Source of the DNA: Paenirhodobacter hankyongi
Lineage (GTDB): Bacteria; Pseudomonadota; Alphaproteobacteria; Rhodobacterales; Rhodobacteraceae
Direction: 5' to 3'
Length of the DNA stretch: 64,000 nucleotides
NCBI RefSeq assembly: GCF_003664585.1
Contig: NZ_RCHI01000014.1
Location: forward strand, 1-64,000
Shown: positions 1 to 64,000 of the stretch, piece by piece
Layout: every line of letters begins with the position of its first letter
Position numbering within the stretch: position 1 is the first letter of the stretch
Translations under genes and position numbers: made by a program
The notes under the pieces: model-generated
Database searches by the model: none
What the model was told of the DNA's origin: nothing
The model's input: the letters and a program-made list of their open reading frames with translations, nothing else

Positions 1-67
1 ACTCACCCCGTGGGAGTATCACCAACGGTCAAGAGAGGACCAAACCCTGAACAGCGCGAACCAATAA

Positions 68-715
68 TCGCGGACTCCCTGGGGAGCAGGTCAACGCGAC
101 CCCGATGCATGGAACGCGACGCAGGAACACCTGCAAACATTGGCGGGCATAAGTCCCGAAGACGAGGTTGGGCAAGAACGCTTACAGCGCGAAATCGGAG
201 CGTTCTCCAAGAACCTGCGACAGGCGATGCGTGACGAGCTCCCTGATCTAGCAGTGGCGGATAGGCTGCTGGCTCAGGCTCTCGACTTCGCCGAAGTAGA
301 GAGCCTGCGTCAGGCCTACCCTGAGTATCGCCGCGACGCTGATTTTCAGCGCGTGCGCGATGGCTTTCAAGTTCTCTTGCGAGAATGCGTCGAGAACGCG
401 GCGGATTGGAGTGGCGTTCTTGACCGCTTCGAAGGCAAAGATCAGGTCTCGCTCATGACAATCCACAAGAGCAAGGGCCTGGAATTTCACACAATGATCT
501 TTTTCGGTCTCGATGCCCAGACATGGTGGAGCCTGTCGCCGGCGCGTAGCGAAGAGCTAAGCTCATTCTTTGTGGCGTTTACTCGAGCGAGGCAGAGGGC
601 ATTCTTTGCTTACTGCTCAGAGCGGGGCAACGCTATCCACTGGCTGGAACAGCTTCTCCTGCCAGCGGGCGTGGAGCAGATCAATGGAGCCAATATTGTC
701 GCTGCCGCTAGGTAG
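68..715 (+). pseudogene. UvrD/Rep-type helicase, C-terminal remnant
   Basis: This is the C-terminal part of a superfamily 1 DNA helicase. Near residue 110 of the open frame lies the motif TIHKSKGLEF, followed by VAFTRARQR, which are helicase motifs V and VI of the UvrD C-terminal domain. The frame is open from position 68 and is closed upstream by TAA at 65-67, so the N-terminal half with Walker A is not in this frame. The first useful start codon is TTG at 140. The +1 frame over roughly 10-90 encodes residues that look like the preceding helicase segment (VKRGPNPEQ), which suggests a frameshift near 65-90. It is either a frameshifted pseudogene or a truncated gene cut by the window edge. UvrD-like helicases occur in some defence systems, but this fragment is too short to assign. 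Confidence 0.55.
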
Positions 716-927
716 GGGCGGCGCGTTTTGCGATCAATAAGCCCATCTCGTAACTGCCGTGATGAAGTGCTTGAAACAGGCGGCAACTAAGAGGTTGCTG
801 TACAGCAGCGTAAGGCCGATTCTTGCCCTGCGGTATTGGCGTACGCCAATATAGGGGTACCGACTGCGGCGTGGAATAGATCGGCTAGGGGGCCCTTTGT
901 AACGCTTACAAGCGATCTAGCGCGCAA
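716..927. other. Non-coding gap with two perfect palindromes
   Basis: I see no supportable gene here. The gap holds two perfect palindromes, TGCTGTACAGCA (796-807) and TATTGGCGTACGCCAATA (834-851). A 13-bp sequence, ACCGACTGCGGCG, starts at 859 and recurs in direct orientation at 944, inside the 3' end of the neighbouring truncated gene. The region is less GC-rich than the rest of the window. Confidence 0.5.
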
Positions 928-1230
928 CTAGCCGCGCATAGGCACCGACTGCGGCGGGTCCAGCACCAGCCGGTGCCACGCCTCACGAGACTCGTCCCAG
1001 TCATATGCCCTCGGTTCAAGCCACCAGCGATCGCCATTCCTGTCCTGGGTCGCAAGGGCACGAACATCCTCAAGCCGCAGAACGTAGCAGGCAGGGGTAT
1101 CGCTGTTCGCATGAACAGTAATGATCCACCAGTCAGACCGCAGGCTGTGAAGGTCGGTGCCCAAGGGCACGGCGTGCCGCTTGCTCAGCGCCTTGGACTG
1201 AACCCCGAAGAACTGCGTTTCGTCCTGCTG
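928..1230 (-). pseudogene. Hypothetical protein, 5'-truncated by IS
   Basis: About 100 codons of a minus-strand gene remain, ending at TAG 928-930. The residual protein reads QQDETQFFGVQSKALSKRHA and continues through VPLGTDLHSL, DWWIITVHA and AYDWDESREAWHRLV. The QxK pattern followed by a short basic and hydrophobic stretch resembles the end of a PD-(D/E)XK-like nuclease core, but I do not recognise the family with certainty. The open frame runs artificially into the insertion sequence at 1231, so the true N-terminus is lost. No matching 5' half is visible on the other side of the element at 2538, so this is more than a simple insertion. Confidence 0.45.
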
Positions 1231-1243
1231 TGACCCCCGATGT

Positions 1244-2170
1244 TCATCCGGCTGAGACCAGAGTCGGCGGTTGAATTTGGCGCGGTTGCGCCGACGGAGC
1301 AATGGGCGATCTGTGCAGCAGTTCAGTTGCGCGAAGCTGATCGCCCATTGCGTTGAGTTGGGCGGCGAAGACCGCCGGGGCCTGATAACCGAGGGCCGAA
1401 TGAGGGCGCTCGGTGTTGTAGATGTGGGTCCAGCGGGCGATGGCCTTGCGGGCATGGTCGATGCCGAAGAACAGGGTCTCGTTCAGAAGCTCGTCGCGCA
1501 TCCGGCCGTTGAACGCCTCGCAGTTGCCGTTTTGCATGGGCTTGCCGGGCGCGATGTAGTGCCACTTCACCTGCATCTTCTCGGCCCATTCGAGGATCGC
1601 GTTCGAGGTGAACTCGGTGCCATTGTCGGAGACGATCACGCCGGGCTTTCCGCGCCGCGCGATCAGCACCGTCAGTTCCCGTGCAACGCGGCGGCCGGAA
1701 ATCGAGGTGTCGACGACCGCGGCTAAGCTCTCCTTGGTGACATCATCGATCACGTTCAGAATACGAAAGCGCCGCCCGTCGGCGAACTGGTCCTGGACGA
1801 AATCGACCGACCAGCGAGCGTTCGCCACAGCCTCGGTCACCAGCGGTGCCCGTGTGCCGATGGCACGTTTGCGGCTGCGGCGCCGACGCACGGCCAGGCC
1901 CTCTTCTCTGTAGAGCCTCTGCGTGCGCTTGCGGTTCAGCACATGGCCATCGCGGCGCAGGATGACATGCAGGCGGCGATAGCCGAACCGCCGATGCGTC
2001 TCGGCGGCCCCGCGTAGCACCTCGCGCAGTTCGCGGTCATCCGGGCGCCGGTGTCGGTATCGCACCGAAGACCTATCCGCCCCGATCAGGGAACACGCCC
2101 GCCGCTCGCTCATCTCATAGCTCTGTTTGAGATGGGCGACGGCCTCGCGCCTGGCGGCGGGCGTCACCAT
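1244..2170 (-). CDS. IS3-family transposase OrfB (DDE, rve)
   Basis: This is a 308-residue transposase catalytic subunit. An HTH_21-like segment ([12 protein letters not shown], near residue 80) is followed by an rve integrase core. The DDE residues can be placed at D in [11 protein letters not shown] in [10 protein letters not shown], and E in the [16 protein letters not shown] segment. The phrase [11 protein letters not shown] is typical of IS407-group elements. The ATG at 2170 lies directly after the A7 slippery run, so the functional enzyme is normally an OrfAB fusion made by -1 frameshifting. OrfB itself appears intact. Confidence 0.85.
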
Positions 2171-2176
2171 TTTTTT
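2170..2176 (-). promoter_or_regulatory. A7 slippery site for -1 frameshifting
   Basis: Seven consecutive A on the minus strand lie at the OrfA-OrfB junction, just before the OrfB ATG. This fits the programmed -1 frameshift used by IS3-family elements to make the OrfAB transposase. Confidence 0.6.
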
Positions 2177-2406
2177 GACAGCAGATCCTTCAGCGCGCTC
2201 GCCATTGTCCTCGGACCAATGGCGGACAATGGCTCGCTGTCGAGCATCGTTTCGGCAAGCAGCCGCTTCAGCTTGGCGTTCTCGTCTTCCAGGGCCTTCA
2301 GACGTTTTGCCTCTGACGGCTCCATGCCGCCAAACTTCGCCTTCCAGGCATAAAATGTGGCGCTACTGATCCCGTGCCTGCGGCAGACCTCGGCCGTCTT
2401 CGCGCC

Positions 2407-2424
2407 GTCGACATATATGTCGAC
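2407..2424. repeat. 18-bp perfect palindrome inside IS orfA
   Basis: GTCGACATATATGTCGAC is a perfect 18-bp palindrome. It lies where the family normally has about two codons and breaks the OrfA reading frame. Its origin is unknown. Confidence 0.8.
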
Positions 2425-2607
2425 CCTGCTCGCGCAGGATCGCGATGATCTGCTCTTCCGTGAACTTCGATCTCTTCATGTCCGGTCCTCTCCTTGGGAC
2501 GGACTCTAGCATCAGATAGACGAGTTATCGGGGGGCACAGCAGCCCGCCTGCCGCCCGGCTCCGCTACCAATGATACGTCGCCCTATCGCTATCCCGAAC
2601 TCGCCCG

Positions 2608-5600
2608 TCACGAGCACCTGCCGCGATGGCGGTCGAGGTGACGGAGAATCGTCGCAGCGAGGGCATCGATATTTTCGGGCATGAAATAGCGCCCATGCGA
2701 CCCGGGGATGATCTCGACATCATGGCCGGCAGGATAGGCGGTGCGGAACACCTGTTCCGGCGCAGTGACATGACCATAGGGATTGAGATAGCTGCCCGCG
2801 CCGAAGAGAAGCAGGGTGGTGCCGGGATAGTGGAAGAAGCGGCCCTGCTCCATGAGGATGGTCAGCGCGACGGTGCGGCCCTGACGCATCAGCTCCAGCC
2901 CGGCTTCGCGCATCACCAGGCCGCCCTGGCAATTCCCGCCAAGGAACAGGGGGCCGGTCGGGGCGATGGAGGTGATCTCGTCGGCATAGAGCCGACCGAG
3001 CGAGCTGAGGGTGTCGGCGGTGTATTCGACGGCAAGATGTCCCGAGCGCAAGCCGAACAGGGATACCGCCTCGCCCAGACCTTCGCTCAGCCGCGACAGC
3101 TCCTGGCCTGCCTGGAAACACCAGAAGAGCTTCGGTAGCGGCCGCTCTTCGGCCAGGCTCCGCACCAGTCCGGCCTTGCCAAGCCGCCGGCCTGGCCATG
3201 TTGCGAGATGGGGCAGGAGTTTCGCGGTCAGCGCCTCCTCGATGTCGGGTGACGACGGGACATGCGGAGCCTTGAGCCTTGCATCCACCATCAGGGCCAA
3301 GACTTCGACGGTATCGAAGCCAGCCTCGAACCCGGCATCGAGCGTGATGCCGAAAGCGTCCTCGATCGCGAACAGCAGGTTCGCCATCGCAAGAGAGTCG
3401 ACCCCTGCATCGCGCAGGCTGTCGCGTGTGCCGGCGACGACATTGGCCCCGGCTTCCTTGTCGATCAGCGCCATGAGCCTCGCCTCGGTCGCGGTTCCGG
3501 TGGTGCGCGGCTTCGGCGGCTGCGTCAGATGGGGCGGCACCGGCAGGGCGCTGCGATCGCGCTTGCCATTGGCCGTGCGCGGAATCCCGGGAATGGGCAG
3601 AAACACCGAGGGCACCATGTAGGACGGCAGCCGCTGGCGCAGCCGGTCGCGCAGATCGACCGGATCGGGCGCGGGCACGCCGGGCATCATGACCACATGG
3701 GCGATCAGCCGATCGGCGGCATGATCCGAAGAGACGAGCGAGACGGCCGCGTCATTGACGCCGGGCAGGCTGCAAAGGGCCGCCTCGACCTCGCCGGGTT
3801 CGATGCGGTAGCCGTTGACCTTCAGCTGGCTGTCCATGCGTCCCAGACAGATGAATGCGCCGTCTGCTCCGGCTTTTGCCCGGTCTCCTGTCCGATAGAT
3901 GCGGGTGGGACCCAGGCCAGGGAGATCGACCACCGGGAACCGTTGCGCGGTCAGCTCGGGCTGGTGGCGATACCCCCGGGCCAGTCCGGGCCCGAACAGG
4001 CAAAGCTCTCCCTCCTGTCCCGGTGCGACAAGCCGAAGGGTCTCGTCCATCAGACAGGCGCCCATGTTGTCGAAGGGCGTCCCGATGGTGACCGGCGTGC
4101 CGGGCGCGCACCGGGCGAACAGGGCTTCGACCGTGGATTCCGTCGGCCCATAGGCGTTGATGAAGCTGCGGCCCTTGCCCCAGCGTTCGACCAGCGCGGG
4201 AGGGCAGGCCTCGCCCGCCACGATCACATGGGTCAGGTGCGGATGCTCTGCCGGCGGAATGATCGCCAGCGCCGAGGGTGTCAGCGACAGATGCGTCAGC
4301 CTTGCCTGCGCGATGAAGCGGCCGACCGGCGGGCCGGGGACCGCCTGCAAATCCGTGGGATAGACAAGGCAGGCCCCGGCAGCCAGCGTCATGGCCAGAT
4401 CCCCCACCGAGACATCGAAGCCGAAGCCGCTGATCTGCGAGACGCGCGCATCGGGCGAGATCTGGAAATGCCGCGATGCCGCGACCGCGTAGTTGGCAAT
4501 TGCGCCGCGCGAGATCTCGACCGCCTTGGGCGGTCCGGTCGTGCCGGAGGTGAAGATCATATAGGCCAGCGCATCCGCCGCGCTTTCCCGCGCGTCCCAA
4601 TCGGGGGCAGGGCGGCCGTCAGGATCCGGCAACTGGCCGCAATTGACGAAACCGAGGCCGATGTCGGGCAAGGCAGGGCTTGCGGCATTCACGACAACCG
4701 TCCGCACGCCCGCGGTTTCCAGCATGTAGCGCAGCCTTTCCTCCGGCAGAGCCGGGTCGAGCGGCACGAAGACCCCGCCAAGCCGGAGAATGGCGAGGAA
4801 TGCGGTCACGCGGTCCACCGACTGGCCAAGGCAGACACCCACGCTGTCGCCGGCGCTGACACCGGCTGCGGCAAGGGCTGAAGCGAGATCATCGGTTCTG
4901 AGGACAAGATCGGCATAGCTGAGACGGCGGTGTCCCATTTCAACGGCGGGCGCCGTCGGCTGCCGCCTGGCGTGCGCGGCGACAAGGGGCAGCAGGTCGG
5001 GCGGCGTTGGCCGTCTGTCTCCGATCGCGATGCTGGGCATGGTTTCCGGCGCGGACGGGCGCGCGGTCGGGTGCGACAGCGCCTCGGCAAGACGCCGGGC
5101 GAGGGCCGCACCGCTGGCTCCGGCCATGACGACAAGCGTGTCGTCATCCCGCAGATCGTCCTGCACGCGCAACAGCAGCTCTGACAGGTCCGCGACGTGC
5201 TGGTGCGAAAGCCCCTCGGTCCGGCAGGCATCGGCCAGCGCGGCATCTCCGTCGCCCGCCTGCACGCTCTCGCCAAGCGCCGCCACCGGCAGGATGAAGC
5301 TGCGGTCGGCCGCCTTCAGGGCCTGAGCGAAGCGCACGGCCATGCGCGTGACGCGGCTGTGCAACTGCGGTTCGAGGATCGCGATCAGCCGTCCCTGCGT
5401 CGTCTCGCGCAGGACGGCCAGCGCTGCCGCGATCTCGGTCGGGTGATGGGCGAAGTCATCGAAGACGCGCAGCTGGCCCGCCGGGGAAACGCGCTGCAAC
5501 CGCCGCGCGATCCCGCGGAATTCGCCCAGTGCGCCGGCTGCGGTCCGGAAGTCGATGCCAAGGGTTATCGCTATCCCAAGAGCGCCCATCGCATTGAGCA

Positions 5601-6432
5601 GGTTATGGCGCCCCGGAACGGCCAGAGCGAGCGTGCCCAGGGCGTTTCCATGCAGGAAGACTGTGGCGCCTCCCGCCCCATCCTGAACCGCCCGCAACGC
5701 ATTCCCGTCGCCAAAGCCATATGTCAGGGCCGCACAGCGTGCCTGGCCCAGAGCATCGACGACCGCCGGATCGTCGCCGCAGACCACCGCCCGCCCCTCG
5801 GGCGGCAGCCGCGACAGGAAGTCCGCGAAGGCGCGCCGCAACCCGGTCAGCCCGTCATAGTGATCGGCGTGATCGTCATCGAGGTTGGTCAGGATGGCAT
5901 ATGTCGGTTGCCACTGCGCCAAAGCGCCATGGGCCTCGCAAGCTTCGGTCACGAAAGGCGCGTCGGGCGCCCCCAGTCGTGCGGGGGCAATGTCGGGATC
6001 TGCAAAGGATGCCCCCAACATATAGCCGAAATCCTCCGTTCCCGCGGCGCGCAGGATCTGGACGACCATCGCCGTCACCGTCGACTTGCCATGGCTTCCG
6101 GCCACGCAGATGGTGCGCCGCCCGCGGATCAGCTCGGCCAGCATCCGGGCGCGGGTCTTGACGGGGATCCCCTCGCGCCGTGCTGCCCGCCGTTCCACAT
6201 GGGTTTCGGGGATGGCCGGGCTTGCCACGACACATTGCGCGGCCCGCGCAAGGGCCGGATCCGCGCCCGAAAGGACCGCGACCCCCTGTGCTTCCAGAAT
6301 GGCAAGACGTGCAGGGGCGCAGAGATTGTCGCTGCCGGTGACGGAGTATCCTGCCTGTCTGAGCAGAAGCGCCAGAGGCAGCATACCGCTTCCCCCGACC
6401 CCGATCAGGTGCAGCCGCGCGGCGTCAGGCAT
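2608..6432 (-). CDS. MurC-like ligase fused to NRPS A-T-TE
   Basis: This is a 1274-residue chimera. Residues 1-460 are a Mur ligase of the MurC/Mpl type: N-terminal GVGGSG, P-loop GSHGKST (112-118), TNLDDDHADHY (182-192), GRHNLLN (from 274) and DDFAHHPTE (325-333). MurC family members join an amino acid to the carboxylate of a UDP-muramyl-like sugar using ATP. Residues 480-970 are an NRPS adenylation domain: IFTSGTTGPPK (626-636), the amino-acid-binding Asp in GFDVSVGD (D673), YGPTES (761-766), YRTGD (846-850) and NGK (955-957). A carrier domain follows (AGVDSLAMA, pantetheine Ser at 1013). Last comes a thioesterase (1100-1274) with GGNCQGG, so the nucleophile is Cys1168 rather than Ser, and a likely His1246. 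There is no condensation domain. The ATG at 6432 is chosen because GGGAG lies 9 nt upstream; a GTG at 6462 is an alternative. It overlaps the upstream DUF218 gene by 8 bp. The substrate is unknown. Confidence 0.85.
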   Translation of the reverse strand: MPDAARLHLIGVGGSGMLPLALLLRQAGYSVTGSDNLCAPARLAILEAQGVAVLSGADPALARAAQCVVASPAIPETHVERRAARREGIPVKTRARMLAELIRGRRTICVAGSHGKSTVTAMVVQILRAAGTEDFGYMLGASFADPDIAPARLGAPDAPFVTEACEAHGALAQWQPTYAILTNLDDDHADHYDGLTGLRRAFADFLSRLPPEGRAVVCGDDPAVVDALGQARCAALTYGFGDGNALRAVQDGAGGATVFLHGNALGTLALAVPGRHNLLNAMGALGIAITLGIDFRTAAGALGEFRGIARRLQRVSPAGQLRVFDDFAHHPTEIAAALAVLRETTQGRLIAILEPQLHSRVTRMAVRFAQALKAADRSFILPVAALGESVQAGDGDAALADACRTEGLSHQHVADLSELLLRVQDDLRDDDTLVVMAGASGAALARRLAEALSHPTARPSAPETMPSIAIGDRRPTPPDLLPLVAAHARRQPTAPAVEMGHRRLSYADLVLRTDDLASALAAAGVSAGDSVGVCLGQSVDRVTAFLAILRLGGVFVPLDPALPEERLRYMLETAGVRTVVVNAASPALPDIGLGFVNCGQLPDPDGRPAPDWDARESAADALAYMIFTSGTTGPPKAVEISRGAIANYAVAASRHFQISPDARVSQISGFGFDVSVGDLAMTLAAGACLVYPTDLQAVPGPPVGRFIAQARLTHLSLTPSALAIIPPAEHPHLTHVIVAGEACPPALVERWGKGRSFINAYGPTESTVEALFARCAPGTPVTIGTPFDNMGACLMDETLRLVAPGQEGELCLFGPGLARGYRHQPELTAQRFPVVDLPGLGPTRIYRTGDRAKAGADGAFICLGRMDSQLKVNGYRIEPGEVEAALCSLPGVNDAAVSLVSSDHAADRLIAHVVMMPGVPAPDPVDLRDRLRQRLPSYMVPSVFLPIPGIPRTANGKRDRSALPVPPHLTQPPKPRTTGTATEARLMALIDKEAGANVVAGTRDSLRDAGVDSLAMANLLFAIEDAFGITLDAGFEAGFDTVEVLALMVDARLKAPHVPSSPDIEEALTAKLLPHLATWPGRRLGKAGLVRSLAEERPLPKLFWCFQAGQELSRLSEGLGEAVSLFGLRSGHLAVEYTADTLSSLGRLYADEITSIAPTGPLFLGGNCQGGLVMREAGLELMRQGRTVALTILMEQGRFFHYPGTTLLLFGAGSYLNPYGHVTAPEQVFRTAYPAGHDVEIIPGSHGRYFMPENIDALAATILRHLDRHRGRCS

Positions 6433-6988
6433 CGCCCAGATCTCCCTTGAGGGCATATTCACTGATCTTTCCCAGCTCGGCGAAAATGCGCTGCCGACCC
6501 CTCTCGGTCTGCCACCAGGTTTCCGCGGAGAGATCGCCCGGATCGTCCGGGGGCTGGGCCACCAGCCGTATATCGGCCGGGATATGCCGGCGCAGGGTCA
6601 TGATCGCGCGGCGCATGTGAAAGGGTTTGGCGCAGACGGCAAGACTGCGGACCCGTTCCCAGCCCAGCTCGGCTTCGATCAGCGCCGCCCCGAAAGCCGC
6701 GTTCTCGGCGGTATTGCGGGCGGATTTCTCCAGCAGCAGTGCGCTTTCCGCCACGCCAGAGGCGAGCGCGTGATCGCGGTAAAAGGACCATTCTGCCGAT
6801 CCATCGACGGCAGTGCCCGCGCCCGAGATCAGCAGTCTCGGGGCCAGCCCTGCCTTGTACAGCGCGATGGCGGGGTGGAGGCTGCTGATCGTCGGGCTAC
6901 AGAAGACAAATGCCAGATCCACAGGTTCCGGAGGGCATCTTTTGAACAGGAAGGCGCTGATGGCTGTGCGGCTATCATATGGATCCAT
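6425..6988 (-). CDS. DUF218 (YdcF/SanA/ElyC-like) protein
   Basis: This is a 187-residue DUF218 protein. The signature region has RLLISGAG (near 60) and EKSARNTAENAAFG (near 100), followed by AVCAKPFHMRRA. Unlike ElyC or SanA it has no membrane anchor, so it is probably cytoplasmic like YdcF. DUF218 proteins are linked to envelope and polyprenyl-carrier functions, but no reaction is firmly established. The ATG at 6988 has a GGGGGA ribosome site; an in-frame TTG at 7021 would add 11 residues. Its 3' end overlaps the Mur-NRPS gene by 8 bp, so the two are almost certainly co-translated and functionally linked. Confidence 0.75.
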   Translation of the reverse strand: MDPYDSRTAISAFLFKRCPPEPVDLAFVFCSPTISSLHPAIALYKAGLAPRLLISGAGTAVDGSAEWSFYRDHALASGVAESALLLEKSARNTAENAAFGAALIEAELGWERVRSLAVCAKPFHMRRAIMTLRRHIPADIRLVAQPPDDPGDLSAETWWQTERGRQRIFAELGKISEYALKGDLGDA

Positions 6989-7566
6989 CCGGCATCCCCC
7001 AATTCTGCTCAGGCTTTTCAATGGGTTGACTCTACGCGATAACCACCTTGGGGCAATTGAAAACGGCGACGTTGCGGTGGTGTTGATACCGGCCGCCCTT
7101 GACGTATCCGTACGCCGGTTGGGTGTGACAGTTCACACGAACGCTTGAAGTGCGGGATCCGAGGCCGCGAGATCGGCGTCGGTCTCGGCAGTCATGATGG
7201 TGCGCGTCCGCCGCCATACCGCACTCGCCGTGCTGCGCTGCCAAGGTCCGTTTGCCGCCCCTTGTGTCGATGGCAGATGTTCGACCAGCATGTCTCTGAA
7301 AAGAAAAACCTTACGCCACAAGGGATTGGTGATCCTGCCGGCCAACCTGATATGCAGACGGAAATTTCTGAACGGGAGCCGTCGCAGCCAGATTTCCTGC
7401 CTGCGTCAGCACGTTGACAGCCGCCCCACGGGGCGGCCTTTCACGTTCTTCCCGCTGGCGCAACAATAGGTCAACGAACGCGCCAAAACTCCGGCCGGTT
7501 TGACACGGCCTGCAGTGCATGCGACGAAAAGGAACCGTGCTGCACCAAAGTTGGTCTCAATTCCCC
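6989..7566. other. Divergent intergenic region, possible gene remnant
   Basis: This 578-bp region separates the leftward Mur-NRPS operon from the rightward glycosyltransferase-sulfotransferase pair and should hold both promoters. I see no convincing gene. A minus-strand open stretch (stop at 7133-7135, in-frame TGA upstream at 7406-7408) encodes a protein-like segment with LRRLPFRNFRLHIRLAGRIT and VFLFRDMLVEHLPS. It may be a decayed gene, but I cannot name its family. A terminator-like hairpin lies at 7420-7440. Confidence 0.4.
7420..7440 (+). terminator. Rho-independent terminator-like hairpin
   Basis: GCCGCCC and GGGCGGC pair around a short loop (7420-7437), followed by CCTTTC. No intact plus-strand gene ends just upstream, so it may belong to a decayed gene or insulate the glycosyltransferase gene. 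Confidence 0.45.
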
Positions 7567-8481
7567 ATGCGTGTTCTGTTTCATCGGGATTACCGCCACT
7601 TCTCGGGTGGCCATCTCAAGGTGCGGGACTATTTCGAGCATACCCGCAATTGCAGCCGGTATCAGGCGGAAATCTATCTGGAACCGGGCAGCGCTGCCGA
7701 CCATCCCTGGCGCGGGGTCCCGGGTGTCGTCGATCGTTACGATCCGACGCGGGCGGATATCCTGTTCATCGCCGGGATGGACTGGGCGGCGCTCGACGCC
7801 TGTCCGGGCATCGAAGAGCGCATTCCGGTGGTCAATCTCGTGCAGGGACTGCGGCATGCCAAGCCGGACGGCCCGCTGTTCGGCTTCCTTGGTCGCCGGG
7901 CCACCAGAATCTGCGTCAGCGCCGAGGTGGCGCAGGCGCTCGAGGCAACGGGGGCTTGCAACGGCCCCATCCACGTCATTCCGAATGGAATCGACTTCAG
8001 TTTGCTGCCCGAGGGGCATGGTCCCGCCGAATACGATGTCTTCATCAGCGGTTTGAAGCAGCCAAGACTGGCTGCCGAGCTTGCGGCGCGTCTGCAGGCA
8101 GAGGGCTACAGTGTCGCCTGTCAGGTCCAGAGGCTGCCGCGGGGCGATTTCCTGGAGCGACTGGCGCGCGCGCGCGTCGCTGTCTTGCTGCCGCTCCGCG
8201 AGGAGGGGTTCTATATCCCCGCGCTCGAGGCGATGGCCATGGGGCTCCCGGTGATCTGCCCGGACTGCGGCGGCAACCGCTCGTTTTGCATCGGTGGCGA
8301 AACGGCCCTGACGCCCGAACCCGCGCTCGAGCCGCTCGCGATGGCGGTTCGGGAGGTGATGCGCAATCCCGCGCTTGCCGAGGCCTTGCGCCACAACGGG
8401 CGGGAAATGAGCCTCCGCCATGATATCCGTACCGAACGCGAGGCGTTCCTCACCCTTCTTCAGCAGATCGGATTGCCATGA
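7567..8481 (+). CDS. Glycosyltransferase, GT4-like
   Basis: This is a 304-residue glycosyltransferase of the GT-B fold, smaller than a typical GT4 enzyme. It begins MRVLFHRDYRHFSGGHLKV, a nucleotide-sugar transferase style N-terminus. Later features are VIPNGID (near 143), PLREEGFYIPALEAMAMGLP (near 210) and a GGNRSF turn, matching the E-x7-E donor-site region of GT4. No signal peptide is seen. ATG 7567 is preferred because the conserved N-terminus starts there; an upstream in-frame ATG at 7519 would add 16 residues without similarity. Its stop overlaps the sulfotransferase start by 4 bp. It probably transfers a sugar to the product or acceptor made by the divergent Mur-NRPS operon, or to a surface glycan. 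Confidence 0.75.
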   Translation: MRVLFHRDYRHFSGGHLKVRDYFEHTRNCSRYQAEIYLEPGSAADHPWRGVPGVVDRYDPTRADILFIAGMDWAALDACPGIEERIPVVNLVQGLRHAKPDGPLFGFLGRRATRICVSAEVAQALEATGACNGPIHVIPNGIDFSLLPEGHGPAEYDVFISGLKQPRLAAELAARLQAEGYSVACQVQRLPRGDFLERLARARVAVLLPLREEGFYIPALEAMAMGLPVICPDCGGNRSFCIGGETALTPEPALEPLAMAVREVMRNPALAEALRHNGREMSLRHDIRTEREAFLTLLQQIGLP

Positions 8482-9338
8482 CCCCTGATGCCGCACCGAA
8501 CATCCTGCTCACCGGGCCGCCGCGGTCGGGTACGACCCTGACCTGCCATCTGCTGAACAAGCTTCCGAACAGTGTGGCGCTGCACGAGCCGATGGCCCCG
8601 CCGGAGCTGAAGGGGCTGGAGCCGGCTGCGCTGGCAGAGGCGATTTCGCAGTTTGCCGCGGCGCAGCGGGCCCGGATCCTCACCACGGGCCGGGCGACCA
8701 GCAAGGCACTGAACGGCGCGGTGCCCAGCAATCCGCGGACGGATGCCGATGAGAACGGTCAGCGTAAAAGCGCGATAAACGGGATGGAAATCACAGTTTC
8801 CAACGTCAGCAGCCCGGAGTTCAGCCTTTTCATCAAGCATCCGGCTTTCTTTACCGCGGCGCTGCCGGTGTTGACCCGCTACTTCAGCTGCTTTGCCCTC
8901 GTCCGTAATCCGTTGGCCATTCTGTTGTCCTGGCGCACGGCGGGGATGCAGGTTTCCCAGGGGCGCCTGCCCGCGGCGGAACAGGTCGACGCGACCCTGG
9001 CCAATGCGCTGAATGCGGCTCAGGACGTGCTGGAGCGGCAGTTCATTCTTCTCGATTACTGCTTCTCACAGTATCACCGGTTTCTGCCCGGCAGGACGAT
9101 CAAGTACGAAGACATCATCGCCTCCGGAGGCAAGGCGCTGTCGCCCATCAATCCGGCGGCGCGTGATCTTGATGAACCGCTTCGTTCGCGAAACCTGCTT
9201 GGCATCGATACTGACCCCGCGGCGCGTGAGGTCGGCGAGCGGCTGCTTGAGCGCAACTCGCCGTGCTGGGCCTATTACGAAAAGTCGGATGTCGAGGCCT
9301 TGCTGCGCCAGGGGCGAAGCGACACGCCGCCAGTCTGA
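8478..9338 (+). CDS. Sulfotransferase family protein
   Basis: This is a 286-residue PAPS-dependent sulfotransferase. The 5'-phosphosulfate loop is NILLTGPPRSGTTLTCHLL (residues 9-27), with the canonical PPRSGTT motif. The 3'-phosphate binding segment is FALVRNPLAILLSWR (near 140), and KYEDI comes later. The start codon overlaps the glycosyltransferase stop (ATGA), which indicates translational coupling. It presumably sulfates a glycan or glycopeptide built by its neighbours. The acceptor is unknown. Confidence 0.8.
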   Translation: MTPDAAPNILLTGPPRSGTTLTCHLLNKLPNSVALHEPMAPPELKGLEPAALAEAISQFAAAQRARILTTGRATSKALNGAVPSNPRTDADENGQRKSAINGMEITVSNVSSPEFSLFIKHPAFFTAALPVLTRYFSCFALVRNPLAILLSWRTAGMQVSQGRLPAAEQVDATLANALNAAQDVLERQFILLDYCFSQYHRFLPGRTIKYEDIIASGGKALSPINPAARDLDEPLRSRNLLGIDTDPAAREVGERLLERNSPCWAYYEKSDVEALLRQGRSDTPPV

Positions 9339-9397
9339 AGCTGCAGAACCGTGGCGTGGTTTCCGGTCGTCGCTGCGCGGCGGGAGAGCCGTTTTTC

Positions 9398-9426
9398 TTG
9401 ACAAAAGCACTCTGCGCCACCTTACC
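9398..9426 (+). promoter_or_regulatory. acxR: Possible sigma70-type promoter of acxR
   Basis: TTGACA at 9398-9403 is a perfect -35 box. The -10 region about 17 bp downstream (CTTACC) is poor. A weak hairpin (CGGC/GCCG, 9378-9391) followed by T5 just upstream may end the sulfotransferase transcript. Confidence 0.3.
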
Positions 9427-9453
9427 ATGCGGCACCCAACAGGGGCTTCAGAC

Positions 9454-11262
9454 ATGGCAGAGAGCATCCAGAAGGAGGACTGGGAACGCTTTCGGGCCTT
9501 GGGGAGCGTGCCCCCAAGCATTCGCGAAATCGTATTCCGGTCCTGGATCCGGTCACAGGCGCGCGACGGCGTGCATGCGCTGCGGCACGCGCCCTGCGTG
9601 GCGGGCAATGAACTGAACGAGCTGCGCGGCCGGAACGCGCGGTTGCGTCAGGCCGCGCAGGCGGCGGTGCGGCGCACGGGCTACATGCTCGATGACGCTG
9701 GCGCGATGCTGCTTCTGGCCGACCGCTCCGGCGTGATCCTCGACGCGACGGGCGATTCCCGCATTCGCGCCCGCGGCGAGGAGAACCACCTGCATCCGGG
9801 CGGGCGATGGGACGAGGCCGCCATCGGCACGAATGCGATCGGCACCGCGCTGCATCTGGCGAAACCCGCCACCATCTCGGGGGTCGAGCATTTCTGCGAG
9901 GCGATCCAGCGCTGGTCCTGCGCCGCCGCGCCGATCAGCGATCCCCGCACCGGCCGGGTGCTGGGGCTGATCAACATCTCCTCGCCCTCGACCGACACGC
10001 TGCGCCGGGGCGCGGCCTTCTCGGTCAGCCTGGCGCTGCAGATCGAGGAGGCGCTGCGCAGCATCGGGTTGCAGGAACACCAGCGGCTGGTGGACCACCT
10101 GCTGTCGCGCGGCGTGGGGCGGGGTGACGAGGTGATGCTGTTGAACCGGCATGGCCAGCAGGTCTGGTCAAGCCTGCGCGACGCGGGCCCGGATGCGCGT
10201 GGCTCCGGTGGGCCCGTGCTACCGGACCCGGCTCCCGAGCTTGACGGCGATGTCGGCCAGCTTGCCGAGCGGATGCGCGCGGCGCTCCCCGATGCAGGGG
10301 TCGACATCGTCTCGGACGGCAAGGACCCGATCGGCCTGATCGTGACACTGGCCCGCGTGGGCCGGCGCCGGCCCGCCAGCGACGCGCCCGATCTTGCGGC
10401 GATCGCCGGAACCGGGGCGGCGATGGCCGGGATCTGCGCCGAGGCGCAGCGGATCGTCGAGGCGGGCGTTGCGCTGCTGCTCAAGGGGCCGACCGGCTGC
10501 GGCAAGGAAACGCTTGCGCGCGCGCTGCATGCCGACGGGCCGCTGTCCGATCTGCCGCTCGAGGCGCTCGATTGCAGCCTGCTTGATGATCTGGCGCTGC
10601 GCGGCGGGGCGGCGACGGATGCGGTGCTGCGGCTGACCGAAAGGGGCGGCACGCTGATCCTCGACGAGCCGGCGGAAACACCCGCCGCGGTGCAGCCGCT
10701 GCTCGTCCAGAGCCTGACCCAGCTCGCGCGTGGCGCCGAGGGGCGGGTGCAGGTGATCAGCCTGTCCTCGGTGCCGCTGTCCGAGCGGCTGGGCGAGGGA
10801 CGGCTGCGGCCGGATCTCTATTTCCGTCTCTCGGGGGCGGTGGTGCATCTGCCGGGCCTCGCCGAGCGGCGCGAGGATCTGCCTGCGCTTGTTGCCCATC
10901 TGGCGGCGCACTGCCCCGAGCGGCGTCACGGTGGTGCGCTGCGCTTTACCCCCGCGGCGATGCTGCGGCTGCAGGCGCATGACTGGCCCGGCAACCTGCG
11001 CGAGCTGCGCAACATGGTCGAACGGCTGTCGGCGACCTCGTTCAGCCGGCTGATCGACGTGGCCGACCTGCCGCCTGCCATCGCCCAGGGCCGGCGCGCC
11101 GGGCGCGAGCCGACGCTGCGCGACCGCGAGCGGGCGGAAATCCTCGACGCCCTCGCCGAATGCGGCGGCAACATGACCGGGACGGCGCGGCGCCTCGGCA
11201 TCTCGCGCTCGACGCTCTATCTCAAGCTCGAGCAATACGGCGTGCCGCGCGGCCGCCGCTGA
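9454..11262 (+). CDS. acxR: AcoR/AcxR-family activator, GAFTGA-less
   Basis: This is a 602-residue regulator just upstream of acetone carboxylase. Its order is an N-terminal region, a GAF-type sensor (about 80-210), an AAA+ domain (about 320-525; Walker A GPTGCGKE at 345-352, degenerate Walker B LILDEP at 401-406, DWPGNLRELRN near 510) and a Fis-type HTH (558-597; GGNMTGTARRLGISRSTLYL). AcxR is the known acetone-responsive activator of acxABC and is described as sigma54-dependent. The GAFTGA loop that contacts sigma54 is missing here: between DCSLLDDL and RGGTLILDEP there is only a short unrelated segment. The ATG at 9454 has AGGGG about 9 nt upstream; an ATG at 9427 is possible. The open frame extends further upstream into the sulfotransferase gene but without support. 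Confidence 0.85.
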   Translation: MAESIQKEDWERFRALGSVPPSIREIVFRSWIRSQARDGVHALRHAPCVAGNELNELRGRNARLRQAAQAAVRRTGYMLDDAGAMLLLADRSGVILDATGDSRIRARGEENHLHPGGRWDEAAIGTNAIGTALHLAKPATISGVEHFCEAIQRWSCAAAPISDPRTGRVLGLINISSPSTDTLRRGAAFSVSLALQIEEALRSIGLQEHQRLVDHLLSRGVGRGDEVMLLNRHGQQVWSSLRDAGPDARGSGGPVLPDPAPELDGDVGQLAERMRAALPDAGVDIVSDGKDPIGLIVTLARVGRRRPASDAPDLAAIAGTGAAMAGICAEAQRIVEAGVALLLKGPTGCGKETLARALHADGPLSDLPLEALDCSLLDDLALRGGAATDAVLRLTERGGTLILDEPAETPAAVQPLLVQSLTQLARGAEGRVQVISLSSVPLSERLGEGRLRPDLYFRLSGAVVHLPGLAERREDLPALVAHLAAHCPERRHGGALRFTPAAMLRLQAHDWPGNLRELRNMVERLSATSFSRLIDVADLPPAIAQGRRAGREPTLRDRERAEILDALAECGGNMTGTARRLGISRSTLYLKLEQYGVPRGRR

Positions 11263-11297
11263 GCCTCCTGCCGCGGCGCGTCATGGCGTCCGCAGCA

Positions 11298-11326
11298 TGT
11301 CCGGGCGGATGTCCGAAAACCGGACA
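11298..11326. promoter_or_regulatory. TGTCCG half-site array, likely AcxR site
   Basis: TGTCCG occurs at 11298-11303 and 11310-11315, and its reverse complement CGGACA at 11321-11326. The last two form a dyad with a 5-bp spacer. Spacing between half-sites is 11-12 bp, about one helical turn. The array lies about 75-100 bp upstream of acxA, where an activator site is expected. No GG-N10-GC sigma54 promoter was found between it and acxA. Confidence 0.5.
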
Positions 11327-11400
11327 ACATGCCGATCCGGCCGGGTTGCATCCTTTTCTGACGCCACGGGGAGGTGGCGCCAGGGGAGGAGGAAAGACCC

Positions 11401-13554
11401 GTGCCATTGGACAAACAGACAAAACGCCGCGTGCAGGTGCTTGGCATCGACGCCGGCGGGACGATGACCGACACGTTCTTCGTCGACAGTGACGGCGACT
11501 TCGTCGTCGGCAAATCGCAGTCCACGCCGCAAAACGAGGCGCTCGGCCTGATCGCCAGCTCGAAGGAAGGGCTGGAACACTGGGGGCTGACGCTCGAAGA
11601 GGCGCTCTCGGGGATCCAGACCGGCGTCTATTCGGGCACTGCCATGCTCAACCGCGTGGTGCAGCGCAAGGGGCTGCGCACCGGGCTGATCGTCAATGCG
11701 GGGATGGAGGATTTCCACCGCATGGGCCGCGCCGCGCAGGCCTATCTCGGCTTCGCCTATGAAGACCGCATCCACCTGAACACGCATTACTATGACGAGC
11801 CGCTGGTGCCGCGCCACCTGACCCGCGGCGTGATGGAGCGGATCGACATGTCGGGCAACGTGGTGATCCCGCTGCGCGAGGACAGCGCCCGCACCGCGGC
11901 GCGCGAGCTGATCGCGCAGGATGTCGAGGGCATCGTGATTTCGCTGCTGCACTCCTATCGCAACCCGGGGCATGAGCGGCGGGTGCGCGATCTGGTCGAG
12001 GAAGAGGTTGCGGCCGCGGGCAAGACCATCCCGGTCTTCGCCTCGACCGACTATTACCCGGTGCGCAAGGAAACCCATCGCACCAACACCACGATCCTCG
12101 AGGCCTTTGCCGCCGAACCCTCGCGCCAGACGCTGAAGAAGATCACCACCGCCTTCAAGGAGAACGGCTCGAAATTCGACTTCCGGGTGATGGCGACGCA
12201 TGGCGGCACGATCTCGTGGAAGGCGAAGGAACTCGCCCGCACCATCGTGTCGGGGCCGATCGGGGGCGTGATCGGGGCGAAGTATCTGGGCGAGGTGCTG
12301 GGCTATTCGAACATCGCCTGCTCGGACATCGGCGGCACCTCCTTCGACGTGGCGCTGATCACGCAAAACGAGCTGACGATCAAGAATGACCCCGACATGG
12401 CGCGGCTGCTGCTGTCGCTGCCGCTGGTGGCGATGGATTCGGTCGGTGCGGGGGCGGGCAGCTTCATCCGGCTCGACCCCTACACCAAGGCGATCAAGCT
12501 CGGTCCGGATTCGGCGGGCTATCGCGTCGGCGTCTGCTGGGAGGCCTCTGGGATCGAGACGGTGACCGTCTCCGACTGCCACGTGATCCTCGGCTACCTG
12601 AACCCCGACAACTTCCTTGGCGGTCAGGTCAAGCTCAGCCGCGAGCGCGCCTGGAACGCGATGAAGGAACAGGTCGCCGACCCGCTCGGCCTGTCGGTCG
12701 AGGATGCGGCCGCGGGCGTCATCGAGCTTCTGGACAGCGACCTGCGCGACTATCTGCGCTCGATGATCTCGGGCAAGGGCTACAGCCCGAGCAGCTTCGT
12801 GTGTTTCAGCTATGGCGGCGCGGGGCCGGTCCATACCTACGGCTACACCGAGGGGCTGGGCTTCGAGGACGTGATCGTGCCGGCCTGGGCCGCGGGCTTC
12901 TCGGCCTTCGGCTGCGCGGCGGCGGATTTCGAATACCGCTACGACAAGTCGCTTGACATCAACATCGCCACCGATGCCAGCGAGGACCTGAAGACGACGC
13001 AGGCGCAGACCCTGCAGGCGGCCTGGCAGGAGCTGAAGGAGCGCGTGCTCGAGGAATTCGAGATCAATGGCTACAGCCCCGACAAGGTGCAGCTGCAACC
13101 CGGTTTCCGCATGCAGTATCGCGGTCAGCTCAACGATCTCGAGATCGAATCCCCGATCGTCGAGGCGCAGGGCGCCGAGGACTGGGACCAGCTGGTCGAG
13201 GCCTTCAACGACACCTATGGCCGCGTCTATGCCGCCTCGGCGCGCTCGCCCGAGCTCGGCTATTCGGTGACCGGCGCGATCATGCGCGGCACGGTGCCGA
13301 TCCCGAAGCCGAAGATCCCGAAGGAAGAGCTTCAGGGCGAGACCCCGCCGGAAGCGGCCAAGCTCGGCAGCCGCAAGTTCTACCGCCACAGGAAATGGGT
13401 CGATGCCCAGCTTTACCAGATGGAACGGCTGCAGCCGGGCAACCGCATCACCGGCCCCGCGATCATCGAATCCGACGCCACGACCTTCGTCGTGCCCGAC
13501 GGTTTCGAGACCTGGCTCGACGGGCACCGCCTGTTCCACCTCAAGGAAGTCTGA
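11401..13554 (+). CDS. acxA: Acetone carboxylase beta subunit AcxA
   Basis: This is a 717-residue hydantoinase A/ATPase-type subunit. It has the N-terminal phosphate-binding motif VLGIDAGGTMTDTFF, then TGVYSGTAMLNRVVQRKGL, SDIGGTSFDVALIT and SYGGAGPVHTYGYTEGLG. Length and sequence match AcxA of Xanthobacter and Rhodobacter acetone carboxylase. The enzyme converts acetone, bicarbonate and ATP to acetoacetate, AMP and phosphate in an alpha2-beta2-gamma2 complex. The GTG at 11401 is chosen: GGAGGA lies about 8 nt upstream, and the protein then has the family length. An in-frame GTG at 11374 would add 9 residues. It is the first gene of acxABC. Confidence 0.95.
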   Translation: MPLDKQTKRRVQVLGIDAGGTMTDTFFVDSDGDFVVGKSQSTPQNEALGLIASSKEGLEHWGLTLEEALSGIQTGVYSGTAMLNRVVQRKGLRTGLIVNAGMEDFHRMGRAAQAYLGFAYEDRIHLNTHYYDEPLVPRHLTRGVMERIDMSGNVVIPLREDSARTAARELIAQDVEGIVISLLHSYRNPGHERRVRDLVEEEVAAAGKTIPVFASTDYYPVRKETHRTNTTILEAFAAEPSRQTLKKITTAFKENGSKFDFRVMATHGGTISWKAKELARTIVSGPIGGVIGAKYLGEVLGYSNIACSDIGGTSFDVALITQNELTIKNDPDMARLLLSLPLVAMDSVGAGAGSFIRLDPYTKAIKLGPDSAGYRVGVCWEASGIETVTVSDCHVILGYLNPDNFLGGQVKLSRERAWNAMKEQVADPLGLSVEDAAAGVIELLDSDLRDYLRSMISGKGYSPSSFVCFSYGGAGPVHTYGYTEGLGFEDVIVPAWAAGFSAFGCAAADFEYRYDKSLDINIATDASEDLKTTQAQTLQAAWQELKERVLEEFEINGYSPDKVQLQPGFRMQYRGQLNDLEIESPIVEAQGAEDWDQLVEAFNDTYGRVYAASARSPELGYSVTGAIMRGTVPIPKPKIPKEELQGETPPEAAKLGSRKFYRHRKWVDAQLYQMERLQPGNRITGPAIIESDATTFVVPDGFETWLDGHRLFHLKEV

Positions 13555-13577
13555 CGGTCTCAGGGAGGAGATAAGTC

Positions 13578-15893
13578 ATGAACATGCAGACCTCGGTCAA
13601 GACCCGCGGCATCGTGCGCGGCGGCGAGACCCTGAAGGAGCACCGCGACCGGCTGATGGAAGCCACGAAGCGGACCAAGCACTATGCCGGCCTGTCGAAG
13701 ATGGCGCTGCGCGACGCCGAGCCGATCAAGTACAACAAGCTGTTCTCGCGCCTGCGCGCCGGGGTGGTGGATGCGCGCGAGACCGCGAAGAAGATCGCCG
13801 CCTCGCCGATCGTCGAGCAGGAGGGGGAACTGTGCTTCACCCTCTACAATGCCGCGGGCGATTCGATCCTGACCTCGACAGGGATCATCATCCACGTCGG
13901 CACCATGGGCGCGGCGATCAAGTACATGATCGAGAACGGCTGGGAGGAGAACCCGGGCATCCGTGACGGCGACATCTTCTGCAACAACGACAGCCTGATC
14001 GGCAACGTCCACCCCTGCGACATCCACACCATCGTGCCGATCTTCCACGAGGGCGAACTGATCGGCTGGGTCGGCGGCGTGACCCATGTGATCGACACCG
14101 GCTCGGTCGGGCCGGGCTCGATGTCGACGGGGCAGGTGCAGCGCTTCGGCGACGGCTATTCGATCACCTGCCGCAAGATCGGCGAGAACGACACGCTGTT
14201 CCGCGACTGGCTGCACGAGAGCCAGCGGATGGTGCGCACCACGCGCTACTGGATGCTGGACGAGCGCACCCGCGTTGCCGGCTGCCACATGATCCGCGAT
14301 CTGGTGAAGGAGGTGATCGCCGACGAGGGCATCGAGTCCTACTGGAAATTCGCCTATGAATCGGTCGAGCATGGCCGCGTCGGCCTGCAGGCCCGGATCA
14401 AGGCGATGACCATTCCGGGCAAGTATCGCCAGGTCGGTTTCGTCGACGTGCCCTATGCGCACGAGGATGTCCGCGTCCCCTCGGACTTCGCCAAGGTCGA
14501 CACGATCATGCACACGCCGTCCGAGATCACGATCCGCGGCGACGGCACCTGGCGGCTGGATTTCGAGGGCTCCTCGCGCTGGGGCTGGCACACCTACAAT
14601 GCCCATCAGGTGAGCTTCACCTCGGGGATCTGGGTGATGATGACGCAATCGCTGATCCCGACCGAGATGATCAACGACGGCGCCGCCTATGGCACCGAGT
14701 TCCGCCTGCCGAAGGGCACCTGGATGAACCCCGACGACCGGCGGGTGGCCTTCTCTTACAGCTGGCACTTCCTGGTCAGCTCGTGGACGGCGCTCTGGCG
14801 CGGGCTCTCTCGCGCCTATTTCGGCCGCGGCTATCTCGAGGAGGTCAATGCCGGCAACGCCAATACCTCGAACTGGCTGCAGGGCGGGGGCTTCAACCAG
14901 TATGACGAGATCCACGCGGTGAACTCGTTCGAATGCGCGGCGAACGGGGTCGGCGCCTCGGCGCACATGGACGGGATCAGCCATGCGGCGGCGGTCTGGA
15001 ACCCCGAAGGCGACATGGGCGACATGGAGATCTGGGAACTGGCCGAGCCGCTCGTCTATCTCGGGCGGCAGATCAAGGCCTCCTCGGGCGGCGCGGGCAA
15101 GTATCGCGGCGGCTGCGGCTTCGAGAGCCTGCGCATGGTCTGGAACGCCAAGGACTGGACGATGTTCTTCATGGGCAACGGCCATATCTCGTCGGACTGG
15201 GGGCTGATGGGCGGCTATCCGGCGGCCTCGGGCTATCGCTTCGAGGCGCATGACACCCGGCTGAAGGAGATCATCGCCGAGGGCGGCGCCATTCCCTGCG
15301 GTGGCGACACCGACCCGGAGAACCCGACCTGGGAGGCGATGCTGCCCGATGCCCGGATCAAGCGCGACAAGCAGGCGATCACCACCGAGGCGATGTTCAA
15401 GGACTATGACCTCTACCTCAACTACATGCGGGGTGGTCCGGGCTTCGGCGATCCGCTCGACCGCGAGCCGCAGAAGGTGGCCGATGATGTGAACGGCGGA
15501 TATCTGCTGCCGCGCTTTGCCGACAGCGTCTATGGCGTGGTTCTCACCGATGCCGGCGATGGCATGAAGGGCGTCGATGTCGCCGCGACCGAGGCCCGGC
15601 GCCGTGCCATCCGCAGGGCCCGGCTCGAGGAGTCGGTGCCGGTCAGCGACTGGATGGCCTCCGAGCGCGAGAAGATCCTGAACAAGGAGGCGGGCGTGCA
15701 TGTGCAGCAGATGTTCGCGGCCTCGTTCAAGCTCGGGCCCCGCTTCGAGCAGGACTTCCGCGCCTTCTGGAACCTGCCGGCGGAGTGGAAGCTGATGGAA
15801 GCGGACCTGCCGATCCCCTCCTACGGGCGGGAATACTCGATGGACATCTCGGAACTGCCCGACGTCAAGACCGTCCAGTTCGTCGAGGAATGA
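13578..15893 (+). CDS. acxB: Acetone carboxylase alpha subunit AcxB
   Basis: This is a 771-residue hydantoinase B-type subunit, close to the length of known AcxB. Typical stretches are EGELCFTLYNAAGDSI, FCNNDSLIGNVHPCDIHTIV, GGVTHVIDTGSVGPGSM and NMGDME-like segments, with the conserved RGGPGFGDPLDREP near the C-terminus. In the crystal structures the alpha subunit carries the metal site where acetone enolate is carboxylated. The gene starts 23 bp after acxA with a GGGAGGAG ribosome site. Confidence 0.95.
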   Translation: MNMQTSVKTRGIVRGGETLKEHRDRLMEATKRTKHYAGLSKMALRDAEPIKYNKLFSRLRAGVVDARETAKKIAASPIVEQEGELCFTLYNAAGDSILTSTGIIIHVGTMGAAIKYMIENGWEENPGIRDGDIFCNNDSLIGNVHPCDIHTIVPIFHEGELIGWVGGVTHVIDTGSVGPGSMSTGQVQRFGDGYSITCRKIGENDTLFRDWLHESQRMVRTTRYWMLDERTRVAGCHMIRDLVKEVIADEGIESYWKFAYESVEHGRVGLQARIKAMTIPGKYRQVGFVDVPYAHEDVRVPSDFAKVDTIMHTPSEITIRGDGTWRLDFEGSSRWGWHTYNAHQVSFTSGIWVMMTQSLIPTEMINDGAAYGTEFRLPKGTWMNPDDRRVAFSYSWHFLVSSWTALWRGLSRAYFGRGYLEEVNAGNANTSNWLQGGGFNQYDEIHAVNSFECAANGVGASAHMDGISHAAAVWNPEGDMGDMEIWELAEPLVYLGRQIKASSGGAGKYRGGCGFESLRMVWNAKDWTMFFMGNGHISSDWGLMGGYPAASGYRFEAHDTRLKEIIAEGGAIPCGGDTDPENPTWEAMLPDARIKRDKQAITTEAMFKDYDLYLNYMRGGPGFGDPLDREPQKVADDVNGGYLLPRFADSVYGVVLTDAGDGMKGVDVAATEARRRAIRRARLEESVPVSDWMASEREKILNKEAGVHVQQMFAASFKLGPRFEQDFRAFWNLPAEWKLMEADLPIPSYGREYSMDISELPDVKTVQFVEE

Positions 15894-15901
15894 ACCGCCG
15901 C

Positions 15902-15925
15902 GGCGGCGCCCCGACCGGCGCCGCC
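15902..15925 (+). other. Intercistronic 9-bp perfect hairpin
   Basis: GGCGGCGCC and GGCGCCGCC form a perfect 9-bp stem with loop CCGACC between acxB and acxC. No T-run follows, so it is more likely an mRNA-stabilising or processing element than a terminator. Confidence 0.6.
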
Positions 15926-15956
15926 CCCCGACAAGGCCAGATCAAGGGAGGAACCG

Positions 15957-16457
15957 ATGGCCTATACGAAAACCAAGATCAAGGACCTGGTGGACGGCAA
16001 GATCGACCGCGACACGCTGCACACCATGCTCTCCACGCCGAAGGACAAGGAGCGCTTCCAGATCTATCTCGAGATCCTGCAGGAGCAGGTGGAGTGGGAC
16101 GACCCGATCATCCTGCCGCTCGGCCCGAAGCTCTACATCGTCCAGCGCAAGTCAGACCGGAAATGGATGATCCGCAGCCAGGCCGGCTATGACTTCTGCC
16201 CCTGGAACGAGAACTGGAAGCTGCATGCCCGGATCCGGGTGCGCAACACCGCCGCGCAGATGGAAGAGCTTTATCCCCGCCTGATGGCGCCCTCGCCGGA
16301 CTGGCAGGTGATCCGGGAATATTTCTGTCCGATCTCGGGCGATCTGCTTGATGTCGAGGCGCCGACGCCCTGGTATCCGGTGATCCATGACTTCGAACCG
16401 GATATCGACACCTTCTACAAGGACTGGCTGGGGCTCGCCGTGCCCGAACGGGCCTGA
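15957..16457 (+). CDS. acxC: Acetone carboxylase gamma subunit AcxC
   Basis: This is a 166-residue small subunit, the family length. It has the conserved core DFCPWNENWKLHARIRVR and the C-terminal YFCPISGDLLDVEAP and DFEPDIDTFYKDWLG, with a Cys/His-containing metal-type fold. It is required for a stable and active alpha2-beta2-gamma2 enzyme. GGGAGG precedes the ATG. A strong terminator follows. Confidence 0.95.
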   Translation: MAYTKTKIKDLVDGKIDRDTLHTMLSTPKDKERFQIYLEILQEQVEWDDPIILPLGPKLYIVQRKSDRKWMIRSQAGYDFCPWNENWKLHARIRVRNTAAQMEELYPRLMAPSPDWQVIREYFCPISGDLLDVEAPTPWYPVIHDFEPDIDTFYKDWLGLAVPERA

Positions 16458-16478
16458 GCCGGACCGGCGCCACAGTGC

Positions 16479-16510
16479 AGGCGGGCAGTCACACGATTGC
16501 CCGCCTTTTT
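16479..16510 (+). terminator. Rho-independent terminator of acx operon
   Basis: AGGCGGGCA (16479-16487) pairs with TGCCCGCCT (16498-16506) around a 10-nt loop, followed by TTTT. It lies between the end of acxC and the convergent RpiR gene. Confidence 0.85.
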
Positions 16511-16535
16511 CCCCGTCGCCGCCCCGTGCCCGGCG

Positions 16536-17345
16536 TCACAGGCCGGCGCCGCTGGAGCGGAGATGGACGACCTCCTGGACCAGCAGGTCGCACAGGAACA
16601 GCTTGGCGATGACCGGGCCAAGCTCGCCACGCTCGGGAAGCGGCATCAGCGGGCTGGCGACCAGCACCTCGTCGCACAGGGCCTGCAGCTCTTTCTGCGC
16701 ATGTCCGGTGATTGCCACGGTACGGGCACCGCGGTCGCGCGCCAGGCTCAGGAACTGCTCGTTGCGCAGCGTGAGGCCGGTTTCGGTGACCAGCAGCGCA
16801 ACGCTGCCGCGGTGGCGCGACAGGGTCACCTCGTCGGAAACGACGGGGTCCGAGAAGGCGCGCGCCAGAAGGCCGATGCGCGCCAACCGATAGGCGACCA
16901 TCCCGGCCAGCATGCCCGACAGCCCCGCCCCGAAGACATCGACATGCGGTGCGGCCAGCAGCAGCGCTGCCGTCCGCCGCAGGGTTTCGGGGGCGGCATG
17001 TTCCGAGGTCGAGCGCAGCGCGGCGCACAGCCGCTCGGCCAGGTCCGAGCTCGGCTTTGGCGGGTTGCCCTGCTGATAGGCAATGTCGGCCGCCAGCGCC
17101 ACGCGGAACTCGCGAAAGCCCTCGAAGCCGAGCGCGCGGCAAAAGCGGATCACGCTCGCCTCGCCCGAGCCCGACTGCCGCGCAAGATCGGCCAGCGACA
17201 TCCGCACCACCAGCTCGGGGGTTTCGAGGGCGAAACGGCACACGCGCGCCAGGGCCTCGGGCAGGGTGGCAAGCCGGTGCTGCATGTGCAGGAAGACGCC
17301 TTTTCCGAAAGGCGCCATCCCGGAGGGGGTCGGCTCTGAGGTCAT
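16536..17345 (-). CDS. MurR/RpiR-family transcriptional regulator
   Basis: This is a 269-residue regulator with an N-terminal RpiR HTH (VRMSLADLARQSGSGEASVI, near 50) and a C-terminal SIS sugar-phosphate-binding domain (VFGAGLSGMLAGMVAYRLAR and LLVTETGLTLRN). It is the last gene of a minus-strand transport operon and presumably controls it in response to a phosphorylated sugar or polyol ligand. ATG 17345 is preferred; the frame is open upstream to 17441 but that extension lacks similarity. It lies 43 bp after the PHP gene. Confidence 0.8.
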   Translation of the reverse strand: MTSEPTPSGMAPFGKGVFLHMQHRLATLPEALARVCRFALETPELVVRMSLADLARQSGSGEASVIRFCRALGFEGFREFRVALAADIAYQQGNPPKPSSDLAERLCAALRSTSEHAAPETLRRTAALLLAAPHVDVFGAGLSGMLAGMVAYRLARIGLLARAFSDPVVSDEVTLSRHRGSVALLVTETGLTLRNEQFLSLARDRGARTVAITGHAQKELQALCDEVLVASPLMPLPERGELGPVIAKLFLCDLLVQEVVHLRSSGAGL

Positions 17346-17388
17346 CGGGCTCGGTCGGTTGCGGGGCCGCGCCCACCTTGGGCCGGTT

Positions 17389-18297
17389 TCACCGCGAGCG
17401 CCAGACGGGATTCGTCCAGGCGCGCCGGCCGTCGCTGCCAAGCACGATCACGCGGAACCAGGGGCTGCCCTCGAGCCCCGCCATCGGCAGCACGGCGCGG
17501 CTGATGCCGGCCTCGAAGCGATAGCTGTGCTGATAGCCCTGACCGATGACCAGGATCCCCGCGGCGGGTGTGCATTCGACGAGAAGGCCCGCCTCGGTCA
17601 GTGCCACTGTGCCGATCTCGGGCCCCTGGGTTGAATAGAACTGCCCCGCCTTCAGTGCCGCGACGATCGCCGCCGGACTGCGGTCGGCGGCCTTCAGCAT
17701 GATCCAGCCGCCGCCGAAATCGGGCGTCTTGAAATGCGCATCGTCGCAGGCATAGGTCAGCAGCCGGTGGCACTTGTCGGCCAGACCGTCGAGCATGTAG
17801 GCGCCGTCGCCCTTGTCGTGCATCACCTGGCAGCCGTGGTTGTAGATCTCGACCGCATCGGCCGCATCGACCAGCGTCAGCGCATCCTCGAAGCTCAGCT
17901 GGTACCAGGCGGGGTGGGCGATGCCGACGAAGGCGCCGGCCGCCTGCGCGCGGCGGGCCAGCTCGGGCCCGGTCTCGTCGGGCGCGGTGCGGGCGAAATC
18001 GCGGGGCAGGCCGACCGCCACCAGATGCCACAGCGCGCTCATCTCGGTGCGCGGCGCGTGGATCTCGGCGCCCGGGATTGGCGTGAAACGATCGGTCGCC
18101 AGATGATCGATGTCGGTGATCGGGAAATCGAACTGGTCAAGGTAATGATCGGTGATCGACAGGAAGTCATAGCCCGCGGCGCGATAGCGCTGGGCCACCT
18201 CCTCGGGAGGCAGCGCCCCGTCCGAGCGGTTCGAATGGGTGTGGATGTTCCCCTTGAGGAACGGGCCTTCGAGATCGAAGGGGGAAAGCACGGTCAT
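17389..18297 (-). CDS. PHP-domain metal-dependent phosphoesterase
   Basis: This is a 302-residue PHP/CehA-McbA-type metallohydrolase. Metal-binding motifs are NIHTHSNRSDG (near 16), SITDHYLDQ, GAEIHAP, GIAHPAW, EIYNHG and ACDDAHF. PHP enzymes hydrolyse phosphate esters using two or three metals. Its position directly after a Ugp-like importer suggests it dephosphorylates or cleaves an imported phosphorylated compound. No signal peptide is present. AAGGA lies 7 nt before the ATG at 18297. Confidence 0.8.
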   Translation of the reverse strand: MTVLSPFDLEGPFLKGNIHTHSNRSDGALPPEEVAQRYRAAGYDFLSITDHYLDQFDFPITDIDHLATDRFTPIPGAEIHAPRTEMSALWHLVAVGLPRDFARTAPDETGPELARRAQAAGAFVGIAHPAWYQLSFEDALTLVDAADAVEIYNHGCQVMHDKGDGAYMLDGLADKCHRLLTYACDDAHFKTPDFGGGWIMLKAADRSPAAIVAALKAGQFYSTQGPEIGTVALTEAGLLVECTPAAGILVIGQGYQHSYRFEAGISRAVLPMAGLEGSPWFRVIVLGSDGRRAWTNPVWRSR

Positions 18298-18316
18298 GTC
18301 CGGTCCTTTGCAAAGC

Positions 18317-18342
18317 GGCCGGGAGGCGCAAGCCCCCCGGCC
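18317..18342 (-). other. Intercistronic hairpin between SBP and PHP genes
   Basis: On the minus strand GGCCGGGGGGC pairs with GCCTCCCGGCC (11 bp, one G-U) around the loop TTGC. It lies just after the binding-protein gene, the usual place for a 3' stabilising hairpin that raises binding-protein expression relative to downstream genes. Confidence 0.6.
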
Positions 18343-18356
18343 CGGGTCCTGTGGCG

Positions 18357-19631
18357 TCACTTCGCGATCAGTGCGTCGGTCTCTTCGACCATCTGGCTCA
18401 GGCCCTCGTCGACGCTCAGATCGCCCGACATGACCTCGCCGATGATTTCGCGCTGGGTGCGCCAGATCTCGACGGCGTTGCTGCCCGGATAGCCGGCCCA
18501 GGGCGCGGCGCGGTCGATCTGGTCAAGCGAGGTGCGCCAGTTCGGGTTCGCCTTGTAGAAGTCGCCCAGCAGCCCGGGCGCCATCGCGCGCTGGTTCGTC
18601 GGCATGTAGCCCGAGCCGAGCACGGCGATCTTCTGCCCCTCGGGCGAGGAGATGAACTTGATGTATTCCCAGGCGGCGGCCTGTTTCACCGGGTCCTTGG
18701 TCAGGATCACGGCGCCGTTGCCGCCGGTGGGCACCTGGCCCGCGGCGGGGTTGCTCACCGGGAAGACCGCGGTGCCGAGGGTGAACTTGCCCTTGGTCAG
18801 CTCGCCGAAGGAGCGCGCCGAGTTGACCGACTGCACGGTGAAGCCGGTCAGCCCGGCCACGAACTGCTGGCGCGCCTGGTCGAATTCCATCAGCTTCATC
18901 CCGCCCTCGGTGACGAAGCGGCGCGCGAGGGTGAGTGCCGCCTTGCCGCTGTCGCCGCCCCAGGCCACGGTCTTGCCGTCGGGGTTCATGAAGGGCACGC
19001 CCTGCTGCGAGATCAGCGCCCGCCACAGCCAGTCGTCGGGCCAGGCGTCGACATCATAGGACATGCCGGTGACGCCGCCGCCAAGCGCGCCGATCTTCTG
19101 CGCCAGCGCGAGCCAGCCGTCCCAGGTCGTCGGCAGGGCGTTCACGTCGCCGCCGGCCTTCTCGACCAGGTCCTTGTTGTAGAAGATGATCGGCGTCGAG
19201 GCGTTGAAGGGCATGCCCCAGATCTTGCCGTCGACCCGGGTCAGGTTGATCATCGCCGGGTTGAAGTTCTCGTCCAGCCAGGCCTGTCCGCCCTCCTTCT
19301 CGATGAAGGGGGTGAGATCGGTGATCTCGCCCTTCGGCGCCAGCGTACGCACCAGTTCGGGCAGCAGGTGATAGCCCGAGTGGTAGATGTCGGGGGTGCT
19401 GCCGGTCATCGCGTCGCGCATCACCGCCTGATGGCCGGTGTCATAGCTTTCCGGCGCGGCGCGGAACTCGATCCTGATGTCGGGATGCACGGCCATGAAG
19501 GCCTGCGCCTCGGCCTCGTGGAAGGCATTGTGACCGGGCCAGGGGTGCATGACCTCGAGCGTGACCTCGGCCTGCGCGGGCGCCGCAAGCGCAAGGGCGC
19601 AGAGCGCAAGGGACGAAAGCAGTGTTTTCAT
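18357..19631 (-). CDS. ABC importer solute-binding protein, family 1
   Basis: This is a 424-residue periplasmic binding protein with an N-terminal Sec signal peptide (MKTLLSSLALCALALAAPAQ, cleavage after AQA). It belongs to the extracellular family 1 group. EVTLEVMHPWPGHNAFHEAE, GMPFNASTPIIFYNKDLVEK and the late EYIKFISSPEGQKIAVL segment resemble UgpB and MalE-like proteins. It delivers substrate to the two permeases encoded upstream. The substrate is not deducible; glycerol phosphate-like or sugar compounds are plausible given the PHP and RpiR neighbours. Confidence 0.85.
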   Translation of the reverse strand: MKTLLSSLALCALALAAPAQAEVTLEVMHPWPGHNAFHEAEAQAFMAVHPDIRIEFRAAPESYDTGHQAVMRDAMTGSTPDIYHSGYHLLPELVRTLAPKGEITDLTPFIEKEGGQAWLDENFNPAMINLTRVDGKIWGMPFNASTPIIFYNKDLVEKAGGDVNALPTTWDGWLALAQKIGALGGGVTGMSYDVDAWPDDWLWRALISQQGVPFMNPDGKTVAWGGDSGKAALTLARRFVTEGGMKLMEFDQARQQFVAGLTGFTVQSVNSARSFGELTKGKFTLGTAVFPVSNPAAGQVPTGGNGAVILTKDPVKQAAAWEYIKFISSPEGQKIAVLGSGYMPTNQRAMAPGLLGDFYKANPNWRTSLDQIDRAAPWAGYPGSNAVEIWRTQREIIGEVMSGDLSVDEGLSQMVEETDALIAK

Positions 19632-19671
19632 CGGAAAGCTCCGTTGCTTCGGGGAAGGGCGTGGGCCGCCG

Positions 19672-20514
19672 TCACTTGACGCCGGTCATGGTGATGCCGC
19701 GGATGAACTGGCGCTGCGCGAGCAGGAAGCCGACCAGCAGCGGGGCGGACAGAAGGACCGAGGTCGCCATCAGCGCGCCGTAATTCGCGCCGCTTTCGCT
19801 GTCGGCGAAATAGGCAAGGCCGAGCGGCGGCGTCATCAGATCGTTGGAGCGCAGCACGATCAGCGGCCAGTAGAGGTCGTTCCAATGCGTGGTGACCGAG
19901 AACACCGCGAAGGCGGCGATTGCGGGGAAGGAGCCCGGCACGACGATCGTCCACAGGATGCCCCATTCCGACATGCCGTCGATGCGGGCGGCCTGGATGA
20001 TCTCGTCGGGGAAACTGCGGAAGGTCTGGCGGAACAGGAAGATCGCGAAGACCGACAGGAAGAAGGGCGCCATCGCCGCGAAATAGGTGTCGAGCGCGCC
20101 GATCGCGTTGAGCCCCAGATAGAGCGGCAGTGCCGGCGCCTGGATCGGCACGGTCAGCGAGAACAGCACCACCGCAAACAGCGTATCCCGTCCGCGGAAC
20201 TCGAATTTCGCCAGCGCATAGGCGCAGGGGATGGCGGTCAGCACCTGCACGATCAGGATGCCGCCGGCGATGATCGCGCCATTCTTCAGGAAGGTCAGCG
20301 TCGGCACCTCGGTCAGCGCCTGGATGTAGTATTGCAGGCCGACGAACTGCGCGGGCAGCCAGCGGAAGGTGGGGGTGAACAGCTCGGCCGGCGAGCGCAA
20401 CGAGGTCAGCACCATCACGTAGAACGGGAACAGGAACAGGAAGCCAAGCACCAGCAGCACCAGATGCGACAGGATCTGGCCGGGGCGGAGGCGATGCGGA
20501 CGGGGCGCGGTCAT
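19672..20514 (-). CDS. ABC importer permease, MalG/UgpE type
   Basis: This is a 280-residue inner-membrane permease with six predicted helices, starting at ILSHLVLLVLGFLFLFPFYV. The EAA loop is present (EIIQAARIDGMSEWGILWTIVVPG, near 185), where the ATPase docks. The ATG at 20514 overlaps the upstream permease stop (TGATG). The frame is open far upstream inside the neighbouring permease gene, but the coupled ATG is the plausible start. Confidence 0.85.
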   Translation of the reverse strand: MTAPRPHRLRPGQILSHLVLLVLGFLFLFPFYVMVLTSLRSPAELFTPTFRWLPAQFVGLQYYIQALTEVPTLTFLKNGAIIAGGILIVQVLTAIPCAYALAKFEFRGRDTLFAVVLFSLTVPIQAPALPLYLGLNAIGALDTYFAAMAPFFLSVFAIFLFRQTFRSFPDEIIQAARIDGMSEWGILWTIVVPGSFPAIAAFAVFSVTTHWNDLYWPLIVLRSNDLMTPPLGLAYFADSESGANYGALMATSVLLSAPLLVGFLLAQRQFIRGITMTGVK

Positions 20515-21434
20515 CAGTAATGCACCTTGCGGTCGAGGATGCGGGCCTGGACGATGGCGAAGACCGCCATGATCGCGAGGAAGACGACGGTCATCGCCGC
20601 GGCCGATCCCATGCGGAAATAGGAAAACCCCTCGAGATAGCTGGTGTAGAGCAGCACGTCCGAGGCGCCGCGCGGCCCGCCGCGGGTGATGACGGCGACG
20701 GTGTCGAAGACCTTGAAGGCGGTGATCGTCGAGGTGACGATGACGAACATCATCGTCGGCCCGAGAAGCGGCAGTGTGACATTGGCGAAGCGGTCCACGC
20801 GGCTTTCCATGCCGTCGATCGCGGCGGCGTCGTAGAGCTCTTCCGGCACCGCCGTCAGCCCGGCCGCGAACAGCACCATGTTGAAGCCGGCAAGGCTCCA
20901 GATATTGATTGCGGCTAGGCCGGCAACCACCAGATCTCGGTTTCCGAAGACATCGAGCACCGGCAATCCAAGGCCTTGCAGCAGCAGGTTGAAGGGCCCG
21001 ATGGTGCCGTGCAGCAGGTATTTCCACACCATCGCCATGGCGACGACGGTGGCCGTCACCGGCAGGAAGAAGACGAGGCGATAGAGCTTCTGGCCGTGCT
21101 CGAGCCCGTCGATCAGCACCGCGAGGAACAGCCCGAGCAGGACCGAGCCCGGCGTCACCATCGCGACATAGAGGAAGGTATTCCACAGCGCTCGGCGGAA
21201 GGTCCGGTCGTGCACAAGCTCGGTGTAATTCTCGAGCCGGACGAAGGCGATGGAGCTGTCGCCCAGCCTGTAGCCGGTGAAGCTCATCGCGATCATCACC
21301 GCGATCGGCGCGATCACGGTCAGCACGATCAGCAGCGCCGCCGGCGCGACGAGGCCGGCAACCAGCGGGCCGGGGATCGCTGCGCCAAGGCGACGGTGGC
21401 GCGGCGACGCAGGGACGGCGACGTCACTCGGCAT
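20514..21434 (-). CDS. ABC importer permease, MalF/UgpA type
   Basis: This is a 306-residue permease with about six membrane helices (first at LVAPAALLIVLTVIAPIAVM). The EAA-type loop is ELYDAAAIDGMESRVDRFANVTLP (near 200). It pairs with the following permease gene and the ATPase gene before it, whose 3' end it overlaps by 11 bp. Confidence 0.85.
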   Translation of the reverse strand: MPSDVAVPASPRHRRLGAAIPGPLVAGLVAPAALLIVLTVIAPIAVMIAMSFTGYRLGDSSIAFVRLENYTELVHDRTFRRALWNTFLYVAMVTPGSVLLGLFLAVLIDGLEHGQKLYRLVFFLPVTATVVAMAMVWKYLLHGTIGPFNLLLQGLGLPVLDVFGNRDLVVAGLAAINIWSLAGFNMVLFAAGLTAVPEELYDAAAIDGMESRVDRFANVTLPLLGPTMMFVIVTSTITAFKVFDTVAVITRGGPRGASDVLLYTSYLEGFSYFRMGSAAAMTVVFLAIMAVFAIVQARILDRKVHY

Positions 21435-22557
21435 GGGCTACCTCCGGCGCGCGCAGCCGCAGCCGGCGGCCGTCGGCATCGAACAGCATCGGCGGCACGC
21501 GCGGCAGCCAGACGGTCATCGCGCCCTCGCCCAGCCCGCGCGCCTGCGCCGCGGGCAGCCGCGCCGCAAGCTGCGCTCCCGAGAGATCGAGGGTCAGGAA
21601 GACAAGCGCCTCGGGGCCGAGCTGCTCGATCCGCCGGACATGGGCCCGAACCGGCAGATGCGCCTCGGTGGCGGCAAGGCGCACCGCCTCGGGGCGGAAG
21701 GCCGCCTGCGTCACCTGCGCCGCGGGCAGATGACGGGCGAAGTCCGGGTTCGCCTGGATCAGGTCGTCCGACCCGATCACCGCGATTTCGGGCGTGCCGA
21801 TGAAACGCGCGACGCGCAGATCCTGCGGGTCGTCGTACAGCGTCGCGGGGGCGGCGCATTGCACGATCTCGCCGCCGATCATCACCGCGACCCGGTCCGA
21901 CATCGTCATCGCCTCGACCTGGTCATGGGTGACATAGACGAAGGTGGCGCCCAGCCGGCGATGCAGCGCGGTGATCTCGGCGCGCATCTGCACCCGCAAC
22001 CGCGCATCGAGGTTCGACAGCGGTTCGTCCATCAGGAACACCTGCGGCTTGCGCACCAGCGCCCGGGCCAGCGCCACGCGTTGCCGCTGGCCGCCCGACA
22101 GCGCCGCGGGCTTGCGCCCGAGCAGCGCGCCGATCTCGACCAGCTCGGCCGCCGCCTCGACATCGTGGCGGATCGTGGCGCGGCGCGCCGACTGACCGGG
22201 CCAGAACCGGCCGAGCAGCGGCAGCCGCGCCGGCGCCGGCAGCCGCTGCATCCGCAGCGGCATGGCGATGTTGTCGCGCACGCTCAGATGCGGATAAAGC
22301 GCGTAGGACTGGAACACCATCGCGATGTCGCGCCGCCCCGGCGGCAGGTGGTCGACCGGCTGGCCGTCGATCTCGACATCGCCCGAGCTTTGCGGCGCAA
22401 GCCCGGCGATGATCCGCAGCAGGGTCGACTTGCCGCAGCCCGAGGGACCGACGAGCGAGATGAACTCGCCCGCCCGGACATCGAGCGAGAGTCCCCGCAG
22501 CGTGGCCGTCTCGCCATAGCTTTTCGTGATCTCGCGCAGCCTGAGTGATGCCGGCAT
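21424..22557 (-). CDS. ABC importer ATPase, UgpC/MalK type
   Basis: This is a 377-residue ATPase with Walker A GPSGCGKST (near 37), Q-loop FQSYALYPHL, signature LSGGQRQRVALARAL and Walker B VFLMDEPLSNLDA. A C-terminal TOBE-type domain follows (about 240-377; IGTPEIAVI onward), as in MalK and UgpC. A short extra loop is present around 105-128. It is the first gene of the six-gene minus-strand operon ATPase-permease-permease-SBP-PHP-RpiR. Its promoter should lie in 22558-22678. Confidence 0.85.
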   Translation of the reverse strand: MPASLRLREITKSYGETATLRGLSLDVRAGEFISLVGPSGCGKSTLLRIIAGLAPQSSGDVEIDGQPVDHLPPGRRDIAMVFQSYALYPHLSVRDNIAMPLRMQRLPAPARLPLLGRFWPGQSARRATIRHDVEAAAELVEIGALLGRKPAALSGGQRQRVALARALVRKPQVFLMDEPLSNLDARLRVQMRAEITALHRRLGATFVYVTHDQVEAMTMSDRVAVMIGGEIVQCAAPATLYDDPQDLRVARFIGTPEIAVIGSDDLIQANPDFARHLPAAQVTQAAFRPEAVRLAATEAHLPVRAHVRRIEQLGPEALVFLTLDLSGAQLAARLPAAQARGLGEGAMTVWLPRVPPMLFDADGRRLRLRAPEVAHAE

Positions 22558-22678
22558 GTCGGCCTCCGTATCCCCGGAATCGTCTGGCCGACGCTGTAAT
22601 GGTGTTTTACTTCATCAGTGTGACATTTGTGGAGTATCCATCCGGATTGCCGCGAACGGATGCCGGACCGGGCCCGGC

Positions 22679-23245
22679 TCAGCGGGCGACGATCATCTTT
22701 GCCGCGAGCTCTGCCGCGTTGCGCACGCCGAGCTTGCGCAGGATCGCGGCGCGGTGCACCTCGACCGTGCGCGGCGAGATCCCCATCGCCTGACCGGCTT
22801 CCTTGCTGGTGTGACCATTGACGATGTGGCGCGCGACCTCGCGCTCCTTCGGCGTCAGCGTCGCGGCATCGGGGGCGCGCTCCTTCAGCGGCTCGAAGGT
22901 CCAGACCATCAGCCGGAACGGGTCGGCCGGCGTCAGGGTGCGGCCACGCGCCCGCATCCAGACGATCTCGCCGTCGCGGCGCTGCATGAAGCGCTCGTCC
23001 TCATAGCGCGGCCGGCTCGCCAGCCAGCGGTGCCAGCGATCGCCGGTCTTCTCGTAATCGACACTCGAGGGATAGAGCACGCGGATCGACTGGCCCTCGA
23101 GCTCGGCGCGGTTCCAGCCGAACAGCAGCTCGGTCTCGGTGTTCACCCGCAGGATGCGGCGGTCCGACATCACCATGATTGCTACCGGCGCATCCATGAA
23201 GCCGGTCAGGTTCTGCACCGCCTCGGGAAGTTCCGCATAGTCCAT
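22679..23245 (-). CDS. PAS-LuxR (FixJ-like output) regulator
   Basis: This is a 188-residue one-component regulator. An N-terminal PAS domain (about 10-115; VAIMVMSDRRILRVNTETELLFGW, then a PAC-like MQRRDGEIVWMRARG) precedes a LuxR/FixJ HTH (about 125-185; LTPKEREVARHIVNGHTSKE and ISPRTVEVHRAAILRKLG). It has no receiver domain, so it probably senses a small molecule or redox state directly through PAS. It is transcribed away from the thiolase-ligase-TRAP operon, with three TACGT boxes between them, and is the likely regulator of that operon. Confidence 0.8.
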   Translation of the reverse strand: MDYAELPEAVQNLTGFMDAPVAIMVMSDRRILRVNTETELLFGWNRAELEGQSIRVLYPSSVDYEKTGDRWHRWLASRPRYEDERFMQRRDGEIVWMRARGRTLTPADPFRLMVWTFEPLKERAPDAATLTPKEREVARHIVNGHTSKEAGQAMGISPRTVEVHRAAILRKLGVRNAAELAAKMIVAR

Positions 23246-23258
23246 GCCGCACCTGCAT

Positions 23259-23289
23259 CTACGTGGTTTATACGTATTTATCTACGTAG
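23259..23289. promoter_or_regulatory. Triple TACGT(A) operator array
   Basis: TACGT elements occur at 23260, 23271 and 23283. The outer ones lie within CTACGT and CTACGTAG, the middle one within ATACGTAT. Spacing is 11-12 bp, on one face of the helix. FixJ-type HTH proteins recognise TACGTAG-like sequences. The array lies in the 102-bp divergent gap between the PAS-LuxR gene and the thiolase gene. Confidence 0.55.
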
Positions 23290-23347
23290 TTTCGCGGATG
23301 TGCACCAGCCCTCCCGGCGACGAAAGTGACAGCGGGAGGACATCGAC

Positions 23348-24508
23348 ATGACATCCATCTATATCACCGGCAGCGGTCACACCCGCTTTGGACGGCTGAC
23401 CGAGACGCTCGAGGAGCTGATCGTCGAGGCGGCACGCGAGGCGATCGCCGAGGCCGAGATCGACCCGGCCACGATCGACGCGGTCTATCTGGGCCATTTC
23501 AACTCGGGGCTGGTGCCGGACGGTTTCGCCTCGTCGCTGATCCATCAGGCGCATCCGGCGCTGCGCTTCAAGCCGGCGGCGCGCTGCGAGAACGCCTGTG
23601 CCTCGGGCGCGGCGGCGATCCATGCCGGGCTGAACATGATCCGTGCCGGGCGGGCGCGCACCGTGCTGGTGGTGGGCGCGGAGAAGATGACCCACCGCTC
23701 GACGCCCGACGTGACCACCGCGCTGGCCGGCGCCGGTTACCAGAACGACCCGGCCGAGGCGGCGCTGAGCTTCCCGCAGGTCTTCGCCGTGGCGGCGCAG
23801 GCCTATGCCGAGCGTTACGGCGACCCGATGGACGCGATGGCCCGGATCGCGGCGAAGAACCACGCCAATGCGCTGAACAATCCGCTCGCGCAGATGCACA
23901 AGGCGATGTCCTACGAGTTCTGCCGCGAGGTCAGCGAGAAGAACCCGCTGATCGCGCCGCCGCTGCGGCTGTCGGATTGCTCGCTCGTTTCGGATGGCGC
24001 CGCGGCCGTGGTGCTGACCGCCGATCCGCAATCGGCCCGCCGCGTCCGCATCGCCGCGGCCGAGCATGTGTCGGATTACCTGCCGATGAGCCGGCGCGAC
24101 TTCATCGCCTTCGAGGGGCCGGAACGCGCGATCCGCGCGGCCTATGCCGCGGCGGGGATCACGGTCGGTGATCTCGACTTCGCCGAGGTGCATGACTGCT
24201 TCACCCCGGCCGAGCTGCTGATCTACGAGGCGATGGGGCTGGCTGCGAAGGGGCAGGGCGCGCGCGCGATCGAGGAGGGCACGGTGATGCCCGAGGGCGC
24301 GCTGCCGGTGAACCTGTCGGGCGGGCTGAAGGCCAAGGGCCATCCGGTCGGCGCCACCGGCGTGTCGATGCATGCGCTGGCGTTCCGGCAGCTGACCGGA
24401 CAGGCGGGCGCGATGCAGCGGCCGGGGGCCGAATGGGGCCTGACCTTCAACATGGGCGGCGCCGCGGTGGCGAACTATGCCACGGTGCTGCAGGCGGCGG
24501 GCCTCTGA
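23348..24508 (+). CDS. Thiolase, SCP-x/acetoacetyl-CoA type
   Basis: This is a 386-residue thiolase-family enzyme. The acyl-accepting Cys is in ENACASGAAA (Cys84). C-terminal motifs are EVHDCFTPAELL, NLSGGLKAKGHPVGATG and FNMGGAA, matching the SCP2/SCP-x thiolase branch. Thiolases cleave 3-ketoacyl-CoA with CoA. The neighbouring acyl-CoA synthetase and the acetone carboxylase upstream make acetoacetyl-CoA a reasonable substrate, but this is inferred. It is the first gene after the TACGT array, with GGGAGG before the ATG. Confidence 0.8.
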   Translation: MTSIYITGSGHTRFGRLTETLEELIVEAAREAIAEAEIDPATIDAVYLGHFNSGLVPDGFASSLIHQAHPALRFKPAARCENACASGAAAIHAGLNMIRAGRARTVLVVGAEKMTHRSTPDVTTALAGAGYQNDPAEAALSFPQVFAVAAQAYAERYGDPMDAMARIAAKNHANALNNPLAQMHKAMSYEFCREVSEKNPLIAPPLRLSDCSLVSDGAAAVVLTADPQSARRVRIAAAEHVSDYLPMSRRDFIAFEGPERAIRAAYAAAGITVGDLDFAEVHDCFTPAELLIYEAMGLAAKGQGARAIEEGTVMPEGALPVNLSGGLKAKGHPVGATGVSMHALAFRQLTGQAGAMQRPGAEWGLTFNMGGAAVANYATVLQAAGL

Positions 24509-25996
24509 ATGAACATCGCGAGCTGGCTTTACCAGACGGCCCATGCCTGGCCGACCCGTCCTGCCGTGTTCCAGGGCGACAGCCTGCGGCACAGCTATGC
24601 AAGCCTGCTGCGCGCGGTCTGCGACCGGGCCCGGCATCTGGGCGCGGCGCATGGCATCGGCCCGGGCGACCGGGTGGCGATCTTTGCCAAGAACGCGCCC
24701 GAATACATCGAATGGCTGCATGCCTGCTGGTGGATCGGCGCGGTCGTCGTGCCGGTGAACTGCAAGCTGCACCCGACCGAGGCGGAATGGATCGTGCGCA
24801 ACTCGGGCGCGGCGCTGGTCGTCACCGACAAGGGCACGCTTTTCCCGGGCCTGGCCGAGGAGGCGATCTCGGCCGCGGTGCCGAAGGGCGATCAGCTGAC
24901 CCCGCCGCGTCCGGCGGCGGCGGGTGATCTGGCCTGGCTCTTCTACACCTCGGGCACCACCGGCAAGCCCAAGGGGGTGATGCTCAGCCACGAGAACCTG
25001 CGGCAGATGACGCTGTGCTATGCGCTCGACGTCGACGGGCCGCGGCCCGAGGATCACATGCTTTACGCCGCGCCGATGTCGCATGGCGCGGGGCTTTACA
25101 TGTTCGCGCAGATCCGCGCGGGCGGCGCGCATCTGGTCCCGGCCTCGCGCGGCTTCGACGCGGCCGAGATCATCGCGCTCGCTGAAAGCCGCGGCAACCT
25201 GGTGTTCTTCGCGGCGCCGACGATGGTCAAGCGGCTGGTCGCCGCGGCGCGCCCGCTTGGCTATGACGGCGCCGGCATCCGCACCGTCATCTATGGCGGC
25301 GGGCCGATGTATGCCAATGACATCGACGAGGCGCTCGAGCTGTTCGGGCCGCGCTTCGTGCAGATCTATGGCCAGGGCGAGAGCCCGATGACGATCTCGG
25401 TGCTGCCGCGCGCGCTGGTCGCCGATCAGGGCCACCCGCGCTGGCGGGCGCGGCGCAGCTCGGTCGGGATCGCGGCAGGCGCCGCGACCGTGGCGATCCT
25501 GTCGCCCGAGGGCGAGCCCCTGCCGCCCGGCCAGACCGGCGAGATCTGCGTGCAGGGTCCGACGGTGATGCAGGGCTATTGGCAGAACCCGGTCGCGAGC
25601 GACGAGACGTTGCGCGGCGGCTGGCTCCACACCGGCGATCTCGGCCATCTCGACGAGGACGGGTTCCTCTATCTCACCGACCGTTCGAAGGACGTCATCA
25701 TCTCGGGCGGCACCAACATCTATCCGCGCGAGGTCGAGGAGGCGCTGCTGCGCCACGAGGCGGTGTTCGAGGTGGCGGTGATCGGCGAGCCCGAACCCGA
25801 CTGGGGCGAGCAGGTGGTGGCCTATGTCGTCTTCGAGCCGGGCCGCAGTGCCGAGGAGGCCGAACTCGACAGCTGGGTGCGGCAGCACATCGCCTCGTTC
25901 AAGCGGCCGAAGCGCTATGTCTTCGTGCCCGATCTGCCGAAGAACGGCTACGGCAAGATCCTGAAGACCGAACTGCGCGCCGGCGCGCAGATCTGA
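24509..25996 (+). CDS. AMP-dependent acyl-CoA synthetase
   Basis: This is a 495-residue adenylate-forming enzyme with FYTSGTTGKPKG (145-156), YGQGESPM (A5 region), TGDLGHLDEDGFLYLTDR and the C-terminal catalytic Lys region KNGYGKILKTEL. It activates a carboxylic acid to acyl-AMP and then to acyl-CoA in the cytoplasm. It begins one base after the thiolase stop, so the two work together. Acetoacetate or an acid imported by the TRAP system downstream is the likely substrate. Confidence 0.8.
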   Translation: MNIASWLYQTAHAWPTRPAVFQGDSLRHSYASLLRAVCDRARHLGAAHGIGPGDRVAIFAKNAPEYIEWLHACWWIGAVVVPVNCKLHPTEAEWIVRNSGAALVVTDKGTLFPGLAEEAISAAVPKGDQLTPPRPAAAGDLAWLFYTSGTTGKPKGVMLSHENLRQMTLCYALDVDGPRPEDHMLYAAPMSHGAGLYMFAQIRAGGAHLVPASRGFDAAEIIALAESRGNLVFFAAPTMVKRLVAAARPLGYDGAGIRTVIYGGGPMYANDIDEALELFGPRFVQIYGQGESPMTISVLPRALVADQGHPRWRARRSSVGIAAGAATVAILSPEGEPLPPGQTGEICVQGPTVMQGYWQNPVASDETLRGGWLHTGDLGHLDEDGFLYLTDRSKDVIISGGTNIYPREVEEALLRHEAVFEVAVIGEPEPDWGEQVVAYVVFEPGRSAEEAELDSWVRQHIASFKRPKRYVFVPDLPKNGYGKILKTELRAGAQI

Positions 25997-26001
25997 CACA
26001 T

Positions 26002-26022
26002 CCCGGGCAGGAGGAGCCCGGA
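26002..26022 (+). other. Intercistronic hairpin before TRAP genes
   Basis: CCGGGC and GCCCGG (6 bp) flank a 7-nt loop that contains AGGAGG. It lies between the acyl-CoA synthetase and dctP-like genes and might modulate translation. The evidence is weak. Confidence 0.3.
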
Positions 26023-26039
26023 CAAAGGGAGGAAAAACC

Positions 26040-27125
26040 ATGAAAAGACGTGATTTCCTGCGCACGAGCGGGGCGCTGGCCGGGGCCGGGATGCTGTCCG
26101 GCCTGCCGTTTGCGGCGGCAGCCGCGACGTCGCTCAAGTTCGACAGCTACGTGACCGAGACCGCCGGCCCCTCGTGGATCGACCGCTGGTTCCTCGACGA
26201 GCTCGAAAAGCGTTCGGGCGGCGAGGTCAAGGTGCGCCGCTACTGGGCGGGCAGCCTGAACAAGGTGGGCGAGCATCTGGGCGCGGTGCGCGACGGCACC
26301 TCCGAGATGACGCTGATCTCGCCCGGCTACTATCAGGCCGAGGTGCCGGTGACGCGCGGGCTCGAATGGTATTTCCGGGTCGACCGGGCGGACACGCTGC
26401 AGCTCGTCTGCCGCGACGTCTATGAGCAGTTCGCGCCGCTGCGCCAGGAATGGGAAGAGCGGCACCGCTGCAAGGTGCTGTACTGGACGAACTGGAACTA
26501 TGCGCCGCTGGTGATGCGCGAGCCGATCACCTCGATCGAGGACATCAAGGGCAAGAAGATCCGCGGCTATGGCATCGCCACCGACGTGATCCAGCGCCTG
26601 GGCGGCGTTGCTGTGCCGATGGCGGCGGGCGAGGTCTATCAGGCGCTCGAACGCGGGGTGCTCGACGGGGTCTATGGTTTCGACTTCGTCACCGCCGTCG
26701 CCTACAAGCTGCACGAGATCGCGCCGAACTTCTATGACATCGGCGACGGCGCCCATGCGCCTGCGGTGACGGTGATGAACCGCGGCGTCTTCGAGGGGCT
26801 GTCGGCCGCGAACCAGCAGATCTGCACCGATCTGGCAAACGAGCTCTATGGCGGAAAGTTCACCGAGATCTATGACCGGGTGCTGACCGATTACGTGAAG
26901 AAGGCGCTGGCCGAGGGGGCAAGGCTGCAATCCCTGCCCGAGGCCGAGAAGGCGAAGGCGCGGGCGCTGGTGCAGCCGGCCGAGACACAGCAATGGGTCG
27001 ACACCGTCGCCACTCCGGCGGGCATCGACGGCGCCGCGATGCAGGCGCTGATCGACGCGGCGATCGCCAGGCACGCCCCCGCCGGCCGGCTGCGCCGCTC
27101 GGTCGAGATCGCGGCGGAGCTGTGA
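26040..27125 (+). CDS. TRAP transporter solute receptor, DctP family
   Basis: This is a 361-residue periplasmic receptor with a Tat-type leader (MKRRDFLRTSGALAGAG, then FAAAAATS). DctP family features include the KIRGYGIATD segment after the conserved Arg region, and YQALERGVLDGVYGF. TRAP receptors usually bind carboxylates, with the conserved Arg pairing with the substrate carboxyl group. A carboxylate substrate fits the adjacent acyl-CoA synthetase. GGGAGG precedes the ATG. Confidence 0.85.
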   Translation: MKRRDFLRTSGALAGAGMLSGLPFAAAAATSLKFDSYVTETAGPSWIDRWFLDELEKRSGGEVKVRRYWAGSLNKVGEHLGAVRDGTSEMTLISPGYYQAEVPVTRGLEWYFRVDRADTLQLVCRDVYEQFAPLRQEWEERHRCKVLYWTNWNYAPLVMREPITSIEDIKGKKIRGYGIATDVIQRLGGVAVPMAAGEVYQALERGVLDGVYGFDFVTAVAYKLHEIAPNFYDIGDGAHAPAVTVMNRGVFEGLSAANQQICTDLANELYGGKFTEIYDRVLTDYVKKALAEGARLQSLPEAEKAKARALVQPAETQQWVDTVATPAGIDGAAMQALIDAAIARHAPAGRLRRSVEIAAEL

Positions 27126-27641
27126 ATGGAGCGGCTGAACCGCGCGCTCGAGCGGGTCTCGCACGGGCTGACCTGGGTGGCGCTCGCCTTCCTCGGCTTC
27201 ATGATGGTGGCGATCACCGTCGATGTCGTCGCGCGCGCGCTGATCGGCAGCGCCGTGCCCGGGCTATTCGAGATGACCGAGATGTCGATGGTGATGGTGG
27301 TCTTCATGGGGCTCGGCGCGACGCTGGTCGATGACGGCCACATCCGCGTCACGCTGATGACCGACGCCCTGCCGCTGCATCTGTCGCGGGGGCTGGCGGC
27401 GCTGGGCTGGATATTGGCGGCGCTGACCTTCCTGCTGCTGGCCTGGCCCGCGACGCAGGAAGCCGCCTATTCCTTCTCGATCCGCGAGTTCCGCTGGGGC
27501 TATTTCCACGTGCCGGTCTGGTGGGCGAAGATCGCCACCGCCTTCGGCCTGTGGTTCGCGGCGCTGCAGGCGCTGGTCCACGCGGCGATGATCGCCACCG
27601 GCCGGATCGCTCCCGACCCGCGCGAGAGCGCCTCCCACTGA
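27126..27641 (+). CDS. TRAP transporter small permease, DctQ family
   Basis: This is a 171-residue membrane protein with four predicted helices (LTWVALAFLGFMMVAITVDV, then MVMVVFMGLGATLVDDGHI). It matches DctQ in size and topology. It starts directly after the dctP-like stop and is followed by the DctM gene. Confidence 0.85.
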   Translation: MERLNRALERVSHGLTWVALAFLGFMMVAITVDVVARALIGSAVPGLFEMTEMSMVMVVFMGLGATLVDDGHIRVTLMTDALPLHLSRGLAALGWILAALTFLLLAWPATQEAAYSFSIREFRWGYFHVPVWWAKIATAFGLWFAALQALVHAAMIATGRIAPDPRESASH

Positions 27642-27644
27642 GCC

Positions 27645-27667
27645 GGCGGACCGGTCTCCGGTCCGCC
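27645..27667 (+). other. Intercistronic 10-bp perfect hairpin
   Basis: GGCGGACCGG and CCGGTCCGCC form a perfect 10-bp stem with loop TCT between the dctQ- and dctM-like genes. A second GC-rich stem follows at about 27680-27705. Confidence 0.6.
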
Positions 27668-27724
27668 CCCCTCACCCGTCCCGCCCGCGCCATCCCGGCG
27701 CGGCGGGGTCGCATGGGACATGTC

Positions 27725-29035
27725 ATGGACATCACATTGATTACACTTCTGGCCGTCGGGCTGATCTTCGTGCTGCTGGCGATCGGCACGCCGGTCTTTG
27801 CCGCGCTGGCACTCTCGGGCGCCTTCGGCATCATCATGAGCGAGGATCTGTCCTTCCTGCTCAGCCGGCTGAAATCGCTGCCCTTCTCCTCGGCCGCGAA
27901 TTATTCGCTGACGGTCATCCCGCTGTTCATCCTGATGGGCGCCTTCGCGCATCAGGCGCAGGTCGGGCGACGGCTGTTCCATGTCGCGAACAAGTGGGTG
28001 GGGCATCTGCCGGGCGGGCTTGCCATGGCGGGGATCCTGACCTCGGCGGGCTTTGCCGCGACCTCGGGCTCGTCCGTCGCCACCGCGGCGACGGTGGGCG
28101 CCGTCGCCATCCCCGAGATGAAGCGCGCGGGCTATGACCCCCGCCTTGCCGCGGGCTCCGTCGCGGCGGGGGGCGTGCTGGGCGTGCTGATCCCGCCCTC
28201 GGTGCTGCTGATCTTCTATGCCGCGCTGACCGAGGTCTCGGCCGGCAAGATGCTGATCGCGGGCTTCGTGCCGGGCATCCTGACGACGATCGTCTTCATG
28301 GCAGGCACGGCGATCGTGGCGCGCCACAACATCGCCGCGCGCAGCCCGCGCGCCGGCTGGGGCGAGCGGCTGCGCGCCACCGGTCAGGCCTGGCAGGTGC
28401 TGGTGCTGTTCCTGATCGTGCTCGGCGGGATCTATCTCGGCCTCGTCACCCCGACCGAGGCGGGGGCGATCGGTGCGCTTGCGGCCTTCCTGATGCTGGT
28501 GCTCTCGCGCGAGGGGCGCCGGGGGCTGGGCGGACGGCTGCAGGAAAGCTTCCGCTCGACCACCACGACCACGGTGATGGTGCTGTTCACGATGATCGGG
28601 GCGGGCATCTTCAGCTATTTCCTGACCCTCGCCCAGGTGCCGCAGGCGGTGGCCGAGGCGATCGTCGGCAGCGGCGTGCCGCCGCTTCTGGTCGTGGGCA
28701 TCCTGCTGCTGCTTTACATCCCGCTTGGCATGTTCCTCGATGCCTTCTCGATGATGGTCATCACCCTGCCGATCATGTTCCCGACGGTGACCGGGCTCGG
28801 CTTCGATCCGATCTGGTTCGGCATCCTGTGCGTGAAGATGTGCGAGATCGGCCTCATCACCCCGCCGGTCGGGCTGAACTGCTTCGTCATCGCCGGCATC
28901 GACCGTGACACGCCGCTGTCGGACGTGTTCCGCGGCGCGCTGTGGTTCATCGCGATGGAGATGGTGACGGTGCTGATCCTGTTCTTCATCCCGGTCATCA
29001 CCACCTGGCTGCCCGACACGATGATGGGGAGGTAA
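27725..29035 (+). CDS. TRAP transporter large permease, DctM family
   Basis: This is a 436-residue membrane protein with about 12 helices. Conserved parts are SLTVIPLFILMGAFA, GFAATSGSSVATAATVGAVA, GVLGVLIPPSVLLIFYA and PPVGLNCFVIAG, all typical of DctM. It is the ion-coupled transport subunit. ATG 27725 is chosen; an in-frame ATG at 27713 would add MGHV. The frame is open further upstream within dctQ but without support. Confidence 0.85.
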   Translation: MDITLITLLAVGLIFVLLAIGTPVFAALALSGAFGIIMSEDLSFLLSRLKSLPFSSAANYSLTVIPLFILMGAFAHQAQVGRRLFHVANKWVGHLPGGLAMAGILTSAGFAATSGSSVATAATVGAVAIPEMKRAGYDPRLAAGSVAAGGVLGVLIPPSVLLIFYAALTEVSAGKMLIAGFVPGILTTIVFMAGTAIVARHNIAARSPRAGWGERLRATGQAWQVLVLFLIVLGGIYLGLVTPTEAGAIGALAAFLMLVLSREGRRGLGGRLQESFRSTTTTTVMVLFTMIGAGIFSYFLTLAQVPQAVAEAIVGSGVPPLLVVGILLLLYIPLGMFLDAFSMMVITLPIMFPTVTGLGFDPIWFGILCVKMCEIGLITPPVGLNCFVIAGIDRDTPLSDVFRGALWFIAMEMVTVLILFFIPVITTWLPDTMMGR

Positions 29036-29038
29036 GAG

Positions 29039-29815
29039 ATGGGCAATCGGCAAGAGGTGGCCCTGCTGACCGGCGCGGGCTCGGGCATCGGTCGCGCCGC
29101 GGCGCTGGAACTGGCCCGGCGGGGGGTGGCGATCGCGGTGACCGACCTGCGGGCAGAGGCGGCGCAGGCCGTCGCCGCCGAGATCCGCGCGCAGGGCGGC
29201 GTGGCGGTCGGGCTGGCGCTCGACGTCGCCGACCCGGCGGCGATCGAGGCGGCCTTCGACCGTGCCGAGGCAGAGCTTGGCGGCATCGACATTCTCGTCA
29301 ACAGCGCCGGGCTGCTGATCGTCGAGCCGCTGCTCGGCTTTGCGCCGGAAAGCTGGCACAAGGTGATGGCGGTCAACGTCACCGGCACCTTCCTGTGCAG
29401 CCAGCGCGCCGGGCGCGGCATGGCGGCGCGCGGCCATGGCCGGATCGTCAACATCGCCTCGATCTCGGGGATGCGGGCCGGGGTCGGGCGCGCGGCCTAT
29501 GGCACCTCGAAGGCGGCGATCATCGGCCTCACGCGGCAGCTTGCGCTGGAACTCGGCCCGCTCGGCGTGACCGCGAACGCGATCGCGCCCGGGGTGATCG
29601 AGACGCCGATGACCATGGGCGCCTACAGCGAGGAGACCTGGGCTCGGGTGCTCGACATGGTGCCGGCGCGGCGCCGTGGCCTGCCCGCCGACATCGCCGA
29701 GGCGGTGGCCTATCTCGCCTCGGCGGGGGCTGGCTATGTCAACGGCGTCGTGCTGACCGTCGACGGCGGCTACATGGCCGCGGGGATGACGCAGACCGGC
29801 GCGCTCAGGGTCTGA
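29039..29815 (+). CDS. SDR-family oxidoreductase
   Basis: This is a 258-residue classical short-chain dehydrogenase/reductase with TGAGSGIGRAAA (cofactor loop, 11-22), an acidic D after the second strand (NAD preference likely), LVNSAG, the catalytic Ser in NIASISG and YGTSK. It starts 4 bp after the dctM stop as the last gene of the operon. The substrate is unknown; a hydroxy acid or alcohol linked to the imported compound is plausible. Its 3' end overlaps the convergent hydrolase gene by 11 bp. Confidence 0.85.
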   Translation: MGNRQEVALLTGAGSGIGRAAALELARRGVAIAVTDLRAEAAQAVAAEIRAQGGVAVGLALDVADPAAIEAAFDRAEAELGGIDILVNSAGLLIVEPLLGFAPESWHKVMAVNVTGTFLCSQRAGRGMAARGHGRIVNIASISGMRAGVGRAAYGTSKAAIIGLTRQLALELGPLGVTANAIAPGVIETPMTMGAYSEETWARVLDMVPARRRGLPADIAEAVAYLASAGAGYVNGVVLTVDGGYMAAGMTQTGALRV

Positions 29816-31547
29816 GGCCGCCGTCCAGCACCAGCGGCAGGTAGTGGTGTGGCAGGCGCATGGTGACCAGATCCTTGCGCCGCACCACGGTCGAGGGATA
29901 GGGCGTGTCGGCATTCGTCAGGTCGATCGCCAGCGTCGCCAGCCCCTCGCCCTCGAGGATCGCGCTTTCCTGCCGCGGGAAGGCGAAGGTGTCGGCGCCG
30001 AAGATGCCGCTCGCCCCCGGGTTTCCGGCGCCCGGCACATTCGCGAAGACCAGATGCAGGTTGTTCTCGCCGCTGCGGGTGCGCAGCGCGTGCCAGTGCC
30101 AGGGATCGGCCGCCTTCGGGATCGGGAAGTTGTGCGGGATCGCGGTGCCGGCATGGGCGCCGGTGAAGCCGGGCGGCAGCGCGGCGGGGCAGGCGACGAT
30201 GTCGCAGCCTGCAAGCGCCAGCACCCGCACGCTTTCGGGCAGCAGCGCATCGGTGCCGGTGAGCAGCCCGAGCCGGCCGAAGGGCAGATCGAACACCGCC
30301 CAGTCATCGCCTGCCGTGGCCCATGAAAGATCCGCCTGCGAAAGGTGGATCTTGCGATAGACCCCCACCCGTCCCTCGGGGCCGGCCAGCACCACCGCGT
30401 TGTAAAGCCGCGTGCCCGCCCGCTCGGCAAAGCCCGCGACGATGTGCAGCCGGTGCCGCATCGCGATCCGGGTGAAGCGGTCGATCAGCGCGCCCTCGAC
30501 GGGTTCGGCGCGTGCCGCCGGGTCGCGGGGGCCGGTCAGCGCAAGCTCGGGCAGCACCAGCAGCGCCGCCCCCGCGGCCTGCGCCTCGGCGGCGAAGGCC
30601 TCGATGCGGGCAAGGTTCGCGGCGCTGTCGTCACCGGGGGCGAATTGCGCGACGGCAAGCGTCGAGGCCCCGGCCCCGGGCAGCGGCTGATAGCCGTAAA
30701 GCCGGAAGTAATCGAGGGAGTTCCACGTGAAACTGTTCGTCATCAGCGTCTTGTAGAGCGCCGGGCGGCGCATCTCGAAGACCGGCTCGCCCAGCACCCG
30801 GCCGACACGGGCGCGGGCCGGGTCGATCAGGCCGGTGACGATCGCGTCGCCGGCATCGACCTGCGCCTCGACGCGGCCATCGGGGCCGATGATGCAGCTG
30901 CCGCCCGAGAACTGCACCGTGCGCTCGAGCCCCCAGCGGTTCGCCTCGACCACATAGCAGCCGTTCTCGAAGGCGCGGGTGATCCAGTAGGGCGCGGGGG
31001 TGCGCTCGGCCAGCCAGTTCGAGATGTGGCAGATCACGTCGGCGCCGGCGAGGGTTTCAAGCCGCACCGTCTCGAAGAAATGCAGGTCCATGCAGATCAG
31101 GATCGCGATCCGCCCGATCGGCGTGTCGAAGACCTGATGCGCGATGTCGCCCGAGGCCGCCCATTTCGGTTCCGAGATATAGGGGTGTGACTTGCGGTGC
31201 GTGCCGATCACCCCCTCGGGCCCGATCAGCGCGGCGCTGTTGTAATAGAGGTCGGTGACCGGATCGACCTCGGGCATCCCCACGACGATATAGCAATCAT
31301 GCGCCGCGGCGATCTCGCGGAAGCGTTCGGTCGTCGGGCCGGGGATGGTCTCGACCTCCGAGGCGACCTCGGCGCGGTCGTACCAGCAATAGCCGGTCGT
31401 TCCCATCTCGGGCGTCACGATCAGCCGGGCGCCGTCCTGTGCCGCCTCGCTGCACATCCGGGCAAGCGCGGCGATGTTCGCCTCCTTCGCGAACATCGTC
31501 GGTTCGAACTGGATCGAGGCGACCTTGAAGGGGGCTGGCGCGGGCAT
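29805..31547 (-). CDS. Tandem nitrilase-family C-N hydrolase
   Basis: This is a 580-residue protein with two CN_hydrolase domains. Domain 1 (about 5-285) keeps the full catalytic triad: E47 (VTPEMGTTG), K119 (THRKSHPY) and C152 (ILICMDLHF). Domain 2 (about 293-575) keeps E334 (VLPELALTG) and K399 (VYRKIHL), but the nucleophile position reads GLLTGTDALLPE with Gly431 in place of Cys. Domain 1 should be active and domain 2 not. The family acts on amides, carbamoyl compounds or nitriles. ATG 31547 is chosen; the longer frame upstream lacks similarity. It is divergent from the amide-type ABC importer, so an amide substrate is likely. Confidence 0.8.
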   Translation of the reverse strand: MPAPAPFKVASIQFEPTMFAKEANIAALARMCSEAAQDGARLIVTPEMGTTGYCWYDRAEVASEVETIPGPTTERFREIAAAHDCYIVVGMPEVDPVTDLYYNSAALIGPEGVIGTHRKSHPYISEPKWAASGDIAHQVFDTPIGRIAILICMDLHFFETVRLETLAGADVICHISNWLAERTPAPYWITRAFENGCYVVEANRWGLERTVQFSGGSCIIGPDGRVEAQVDAGDAIVTGLIDPARARVGRVLGEPVFEMRRPALYKTLMTNSFTWNSLDYFRLYGYQPLPGAGASTLAVAQFAPGDDSAANLARIEAFAAEAQAAGAALLVLPELALTGPRDPAARAEPVEGALIDRFTRIAMRHRLHIVAGFAERAGTRLYNAVVLAGPEGRVGVYRKIHLSQADLSWATAGDDWAVFDLPFGRLGLLTGTDALLPESVRVLALAGCDIVACPAALPPGFTGAHAGTAIPHNFPIPKAADPWHWHALRTRSGENNLHLVFANVPGAGNPGASGIFGADTFAFPRQESAILEGEGLATLAIDLTNADTPYPSTVVRRKDLVTMRLPHHYLPLVLDGGLRP

Positions 31548-31894
31548 GGCGGATCTCCGAAAGCTGGGGCTCCGGCCGGAGAGCTCCGTGAGGGATGGGG
31601 CCGGATTCCTGAAAAATATTGAAACGGAAAGTATCTCGACGCAAGAGGCAAATCTGTGCTGCCGCATCCCCGTGGCGGGCAGAGTCCTGACCGATCCGAC
31701 CCGTTTCCGGCGGATTCGGCAGGGATTCGAGGGCATTTCGGCAGATTGGCGATGCGAAACCAGCCATCAGCCCCCGGATTCAGGTCAAATATTGGGCGAA
31801 ATCCATAAATCCCGCCAATTATCATCTTTCGATATTTGATAATTCAATGAATCTGCCTTTGATCGAGCATCCGTTTCCAACAGGGGCTCTCGAA
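31548..31894. other. Divergent control region with AT-rich dyad
   Basis: This 347-bp gap separates the hydrolase gene and the amide-type ABC operon. I see no gene. The last 100 bp are AT-rich, unusual for this window, and carry a perfect dyad at 31817-31844. An in-frame ATG at 31847 upstream of the chosen importer start lies next to this dyad. Confidence 0.5.
31817..31844. promoter_or_regulatory. Operator-like dyad upstream of amide importer
   Basis: AATTATCA and TGATAATT form a perfect 8-bp inverted repeat with a 12-bp spacer, in an AT-rich patch 51 bp before the binding-protein start. It is probably a regulator site. Confidence 0.5.
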
Positions 31895-33130
31895 ATGACC
31901 AAGCTCAGCCGACGCAACTTCCTCTACACGACGGGCGCCGCAGCGGCCGCGACGCTTGCCTCGCCGCTCGTGGCCCGCGCGGGCACCGACACGATCAAGG
32001 TCGGCGGTCTGCACGACCTCTCGGGGGCGCTCGATTCCACCGGTGTGCCGATGAACCAGGTGTTCCAGCTCGCGATCAAGGAGATCAACGACGCGGGCGG
32101 GCTCCTGGGCAAGCAGGTCGAGGCGGTGATCTACGACCCGCAGTCGAACATGTCGCTCTATTCGCAATACGCGACCCAGCTCGCGCTGAAGGACAAGGTC
32201 GACGTGGTCATGGGCGGCATCACCTCGGCCAGCCGCGAGACGATCCGGCCGATCTTCCACCGCTACAACACCTTCTACTTCTACAACACGCAGTATGAAG
32301 GCGGCGTGTGCGACCGCAACGAGATCACGCTGGGCACCACCCCCGCGCAGACGGTCAAGCGCGTCATCCCCTATGCGATGAACCTCTACGGCAAGAAGGT
32401 CTATACCGTCGCCGCCGACTACAACTATGGCCACATCACCGCGGCCTGGGTGAAGCGCTATGTCGAGGAGAACGGCGGCGAGGTGATCGCGACCGAGTTC
32501 TTCCCGCTCGACGTGGCACAGTTCGGCTCGACGATCTCGAAGATCCAGGGCGCGAAGCCCGATTTCGTGCTCTCGGCGATGGTCGGCACCTCGCATCTCG
32601 GCTTCTATCGCCAGTGGGCGGCGGCCGGGATGAAGAGCCAGATCCCGATCGTCTCCACCGTCTACGGCGCCGGCGGCACCGAGCAGGTGATCCTGACGCA
32701 TGAGGAATCGGACGGCATCATCGCCTCGTTCGGCTATTTCGAGGCCATCGACAACCCGACCAACAAGGCCTTCCTCGAGAAGGTCGCGCAGGAATACCCG
32801 GACAAGAAATGGGTGATGTCGGAGATTTCCGAAGTCACCTACGAGGGCATGAAGATCTGGGCCGACGCGGTCAAGGAAGCCGGCTCGACCAAGCGCGACG
32901 CGCTGCTCGAGGTGCTGACCTCGGGCAAGACCTACGACATGCCGGCGGGCAAGGTGAAGATCGACCCCAAGACCCAGCATGCGGTGCGCGACGTCTATAT
33001 CGCCACCTGCAAGGACGGCGTCTTCGGCATCAACGAGACCTTCCCGGATTCGCAGCCCGAAGACACCCAGATGGTGTGCGACCTGATCAAGGATCCGAAG
33101 TCGAACACCCAGTACGAAATCAGCCTGTAA
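31895..33130 (+). CDS. Amide/urea-type ABC substrate-binding protein
   Basis: This is a 411-residue periplasmic binding protein of the AmiC/FmdD/UrtA group with a Tat-type leader (SRRNFLYTTGAAAAATL, then VARA). Mature features include IKVGGLHDLSGALDSTG, GGLLGKQVEAVIYDPQSN, TQYEGGVCDRNEI and TYEGMKIWADAVKEAG. Members of this group bind short-chain amides, urea or branched amino acids. The amidase and urease genes downstream favour amides or urea. ATG 31895 is chosen, with AGGGG upstream and the leader starting properly; ATG 31847 would add 16 residues. Confidence 0.85.
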   Translation: MTKLSRRNFLYTTGAAAAATLASPLVARAGTDTIKVGGLHDLSGALDSTGVPMNQVFQLAIKEINDAGGLLGKQVEAVIYDPQSNMSLYSQYATQLALKDKVDVVMGGITSASRETIRPIFHRYNTFYFYNTQYEGGVCDRNEITLGTTPAQTVKRVIPYAMNLYGKKVYTVAADYNYGHITAAWVKRYVEENGGEVIATEFFPLDVAQFGSTISKIQGAKPDFVLSAMVGTSHLGFYRQWAAAGMKSQIPIVSTVYGAGGTEQVILTHEESDGIIASFGYFEAIDNPTNKAFLEKVAQEYPDKKWVMSEISEVTYEGMKIWADAVKEAGSTKRDALLEVLTSGKTYDMPAGKVKIDPKTQHAVRDVYIATCKDGVFGINETFPDSQPEDTQMVCDLIKDPKSNTQYEISL

Positions 33131-33151
33131 GCTGAAAGGCGGAGCACCGAC

Positions 33152-34018
33152 ATGGATTACACACTCGTTGTCGCGCTCGAGATGATCCGGGCCATCGCCT
33201 GGCTCGTGCTGCTGGCCTCGGGCCTTGCGATCATCTTCGGCATGATGCGCATCATCAACTTCGCCCATGGCGAGTTCCTGATGCTGGGCGGCTATACCGT
33301 CGTCATCTCGACCAATGCCGGCGTCAACGAGTGGGTGTCCATCCTGATCCTCGCTCCCGTCGTGGTGGGGGTGTTCGGCATCATCGTGGAGCGGCTGGTG
33401 ATCCAGCGGCTCTACGGGCGCATCCTCGACAGCCTGCTGGCCACCTGGGGGCTGTCGATGCTGATGATGGGCGGCGTCACGATGATCTTCGGCAATACCG
33501 TGCAGGGGGTCTCGACGCCGTTCGGCGGCATGAAGATCGGCGCCTATCAGGTGCCGATCTACAACTTCGTGCTGATCGGCTTTGCCGTGCTGGTGCTGGT
33601 GGCGATCTGGTGCGTGCTGAAATTCACCAAGGCCGGTCTGATCGCCCGCGCCACGATGCAGAACGCCGACATGGCCGAGGCGCTCGGCATCCGCACCCGC
33701 TGGGTCTACATGACCACCTTCGGCATCGGCTCGGCGATCACCGGGCTCGCGGGCGGGCTGCTCGCCCCGGTCACCGGCGTGGTGCCGACGATGGGGATGA
33801 ACCTGGTGGGGCAAAGCTTCATCACCGTCATCACCGGCGGCGCCTCGGTGATCGCGGGCACGCTGTCCTCGGCGACGCTGCTCGGCACGATCAGCCAGGG
33901 CGTCACCTTCCTGACCGGCCCCGTCTATGGCGATGCGGCGCTTCTGGTCACCGCGCTCGTCCTGCTGCGCCTGCTGCCGCAAGGCATCACCGGCCGCATC
34001 TTCAAACGTTCCCTCTGA
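33152..34018 (+). CDS. ABC permease, LivH/UrtB type
   Basis: This is a 288-residue membrane permease of the branched-chain amino acid/urea type. It has IIFGMMRIINFAHGEFLMLGGY, LLATWGLSMLMMGGVTMIFG and the EAA-like ATMQNADMAEALGIRT loop. It pairs with the next permease gene. GGAG lies just before the ATG. Confidence 0.85.
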   Translation: MDYTLVVALEMIRAIAWLVLLASGLAIIFGMMRIINFAHGEFLMLGGYTVVISTNAGVNEWVSILILAPVVVGVFGIIVERLVIQRLYGRILDSLLATWGLSMLMMGGVTMIFGNTVQGVSTPFGGMKIGAYQVPIYNFVLIGFAVLVLVAIWCVLKFTKAGLIARATMQNADMAEALGIRTRWVYMTTFGIGSAITGLAGGLLAPVTGVVPTMGMNLVGQSFITVITGGASVIAGTLSSATLLGTISQGVTFLTGPVYGDAALLVTALVLLRLLPQGITGRIFKRSL

Positions 34019-34031
34019 GGAGACCCAGCAG

Positions 34032-35060
34032 ATGGAGAAATCCGTACTCCGGGACCCCGGCTTCTACGTGATGGTCGCGATCGGCCTTGCGGCGATGCTG
34101 ATCCTGCCGGTGGTGCTCGACATGTTCACCATCATGCAGATCACCCAATATGTGGTGCTGGCCGTGTTCGCGCTGTCGCTCGGCTACATCTGGGGTTTCG
34201 GCGGCATCCTGAGCTTCGGTCAGGCCGCCTTCTTCGGGCTCGGCGCCTATACCTTCGCCGTCGCCGCGATCAACATCGGCGAGACCACCATTCCGCTGAT
34301 CCTCGCCTTTGCGATCCCTTGCCTGTTCGGTGCGGCGCTGGGCTATTTCATCTTCTACGGCCGGCTGTCGGACGTTTACCTCGGCGTCGTCACGATGGTG
34401 GTCACGCTGCTGTTCTGGAAACTCGCGAACCACACCGCCGGCCCCGAATACGCGATCGGCGAGGCGCGGCTTGGCGGCTTCAACGGCATCCCCTCGATCC
34501 CGGTGATGAACATCCCGGGCGAGCCCGAGGCGATGCTCGATCCGGTGCAGATGTTCCAGGTCTTCATGGGCTTCCTGATCGTCGTCTATATCGTGCTGCG
34601 GCTGCTGATCGCCTCGGACTTCGGTCGCGTCTCGATCGGCATTCGCGAGAACGAGACCCGCGCCTCGCTGCTCGGCTATGACGTGCGGCGCCACAAGCTG
34701 GTGGTCTTTGCCATCGGCTCGGGCATCGCCGGGCTCGCCGGCGCGATGTGGGCCACCTATCAGGCGTTCATCGACCCCAACGCCTTCTCGATGGAGATGT
34801 CGGCCAAGGCACTGGTCTGGGTGATGGCGGGCGGCGTCGGCACGCTGGTCGGCCCGATCATCGGGGTGATCCTGTTGCAATGGCTGACGCTCAAGCTCGG
34901 CACGATGGAACTGCTGAACAGCCTCGCCGTCCTTGGCGCGATCATGATGGTGCTGGTGCTGGCCCTGCCCAAGGGCATCGTGCCGACGCTGCGCAAGCTG
35001 ATCGTCGATGGCTGGACCCTGGCGCGGCGGAAGAAGACCGGAGGCAAGGCCGATGAGTGA
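34032..35060 (+). CDS. ABC permease, LivM/UrtC type
   Basis: This is a 342-residue permease with YIWGFGGILSFGQAAFFGLG, SDVYLGVVTMVVTLLFWKLA and the loop GIRENETRASLLGYDVRRHK, all typical of LivM and UrtC. ATG 34032 follows GAGGAG and gives a proper N-terminus; the open frame upstream lies within the preceding gene. It overlaps the next ATPase gene by 8 bp. Confidence 0.85.
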   Translation: MEKSVLRDPGFYVMVAIGLAAMLILPVVLDMFTIMQITQYVVLAVFALSLGYIWGFGGILSFGQAAFFGLGAYTFAVAAINIGETTIPLILAFAIPCLFGAALGYFIFYGRLSDVYLGVVTMVVTLLFWKLANHTAGPEYAIGEARLGGFNGIPSIPVMNIPGEPEAMLDPVQMFQVFMGFLIVVYIVLRLLIASDFGRVSIGIRENETRASLLGYDVRRHKLVVFAIGSGIAGLAGAMWATYQAFIDPNAFSMEMSAKALVWVMAGGVGTLVGPIIGVILLQWLTLKLGTMELLNSLAVLGAIMMVLVLALPKGIVPTLRKLIVDGWTLARRKKTGGKADE

Positions 35061-35790
35061 CTGGACGAACATCCTCGAGACCCGCGGCCTGACGATGCAG
35101 TTCGGCGGCGTCACCGCGGTCGACGAGGTGGATTTCACCCTGCGCGACGGCGAGCTGCGCTGCCTGCTGGGGCCGAACGGCGCGGGCAAGTCGACCTTCT
35201 TCAAATGCCTCACCGGCCAGCTGATCCCGACCCGCGGCAGCGTCACCTTCAAGGGCGAGGACATGACCGGGTGGAACACCCACGACATCGTCAACCTCGG
35301 CATCGGCATCAAGACGCAGATGCCGAACGTGTTCGACGGGGTCTCGGTCTATGAGAACGTCCGGCTGTCCTCGCGGCGCAAGCACATGGCGGCGCAGGCG
35401 AAGGAGCTGGCCGAGAAGACGCTCGAACGCTGTGGCATCACCCATCTGGCGAAGCGCGAGGTGGGCACTCTGTCGCACGGCCAGCGCCAGCTTGTGGAAC
35501 TGGCGATGGTGCTGGCGGCCGAGCCGGCGCTGATCCTGCTCGACGAGCCCGCCGCCGGCATGACCGGCGAGGAGCGCGACCGGCTCGCGCGGCTGGTGCT
35601 GGAATCGGCGCGCTCGGCGGCGGTGATCGTGGTCGAGCACGACATGGTCTTCATCCGGCAGATCGCGAAATTCGTCACCGTCTTCAACCGCGGCGCGATC
35701 TTCCGCGAGGCGATGATCGACGAGATCATGGCTGACCGCGAGGTTCAGGAAATCTATCTGGGGAAACAGGCCAATGTCGCATCTGCTTGA
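35053..35790 (+). CDS. ABC ATPase, LivG/UrtD type
   Basis: This is a 245-residue ATPase with Walker A GPNGAGKST (near 40), the signature LSHGQRQLVELAMVLA, Walker B LILLDEPAAGM and VVEHDMVFI. Signature Ser-His-Gly-Gln is common in UrtD and LivG. The ATG at 35053 is coupled to the permease stop (ATGAGTGA). It overlaps the next ATPase gene by 17 bp. Confidence 0.85.
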   Translation: MSDWTNILETRGLTMQFGGVTAVDEVDFTLRDGELRCLLGPNGAGKSTFFKCLTGQLIPTRGSVTFKGEDMTGWNTHDIVNLGIGIKTQMPNVFDGVSVYENVRLSSRRKHMAAQAKELAEKTLERCGITHLAKREVGTLSHGQRQLVELAMVLAAEPALILLDEPAAGMTGEERDRLARLVLESARSAAVIVVEHDMVFIRQIAKFVTVFNRGAIFREAMIDEIMADREVQEIYLGKQANVASA

Positions 35791-36487
35791 AGTCTCCGGC
35801 CTGTCGGCCGCCTACGGGCTGGTCCCGGCGCTGCACCGGGTCGATTTTCACGCCGATCGCGGCGAGGTGGTCGGCATTCTCGGCCACAACGGCATGGGCA
35901 AGACCACGCTGATGCGCGCGATCATGGGCTATGTGAAGGTCACCGGCGGCGAGATCCGCTTCGAGGACACGTCCGTCCTCGGCCAGCCGGTCAACGCCCG
36001 CGCCCGCGCCGGCATCGGCCTGGTGCCGCAGGGCCGGCAGATCTTCCCGAACCTGAGCGTCGAGGAAAACCTGCAGGTCGGCATCCCCGGCAAGGCGGCT
36101 GTCGTCGCGCAGACGGTCGAGGAGATGCTCGAGCTTTTCCCTCGGCTCAAGCGGCTTCTCGACCGGCGCGGCGGCGCGCTCTCGGGCGGCGAGCAACAGC
36201 TTCTGGCGCTGGCGCGCTGCCTGTGCCGGCGGCCGAAGCTGATGCTGCTCGACGAACCGACCGAGGGGATCCAGCCCTCGATCATCGACGAGATCTCGGA
36301 AACCCTCGCGGCGCTGACGCAGAAGGTCGACATCACCATCGTCCTCGTCGAGCAGAACCTCGAGTTCATCGCAGGCCTGTCGAAGCGCGTCTACGCGATC
36401 TCGAACGGCGTGCTTGAGAAGGAGATCCCGCGCGCGGAGCTGACCGACTCGCGCTCGGTCAGCGCCTTCATGGGCTTCACCGCCTGA
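35774..36487 (+). CDS. ABC ATPase, LivF/UrtE type
   Basis: This is a 237-residue ATPase with Walker A GHNGMGKTT, the LivF/UrtE-specific GLVPQGRQIFPNLSVEENL, signature LSGGEQQLLALARCL and Walker B LMLLDEPTEGIQPSII. The Thr-Glu-Gly-Ile-Gln-Pro-Ser stretch is typical of UrtE and FmdF-like proteins. It completes a five-gene importer. Confidence 0.85.
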   Translation: MSHLLEVSGLSAAYGLVPALHRVDFHADRGEVVGILGHNGMGKTTLMRAIMGYVKVTGGEIRFEDTSVLGQPVNARARAGIGLVPQGRQIFPNLSVEENLQVGIPGKAAVVAQTVEEMLELFPRLKRLLDRRGGALSGGEQQLLALARCLCRRPKLMLLDEPTEGIQPSIIDEISETLAALTQKVDITIVLVEQNLEFIAGLSKRVYAISNGVLEKEIPRAELTDSRSVSAFMGFTA

Positions 36488-36534
36488 CGGAGACCCGCCG
36501 CGGCGGATCCCCAGCCCCGACACCTGTCTTCCTT

Positions 36535-36557
36535 CCTTTCGCGATGGTCGCGGAAGG
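36535..36557 (+). other. Intercistronic hairpin before amidase
   Basis: CCTTTCGCGA pairs with TCGCGGAAGG (10 bp, one T-G) around TGG. A second small stem TGCGGC/GCCGCA lies at 36569-36583, and GGCCGTGCCGC is directly repeated at 36572 and 36599. The leader between importer and amidase is therefore structured. It does not match a riboswitch that I know. Confidence 0.5.
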
Positions 36558-36631
36558 GAACGATCCCGTGCGGCCGTGCCGCATGCAACTGCCCGCGTGG
36601 CCGTGCCGCGCAAACCCGAAGGAGTTCCCCC

Positions 36632-38146
36632 ATGGCAGTCAGACTTCCGAACGACGCCCAGATCGCGGATGTGGCCGAAAGGATCGGCCTCAGCCTCTCG
36701 CCCGAGGACGTGTCCTCGATCAAGGGGCTGCTCGGCGGCTATGTCGCCGCCTACAACAAGGTCGACCGGATGATCGACCCGCTGCCCGTGGTGAAATACC
36801 CGCGCACGCCGGGCGTGCAGCCGCCGAAGGCCGAGAACCCGCTCAACGCGTGGTATGTGAAGTCGACCGTTCCCGGCGCGCCCGAGGGCAAGCTGAAGGG
36901 CAAGACCGTGGTCCTGAAGGACAACGTCATGCTGGCCGGCGTGCCGATGATGAACGGCTCCTCGACGCTCGAGGGCTATATCCCGAACGTCGACGCGACG
37001 CTGGTCACCCGGCTGCTCGATGCCGGCGCGACGATTGTCGGCAAGGCGCATTGCGAATGCTTCTGCATGTCCTGCGGCAGCCACACCTCGGCGCTTGGCC
37101 CGGTGTGCAACCCCTATGACCCGAGCCGCTCGGCCGGCGGCTCGTCCTCGGGCTCGGCGGTGCTGGTCTCGAAGGGCGAGGTCGACATGGCGATCGGCGG
37201 CGACCAGGGCGGCTCGATCCGCATGCCCTCGGCCTTCTGCGGCACTGTCGGCATGAAGCCCACCCACGGCCTCGTGCCCTATACCGGCGTGGTGCCGATC
37301 GAGATCACCGTCGACCATGCCGGCCCGATCACCAAGACCGTCGCCGACAGCGCGCTGATGCTCGAGGTGCTGGCCGGCCCCGATGGCTATGACTGCCGCC
37401 AGATCGGGGTGAAGACCGCGCCCTATACCGAGGCGCTCGGCAAGCCGGTGAAGGGGATGAAGGTCGCCCTGCTGAAGGAGGGCTTCGGCCATCCGCAATC
37501 CGAGGCGGCGGTCGATGACACGGTCCGCGCCGCGGCGAAGCGGCTCGAGGCGCTCGGCGTGATCGTCGAGGAGGTCTCGATCCCGATGCACCTCGACGGG
37601 CCCGACATCTGGACCCCGATCGGGTTGCAGGGGCTGATGCAGACGATGATGCTGGGCGATGGCTATGGCACCTCGCGGCAGGATCTTTACGTCACCAGCT
37701 TCATGGACGTCCATCGCGGCTGGCGCGAGCGGGCGGACGAGCTGTCCGAGACGCTCAAGCTCGCGATGATCTTCGCGCAGTTCGCCGATGACGAATACGG
37801 CAAGCGCTTCTACGGCAAGGCGCACAACCTGACCTATGCGCTGCGGGCGGCCTATGACGCGGTGCTTGCGGATTACGATGCGCTGCTGATGCCGACGGTG
37901 CCGAAGGTGGCGACGCCGCTGCCGGGCCCCGATGCCTCGCGCGAGGAGATCATCGCGCGCGGCTTCGACATCCTGCCCAACACCGCGCCCTTCGACATCT
38001 CGCATCACCCGGCGCTGTCGGTGCCCTGCGGCATGGTCGACGGCCTGCCGGTGGGGATGATGCTGGTCGGCAAGCTCTGGGACGAAAGCACGCTCTACAC
38101 CCTGGGCGATGCCTTCGAGAAATCGGGCGACTGGAAATCGTTCTGA
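36632..38146 (+). CDS. Amidase signature enzyme, Rhodococcus type
   Basis: This is a 504-residue amidase signature enzyme with the catalytic triad in the positions described for Rhodococcus amidase: Lys96 (VVLKDNVM), Ser171 (GGSSSGS) and nucleophile Ser195 (GGDQGGSIRMPSA). An N-terminal helical extension of about 90 residues precedes the core, as in that subfamily. It hydrolyses a monoamide to a carboxylic acid and ammonia in the cytoplasm. It lies directly downstream of the amide-type importer and is the probable reason for that importer. GAAGGAG precedes the ATG. Confidence 0.9.
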   Translation: MAVRLPNDAQIADVAERIGLSLSPEDVSSIKGLLGGYVAAYNKVDRMIDPLPVVKYPRTPGVQPPKAENPLNAWYVKSTVPGAPEGKLKGKTVVLKDNVMLAGVPMMNGSSTLEGYIPNVDATLVTRLLDAGATIVGKAHCECFCMSCGSHTSALGPVCNPYDPSRSAGGSSSGSAVLVSKGEVDMAIGGDQGGSIRMPSAFCGTVGMKPTHGLVPYTGVVPIEITVDHAGPITKTVADSALMLEVLAGPDGYDCRQIGVKTAPYTEALGKPVKGMKVALLKEGFGHPQSEAAVDDTVRAAAKRLEALGVIVEEVSIPMHLDGPDIWTPIGLQGLMQTMMLGDGYGTSRQDLYVTSFMDVHRGWRERADELSETLKLAMIFAQFADDEYGKRFYGKAHNLTYALRAAYDAVLADYDALLMPTVPKVATPLPGPDASREEIIARGFDILPNTAPFDISHHPALSVPCGMVDGLPVGMMLVGKLWDESTLYTLGDAFEKSGDWKSF

Positions 38147-38153
38147 GCAACGC

Positions 38154-38181
38154 CCCGCCCCGGCCACCATGCCGGGGCGGG
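38154..38181 (+). other. Intercistronic 11-bp perfect hairpin
   Basis: CCCGCCCCGGC and GCCGGGGCGGG form a perfect 11-bp stem with loop CACCAT between the amidase gene and ureE. No T-run follows, so readthrough into the urease genes is likely. Confidence 0.65.
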
Positions 38182-38199
38182 CCCACGAAAGGACAGCGG

Positions 38200-38655
38200 A
38201 TGACGGGAGAGGGGCCATTGATGCTCGACCGGATCCTCGGCCAGGTCGACGAGGAACCCTGGGCCGAGATGCTGCATGCGCTCGACCATCTGGGCGGGCT
38301 CGAGACCGTGGCGATCCCCGAGGCCGAGGCCGGGCGCAAGCGCATCCGCCTGACCACCGACCGCGGCCGCGACTGCGCCATTGCCCTGCCGCGCGCGCAG
38401 AAGCTGACCGACGGCGCGGTGCTTTACTGCCGCGACGGCATGGCGATCGTGGCGCGGATCGGCGGCGGCGCGCGGCTGCGGCTGGTGCCGCATTCGCTGG
38501 GCGATGCGCTGCGGCTGGGCCACTGGTGCGGCAACCTGCACTGGAAGGTGGTCTTCGGCGAGGGCTGGATGGATGTCATCCTCGACGGGCCCGAGGCGCG
38601 TTATCGCGACCGGCTGCGCGATCTTGCGACGCTTGCGCGGTTCGACATCGGATGA
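38200..38655 (+). CDS. ureE: Urease accessory protein UreE
   Basis: This is a 151-residue nickel metallochaperone. An N-terminal peptide-binding-like domain (KRIRLTTDRGRDCAIALPRA) and a C-terminal metal-binding domain with LGHWCGNLHWKV fit UreE. The GNLHW motif carries the conserved metal His. There is no His-rich C-terminal tail. It is the first gene of an unusual order, ureE-ureF-ureAB-ureC-ureG-ureD. AAGGA lies before the ATG; an internal ATG at 38221 is possible. Confidence 0.85.
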   Translation: MTGEGPLMLDRILGQVDEEPWAEMLHALDHLGGLETVAIPEAEAGRKRIRLTTDRGRDCAIALPRAQKLTDGAVLYCRDGMAIVARIGGGARLRLVPHSLGDALRLGHWCGNLHWKVVFGEGWMDVILDGPEARYRDRLRDLATLARFDIG

Positions 38656-39320
38656 GCGCGGAGGCCGGCATGATGCCGCTCGTGCGGGCGATGCAGCTTG
38701 CCGACAGCGGCTTTCCAAGCGGCGTCTTCGCCTTTTCCTGGGGGCTGGAAAGCGCGCTGGCCGATGGTCGGGTCGACCGGCACAGCCTGTCGGGCTGGGT
38801 TCTGGCGGAACTGCAGGGGCGCTGGCACGGCTTCGACCGGCTGGCGCTGGCGGGCGGGTTCCGCGCCACCGGGGCCGCGCTTGGTGACTGGTTCGCCACC
38901 ATTGACGCGCTGATGCCCGTCGAGCGGCTGCGCGGCGCCTCGGTGCAGGCGGGCGAGGCGCTGTTCGCCGCGGCGCGCGCGCTGCGGATCGAACTAGACC
39001 CCGCGGCGCGCGCGGCCGAGCGGGCGGGGCTTGGCCATTTCGCCGTGGTGCATGGCCATTTCCTCGCGGTCTCGGGGCTCGATCTCGCCGCTGCGCTCGC
39101 CGTCTCGGCGCTGGCGATGGCGCGGGGCTGTTTCTCGGCCGCGGTGCGGCTGGGCGCCATCGGGGCGATCGCGATGCAGCGCGAGCTTTCCGCCCTTGCC
39201 CCCCGGATCGCTGCCCTTGCCGCCGACCTGCCCGCGCCCGGCACCCTGCCCGCGGGCTTTTCGCCGCTGTCCGACATCGCGCTGATGCGGCCGCGCGACG
39301 GGCGGCTGTTCATCAACTGA
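38652..39320 (+). CDS. ureF: Urease accessory protein UreF
   Basis: This is a 222-residue all-helical UreF protein, with the family opening LADSGFPSGVFAFSWGLESA and a C-terminal PLSDIALMRPRDGRLFIN. With UreD and UreG it forms the complex that activates urease. The ATG at 38652 overlaps the ureE stop (ATGA). Confidence 0.85.
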   Translation: MSAEAGMMPLVRAMQLADSGFPSGVFAFSWGLESALADGRVDRHSLSGWVLAELQGRWHGFDRLALAGGFRATGAALGDWFATIDALMPVERLRGASVQAGEALFAAARALRIELDPAARAAERAGLGHFAVVHGHFLAVSGLDLAAALAVSALAMARGCFSAAVRLGAIGAIAMQRELSALAPRIAALAADLPAPGTLPAGFSPLSDIALMRPRDGRLFIN

Positions 39321-39332
39321 GCGGAGGACGGA

Positions 39333-40007
39333 ATGCACCTGACCCCAACCGAAACCGAGCGGCTGACGATCTTCACCGCGGCCGAGCTGGCCCGCCGCTA
39401 TGTCCGGCTGGGCATCCGGCTCTCGCATCCCGAGGCGGTGGCGCTGATCGCCGACGAGCTGCTGACCGTGGCGCGGCAGGGCCTGACCCATGCCGAGATC
39501 GTCAGCCATGCCGCCACCGTGCTGACCGCCGAGCAGGTCGAGCCGGGCGTGGCGAGCCTGCTCAATACCTTCTCGGTCGAGGTCTCGATGGCCGAAGGCA
39601 CCAAGCTCGTCACCGTCTTCGACCCGATCCAGCCCGCGCCGGGCGAGATCCGCCCGGGCGAGGTGATCGCCGCCGAGGGCGAGATCGAGCTGAACGCGGG
39701 CCGCCCGTCCCGCGTGCTGCGTGTGCTGAACACCGGCGACCGCACCGTCCAGGTGCGCAGCCACGCGCATTTCTTCGAGGTCAACCGCGCGCTCTCCTTC
39801 GACCGGGCGGCGGCCTTCGGGATGCGGCTCGACCGGCCTTCGGGCGGCGGCGAGCGCTTCGATCCCGGCATCGAGAAGGAGGTGACGCTCGTCCCCTATG
39901 GCGGGTTGCAGGTGGTGCACGGCTTTGCCGGGCTGACCGAGGGCCCGGTCGAGGGCGGGCGCGAGGCCGCGATGGCCCGCGCACAGGCGAAGGGGTATCT
40001 CGGATGA
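39333..40007 (+). CDS. ureAB: Urease gamma-beta fusion subunit
   Basis: This is a 224-residue fusion of urease gamma (about 1-100; [20 protein letters not shown] and [16 protein letters not shown]) and urease beta (about 105-224; [37 protein letters not shown] and [12 protein letters not shown]). Most bacteria encode these separately; fusion is known from Helicobacter UreA. The last four bases overlap the ureC start. It is a structural subunit of the urease trimer of heterotrimers. Confidence 0.9.
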
Positions 40008-41707
40008 GGATTTCGCGCGCGGACTATGCCCGCCTTTACGGCCCTACCACAGGCGACATGGTGCGGCTTGGCGACACCTCGCTTCTGGCCGAGATCGAAT
40101 GCGACCACACCCAGTATGGCGACGAGCTGACCACCGGCGCCGGCAAGGCGATGCGCGACGGCGAGGGGTTCCGCACCAGCGGCACCGCGGCCTCGGGCGC
40201 GCTCGACATGGTGATCCAGAACGCGGTCATCCTCGATGCGGAACTTGGCATCGTGAAGGGCGACATCGGGATTCGCGCGGGCCGCATCGTCGGCATCGGC
40301 AAGGCCGGCAACCCCGACATCATGGACGGCGTCGACCCCGACCTCGTCACCGGGCCGAACACCACCGTGGTGCATGGCGACAATCATTTCGTCACCGCCG
40401 GCGCGATCGAGGCACATGCGCATTTCCTGTCGCCGCAGCAGGCCTGGCACGCGCTTGCCGGTGGCACGACGACGATGATCGGCATGTCGCCGGGGCCGAA
40501 TTTCGACGTCAGCTGCTCGGGGCCGCACACACTCGGCCGGCTGATCCAGGCGGCCGACGAATTCCCGCTGAACTTCGGCTTTCTCGGCCGTGGCAACTCG
40601 AACCCCGACGCGGTCACCGAAAGCGTGGCGGGCGGGGCGCTTGGCGTGAAGATCCACGAGGATTTCGGCGCCTCGCCGGCGGTGCTCGACGGCGCGTTGC
40701 GGGCGGCGGATGCGGCCGATTTCTCGGTCCATCTGCACACCGACACGATCAACGAATTCGGTTTCTATCAGGACACGATGGCCGCCATCGCCGGGCGCAC
40801 CATCCACATGTATCACACCGAGGGCGCGGGCGGCGGCCATGCCCCCGACATCCTGGCGGTGAACGGGTTCGAAAACGTCCTGCCCTCCTCGACCAACCCG
40901 ACCAACCCCTTCACCCTGCCCGCGCTCGAGGAAGGCGTGCCGATGACGATGCTCGCCCATATGATGAGCTTCGATCTGCTCGAGGACGTGGCCTTCGCCG
41001 AGGCGCGGATCCGGCCGCAGTCGATGGCGGCCGAGGATCTGCTGCACGACATGGGCGCGATCTCGATCTTCGCCACCGACACCCAGGGCATGGGGCGGCT
41101 GGCCGAGAATGTCGCGAAATGCTGGCAGCTTGCCTCGGTGATGAAGGACCGCATCGGCCGCCTGCCCGGGGAGAAAACCGCCCGCGCCGACAACGAGCGG
41201 ATCCTGCGTTATCTGGCGAAATACACGATCAACCCGGCGATCGCGGCGGGGATCGACCACGAGGTCGGCTCGATCGCGCTGGGCAAGATGGCCGACATCG
41301 TGCTGTGGCCCTTCGCCTTCTTCGGCGCGAAACCCGATCTGGTGATCAAGGGCGGAACCATCGTCTGGGCGACGATGGGCGACGGCAACGGCTCCTTCGC
41401 CGGGGCGCAGCCGCAGATCCACCGGCCGATGTGGGGCGCGCTTGGCAGCGCCAAACACCGGCTGGGCGTCACCTTCGTCTCGCGGCTGGCGATCGAGGCG
41501 GGCACCCATGCGCGGCTCGGCGTGCTGAAGGACTTCGTGCAGATCCGCTCGGTGCGCGGGCTGGGCAAGCGCGACATGCTGCGCAACGCCGCGCTGCCCG
41601 ATGTGCAGGTCGATCCGCAGACCTTTGCGGCCACCGCGGACGGCGTGCCGCTGGTGGTGGAACCGGCCCGCGAGGTGCCGCTGGCGCGGAGGTATTTCCT
41701 GCGATGA
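40004..41707 (+). CDS. ureC: Urease alpha subunit, altered active-site flap
   Basis: This is a 567-residue catalytic subunit of standard length. Nickel ligands are present: H138 and H140 (EAHAHF), carbamylated K216 (GVKIHEDFG), H245, H271 ([13 protein letters not shown]) and D359 (ATDTQGMG). The flap normally reads VCHHLD; here it is LAHMMS. The flap Cys is therefore Ala318, the catalytic His is kept (H319), and the next His is Met320. Cys-to-Ala mutants of Klebsiella urease remain active, so a working but altered urease is expected. A different amide substrate is possible. Confidence 0.88.
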
Positions 41708-42309
41708 CCGCGGCACGGGTGGGGATCGGCGGGCCGGTGGGCTCGGGCAAGACGGCGCTGATCGAGGCGATGCTGGGCGAGCTGGCGCGCCAGGGCATCG
41801 ACACGGCGGTGATCACCAATGATCTGGTGACCGACGAGGATGCCGAGCGGCTGCGTCGCGGCGGGCAATTGCCGCCCGACCGGGTGCGCGCGGTGCAGGC
41901 GGGGGCCTGTCCGCACACGGTGATCCGCGAGGACCCGACGCTGAACATGGCCGCGGCCGACCGGCTCGAGGCGGATTATCCCGGGCTCGACCTGATCTTG
42001 CTGGAATCGGGGGGCGACAACCTTGCCTCGACCTTCTCGCCGGACCTGGTCGATTTCTGGATGTTCGTGATCGACGTGGCGGGGGGCGACGACATTCCGC
42101 GCAAGAAGGGGCCGGGCATCGTGCAATCGAACCTGCTGGTGATCAACAAGGTCGATCTGGCGCCGCATGTCGGCGTCGATTTCCCGAAGATGCTGGCCGA
42201 GGCGCAGGCGGTGCGTGGCGGTGCCCCGGTGCTGGCGACGGTCTGTCGTCGCGGCGAGGGCGTGGCCGAGGTCGTCGCCCATCTGCGCCACGAGGTGCTG
42301 TTCAAGTGA
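41704..42309 (+). CDS. ureG: Urease accessory GTPase UreG
   Basis: This is a 201-residue SIMIBI GTPase with P-loop GGPVGSGKT (9-17), the metal-binding CPH motif in [26 protein letters not shown] and NKVDLA. It supplies energy for nickel insertion into urease. The ATG at 41704 overlaps the ureC stop (ATGA). The frame is also open across ureC, but this is a GC-rich shadow. Confidence 0.92.
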
Positions 42310-43085
42310 GGGGCGAGGAGATGGCCGCGCGGCCCCAGCTGTCGCTGCGCTTCGGGCGCGCGGCGGACGGCGGCACGGCGCTGCTTGCGCGTCATGTCGA
42401 ATGGCCCTGGTCGCTGCCGCGCGGCTATCGGCGGGCGGGGGTGACCGGGCCGCTCACGGTGCTGCCGCAATGCGCGGGGGCGGCGCTGCTGCCGGGCGAC
42501 CACTGGCGCCACCATGTCACGCTGCAGCCCGGCGCGCGGGTCGATCTGGTCAGTGCGGGCGCGCTTCTGGTCCATGCCGACCGGGGCGCGCCGCGGCCTG
42601 CACGGTCTGACTGGGCCTTCCACGTCGCCGCGGGGGCGGTGCTGCGGCAGATGCCCGACCCGACCGTGCTGATGCCCGGCGCGCAGCTCGCGCAGGAGAT
42701 CGAGCTTTGCCTCGAGCCCGGTGCGGTCGCGATCCTGTTCGACGGGTTTTGCCGCCAGACCCCCACCGCGCCCGCGGCCGGTGGCGGCTGGCACTCGGCA
42801 CTGCGGGTCACCGACCCGGCCGGGCGGGTGCTGCTGCACGACCGGCAGGCGGTGGACGAGGCCGGGCTGATCGCGCTTGCCGCCCTGCCGGGGCGGGCGG
42901 CGGCCTTTGGCTCGGTCACGCTCTTTGGCCGCGACGATCTGGCCGAGGGGCCGCTCGATCTGCCCGGCGCCTATGCCGCCGCGGCGCGCCTGCGCGGCGG
43001 GCTGGGCACGGCGATCCGCATCGCGGCGGAGAGCGGAGGCGCGCTTGACCGCGCCTTCCGCCTGCTGCGCGACCGCCTCGCCTAG
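42306..43085 (+). CDS. ureD: Urease accessory protein UreD (UreH)
   Basis: This is a 259-residue UreD-type scaffold. Typical parts are [31 protein letters not shown] and [20 protein letters not shown]. It starts at GTG 42306, overlapping the ureG stop; ATG 42321 is possible. Its stop overlaps that of the convergent amidase gene within CTAG at 43082-43085. Confidence 0.85.
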
Positions 43086-44533
43086 CCGCGGAACGGCGCA
43101 AGATCGGGGCGGCGGGTGTGCCAGTCGGTCACCCGCTGGAAGGCGGCACCGGCGCCAAACAGCGTGGCCTCGGCCAGCGCATGCCCGACCAGCTGGAAGC
43201 CGATCGGCGCGCCGCGGCGGTCGAAGCCGCCGGGCAGGGTCAGCGCCGGGCGGCCGGTGAAATCGGCGGGCGCGGTGAACTTCAGCAGATCGCCGAGGTT
43301 CTCGTCGCTTTCGCCGGCCGAGGGCGCGGCATAGATGTTGTCAAGCTCGGCCACCGGCGCGGTGGTGATCGGCAACAGCACCATGTCGAGCCCGTGCATC
43401 GCCCGCGCCACCGCGCCGTTGTAGACGAGCCGCCACTGCATCGCCGCGCCGACCTCCTTCGCCGAAAGCCCGTGGCCGTAATCGAGCAGCGCGGTCAGGT
43501 GCGGCGCATAGCCCGTGCGCTGTTCCGGGAAGCGGCCGGCATGGGCCAGCGCCACCTCGATCGCGCAGAGCACCGACCACTGGTCGGTGGCGTCGGCGGG
43601 CCAGGGGAAGGCGACGGGGACGATCTCGGCGCCAAGCGCCTCGAAGGCGGCGATGGCGTCGGCGATCACCGCCGCCGTCTCGGGCGCCACGTTCTCGAGC
43701 ACCGCGGCGCGGTCGATGCCGATCCGCAGGCCGCGGACCGGACCGGCGCAGGCGGCAAGGTAATCGGGCACCGGGTCAAGGAGCGCCGTCGGGTCGGCGG
43801 GGTCGGCCCCGGCGATCACCGACAGGATCGCGGCGCAATCGGCGGCGCTGCGCGCCATCGGCCCGACATGGTCGAGACTGTCGGCGAGCGCAAAGACCCC
43901 GGCGCGGCTGACCCGGCCCCAGGTGCCCTTCATCCCGGTGATGCCGCAGGCGGCCGAGGGGAAGCGGATCGAGCCGCCGGTATCCGAGCCGAGCGCGCCG
44001 AAGCACAGCCCCGCCGCGACCGAAACCCCCGAGCCCGAAGACGACGACCCCGCCCAGCAGGCCGGGTTCCAGGGGTTCTTCGGCACCGCCATCTCGGGGT
44101 GGTGGCCCGAATAGGCGCCCTCGGTCATGCCGAGCTTGCCCAGCATCACCGCCCCGGCCTGCTCGAGCCGGGTGGTGACGGTGGCGTTGCGCCCGGTCGC
44201 ATTGTCGCGCAGCAGCGCAAGCCCGGCCGAGGTGGGGGCGAAATCGGTCTCATACAGGTCCTTGAGCGCGAAGGGCACGCCGTGCAGCGGCCCGCGGTCG
44301 AGCCCCTTCGCGCGTTCCTCGGTGGCGATCCGCGCCGCCTCGAGCGCATGCTCGCGGGTCAGCGTGAGATAGGCATTCAGCGCCGGATCGACCGCGTCGA
44401 TGCGGTCAAGCACCGCCTCGGTCACCTCGAGCGGGCTGGCCGCGCCCGAGGCGATCAGCGCCCGCGTCTCGAGCAGCGAAAGATCGGGGATTTCCCGCGT
44501 CGACAGGTCGACGGCCGTGCAATATGCGTTCAT
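43082..44533 (-). CDS. Amidase signature enzyme (GatA/AtzF-like)
   Basis: This is a 483-residue amidase signature protein with Lys91 (FALKDLYE), cis-Ser164 in GSSSSGSG and nucleophile Ser188 in GSDTGGSIRFPSA; the Ser-Ser spacing of 24 matches the other amidase here. It lacks the long N-terminal extension of the Rhodococcus-type enzyme. The substrate is unknown; being next to urease genes it could handle allophanate-like, carbamoyl or other amide compounds. ATG 44533 is chosen. It is divergent from the AmiC-like gene, with an operator-like dyad just upstream. Confidence 0.85.
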   Translation of the reverse strand: MNAYCTAVDLSTREIPDLSLLETRALIASGAASPLEVTEAVLDRIDAVDPALNAYLTLTREHALEAARIATEERAKGLDRGPLHGVPFALKDLYETDFAPTSAGLALLRDNATGRNATVTTRLEQAGAVMLGKLGMTEGAYSGHHPEMAVPKNPWNPACWAGSSSSGSGVSVAAGLCFGALGSDTGGSIRFPSAACGITGMKGTWGRVSRAGVFALADSLDHVGPMARSAADCAAILSVIAGADPADPTALLDPVPDYLAACAGPVRGLRIGIDRAAVLENVAPETAAVIADAIAAFEALGAEIVPVAFPWPADATDQWSVLCAIEVALAHAGRFPEQRTGYAPHLTALLDYGHGLSAKEVGAAMQWRLVYNGAVARAMHGLDMVLLPITTAPVAELDNIYAAPSAGESDENLGDLLKFTAPADFTGRPALTLPGGFDRRGAPIGFQLVGHALAEATLFGAGAAFQRVTDWHTRRPDLAPFRG

Positions 44534-44544
44534 GACAGACCCAA

Positions 44545-44579
44545 TTTGTTGCTTTTCAATTAGTAGAAAAGTAAACAAA
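44545..44579. promoter_or_regulatory. Operator-like dyad upstream of amidase
   Basis: TTTGTT-n-CTTTTC and GAAAAG-nn-AACAAA form a nested inverted repeat around an 8-bp spacer in an AT-rich patch, 12-46 bp upstream of the amidase ATG. It may be bound by the neighbouring MarR regulator or another factor. Confidence 0.45.
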
Positions 44580-44735
44580 CGACATATCAATCAAATAGCG
44601 GATCTTGCGCGCTTTCGGGCGAAATTCAGCATTCTCAGGGGCAAAGGCGACCAAAGAATGGGCAAACGCCGCGCGGCACCGGCGACACCCCGCGCGACGT
44701 TTGCCGGCCTGCGCGGGCTGCGACACAGTTGCCGC

Positions 44736-45776
44736 ATGAAAATCGGCTTGATCCTCTCGCATGACGGCCTGGCTGGGCTCTGGACTCTCGGATGCCAGGG
44801 CGGGGCAATCCTCGCCGCAGCCGAGCTGAACGCCGCGGGCGGCGTACTGGGCCAGGAAGTCGAGATCGTCCATATCGACTCGGGCGAGACGCAGCAAAGC
44901 GCCTTTCAGGCGGCGCAGCGGCTGGCGATCGACGAGAACGTCGACGCGGTGATCGGCCTGCAGTCGAGCAACCTGCGCCCGGCGGTGCGCCGCGGGCTGG
45001 CGGGGCTGGCCCCCTATATCTACACGCCGCATTACGAGGGCGGATTTTGCGGCCCGGGCACGGCGACGCTGGGCATCACCGATGCCGAGGTGCTGATCCC
45101 CAGTCTCGACTGGATGTTCACCCACCGGCGCGCGCGCCGCTTCTTCTTCGTCGGCAACCGCTACATCTGGCCGCGCGTGGCCCATGGCACGACGGAAACC
45201 GCGATCCGGATGATCGGCGGCGAGTTCGTCGGCGACGCCTTCCTGTCGCTGGGCCAGCGCGACTATGACGAGACCCTGCTGAAGATCGCGCGGGCGCGCC
45301 CCGATGTGGTGGTGGTGGCGATGCTGGGCGAGGATTCGGTCTGCTTCAACCGCGCCTTCGCCGATGCCGGGCTGAGCTGCCGGATCATCCGCCTCAACCT
45401 CGCCTTCGAGGAAACGCAGCTTCTGGGCGTGTCCGAGGGCTGTTCCGAGAACCTCTTCGCCGCGCAGGCCTATTTCGACTCGAGCCGGGGCCATGACCGC
45501 GACGCGCTGGTCGAGCGCTATGAAAGCTGTTTCTCGGGCGAATTGCCGTCGATGACCACGAACACGGTCAATTGCTATGACGCGATCTATCTGGTGGCGG
45601 CGCTGGCCGACCGGATCGGCCGGGTCGACGGGCATCTCATGGCCCGCTTCCTGCGCGACCGGTTGCCGCGGGCTGCGGCCTATCGGCTGATCGGCCGCAG
45701 CGATGCCGATGCGGGGGTGCGTCTGGCCGAGGCGGAAGGGGTGACGTTCCAGGTGCGGGAGACCTTCATGGCCTGA
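44736..45776 (+). CDS. AmiC-like amide-binding protein
   Basis: This is a 346-residue periplasmic-binding-fold protein of the AmiC type with no signal peptide (it starts MKIGLILSHDGLAGLWTLGC), so it is probably cytoplasmic. Shared features are ELNAAGGVLGQEVEIVHID, TPHYEGGFCGPGTATLGI and VAMLGEDSVCFNRAFADAG. In Pseudomonas, AmiC senses amides and restrains the antiterminator AmiR. No ANTAR protein is encoded here. ATG 44736 is chosen; the frame is open upstream to 44400 and an ATG at 44658 exists. It may sense amides or urea for the divergent amidase gene. Confidence 0.75.
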   Translation: MKIGLILSHDGLAGLWTLGCQGGAILAAAELNAAGGVLGQEVEIVHIDSGETQQSAFQAAQRLAIDENVDAVIGLQSSNLRPAVRRGLAGLAPYIYTPHYEGGFCGPGTATLGITDAEVLIPSLDWMFTHRRARRFFFVGNRYIWPRVAHGTTETAIRMIGGEFVGDAFLSLGQRDYDETLLKIARARPDVVVVAMLGEDSVCFNRAFADAGLSCRIIRLNLAFEETQLLGVSEGCSENLFAAQAYFDSSRGHDRDALVERYESCFSGELPSMTTNTVNCYDAIYLVAALADRIGRVDGHLMARFLRDRLPRAAAYRLIGRSDADAGVRLAEAEGVTFQVRETFMA

Positions 45777-45894
45777 TCGGCGAAAACCGGCATTCCGGGC
45801 GGGGTCGGCGCAGACGCGGCGCAAATCCCATGGATTTATTTTTTTGAAACTGCTACTATCAAAAACGCATTAGATTAATCGGCACAGTAGTCAC

Positions 45895-46314
45895 ATGGCG
45901 GATCAAAAGCTCACCGAGCAGATCGGATATCTCATCGCCCGCGCCAATCGCCTGATCGAGGACGATCTGGCGCGGCGGCTTCAGCCCGGCGGTATCGCGA
46001 TCGAACAGTTTCGCGTGCTCAAGGCGCTCGAGCAGGACGGGCCGACGCCGATGGGGCAGCTGGCCGAGAAGGTTCTGGTCGAGCCGGCGACGCTGACCAA
46101 GATCATCGACCGGATGGTGCGCGAAAGCCTCGTCTTCCGCGTTCCCGACGAGAAGGACCGGCGCAAGGTGCGCATCGCGCTGGCGGCGGCCGGGGTGGCC
46201 ATGTGCCGCAAGCTGCGCGATGTCAGCGGCGATCACGAGAAGCACATCGCCGAGACCTTCCGTGACGATCAGTTGCAGGAGATGCGGCGGATCCTGTCCG
46301 AGCTCGGCAACTGA
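45895..46314 (+). CDS. MarR-family transcriptional regulator
   Basis: This is a 139-residue winged-helix regulator with helix-turn-helix TPMGQLAEKVLVEPATLTKI (near 51), the wing VFRVPDEKDRRKVRIAL and flanking dimerisation helices. The 118-bp leader before it is AT-rich with a T7 run, a likely autoregulatory operator. It ends only 9 bp from the convergent LacI gene. It may control the amide and urease genes to its left, but that is inferred. Confidence 0.85.
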   Translation: MADQKLTEQIGYLIARANRLIEDDLARRLQPGGIAIEQFRVLKALEQDGPTPMGQLAEKVLVEPATLTKIIDRMVRESLVFRVPDEKDRRKVRIALAAAGVAMCRKLRDVSGDHEKHIAETFRDDQLQEMRRILSELGN

Positions 46315-46323
46315 CGCTGTCGA

Positions 46324-47349
46324 TCAGGCGCTTTCGCGCGGCACCAGGCAACCGGTGAAGGCGCGGTCGAAATCGCGCTCCTCGCTGCTTTCCAGCACCT
46401 CGACCAGATATTCCGCCATTTCGGTCAGCGGCTGGCGATAGGTGGTCAGCCGGTAATTCGGGCTGCGGCATTGCGGCACGTCGTCGAAGCCGGTGACCGC
46501 GATGTCCTCGGGGATGCGCAGGCCGAGCTTGTGCCGGATCACGTCGACCGCACCGATGGCAAGTGCGTCGTTCTCGCATACCAGCACGTCGGGCATCTCG
46601 GATCGCGGGCGGTTGCCCAGCACCTCGGTCACCACCGCCTCGGCCAGGATCGGGTCATAGGCCGGGACCTCGGCGCTTTCGGGTTCGGTGCCGAAATGGG
46701 CCTTCCAGCGCGACAGGAAGGTTTCCTTGCGCGACAGATGCGCCGAGACCGTGCGCGGACCGGCCAGGAAGAACGGCCGGCGATAGCCGCGGGCACGGAC
46801 GTAATCGGCGATCTCGGTCATCGCCGCCACATCGTCCACCGCGATCGAGATCGTGTCGGGGTTTTGCGAGGTGCGCGCGAAGATGATCAGCTTGCGGAAG
46901 CGGCGGGCATGCTGCGCCGCGGCCAGCGTCTCGTCGTCGAACTGGATGCCGATCAGGATCACCGCATCGACCCGGCGCTGGCTGGCGTTCAGGAGCGCAT
47001 GCCCGGTGTCGTCGCGGTCGAGCGTGTTGACCAGAAGCGTGTCCCAGCCGTGCTTGCGCAGGATCCGGGTCAGCCGCTCCATCATCACCAGCTTGTGCGG
47101 GTTGGCGAAATCGTCGACCAGCAGCGCCACAAGATTCGAGCGGTCGGAGGCCAGCGAGGCGGCGCGCAGGTCGGGCACATAGCCCAGCGTCTGCGCCGCC
47201 TCCATCACCTTGTCGCGGGTGCGTGGCGAGATCGAGGCATCCTTCTTGAAGGCCCGGTTGACCGTCCAGCGCGAGACGCCGGCCGCCGTCGCCACATCGT
47301 CGGCCGTCACATTGGCGTCGGGGCCCGTCTTGCCGCGGTGCTGAGTCAT
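46324..47349 (-). CDS. LacI-family regulator of inositol operon
   Basis: This is a 341-residue LacI-type repressor with HTH VTADDVATAAGVSRWTVNRA, the hinge-helix region LGYVPDLRAASLASDRSN, and a periplasmic-binding-like effector domain with VLVCENDALAIGAVDV and AVTGFDDVPQCRS. It is divergent from iolG, with two identical palindromic operators between. ATG 47349 is chosen because the DNA-binding domain starts right after; the frame extends upstream through the operators without support. Confidence 0.85.
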   Translation of the reverse strand: MTQHRGKTGPDANVTADDVATAAGVSRWTVNRAFKKDASISPRTRDKVMEAAQTLGYVPDLRAASLASDRSNLVALLVDDFANPHKLVMMERLTRILRKHGWDTLLVNTLDRDDTGHALLNASQRRVDAVILIGIQFDDETLAAAQHARRFRKLIIFARTSQNPDTISIAVDDVAAMTEIADYVRARGYRRPFFLAGPRTVSAHLSRKETFLSRWKAHFGTEPESAEVPAYDPILAEAVVTEVLGNRPRSEMPDVLVCENDALAIGAVDVIRHKLGLRIPEDIAVTGFDDVPQCRSPNYRLTTYRQPLTEMAEYLVEVLESSEERDFDRAFTGCLVPRESA

Positions 47350-47421
47350 CGGTCCTCCTGCGCTGGTTCTATGCTCTCCTTCTCCGAAGATACATGGAAA
47401 ATCCGGCGCGGCGAGGAAATC

Positions 47422-47458
47422 TGCACGCGCGTGCAAAAATCTGTTGCACGCGCGTGCA
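47422..47458. promoter_or_regulatory. Twin LacI-type operators
   Basis: The perfect 14-bp palindrome TGCACGCGCGTGCA occurs at 47422-47435 and 47445-47458. Centre spacing is 23 bp, about two helical turns. A central CG step in a palindrome is typical of LacI-family operators. They lie between the LacI gene and iolG and could repress both. Confidence 0.8.
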
Positions 47459-47515
47459 AACAGCGTGATGGTAGCGCCATCACCGGGTCGAGTCGCCCGG
47501 GTCTGGGAGGACGTC

Positions 47516-48523
47516 ATGCTGAAAGTCGCGTTGCTCGGCGCTGGCCGGATCGGTCAGGTGCACGCAAAATCCATCCTTGCGAATGCCGAAAGCGCGCTTG
47601 TCGCGATTGCCGACGTGAATGCGGCGGCGGCGCAGGCACTCGCCGCCGAAGTGGGCGCCGAGGTGCGCAGCGTCGAGGCGATCCTGGCCGATCCGGCGAT
47701 CGACGCGGTGCTGATCGCGACCTCGACCGACACCCATTCGGCGCTGATCGAGCGCGCGACGGCCGCCGGCAAGGCGGTGCTGTGCGAAAAGCCGGTCGAT
47801 CTGTCGCTTGAACGCGCGCTGGCCTGCCAGGCGGCGACGGCGGGCAATGGCGCGCCGGTGATGATCGGCTTCAACCGCCGCTTCGACCCGAATTTCGCCG
47901 CGCTCAAGGCCGCCTTCGACCGTGGCGAGATCGGCAAGGGCGAGCTGCTGGCGATCACCTCCTTCGATCCGGCGCCGCCGCCGGTCAGCTATGTGCGGGT
48001 CTCGGGTGGTCTGTTCCGCGACATGATGATCCACGACTTCGACATGGCCTGCTGGATCATGGGCGGGGCGCCGGCGACGGTGAGCGCCACCGGCACGGCG
48101 ATCGTCGATCCGGAGATCGGCGCGGCGGGCGATGTCGACACCGCAGTGGTGACGCTGACCTGGGCCGACGGCCGCCTCGCCGTCATCAAGAACTCGCGCC
48201 GGGCAGGCTATGGCTATGACCAGCGGCTCGAGCTGCTGGGCTCGGGCGGGCTTTTGTCGGCGCAGAACGTGCTCGAGAACACCGTGCAGAAGATCACGAC
48301 GGTCGGCGCCAGCTCGGCCAAGCCCGTGTATTTCTTCCTCGAGCGCTACATGCGTGCCTACGAGGCGGAATGGAGCGCCTTCGTCGCTGCGGTGAAGGCC
48401 GGCACGGCGATGCCGGTGCCGCTTGCCGAGGGGGTTGCGGCGCTTGCCTGCGCCGAGGCCGCGACGCGGGCCGCGCAAAGCGGGCGCAGCGTGGCGATCA
48501 CCGCCGACATGCTCGGCGGCTGA
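47516..48523 (+). CDS. iolG: Inositol 2-dehydrogenase
   Basis: This is a 335-residue Gfo/Idh/MocA oxidoreductase with Rossmann loop ALLGAGRIGQVHA, catalytic EKPVDLSL (Lys), GFNRRFDPNFA and the DMMIHDFDMACWIMGG segment with the active-site Asp/His. It oxidises myo-inositol to scyllo-inosose with NAD, the first step of inositol catabolism. GGGAGG precedes the ATG. Confidence 0.9.
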   Translation: MLKVALLGAGRIGQVHAKSILANAESALVAIADVNAAAAQALAAEVGAEVRSVEAILADPAIDAVLIATSTDTHSALIERATAAGKAVLCEKPVDLSLERALACQAATAGNGAPVMIGFNRRFDPNFAALKAAFDRGEIGKGELLAITSFDPAPPPVSYVRVSGGLFRDMMIHDFDMACWIMGGAPATVSATGTAIVDPEIGAAGDVDTAVVTLTWADGRLAVIKNSRRAGYGYDQRLELLGSGGLLSAQNVLENTVQKITTVGASSAKPVYFFLERYMRAYEAEWSAFVAAVKAGTAMPVPLAEGVAALACAEAATRAAQSGRSVAITADMLGG

Positions 48524-48535
48524 GGAAATTCCGGG

Positions 48536-48609
48536 CGCCCGGCCGGGCGTCACGGGGTCTGCCCCGGAGCATGAGGCGCCGGGGCGCGGGGCGGCGAGGA
48601 GGGCCGCCC
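48536..48609 (+). other. Cluster of three intercistronic hairpins
   Basis: Between iolG and the binding-protein gene there is the 14-bp palindrome CGCCCGGCCGGGCG (48536-48549), the stem CGGGG/CCCCG with loop TCTG (48553-48566) and the stem GGGCGGC/GCCGCCC (48589-48609). None has a T-run. They probably serve mRNA stability or processing. Confidence 0.5.
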
Positions 48610-48638
48610 TGACAACAAGAGGACACTGGGAGGAGACC

Positions 48639-49565
48639 ATGAAGAAACTGCTTGGCGGCCTGATGGCTGCGACGGCGATCACCATCGCCCTGCCGGCCTT
48701 CGCCACCGACATCGTCGTCGTGGCGCATGGTCAGGCGAACGATCCGTTCTGGTCGGTGGTGAAGAACGGCGTGGAATATGCCGCGCAGCGCACCGGGGCG
48801 CATGTCGAATACCGCTCGCCCGAGACCTTCGACATGGTGGCGATGAGCCAGCTGATCGACGCCGCGGTGAACCAGCATCCCGACGGGCTCGTGGTCTCGA
48901 TCCCCGATGCCGATGCGCTCGGCCCGTCGATCGAGCGCGCGGTGGCCGCCGGCATCCCGGTGATCTCGATCAACGCGGGCTCGGACGTGTCGAAGAAGCT
49001 CGGCGCGTTGCTGCATGTCGGCCAGGACGAGAAGGACGCCGGCATGAAGGCGGGCGAGAAGCTGCGCGAGATGGGCGGCAAGAAGGGCATCTGCATCAAC
49101 CAGGAGGTCGGCAACGTCTCGCTCGACCAGCGCTGCGCCGGCTTCACCGAGGGCTTCGGCGGCAATGTGAAGGTGCTGCCGACCAGCTCCGATCCGACCG
49201 AGGTCGAGGCGAAGGTGCGGGCCGCGCTCGAGGCCGATCCCGAGATCGACACGGTGATGGCGCTCAATGCCTCGGTCGCGGGCGAGCCCGCGGTGGCGGC
49301 GGTGAAGGCGCTTGGCCGCGCGGGCGCGGTCCGGGTCTCGACCTTCGATCTCTCGGCCGGCTTCCTCGAGTCGGTGGCGCAGGGCGATGCGACCTTCGCG
49401 ATCGACCAGCAGCAGTTCCTGCAGGGCTATCTGCCGGTCGATTTCCTCGCGCTCTATGCCGAATACGGGCTGATGCCGGGCGGCAACGTGCCCTCGGGTC
49501 CGAACCTGATCACCAAGGACAAGGCGGCGCAGGTCGTCGCGCTGTCGGCCAAGGGCATCCGCTGA
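48639..49565 (+). CDS. Inositol ABC importer binding protein
   Basis: This is a 308-residue sugar-binding protein of the RbsB type with a Sec signal peptide (MKKLLGGLMAATAITIALPA, cleavage near AFA). Mature motifs are VVAHGQANDPFWSVVKNGVE, VVSIPDADALGPSIERAV and DQQQFLQGYLPVDFLALYAE. Being within the iol operon, myo-inositol is the likely ligand. Confidence 0.85.
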   Translation: MKKLLGGLMAATAITIALPAFATDIVVVAHGQANDPFWSVVKNGVEYAAQRTGAHVEYRSPETFDMVAMSQLIDAAVNQHPDGLVVSIPDADALGPSIERAVAAGIPVISINAGSDVSKKLGALLHVGQDEKDAGMKAGEKLREMGGKKGICINQEVGNVSLDQRCAGFTEGFGGNVKVLPTSSDPTEVEAKVRAALEADPEIDTVMALNASVAGEPAVAAVKALGRAGAVRVSTFDLSAGFLESVAQGDATFAIDQQQFLQGYLPVDFLALYAEYGLMPGGNVPSGPNLITKDKAAQVVALSAKGIR

Positions 49566-49578
49566 GCCGCATCCGGAC

Positions 49579-49600
49579 GGGCCGGGGAGCGCCCCGGCCC
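49579..49600 (+). other. Intercistronic 9-bp perfect hairpin
   Basis: GGGCCGGGG and CCCCGGCCC form a perfect stem with loop AGCG, immediately after the binding-protein gene and before the permease gene. Confidence 0.6.
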
Positions 49601-49626
49601 ACGCCACAGCTTGCAGGGAGGACGAA

Positions 49627-50730
49627 ATGCCTGTGGACACCCCATTGACCGACGAGCGGATCCGGACCGAGTCCTGGATTGCGCGGCTGATCAAACGCCC
49701 CGAACTCGGTTCGATCGCCGGGCTGATCCTGGTGACGGTCTTCTTCCTCATCACCGCCAACAGCGCGATGTTCACGCTGTCGGGGATCATGAACTTCCTC
49801 AGCCCGGCGGCGCAGCTCGGCATCCTGGCGATCGGCGCGGCGATGCTGATGATCGGCGGCGAGTTCGACCTGTCGATCGGCTCGATGGTCGCCTTCGCGG
49901 GGATGATCTTCGGGGCGCTGGTGGTCAATCTGGGCCTGCCGCTGATCGTGGCGATCCCGCTGACGCTCGCTTTCGCGGCGCTGGTCGGCGTGGTGAACGG
50001 GCAGCTCACCATCCGCACCGGGCTGCCCTCCTTCATCGTCACCCTCGCCTTCCTGTTCATCCTGCGCGGGCTGACCCTTGTCGGGCTGAAGGCGCTCACC
50101 GGCGGCTCGACGCAGCTGCGCGGCCTGCGCGAGGCGACGGCACAGGACATGCTCGCGCCGCTGTTCTCGGGCGAGGCTTTCAAGGGGCTGTTCGCCGCTC
50201 TCGCCCGCTCGGGGGTGATCGACACCTTCCCGAACGGCACCCCGAAGGTGCCCGGCATCCCGGTCGAGATCCTGTGGTTCGTGGGGCTTGCCCTTGCCGC
50301 CACCTGGGTGCTGCTGCGCACCCCGGCGGGGAACTGGATCTTTGCCTCGGGCGGCGACGCCAATGCCGCGGCGAATGCGGGCGTGCCGGTGCGCAAGGTC
50401 AAGACCGCGCTCTTCATGTTCACCGCCGTCTGCGCCGCGCTGCTGGCGATCATGCAGGTGATGGACGCGGGCTCGACCGATGCGCGGCGCGGCTTCCAGA
50501 AGGAATTCGAGGGCATCATCGCCGCGGTGATCGGCGGCTGTCTGCTGACCGGTGGCTATGGCTCGGCGATCGGCGCCTTCTTCGGCTCGATCATCTTCGG
50601 CATGGTGGTGATCGGCCTGACCTACACGCAGATCGACCAGGACTGGTTCCAGGTCTTCCTCGGCGGGATGCTGCTTCTTGCCGTGGTGTTCAACAACGTG
50701 ATCCGCAAGCGCGTGACCGGGGAGCGCTGA
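49627..50730 (+). CDS. Inositol ABC importer permease (RbsC type)
   Basis: This is a 367-residue membrane permease of the ribose/inositol type with about ten helices. It has AAQLGILAIGAAMLMIGGEF, DLSIGSMVAFAGMIFGALVV, NGQLTIRTGLPSFIVTLAFL and the C-terminal GGCLLTGGYGSAIGAFFGS. GGGAGG precedes the ATG. Confidence 0.88.
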   Translation: MPVDTPLTDERIRTESWIARLIKRPELGSIAGLILVTVFFLITANSAMFTLSGIMNFLSPAAQLGILAIGAAMLMIGGEFDLSIGSMVAFAGMIFGALVVNLGLPLIVAIPLTLAFAALVGVVNGQLTIRTGLPSFIVTLAFLFILRGLTLVGLKALTGGSTQLRGLREATAQDMLAPLFSGEAFKGLFAALARSGVIDTFPNGTPKVPGIPVEILWFVGLALAATWVLLRTPAGNWIFASGGDANAAANAGVPVRKVKTALFMFTAVCAALLAIMQVMDAGSTDARRGFQKEFEGIIAAVIGGCLLTGGYGSAIGAFFGSIIFGMVVIGLTYTQIDQDWFQVFLGGMLLLAVVFNNVIRKRVTGER

Positions 50731-50731
50731 G

Positions 50732-51550
50732 ATGATGCAGGACAGCAAGTTTCATCACGGAGAGGCCGCGACGACGGCCCCGATCATTCGCCTCGAGGAG
50801 ATCCGCAAGCACTTCGGCAATGTGATCGCGCTGAACGGCGTCACCTTCGACGTGCGCCCGGGCGAGTGCCACTGCCTTCTGGGTGACAACGGTGCCGGCA
50901 AGTCGACCTTCATCAAGACGATGTCGGGCGTGCTGAAACCGACCGAGGGGCGGATCCTGATCGATGGCCAGGAAACCACCTTCAGCGGCCCGCGCGACGC
51001 GCAGGACGCGGGCATCGCGACGGTGTTCCAGGATCTGGCGATGATCCCGCTGATGTCGGTGACGCGCAACTTCTTCATGGGGCGCGAGCCGACGAAGGGC
51101 CGGGGCCTGTTCAAGCGCTTCGACCATCGCCGCGCGAACGAGATCTGCGTCGAGGAGATGCGCAAGATGGGCATCAACCTGCGCGGCCCCGATCAGGCGG
51201 TGGGCACGCTTTCGGGTGGCGAGCGGCAGACGGTGGCGATCGCCCGTGCGGTGCATTTCGGCGCGCGCGTGCTGATCCTCGACGAGCCGACCTCGGCGCT
51301 GGGCGTGCGGCAGACCTCGAATGTGCTCTCGACCATCGACCGGGTGCGGCGGCAGGGCGTGGGCGTGGTCTTCATCAGCCACAACGTCCGCCATGCGCTG
51401 GCGGTGGGCGACCGCTTCACCGTTCTCAACCGCGGCCAGACGCTCGGCACCGCGGTGCGCGGCCAGATCTCGGCCGCGGAGCTGCAGGATCTGATGGCCG
51501 GCGGGCAGGAGCTTGCCGAGCTCGAGGGCTCGCTCGGCGGCACCATCTGA
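50732..51550 (+). CDS. Inositol ABC importer ATPase
   Basis: This is a 272-residue ATPase with Walker A GDNGAGKSTF, Q-loop VFQDLAMIPLMSVTRNFFMG, signature LSGGERQTVAIARAV and Walker B VLILDEPTSALG. It is a single-domain ATPase, unlike the double-domain RbsA, and would act as a homodimer, as in the related FrcA-type systems. It starts one base after the permease stop. Confidence 0.88.
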   Translation: MMQDSKFHHGEAATTAPIIRLEEIRKHFGNVIALNGVTFDVRPGECHCLLGDNGAGKSTFIKTMSGVLKPTEGRILIDGQETTFSGPRDAQDAGIATVFQDLAMIPLMSVTRNFFMGREPTKGRGLFKRFDHRRANEICVEEMRKMGINLRGPDQAVGTLSGGERQTVAIARAVHFGARVLILDEPTSALGVRQTSNVLSTIDRVRRQGVGVVFISHNVRHALAVGDRFTVLNRGQTLGTAVRGQISAAELQDLMAGGQELAELEGSLGGTI

Positions 51551-51680
51551 CAGCGGCGCTTCCGCAATCGGCGGCACGGCCGGCCCCCCTCGGGAGGGCT
51601 GCGGGAGCGCATACCCCAACGCAGCGGCAAGACCGGGTCCGGCAAGCGGGCCGGGCACTCCAGCACGAGGATCAGGACGG

Positions 51681-53597
51681 ATGAAGACCCTTGACGTGAT
51701 CACCATCGGCCGCGCCGGTGTCGATCTTTACGGCGCGCAGATCGGCGGGCGGCTCGAGGACATGGGGTCGTTTCGCAAGTACATCGGCGGCTCGCCCACC
51801 AACATCGCCTGCGGCACGGCGCGGCTCGGCCTGCGCTCGGGGCTGATCACCCGGGTCGGCGACGAGCACATGGGCCGCTTCCTCCGCGAGCAGCTGGGCC
51901 GCGAGGGCGTCGATCTGCGCGGTGTGACCACCGATCCCGAGCGGCTGACCGCGCTGGTCCTGCTTGGCATCCGCGACGAGGAGCAATTCCCGCTGATCTT
52001 CTACCGCGAGAATTGCGCCGACATGGCGCTGTGCGAGGCCGACATCGACGAAGCGTTGATCGCCGAGACCCGCTCGGTGGTGGCGACCGGGACGCATCTG
52101 AGCCACCCGCGCACCGAGGCGGCGGTGCTGAAGGCGCTGCGCCTGGCGCGTGAAACCGGCGCGAAGACCGCTCTCGACATCGACTATCGCCCGAACCTGT
52201 GGGGCCTGTCGGGCCATGGCGACGGCGAAAACCGCTTCATCGAGAGCGCCGCCGTCACCGCGCGGTTGCAGGCGCATCTGGGGCTCTTCGATCTGATCGT
52301 CGGCACCGAGGAGGAATTCCACATCGCCGGCGGCAGCACCGACACCATCGCGGCGCTGCGCGCGGTGCGGGCGGTGAGCGCCGCGACGCTGGTGTGCAAG
52401 CGCGGCGCGGCCGGCGCCGTGGCCTTCGAGGGGGGCATTCCCGACAGCCTCGATGACGGCGTCAGCGGCCCGGGCTTCCCGATCGAGGTGTTCAACGTGC
52501 TCGGCGCGGGCGACGGTTTCTTCTCGGGCCTGCTGCGCGGCTGGCTCGAGGGGGCGGCCTGGCCGAAGGCGCTTGAATACGCCAATGCCTGCGGCGCGCT
52601 TGCGGTCAGCCGGCACGGCTGCACGCCGGCCTATCCCTCGCGCGCGGAACTCGACTTCTTCCTGTCGCGCGGTGTGATCCGCCCCGATTTGCGCAACGAT
52701 GCGGATCTCGAACAGATCCACTGGTCGACGAACCGCGCCCGCCGCGGCCTGCCCGACTGGTCCGACATCCGCATCTTCGCCTTCGACCACCGGGTCCAGC
52801 TTGAGCAGATGGCGGGTTACACCCCGGAAAAGGGCGGCGCGTTCAAGGAGTTGTGCCTTCAGGCCGCGCAGCGGGTGCAGGCGGGGCGGCCGGGCTATGG
52901 CATCCTGTGCGACGACCGCATCGGCCGGCGCGCGCTCCATGCCGCCTCGGGCAGCGGGCTCTGGGTCGGGCGGCCCTGCGAATGGCCGGGCTCGCGCCCG
53001 CTGACGCTTGAGCCGGCCCTTGGCGCCGATTGCGGCGGGCTCGAGGCCTGGGCGCGCGAGGATGTGGTGAAGGTGCTGTGCTTTTGCCACCCGGGCGACG
53101 ACCCGGCCACCCGCGCGGCGCAGGAGGCGACGGTGCGGCGCCTGTTTGAGGCCGCGCGGCGCAACGACCTCGAATTCCTGCTCGAGATCATCCCCTCGAA
53201 GGTCGGCCCGGTCGATGCCGACACCACCCCCACACTGATCCGGCAGTTCTACGCAGCGGGGATCTTTCCCGACTGGTGGAAGCTGGAACCGATGGCGACG
53301 CGGGCCGAATGGGCCAGGGCCTGTGTCGCCATCGAGGAACACGACCCGCACACCCGCGGCATCGTCGTGCTTGGCCTCGATGCGCCCGAGGCGGAGCTGG
53401 CGGCAAGCTTCCGCGCGGCGGCGGCCTTCCCGCTGGTGCGCGGCTTTGCCGTCGGCCGCACGATCTTCGGCGAGGTGGCGCGGGCCTGGATGACCGGCGC
53501 GCTTGGCGATGCGGCGGCGGTCGAGGAGATGGCGCGCCGTTATGCGCGGCTCGCCGGGCTTTGGGACACGGCCCGCGCGGCCGCGAAGGAGGCATGA
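51681..53597 (+). CDS. iolC: IolC kinase fused to DUF2090 aldolase-like domain
   Basis: This is a 638-residue fusion. Residues 1-320 are a PfkB/ribokinase-type kinase (DVITIGRAGVDLYGAQIGGR, GGSPTNIACGTARLGL and the anion-hole NVLGAGDGFFSGLLRGW with catalytic Asp), matching IolC, 5-dehydro-2-deoxygluconokinase. Residues 345-638 are a DUF2090 domain (FAFDHRVQLEQMA, LCDDRIGRRALHAA, WWKLEPM and GFAVGRTIFGEVARAW), a TIM-barrel aldolase-like module thought to do the IolJ step. The protein may both phosphorylate and cleave the intermediate. The open frame upstream to 51513 lacks similarity. Confidence 0.88.
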   Translation: MKTLDVITIGRAGVDLYGAQIGGRLEDMGSFRKYIGGSPTNIACGTARLGLRSGLITRVGDEHMGRFLREQLGREGVDLRGVTTDPERLTALVLLGIRDEEQFPLIFYRENCADMALCEADIDEALIAETRSVVATGTHLSHPRTEAAVLKALRLARETGAKTALDIDYRPNLWGLSGHGDGENRFIESAAVTARLQAHLGLFDLIVGTEEEFHIAGGSTDTIAALRAVRAVSAATLVCKRGAAGAVAFEGGIPDSLDDGVSGPGFPIEVFNVLGAGDGFFSGLLRGWLEGAAWPKALEYANACGALAVSRHGCTPAYPSRAELDFFLSRGVIRPDLRNDADLEQIHWSTNRARRGLPDWSDIRIFAFDHRVQLEQMAGYTPEKGGAFKELCLQAAQRVQAGRPGYGILCDDRIGRRALHAASGSGLWVGRPCEWPGSRPLTLEPALGADCGGLEAWAREDVVKVLCFCHPGDDPATRAAQEATVRRLFEAARRNDLEFLLEIIPSKVGPVDADTTPTLIRQFYAAGIFPDWWKLEPMATRAEWARACVAIEEHDPHTRGIVVLGLDAPEAELAASFRAAAAFPLVRGFAVGRTIFGEVARAWMTGALGDAAAVEEMARRYARLAGLWDTARAAAKEA

Positions 53598-55432
53598 CGA
53601 TGGAGACGATCCGGCTGACGGCGGCGCAGGCGATGGTGCGCTGGCTTGCCGCGCAGATGACCGCGGAGGGCGAGCGCTTCCTCGAGGGGATCTGGGCGAT
53701 CTTCGGCCATGGCAACGTGGCGGGTCTGGGGGCGGCATTGCACGAGGCGGGCGACACCTTCCCGACCTGGCGCGGCCAGAACGAGCAGACGATGGCCCAT
53801 GCCGCGATCGCCTTCGCCAAGGGCCATGCGCGGCGGCGGGCGATGGCGGTGACCTCGTCGATCGGGCCGGGGGCGACGAACATGGTGACGGCGGCGGCGC
53901 TCGCGCATGTGAACCGGCTGCCGCTTCTGCTGATCCCGGGCGATGTCTTCGCCGGGCGCCGGCCCGATCCGGTGTTGCAGCAGATCGAGGATTTCGGCGA
54001 CGGCACGGTCTCGGCCAATGACTGCTTCCGCCCGGTGGTGCGCTATTTCGACCGCATCACCCGCCCCGAACAGCTGCTGAGCGCCCTGCCGCGCGCGTTT
54101 GCGGTGATGACCGACCCGGCCGACTGCGGCCCGGTGTGCCTGTCCTTCTGTCAGGACGTGCAGGCCGAGGGCTTCGACTGGCCGCGCGCGTTCTTCGCGC
54201 CGCGGGTCTGGCGCATCCGCCGGCCCGAGCCCGACGCGGCCGAGCTGGCCGAGGTGGCGGCGCTGATCCGCGGCGCGCAGGCGCCGGTGATCGTGGCGGG
54301 CGGCGGGGTGATCTATTCCGGCGCCGAGGCGGCGCTGGCCGAGTTCGCCACCCGCCACGCGATCCCGGTGATCGAGACGCAGGCGGGCAAGTCGGCGCTG
54401 GCGCAGGTACATCCGATGAACCTGGGCGCGGCCGGGGTCGATGGCTCGGCCGCGGCGAATGCGGCGGCGGCGGCGGCCGATCTGGTGCTGGGCATCGGCA
54501 CCCGGTTTCAGGATTTCACCACCGGCTCGTGGTCGCTTTTCGCCAATCCCGCCCGGCGGCTTATCTCGGTGAACGTGCAGGCCCATGACGCGCGCAAGCA
54601 TGGCGCGGTGCCGCTGGTCGCCGATGCACGTGTGGCGCTCGCGCGGCTGTCGGCGCAGCTGGGCGCCTGTCGCGGCACCGTCGATGCCGCGGCGCGCGCC
54701 GCCTGGCTTGCGGCCGTCGACGCCCATTGCGCCGCTCCCGACCCGGACGGCCCGCTGCCCAGCGACGCGCAGGTGATCGGCGCGGTGCAGCGCGCGACCG
54801 GCCCCGCGGCGATCGCGATGGGCGCCGCGGGCACCATGCCGGGCGCGCTCAAGCTGCTGTGGCAGCCGTCGCAGGGCGGCTATCACATGGAATACGGCTT
54901 CAGCTGCATGGGCTACGAGATCGCCGGCGCGATGGGGCTGAAGCTCGCGCGGCCCGAGCGCGAGGTGATCTGCTTCACCGGCGACGGCAGCTACATGATG
55001 GCGAATTCGGAGCTGGCGACGGCGGTGATGCGGCGCGTGCCCTTCACCGTGGTGCTGACCGACAACCGCGGTTACGGCTGCATCAACCGGCTGCAGCAGG
55101 CCTGCGGCGGGGCCGCGTTCAACAACCTCTACACGGAGTGCGCGGTCGAGGCGCAGCCCCAGATCGACTATGTCGCCCATGCCGCCTCGCTTGGCGCCCA
55201 TGCCGTCCGCGCCGTCACCATCGCCGATCTCGAGGCCGAGATCACCGCGGCGCGCGGGCGCGACATTCCCACCGTGATCGTGATCGAGACCAGCGCCACC
55301 GAGGGGCCGGGCTTCGGCGCCGCCGGGCACTGGTGGGATGTGGCCGTGCCAGAGGTCAGCCACCGCCCCGAGATCGCCGCCGCCTATGACCGTTACCTTG
55401 CGCAGGCCGCCCGGGTGCGGCGCGCCAACTGA
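53594..55432 (+). CDS. iolD: Trihydroxycyclohexanedione hydrolase
   Basis: This is a 612-residue ThDP-dependent enzyme with the N-terminal pyrimidine-binding domain (GRGNEQT-like WRGQNEQTMAHAAIAFAK), central domain, and ThDP motif GDGSYMMANSELATAV followed by NRGYGCINRLQ. It opens the inositol ring to give 5-deoxy-glucuronate. The ATG at 53594 overlaps the iolC stop (ATGA). Confidence 0.92.
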   Translation: MTMETIRLTAAQAMVRWLAAQMTAEGERFLEGIWAIFGHGNVAGLGAALHEAGDTFPTWRGQNEQTMAHAAIAFAKGHARRRAMAVTSSIGPGATNMVTAAALAHVNRLPLLLIPGDVFAGRRPDPVLQQIEDFGDGTVSANDCFRPVVRYFDRITRPEQLLSALPRAFAVMTDPADCGPVCLSFCQDVQAEGFDWPRAFFAPRVWRIRRPEPDAAELAEVAALIRGAQAPVIVAGGGVIYSGAEAALAEFATRHAIPVIETQAGKSALAQVHPMNLGAAGVDGSAAANAAAAAADLVLGIGTRFQDFTTGSWSLFANPARRLISVNVQAHDARKHGAVPLVADARVALARLSAQLGACRGTVDAAARAAWLAAVDAHCAAPDPDGPLPSDAQVIGAVQRATGPAAIAMGAAGTMPGALKLLWQPSQGGYHMEYGFSCMGYEIAGAMGLKLARPEREVICFTGDGSYMMANSELATAVMRRVPFTVVLTDNRGYGCINRLQQACGGAAFNNLYTECAVEAQPQIDYVAHAASLGAHAVRAVTIADLEAEITAARGRDIPTVIVIETSATEGPGFGAAGHWWDVAVPEVSHRPEIAAAYDRYLAQAARVRRAN

Positions 55433-55455
55433 CCCCCGCCCGACAGGAGAACCAG

Positions 55456-56358
55456 ATGATCCGCTATGGCACCAACCCCATCGCCTGGGCGAACGACGAC
55501 GACCGCTCGATCGGCGCCGAGATCCCCACCGCGCAGATCCTGCACGAGGCCGGCGAGTTGATCGGCTTCGACGGTATCGAGAACGGCCACCGCTGGCCCG
55601 AGGACCCGCAGGCGCTGCGCACGCTGCTGGGCTCCTATGGCCTTGCCTTTATCTCGGGCTGGTATTCGACCGAGCTTCTGACCCGCTCCGTCGAGGCCGA
55701 GATCGAAGCGGTGCAGGGCCATCTTGCGAAGCTGAAGGAAAACGGCTGTGCCGTCTGCATCGTCTGCGAGACCTCGAACGCGGTGCATTCGGACCCGAGC
55801 CACCCGGTGAACGACCGCCCGCATCTGAGCGCCGATGGGATGCGCGACTTCGGCGCCAAGATCGAGGCCTTCGCGGCCTATCTGGCGGGCGAGGGGATCA
55901 CCCTCGTCTATCACCACCACATGGGCACCGTGGTCGAAAGCCCCGCAGAGATCGACGCCTTCATGGCGGCGACGGGGCCGGCGACGCATCTGCTGTTCGA
56001 TGCGGGGCACTGCGCCTTTGGCGGCGGCGTGCCGGCCGAGGTGCTGGCCCGCCACGTCGGCCGGGTGCGCCATTTCCACGCCAAGAACATCCGCCGCGCG
56101 ATCTGCGACCGGGTCCGGGCCGAGGATCTGTCCTTCATCGAGGGGGTGCTGGCCGGTGCCTTCACCGTGCCGGGCGACCCCGAGGGCGAGATCGACTTCG
56201 TGCCGCTGCTGCGGCTGCTGGCGCGGGCGGGCTATGACGGCTGGCTGGTGATCGAGGCCGAGCAGGACCCGGCGGTCCGCTCCCCGCTTGTCTACCAGAG
56301 CATGGGGCTGAAGGCGCTGAAGGCTGCGGCGCGCGAGGCGGGGCTTGACGCCGCCTGA
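55456..56358 (+). CDS. iolE: Inosose dehydratase
   Basis: This is a 300-residue TIM-barrel enzyme with YGTNPIAWANDDD at the start, VYHHHMGTVVESPAEIDAFM, LLFDAGHCAFGG and RHFHAKNI carrying metal-binding Glu/Asp/His. It dehydrates scyllo-inosose (2-keto-myo-inositol) to the diketone used by IolD. An AGGAGAA ribosome site precedes the ATG. Confidence 0.92.
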   Translation: MIRYGTNPIAWANDDDRSIGAEIPTAQILHEAGELIGFDGIENGHRWPEDPQALRTLLGSYGLAFISGWYSTELLTRSVEAEIEAVQGHLAKLKENGCAVCIVCETSNAVHSDPSHPVNDRPHLSADGMRDFGAKIEAFAAYLAGEGITLVYHHHMGTVVESPAEIDAFMAATGPATHLLFDAGHCAFGGGVPAEVLARHVGRVRHFHAKNIRRAICDRVRAEDLSFIEGVLAGAFTVPGDPEGEIDFVPLLRLLARAGYDGWLVIEAEQDPAVRSPLVYQSMGLKALKAAAREAGLDAA

Positions 56359-56383
56359 GGGCGGTTTCGGTGAAAAGGAGAGG

Positions 56384-57193
56384 ATGATGGCGGATCTGCT
56401 GCGCAAACCCTTTGGCACCCATGGCAAGGTGCACGAGATCACCCCGGCCTCGGCCGGCTGGCGCCATGTCGGCTTTTCGCTTTACCGGCTGCGCCCGGGC
56501 GAGAGCGCGGCCGAGGCGACCGGCACGACCGAGGTGATCCTCGTCCTGGTCGAGGGCCGGGCGCGCATCCATGCCGCCGGGCAGGACTGGGGCGTGCTGG
56601 GCGAGCGGATGAATGTGTTCGAGCGCACGCCGCCGCATTGCCTTTATGTGCCGAACGGGCAGGACTGGAGCCTGGTTGCCGAGACCGACTGCACCGTCGC
56701 GGTCTGTGCTGCACCGGGCCGCGGCAACCATCCGGCACGCCGGATCGGGCCCGGGGGCATCGCGCTCACCGAACGCGGGCGCGGCTCCAACACCCGCTAT
56801 GTGCACAACATCGCGATGGAGGCCGAGGAGATCTGCGACAGCCTTTTGGTGACCGAGGTCTTCACCCCGGCCGGCCACTGGTCCTCCTATCCCAGCCACC
56901 GCCACGACGAGGACGACTTCCCCCGCATCACCTATCTCGAAGAGACCTATTATCACCGGATCAACCCGGCGCAGGGCTTCGGCATCCAGCGGGTCTATAC
57001 CGAGGACGGCACGCTCGACGAGACGATGGCGGTGCAGGACGGCGATGTCGTGCTGGTGCCGCGCGGCCATCACCCCTGCGGCGCGCCCTATGGCTTCGAG
57101 ATGTATTACCTCAACGTCATGGCCGGGCCGCGCCGCAACTGGCGCTTTCAGCCCGACCCGGCGGTGACCTGGATCCTCGACCGCGACGGCTGA
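56384..57193 (+). CDS. iolB: 5-deoxy-glucuronate isomerase
   Basis: This is a 269-residue bicupin. Metal-site motifs are WSSYPSHRHDEDDFPR and LEETYYHRI, then PRGHHPCGAPYGFEMYYLN, matching IolB (KduI/IolB family). It isomerises 5-deoxy-D-glucuronate to 2-deoxy-5-keto-D-gluconate, the IolC substrate. AAGGAG lies just before the tandem ATGATG. Confidence 0.92.
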   Translation: MMADLLRKPFGTHGKVHEITPASAGWRHVGFSLYRLRPGESAAEATGTTEVILVLVEGRARIHAAGQDWGVLGERMNVFERTPPHCLYVPNGQDWSLVAETDCTVAVCAAPGRGNHPARRIGPGGIALTERGRGSNTRYVHNIAMEAEEICDSLLVTEVFTPAGHWSSYPSHRHDEDDFPRITYLEETYYHRINPAQGFGIQRVYTEDGTLDETMAVQDGDVVLVPRGHHPCGAPYGFEMYYLNVMAGPRRNWRFQPDPAVTWILDRDG

Positions 57194-57217
57194 GCGCGGC
57201 TTACCGGAGTGATACGA

Positions 57218-57997
57218 ATGCCCCGCCCCTTTCCCCTTGCCGTCTGCGCCGAGATGCTCTGGCCCGAGCGCCCGATCGCGTGGCGCGTCGCCCGGCTGAC
57301 CGAGCGCGGCCTTGGCGTCGGGCTGTGGAACTGGCCCGACCATGACATCGCCGAACTGGAACGGCTGGGCGCGAGCTACACGATCATGAACGGCTATCTC
57401 GAGGGGCGGCTCGCCGATGCCGAGGGGGCCGAGCGGCTGCTGGCCTCGGCGCGCGAGACGGTGCAGGTGGGCAAGCGGCTTGGCGTGGCGCGGCTGAACC
57501 TGCATGGCACGGGGCTTGGCCCGGGCGGCATTCCGCTGCGCCAGAGCGAGGTCGTCACCGGCGCGATGTGGCTGCGCGCGCGCGACACGCTGATGCGGAT
57601 CTGCGATCTGGCCGAGGCCGAGGGTGTGGTCTTCACCCTCGAGAACCTCAACCCGCTCGACCACCCCGGCTGCCCCTTCGGCCGCACCGCGGATGTGCTG
57701 GCGCTGGTGTCCTCGGTCGACCGGCCGCAGCTGCGCATCAACCTCGACCTCTATCACACCCAGCTGGGCGAGGGGGATCTGCTGCGCTGGTGCGAGAAAT
57801 GCCTGCCCTGGATCGGCGAGGTGCAGGTCGCCGACAATCCCGGCCGCTGCGAACCCGGCACCGGCGAGATCAACTATCCCGGCGTGGCGCGGGGGCTTTG
57901 GGCGATGGGCTATCGCGGCCCGGTGGGGATGGAGGCCTTCGCCGCGGGCGACAGCGACGCCGCCGTCGACGCCTTCGTCGCGGCCTTCACCCTGTGA
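57218..57997 (+). CDS. TIM-barrel isomerase, hydroxypyruvate isomerase-like
   Basis: This is a 259-residue AP-endonuclease-2/xylose-isomerase-like TIM barrel. Metal-binding residues are likely the Glu in FTLENLNPLDHPG, the Asp/His in NLDLYHTQLGEGDL, the Asp in QVADNPGRCEPGTGEINY and the final Glu in GMEAF. The PGRxEPGTGEINY motif is typical of hydroxypyruvate isomerase and IolI-like enzymes. It is the last gene of the iol operon and could isomerise an inosose. Its 3' end overlaps the convergent TetR gene by 11 bp. Confidence 0.8.
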   Translation: MPRPFPLAVCAEMLWPERPIAWRVARLTERGLGVGLWNWPDHDIAELERLGASYTIMNGYLEGRLADAEGAERLLASARETVQVGKRLGVARLNLHGTGLGPGGIPLRQSEVVTGAMWLRARDTLMRICDLAEAEGVVFTLENLNPLDHPGCPFGRTADVLALVSSVDRPQLRINLDLYHTQLGEGDLLRWCEKCLPWIGEVQVADNPGRCEPGTGEINYPGVARGLWAMGYRGPVGMEAFAAGDSDAAVDAFVAAFTL

Positions 57998-58640
57998 CCC
58001 CGGCGGGCTCACCCTCGGGCGGGCCCAGCACCAGCGTCAGATGCGTCTCGAGCATCTCGGGCAGGTCGAGCGGCGGGCGTTCGGTCATCAGCCGGTTCCA
58101 CATCGTCGCCGCCAGCATCGGCGCCAGCAGCAGCTGCGGATAGCGGGTGAGCGGTTCGAGCCGCGCCACCCCCGAGCTGCGGGCATAGTCACGCACCAGC
58201 TCGAACAGCGGCTCGAGGATCGCCTCAAGATAGATCCGTGCAAGGCCCGGGAACTGCGCGCTTTCGCTCAGCACGATCAGCGCCAGCTTGTCGCGCCCCG
58301 AGGCCTGCATGTCGGCGATCGCCGCGCGCAGCCGGCGGCGAAAGGCGACCTGCGGCGGCGTGCCGGGATCGGGCGCCACGGGCGGCGCGAAGATCAGCGG
58401 CAGCGCGCCGCGCAGCACCGCATCGAAGAGCGCCTCCTTGCTGTCGAAATACAGGTAGAGCGTGCCCTTCGCCACGCCCGCCTGCGCCGCCACACGCGCC
58501 AGCCGCGCCTCGGCAAAGCCATGGGCGATGAACTCGGCCTGCGCCGCCGCGATGATCGCGGCGCGCTTGGCTTCCTTCTTGCGGTCGCGCAGCCCCGCTT
58601 CGGGCTGGGCCTGCTCTGGCTCTGACGTGGTCTCCTGCAT
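57987..58640 (-). CDS. TetR-family regulator
   Basis: This is a 217-residue TetR protein. The N-terminal HTH (RAAIIAAAQAEFIAHGFAEA and VAAQAGVAKGTLYLYFDSKE, near 27-70) is complete, and a ligand-binding domain follows. It is divergent from a YbhGFSR-type efflux operon, with a perfect dyad in between, so it is the likely local repressor (CecR/YbiH-like arrangement). Confidence 0.88.
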   Translation of the reverse strand: MQETTSEPEQAQPEAGLRDRKKEAKRAAIIAAAQAEFIAHGFAEARLARVAAQAGVAKGTLYLYFDSKEALFDAVLRGALPLIFAPPVAPDPGTPPQVAFRRRLRAAIADMQASGRDKLALIVLSESAQFPGLARIYLEAILEPLFELVRDYARSSGVARLEPLTRYPQLLLAPMLAATMWNRLMTERPPLDLPEMLETHLTLVLGPPEGEPAGVTG

Positions 58641-58661
58641 GGTGCCATCCTTGCACGGGAC

Positions 58662-58683
58662 AAAATGACCCGCCAGTCATTTT
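58662..58683. promoter_or_regulatory. TetR operator-like dyad
   Basis: AAAATGAC and GTCATTTT are perfect 8-bp arms around a 6-bp spacer CCGCCA, 22 bp upstream of the TetR gene and about 60 bp upstream of the efflux operon. TGAC-n6-GTCA is a usual TetR operator form. Confidence 0.75.
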
Positions 58684-58743
58684 TCAGTTGTCAGCGGGTT
58701 CGTGCCTTCCTAGGCTGGCGCGGAACCACGGGGGAGCGGCGCG

Positions 58744-59730
58744 ATGCGGCGAGGGGCGATCATGGCGGGGCTGGCCGTCGCGCTGGCGGTGGGCGGCCTT
58801 GTCCTGTGGCAGGCGCGTCCGGCCGCGCAGGGGCCGCTGGTTCTTGGAGGCAATGTCGACATCCGCGAGCTGAACCTTGCCTTCCGCACCGGCGGCCGCA
58901 TCGCGTCGCTTGCCGTCGAGGAGGGTGATCGTCTGGCGCCCGGGGACGAGATCGCGCGGCTTGACGCGGCGCCGCAGCGCGCGGCGCTCGCACAGGCGCA
59001 GGGCGCGCTCGATGCCGCGACGGCGGCCGAGACGCTGCTGAAGGAAGGCGCGCGCGCCGAGGAGATCGCCCAGCTCGCTGCGCAGGTCGCCGGCACCGAG
59101 GCGGCGCTGCGCAATGCCGAGGCGACCTATGCGCGGCAGAAGGCGTTGAAGACCACCTCGGTCTCGCTGCAGCAGGCGCTCGATTCCGCCGAGGCCGCGC
59201 TTGGCCAGGCGCAGGCGGCGCATGAGGCCGCGGTGCAGGCGCATCTTGCCGCGGTGACCGGCGCCCGCCCGGCCGAGATCGCGCAGGCCGTGGCACAGCG
59301 ACAGGCCGCCGCCGCCGCGCGCGACGCGGCGCAGATCCAGCTCGACGATGCCGTGCTGACAACGCCCGAGGCAGGCACCGTGCTGACCCGCGCGGTCGAG
59401 CCGGGGGCGATGGTCGCGGCCGGCACCACGGTGGTGACGCTGTCGCTCGACACCCCCATCCGCGTGCGTGCCTATGTCGGGGAGCCCGACCTGGGCCGGG
59501 TCGCGCCGGGCACCAGGGTGCTGGTCTTCACCGATGCCCGCCCGGGCGCGCCCTATCACGGCACGGTCGGCTTCGTCTCCTCGCGCGCCGAGTTCACGCC
59601 GAAGCAGGTCGAGACGCAGAGCCTGCGCAGCGCCCTCGTCTACCGGCTGCGGATCACCGTCGAGGATGGCGACACCGCATTGCGTCAGGGCATGCCGGTG
59701 ACGGTGCGCCTTGCCGCCGAGGCGGGGTGA
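58744..59730 (+). CDS. HlyD-family membrane fusion protein (YbhG-like)
   Basis: This is a 328-residue periplasmic adaptor with an N-terminal membrane anchor (IMAGLAVALAVGGLVLW), a first lipoyl half (GGRIASLAVEEGDRLAPGDE), a long alpha-hairpin coiled coil rich in Ala/Gln (about 75-195), a second lipoyl half (TTPEAGTVLTRAVEPGAMV) and a beta-barrel part. It links the inner-membrane ABC exporter to an outer-membrane channel. It is the first gene of the TetR-controlled operon. Confidence 0.88.
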   Translation: MRRGAIMAGLAVALAVGGLVLWQARPAAQGPLVLGGNVDIRELNLAFRTGGRIASLAVEEGDRLAPGDEIARLDAAPQRAALAQAQGALDAATAAETLLKEGARAEEIAQLAAQVAGTEAALRNAEATYARQKALKTTSVSLQQALDSAEAALGQAQAAHEAAVQAHLAAVTGARPAEIAQAVAQRQAAAAARDAAQIQLDDAVLTTPEAGTVLTRAVEPGAMVAAGTTVVTLSLDTPIRVRAYVGEPDLGRVAPGTRVLVFTDARPGAPYHGTVGFVSSRAEFTPKQVETQSLRSALVYRLRITVEDGDTALRQGMPVTVRLAAEAG

Positions 59731-61496
59731 GCGCGATGGCGGCGGGTCTGGCGGTCTCGATCCGCGGCCTGACCCACCGCTATGCCGGGCAGGGCGCGGA
59801 GGAGCACGCGCTGGACGATGTGGCGCTGAGCATCGATCGCGGTGTCATCACCGGGCTGGCGGGGCCCGATGGCGCGGGCAAGACCACGCTGATGCGGCTG
59901 ATGGCGGGGCTCTTGAAACCCGTCTCCGGCGAGATCGAGGTGCTGGGGCTCGACCCGCTGCGCGCCGCGTCGGAGCTGCACCTGCGGGTGGGCTACATGC
60001 CGCAGAAGTTCGGCCTCTACGAGGATCTGACGGTGATGGAGAACCTGGTTCTCTATGCCGATCTGCGCGGCGTCACCGGCGCGGCGCGGCAGGCGCAGTT
60101 CGAGCGGCTGCTCGATTTCACCGATCTGCACCGCTTCACCGGGCGGCTTGCCGGCAAGCTGTCGGGCGGCATGAAGCAGAAGCTCGGCCTTGCCTGCACG
60201 CTGGTCGGGCAGCCGGAGCTGCTGCTGCTCGACGAACCCGGGGTGGGCGTCGATCCGATCTCGCGGCGCGAGCTGTGGCGGATGGTGCAGGCGCTCGCCG
60301 CCGAGGGCATGGCGGTGGTCTGGGCCACGGCCTACCTCGAGGAGGCCGAGCGTTGCGACGCGCTGTGCCTGATGAACGCCGGGCGGGTGATCTTTGCCGG
60401 CCCCCCGGGCGAGCAGATCGCGCGGATGCGCGGCCGCTCGGTCCTGGCCTGTGACATCCGCGGCAACCGGCGCCATTTCCTGCGCCGCGCGCTCGGCCTT
60501 CCGGGGGTGATCGACGGGGTGATCCAGGGCGATGCGGTGCGGCTTGTGCTGGCCGAGGGGCAGGCGCCGCCCATGGCCGAGCTGGGCGAGGACGCGCCGC
60601 GCATCGTGCCGGTCGAGCCGCGGCTCGAGGATGCCTTCATCGATCTCGTGGGCGGCGGGCCCGACGGCCGCTCGGCGCTTGCCGGCACGCTGGCCGAGGT
60701 GGCGCTGCCGGCGCATATCGACCCGGAGGCGGTGATCCGCGCCCATGACCTGACCCGCCGCTTCGGCGATTTCGTCGCCACCGATCACGTCAGCTTTTCC
60801 GTCCGGCGCGGCGAGATCTTCGGCCTTCTCGGCCCGAACGGCGCGGGCAAGTCGACCACCTTCCGGATGATGTGCGGCCTGCTCGCGCCCACATCCGGCG
60901 AGGCGCAGGTGATGGGGATCGACCTGAAGCATTCGGCCCCCGCGGCGCGGCAGAAGCTGGGGTACATGGCGCAGAAATTCTCGCTCTACGGCAATCTCGG
61001 GGTCGAGCGGAACCTGCGCTTCTTCGCCGGCATCTACGGGCTCAGCGGCCGCAGCCGCGACCGCAAGGTGGCGCAGATGCTGGAAAGCTTCGAGCTTGAC
61101 CATTACCGCGGCACGCAGGCGGCCGAGCTGCCGCTTGGCTTCAAGCAACGCCTGTCGCTGGCTTGCGCGCTGATGCACGAGCCGCCGCTGCTGTTCCTCG
61201 ACGAGCCGACCTCGGGTGTCGATCCGGTGACCCGGCGCGAGTTCTGGTCGCATATCAACGCGCTTGTCGACCGCGGCGTGACGGTGATGGTGACCACTCA
61301 TTTCATGGACGAGGCGGAATATTGCGACCGTATCGGCCTCGTCTATCGCGGCCGGCTGATCGCCGTCGGCCCGCCCGACGATCTGAAGCGGCAGGTGGCC
61401 GATGCCGCATTGCCCGATCCGACCTTCGAGGATGCCTTCATCCGGCTGATCGAGCGCGACGATGCCGCCCGCGCCGCGGCAGGGGGGGCGCCATGA
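59727..61496 (+). CDS. Double-ATPase ABC exporter subunit (YbhF-like)
   Basis: This is a 589-residue protein with two ATPase domains in one chain. Domain 1 has GPDGAGKTT, LSGGMKQKLGLACTL and LLLLDEPGVGVDP. Domain 2 (from about 330) has GPNGAGKSTTF, ELPLGFKQRLSLACAL and LFLDEPTSGVDP. Domain 2 has a degenerate signature (LPLGFKQ instead of LSGGxxQ), as seen in YbhF relatives. The GTG at 59727 overlaps the adaptor stop (GTGA); ATG 59736 is an alternative. Confidence 0.88.
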   Translation: MSAMAAGLAVSIRGLTHRYAGQGAEEHALDDVALSIDRGVITGLAGPDGAGKTTLMRLMAGLLKPVSGEIEVLGLDPLRAASELHLRVGYMPQKFGLYEDLTVMENLVLYADLRGVTGAARQAQFERLLDFTDLHRFTGRLAGKLSGGMKQKLGLACTLVGQPELLLLDEPGVGVDPISRRELWRMVQALAAEGMAVVWATAYLEEAERCDALCLMNAGRVIFAGPPGEQIARMRGRSVLACDIRGNRRHFLRRALGLPGVIDGVIQGDAVRLVLAEGQAPPMAELGEDAPRIVPVEPRLEDAFIDLVGGGPDGRSALAGTLAEVALPAHIDPEAVIRAHDLTRRFGDFVATDHVSFSVRRGEIFGLLGPNGAGKSTTFRMMCGLLAPTSGEAQVMGIDLKHSAPAARQKLGYMAQKFSLYGNLGVERNLRFFAGIYGLSGRSRDRKVAQMLESFELDHYRGTQAAELPLGFKQRLSLACALMHEPPLLFLDEPTSGVDPVTRREFWSHINALVDRGVTVMVTTHFMDEAEYCDRIGLVYRGRLIAVGPPDDLKRQVADAALPDPTFEDAFIRLIERDDAARAAAGGAP

Positions 61497-62638
61497 CCCG
61501 CACTCTGCACGAGGGGTTCTCGCTGCGCCGGCTGCGCGCGCTCTGCATCAAGGAGACGAAGCAGATCCTGCGCGACCCGAGCAGCCTGTTGATCGCCGTG
61601 GTGCTGCCGGTCGTGCTGCTGTTCATCTTCGGCTTCGGCATCTCGCTCGACACCAACCGGCTGTCGCTCGGCATCGTGCTCGAGGATCAGGGCGCCGAGG
61701 CGCAGCGCTTTGCCGCCGTGGCCGCGGGCTCGCCCTATATCCACCTGCGCTTTGCCCGGACCCGGGCCGAGCTGGCCACGCCGATGGCCGAGGGCGCGCT
61801 GCGCGGTCTCATCGTGATCCCGCAAGATTTCGGCGCGCGGCTGGCGGCGGGCGACGGCAGCGCGCGGATCCAGGTGCTGACCGACGGCTCGGAGCCGAAC
61901 ACCGCGAATTTCGTCGCCAGCTATGCCCAGGGCCTGTTCGAAAGCTGGCTGCACGCGCGCGCCGATGCCCGCGGCGTCAGTGCCGATCCGCCGGTGTCGC
62001 TGGAGCCGCGCTACTGGTTCAACCCCTCGACCGAAAGCCGCAACTTCCTGATCCCGGGCTCGATCGCCGTGGTGATGACGATCATCGGCGCGCTGCTGAC
62101 CTCGCTCGTCGTTGCGCGGGAATGGGAGCGCGGCACGATGGAGGCGCTGCTCGCCACCCCGGTGCGGCGGGGCGAGTTGCTGCTGTCGAAGGCGCTGCCC
62201 TATTACGGGCTCGGGCTGATCGCGATGGCGGTCTGTGTCGTCATCGCGGTGGTGCTGATGCACGTGCCGTTGCGCGGCTCGATCGCCATGCTGTTCGTCG
62301 CCACCAGCCTGTTCCTGGGCAGCGCGCTTGGCCTCGGGCTGCTGCTGTCGACGCTGACCCGCAACCAGTTCAACGCGGCGCTCGCGGCGCTGAATGCCGC
62401 CTTCCTGCCGGCGGTGATGCTGTCCGGGCTGATCTTCGAGATCTCCTCGATGCCGGCTTTCGTGCAGGCGGTGACGCTGATCGTGCCGGCGCGCTATTTC
62501 GTGACGGTGATGCAGACCCTGTTCCAGGCCGGCGACATCGCCGCGATCCTGCTGCCGAACCTGCTGTTCCTGCTGGTCTCGGCGCTGTTCTGGCTGGGCC
62601 TGACGGCGCGGCGCACCCGCATGAGACTGGACGGCTGA
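61493..62638 (+). CDS. ABC-2 exporter permease (YbhS-like)
   Basis: This is a 381-residue ABC-2 permease. One N-terminal helix (LLIAVVLPVVLLFIFGFGI) and a large periplasmic loop are followed by five C-terminal helices starting near NFLIPGSIAVVMTIIGALLT, with REWERGTMEALLATPVRRGE between helices. It begins by overlapping the ATPase stop (ATGA). It pairs with the next permease. Confidence 0.85.
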   Translation: MTRTLHEGFSLRRLRALCIKETKQILRDPSSLLIAVVLPVVLLFIFGFGISLDTNRLSLGIVLEDQGAEAQRFAAVAAGSPYIHLRFARTRAELATPMAEGALRGLIVIPQDFGARLAAGDGSARIQVLTDGSEPNTANFVASYAQGLFESWLHARADARGVSADPPVSLEPRYWFNPSTESRNFLIPGSIAVVMTIIGALLTSLVVAREWERGTMEALLATPVRRGELLLSKALPYYGLGLIAMAVCVVIAVVLMHVPLRGSIAMLFVATSLFLGSALGLGLLLSTLTRNQFNAALAALNAAFLPAVMLSGLIFEISSMPAFVQAVTLIVPARYFVTVMQTLFQAGDIAAILLPNLLFLLVSALFWLGLTARRTRMRLDG

Positions 62639-62640
62639 CG

Positions 62641-63741
62641 ATGTGGCGCCGCATCCTCACCCTGATCGCGAAAGAGCTGGCGCAGCTGCTGTCCTCGCGC
62701 CGCAACGTGGCGATGCTGATGATGCCGCTTCTGGTGCAGCTCGTTGTCTTCCCCTTCGCCACCACGCTCGAGGTGCGCAATGCCGCCGTCGCGATCCTGA
62801 ACGAGGATCCGGGCGCCGAGGCGGTCGAGCTGGTGAACCGCATCGCCGCCGCCTCGGCCTTCGGCACGCTCCACCCGGTGCACAGCGAGGCCGAGCTCGA
62901 GCAGGCGATCGACGCACAAAAGGCGCTTCTGGGCCTGCGCATCCCGCCCGATTTCTCGCGCAAGCTGCTCGAGGGCACCCCGGTCACGGTGCAGGCGCTG
63001 ATCGACGGGCGCAAGTCGAACGCCGCGCAGATCGCCTTTTCCTACATCCGCGACATCACCTCGACCTTCGCCGACGAGCGCGCGGGGCAGGTGCTGCCGG
63101 CGCGGATCGAGCGGCGCAACCTCTATAACCCGAACCTCGACTACAAATGGTTCGTGCTGCCCAGCCTTGTCGCGATCATCTCGACCATCGGCTGTCTGCT
63201 GGTCACCGCCCTGTCGCTGGCGCGAGAGCGCGAGGAGGGCACCTATGACCAGCTGCTCGTCACCCCGCTGACGCCGGGCTACATCATGGTCGGCAAGGCG
63301 GTGCCGGGCATCCTGGTGGCGATGACACAGGCCAGCGTGATCGCCGCGGCGGCCGTGTTCCTCTATGGCGTGCCCTTCACCGGGCAGCTGTGGATGCTGC
63401 TGCTTGCGATGTTCGCCTATGCGCTGGCGCTCTCCGGCGTGGGGCTGCTGATCTCGGCGATCAGCGCCAGCCAGCAGCAGGCCTTCCTGGGCGTCTTCTG
63501 CTTCATGGTGCCCTCGGTGGTGCTCTCGGGCTATCTCGCCCCGGTCGAGAACATGCCGGCCGCGCTGCAGCTGCTGAGCGCGGTGAACCCGCTCACCCAT
63601 TTCATCGCGCTGTCGAAGGGGATCTTCCTCAAGGGCTTTGGCCTCGCCGAGGTGGTGCCGGCGGTCTCGGCGCTTTTCGCCATCGCCGCCGTCACGCTTT
63701 TCGTCGCGCATCGGGTCTTCGACCGGCAGGCGCGGTCCTGA
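62641..63741 (+). CDS. ABC-2 exporter permease (YbhR-like)
   Basis: This is a 366-residue ABC-2 permease of the same topology (MLMMPLLVQLVVFPFATTLE, large loop, then FVLPSLVAIISTIGCLLVTA and REREEGTYDQLLVTPLTPGY). It starts 2 bp after the preceding permease stop. YbhGFSR-type systems export toxic compounds such as drugs; the substrate here is unknown. Confidence 0.85.
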   Translation: MWRRILTLIAKELAQLLSSRRNVAMLMMPLLVQLVVFPFATTLEVRNAAVAILNEDPGAEAVELVNRIAAASAFGTLHPVHSEAELEQAIDAQKALLGLRIPPDFSRKLLEGTPVTVQALIDGRKSNAAQIAFSYIRDITSTFADERAGQVLPARIERRNLYNPNLDYKWFVLPSLVAIISTIGCLLVTALSLAREREEGTYDQLLVTPLTPGYIMVGKAVPGILVAMTQASVIAAAAVFLYGVPFTGQLWMLLLAMFAYALALSGVGLLISAISASQQQAFLGVFCFMVPSVVLSGYLAPVENMPAALQLLSAVNPLTHFIALSKGIFLKGFGLAEVVPAVSALFAIAAVTLFVAHRVFDRQARS

Positions 63742-63756
63742 CGCCACCGGCCATTG

Positions 63757-63772
63757 ACGCCGCGTTCGGCGT
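63757..63772. repeat. Short hairpin before fadH-like gene
   Basis: ACGCCG and CGGCGT flank CGTT in the 81-bp gap after the exporter operon. It lacks a T-run and could be a weak terminator or part of a promoter region. Confidence 0.25.
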
Positions 63773-63774
63773 GA

Positions 63775-64000
<226 letters not shown>

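Follow-up and report, generated by a model that had tools for sequence, protein, structure and literature searches.

The window, a 64,000-nucleotide stretch of DNA from Paenirhodobacter hankyongi, carries a gene whose product is a single uninterrupted chain in which a MurC-clade ligase is followed by an adenylation domain, a carrier, and a thioesterase (Table 1). Mur_ligase, Mur_ligase_M, Mur_ligase_C, AMP-binding, AMP-binding_C, and PP-binding all score above their Pfam cut-offs in the fusion. The open reading frame of the fusion spans positions 2608-6462 (-) and encodes 1284 aa from an alternative GTG start at 6462; Pfam positions follow this numbering, and subtracting 10 converts them to the numbering of the 1274-aa protein. 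An earlier note on this DNA described an in-frame fusion of a MurC/Mpl-type ligase to an adenylation-carrier-thioesterase (A-T-TE) module that lacks a condensation domain. The Pfam search bears out both parts of that description, since the 1274-aa chain is a genuine fusion and returns no Condensation match. The start codon of the fusion (6432) overlaps the stop codon of a DUF218 gene (6425) in the sequence ATGcCTGA. The note had also observed that these two genes overlap, and its overlapping glycosyltransferase-sulfotransferase pair is present as two reading frames that share 4 bp, the sulfotransferase call being sub-threshold.

Table 1 Features of the fusion locus in the window
Feature	Coordinates	Strand	Details
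Mur-A-T-TE fusion gene	2608..6432	-	1274 aa from ATG 6432
MurC-clade ligase part	5068..6432	-	residues about 1-455; motifs GSHGKS ATP loop, E163, H188, DDFAHHP
Adenylation domain	3508..5067	-	residues about 456-975
Carrier (PP-binding)	3298..3480	-	residues about 985-1045; attachment Ser1013
Thioesterase	2635..3252	-	residues about 1061-1266; proposed triad Cys1168, Glu1195, His1246
Putative GH3-downstream remnant	2461..2539		79 bp, 87% match to DNA just past the GH3 stop in P. enshiensis
DUF218 gene	6425..6988	-	187 aa from conserved ATG; alternative 6425-7021 from first TTG
Glycosyltransferase	7519-8481	+	above Pfam cut-off
Sulfotransferase	8478-9338	+	sub-threshold Sulfotransfer_3, 21.1 vs 27 bits

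The same architecture recurs in at least 11 intact loci of other genomes, at identities of 36-94%. The dN/dS ratio between the window and three relatives is 0.20-0.35 in each of the four domains, and every domain of the fusion is under purifying selection. We looked for a frameshift or assembly join between the Mur and NRPS parts and found none in at least 12 intact loci, the window included; the intact loci elsewhere and the selection acting on all domains lead us to reject a joining artefact. The homologues found in relatives are fused and DUF218-linked rather than separate and unlinked. The pattern search for fusion loci yielded 514 candidates, of which the best 80 were retained, and whole-protein profile surveys score few candidates per genome, so that distant fusions can be missed; the fusion in G949 was found only by a Mur-only profile.

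A NagZ-like GH3 gene, which the earlier note did not mention, lies downstream of the fusion in 10 of the 15 assessable loci and is missing from the other five. The GH3 partner scores 193.5 bits against PF00933 and matches 6k5j among solved N-acetylglucosaminidases (E 6.1e-44) with its KHFPGHG...DSH motif aligned. The gene is absent from the window, where the short match to its downstream DNA points to a loss that left this remnant behind, and the deletion site lies near an IS3-family transposase gene. Such a deletion, along with the broken reading frames of L025, L033, and L034 (decay or sequencing error), is what a decaying or non-functional chimera in the window's strain would produce once its partner had gone. 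We consider this very improbable given the number of intact loci and the purifying selection described above, and given that the loci L102, L032, and L162 retain intact genes without GH3.

The DUF218 gene is found upstream of the fusion wherever the 5' side of a locus can be read. It is present in 16 of 17 fusion stretches (the exception, L013, begins inside the gene), occurs additionally beside the fusions L121 and L162, and is fused to the fusion protein itself in L032, which makes it the conserved neighbor that the earlier note suggested surveying for; the 14 stretches compared around relatives without a Mur domain all lack it. The sequence ATGNCTGA is present in 10 of the 11 listed loci, L030 being the exception. 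The gene product scores 60.7 bits against PF02698 (cut-off 27.6), no second DUF218 match occurs in the genome, and by fold the protein is closest to the soluble YdcF (Foldseek 3ca8, E 1.9e-07). Thr93 is nearly invariant, and His124 and Glu171 are invariant, a set that resembles, by motif only, the putative Thr-His-Glu triad of SanA. The source passages on the E. coli DUF218 proteins ElyC and SanA report effects on peptidoglycan synthesis and describe the putative triad, naming no reaction for it. A phage search with DUF218 returned a single weak, unannotated match at 27%.

Neither the glycosyltransferase nor the sulfotransferase is found by tblastn in any of the 16 other fusion stretches. Among 18 genomes of the genus, three others hold a sulfotransferase homolog (64-65%): in G011 and G010 it is located away from the fusion, and G014 has the homolog with no fusion match. 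G003 and G016 contain the fusion with no sulfotransferase match in the same search. The earlier note had attached the pair to the fusion and proposed a glycosylated and sulfated product. Because these genes are not conserved with the fusion, that product is without comparative support in either the stretches or the genus genomes, and we reject it. A defense system was also considered and set aside, as five proteins gave no PADLOC match.

The Mur part scores 318.2 bits against the NCBIfam murC profile, under the equivalog cut-off of 335.1, and 184 bits against mpl, for which the cut-off is 388.7. In a tree with 27 MurC and 8 Mpl sequences, the 12 Mur domains taken from fusions group together as a single clade with SH-aLRT 100, which these sequence comparisons place adjoining MurC and apart from Mpl. 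The ATP loop, the catalytic Glu and His, and the DD[YF][AG]HHP motif are invariant columns in 11 fusions, and motif comparison finds no DEYD motif in the fusions. Of the label “MurC/Mpl-type” that the ligase had been given, the MurC side therefore stands and the Mpl side falls; the mpl score, the missing DEYD motif, and the trees together rule out an Mpl-type recycling ligase. The passages of PMC3060825 describe five MurC residues as binding the incoming amino acid. Among these, His376 is His in all 27 MurC rows and in none of 14 fusions (Gln in 13, Leu in one), and Arg380 and His348 are retained in all 14. The window has Q356 and L357 where H. influenzae MurC has His376 and Arg377. Since Arg377 is replaced in 12 of the 27 MurC rows as well, and 13 of them have Phe in place of Tyr346, only His376 marks the amino-acid pocket of the fusions as apparently changed relative to MurC. 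Separate MurC-type and NagZ-type homologs remain in the window's genome, so the operon is an addition to them.

The adenylation domain exceeds the TIGR01733 cut-off in NCBIfam (367.1 vs 317.4 bits), and the carrier serine is invariant in 11 aligned fusions. The adenylation code, DVGSIAAVEK at the PheA positions, has positions in common with ornithine-type and with phenylalanine-type codes; we predict no substrate from it. At the C-terminal end, the Pfam Thioesterase score is sub-threshold in the window (21.2 vs 26.4 bits), and the distant fusions L032 and L162 exceed the cut-off. A family profile of this part retrieves NRPS thioesterases in the PDB, and its AlphaFold model (pLDDT 94.7) matches NRPS/PKS thioesterases; profile and model together identify a predicted NRPS-type thioesterase. 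All 12 aligned rows have Cys as the nucleophile, as do all 10 further relatives in the profile alignment, and the model places the invariant Glu1195 immediately after the strand that precedes β7. The cysteine thioesterase had gone unmentioned in the earlier note.

The closest Mur-less relatives include C-A-T-TE modules with the same thioesterase. Because these carry a condensation domain in the corresponding position, Mur occupies the condensation-domain place. A-T-TE proteins with neither a C nor a Mur domain also occur, so the module need not follow an amide-forming domain in order to work. In a different account, two reactions share one chain: Mur would ligate a free amino acid to UDP-MurNAc in the manner of MurC, A-T-Cys-TE would independently activate a second one and transfer it to the product, and the fusion would serve only to channel the intermediate. 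The retention of all Mur catalytic motifs and of Arg380 speaks for such a division of labor, as does the distant fusion L162, which exceeds the murC cut-off (355 vs 335.1 bits). We regard it as rather doubtful, because the pocket His376 is lost in every fusion and the C-A-T-TE relatives place their amide-forming domain identically.

The surroundings of other Cys-thioesterase relatives fit another acceptor. L122, L123, and L126 adjoin polysaccharide genes; in those from Rhodobacter CZR27, Methylomagnum, and Pseudanabaena plasmids, the neighbors are glycosyltransferase, flippase, or wzy genes. The window fusion itself adjoins a glycosyltransferase and a possible sulfotransferase. A-T-Cys-TE might accordingly transfer an amino acid to a polysaccharide sugar in surface-glycan tailoring, with Mur amidating a different acidic sugar (a uronic acid, for example) instead of UDP-MurNAc. 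This is unlikely in view of the absence of both window neighbors from the other fusion stretches, the MurC N-terminal motifs that Mur keeps, and the restriction of DUF218 to Mur fusions in the stretches compared.

Because cell-wall-related partner genes travel with it, the fusion probably makes an amino-acid-modified cell-wall sugar. More specifically, we put at about 0.4 the probability that the product of this small, dedicated operon is UDP-MurNAc, or a UDP-sugar acid much like it, bearing an amino acid fed in from the carrier; so far as the earlier note pointed to an amino-acylated muramyl-type product, that is plausible. The adenylation domain, which like the carrier is intact, would activate an amino acid and load the carrier serine. 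Following the chemistry of its family, the MurC-clade domain would use ATP to activate the sugar carboxylate as an acyl phosphate and then form an amide bond. Since Mur sits at the condensation-domain place and its free-amino-acid pocket is changed, the amine is most likely the amino acid from the A-T part, possibly while carrier-bound. The cysteine thioesterase would release or transfer the product, and DUF218, whose family is linked to peptidoglycan metabolism, and, where present, the NagZ-like GH3 may process sugars of that same cell-wall pool. A stricter and more speculative version, which we hold only tentatively, has Mur act as a condensation domain: the lactyl carboxylate of UDP-MurNAc would be coupled to the amine of a carrier-thioester amino acid, giving UDP-MurNAc-aminoacyl-carrier; the Cys thioesterase would hydrolyze this, cyclize it (a lactam cap), or pass it on, and DUF218 would act on the product.

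Several findings count against the cell-wall reading. The DUF218 proteins of cell-wall studies are membrane-anchored and periplasmic, whereas that of the window is nearest the soluble YdcF. The GH3 protein of L029 reaches 166.2 bits against the NagZ-type PRK05337 profile of NCBIfam, under the cut-off of 207. The Mur fusions do not form a single group in the A-T-TE tree but two, separated by C and A proteins, although both groups may have one origin. The polysaccharide surroundings noted above likewise fit a different acceptor.

Peptide assembly lines and the ligases of cell-wall synthesis activate their substrates by different chemistry, and the bond that each makes is an amide. Our searches of the openly licensed literature turned up no account of a single enzyme uniting the two. 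If Mur uses a carrier-bound amino acid, it would be a new bond-forming domain for assembly lines and a new entry to muramyl-nucleotide chemistry; if it acts as the condensation domain, carrier proteins would have a route into muramyl nucleotides with an acyl phosphate replacing the C domain. DUF218, which accompanies the fusion so constantly and in one relative is part of the same protein, also gives this system value as a handle on DUF218 protein function.

Among known systems, MurC is the nearest family by profile and tree and shares the three-domain ligase with its ATP and catalytic motifs, but the fusions form a separate clade, replace His376, and carry a C-terminal A-T-TE, and the window falls below the murC cut-off. 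Mpl has the Mur fold and the DDFAHH motif, yet lies on the opposite side of an SH-aLRT 100 branch and has the DEYD motif that the fusions lack. The bifunctional MurC-Ddl protein (PRK14573) also joins MurC to a second amino-acid-activating enzyme, but the fusion scores only 200.7 vs 1015 bits. In MurC-Ddl the second half is a D-Ala-D-Ala ligase and has neither a carrier nor a thioesterase. For the literature comparisons we drew on passages from PMC11298585, PMC3060825, PMC3879167, PMC12176290, PMC2812497, and PMC7601586. As described there, the SulM and ObiF1 thioesterases also end an NRPS with a Cys nucleophile, but their acid follows strand β7, whereas the Glu of the fusion is predicted by the model to follow the preceding strand, the usual place, as in the uncharacterized AB3403; given this apparently ordinary position of the acid, we do not claim a SulM/ObiF-type ring former. 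The single-module C-A-T-TE NRPSs of Rhodobacteraceae (L119, L120, L122, and L143) share with the fusion the A-T-Cys-TE order and the GGNCQ motif, but have a condensation domain instead of Mur and no adjoining DUF218.

The fusion of a MurC-clade ligase to adenylation (A), carrier (T) and thioesterase (TE) domains is a real family. In the window protein, three Mur ligase domains, the AMP-binding domain with its C-terminal domain, and the PP-binding domain pass their Pfam cut-offs. The window fusion scores below the Pfam Thioesterase cut-off, which two distant fusions, L032 and L162, exceed; for the thioesterase part, a family profile recovers NRPS thioesterases from the PDB, and an AlphaFold model (pLDDT 94.7) resembles NRPS, PKS and type II thioesterases. 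The fusion ATG overlaps the stop codon of the DUF218 gene (ATGcCTGA), and ATGNCTGA at this overlap is found again in 10 of 11 loci compared.

Coordinates of the fusion gene, its surroundings and related A-T-TE genes
Feature	Sequence	Position	Strand	Remark
UvrD-type helicase, C-terminal piece	window	140-715		adjoins site of GH3 loss
IS3-family transposase gene	window	1244-2170		adjoins site of GH3 loss
79-bp remnant	window	2461-2539		87% match to DNA directly beyond the P. enshiensis GH3 stop; GH3 itself missing
Fusion gene	window	2608-6432	-	single unbroken frame, 1274 aa
Thioesterase part	window	2635-3252
Glycosyltransferase gene	window	7519-8481	+
Sulfotransferase gene	window	8478-9338	+
Sigma-54-type activator gene and genes for two enzyme subunits	window	9454-15893
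A-T-TE gene	L125, Gemmobacter aquarius plasmid	6059-10723		same thioesterase kind
A-T-TE gene	L140, own genome, contig 23	12306-15194		cysteine-thioesterase relative
A-T-TE gene	L145	6872-11949		same thioesterase kind

A pattern scan of genome contigs, retaining the best 80 of 514 candidates, gave 78 loci, with both fusion parts matched in 12 (L023-L034) and the Mur part alone in the remaining 66. Hosts of the 12 are Pararhodobacter, Cypionkella, Sphingobium, Rhodobacter, Sinirhodobacter, Xinfangfangia, Paenirhodobacter, Asticcacaulis, Falsigemmobacter, Paracoccus cavernae and two further Rhodobacterales MAGs. A plasmid search added L101 (Paracoccus aminophilus pAMI4), and genome surveys added G550 (L121) and the distant G949 (L162, 36%). 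Five genomes among 101 relatives carry the fusion: G000, G003, G016, G011 (L012/L102) and G010, the last with two partial copies, each adjoining a masked stretch. Twelve loci are intact (window, L023, L024, L026, L027, L029, L031, L101, L012, L121, L032 and L162), and their highest identity is 94%, between the window and L029, all other pairs being at or below 90%. Contig ends or masks end the fusions in L028, L030 and G010, and frames are broken in L025, L033 and L034.

The fusion is rare. A profile survey (E 1e-150) found it in 3 of 394 family genomes; the other two matches, G598 and G712, are C-A-T-TE proteins, with a condensation (C) domain, and not fusions. Among 385 genomes surveyed from the class, one has it, the window's own. 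The Mur-part survey gave a match at 1e-62 in 342 of 349 Proteobacteria, where, among the matches listed, just two lie well above the others (≤338 bits): that of the own genome, at 838 bits, and that of G949, at 452 bits.

By profile score, the Mur part is closer to MurC than to Mpl (318.2 versus 184 bits, neither reaching the cut-off). In a tree with 27 MurC and 8 Mpl sequences, 12 fusions fall on one side of a branch with SH-aLRT 100; the method was a quick one, long branches were flagged, and the SH-aLRT for MurC itself is only 35. The own genome holds a separate MurC, which groups with MurC in another tree. ATP and catalytic motifs are invariant in the fusions. PMC3060825 assigns His376, Arg377, Arg380, Tyr346 and His348 of MurC to the incoming amino acid. 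Across 14 fusions and 27 MurC sequences, His348 and Arg380 are retained throughout; position 376 is Gln (13) or Leu (1) in fusions and His (27) in MurC, at position 377 fusions have Leu (13) or Ser (1) and MurC has Arg (15), Leu (8), Thr (3) or His (1), and at position 346 Phe (14) in fusions corresponds to Tyr (14) or Phe (13) in MurC. In this alignment, then, only His376 of the five cleanly distinguishes fusions from MurC.

DUF218 is the conserved neighbour. Searches by tblastn with DUF218, GH3, glycosyltransferase and sulfotransferase against 17 stretches matched DUF218 in 16, the exception (L013) beginning within the fusion gene; L121 and L162 also carry it, and in L032 one open frame spans DUF218 and the fusion. 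It is absent from all 14 stretches flanking relatives that lack Mur, which represent 13 loci because L141 continues L140, and therefore accompanies Mur, not the thioesterase. The membrane-anchored DUF218 proteins ElyC and SanA of E. coli are reported to have a role in peptidoglycan biogenesis; window DUF218 shares its fold with the cytoplasmic YdcF, and the window's genome has no second DUF218.

Of 15 loci with a readable downstream side, 10 have a GH3 gene after the fusion (L023, L024, L026, L027, L029, L031, L033, L034 and L101 by tblastn, and L121); the gene is absent there in the window, L025, L102, L032 and L162. We name it no further than NagZ-like, because it resembles solved N-acetylglucosaminidases and has the KHFPGHG...DSH motif, yet scores under the NCBIfam beta-N-acetylhexosaminidase cut-off (166 versus 207 bits). 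The own genome has a single other GH3 relative (37%), presumably the ordinary NagZ. The glycosyltransferase and sulfotransferase had no tblastn match outside the window in the 17 stretches. Among 18 genomes of the genus, three others have sulfotransferase homologues: G011 and G010, apart from the fusion, and G014, which has no fusion match; fusion carriers G003 and G016 gave no sulfotransferase match. The subunits encoded further along have as relatives acetophenone carboxylase, caprolactamase or hydantoinase-type enzymes, with every score far under its curated cut-off; we take the gene set to resemble an acetone carboxylase operon.

Despite the GH3 loss, the window copy is without sign of decay, since dN/dS against L029, L027 and L023 is 0.20-0.35 per fusion domain and 0.11-0.19 for DUF218. 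Its thioesterase is nearer L027 (dN 0.066) than L029 (dN 0.111), with the Mur and A parts showing the opposite; this reversal suggests recombination within the gene.

At what we take to be the PheA code positions, 11 of 12 rows carry the adenylation code DVGSIAAVEK or differ from it at no more than two positions (L028 breaks off ahead of the final one); the code of L032 is DAHGNGIMVK. A nucleophile Cys with invariant Glu and His is present in all 12 aligned rows (10 fusions, 2 C-A-T-TE), and all 10 further relatives likewise have Cys at the nucleophile position. Mur-less relatives comprise C-A-T-TE (L119, L120, L122, L143), A-T-TE and near-standalone forms. In the A-T-TE tree, C and A proteins separate the Mur fusions into two groups, although a single origin is possible. 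Either the module or the upstream domain may have been exchanged, or the tree is unsure. On plasmids of Rhodobacter CZR27 (L122), Methylomagnum ishizawai (L123) and Pseudanabaena ABRG5-3 (L126), NRPS genes with this thioesterase adjoin polysaccharide genes (glycosyltransferase, flippase, pyruvyltransferase or wzy). This is a hint of polysaccharides that carry peptides or amino acids as decoration. The L140 gene adjoins a uroporphyrinogen decarboxylase-like gene (judged from the protein start), followed in L141 by an NRPS-siderophore-like cluster. Those of L125 and L145 adjoin a gene whose protein, possibly an adenosine-deaminase-like enzyme, has a shared LHxDRA-type start; L125 also has a possible sulfotransferase.

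Most likely, the operon makes UDP-MurNAc, or a closely similar sugar acid, in amino-acylated form, for which we infer the substrates and product fate. We propose such a product because a MurC-derived ligase is accompanied by DUF218 and, in many loci, by a NagZ-like glycosidase. The main rivals make the fusion a two-step channelling enzyme or a glycan-tailoring enzyme. Among the papers listed in searches of openly licensed full texts, none describes a Mur-NRPS fusion; two of them contain the terms in unrelated contexts. In the proposed amino-acyl pathway, the Mur domain would take the place of the condensation domain.
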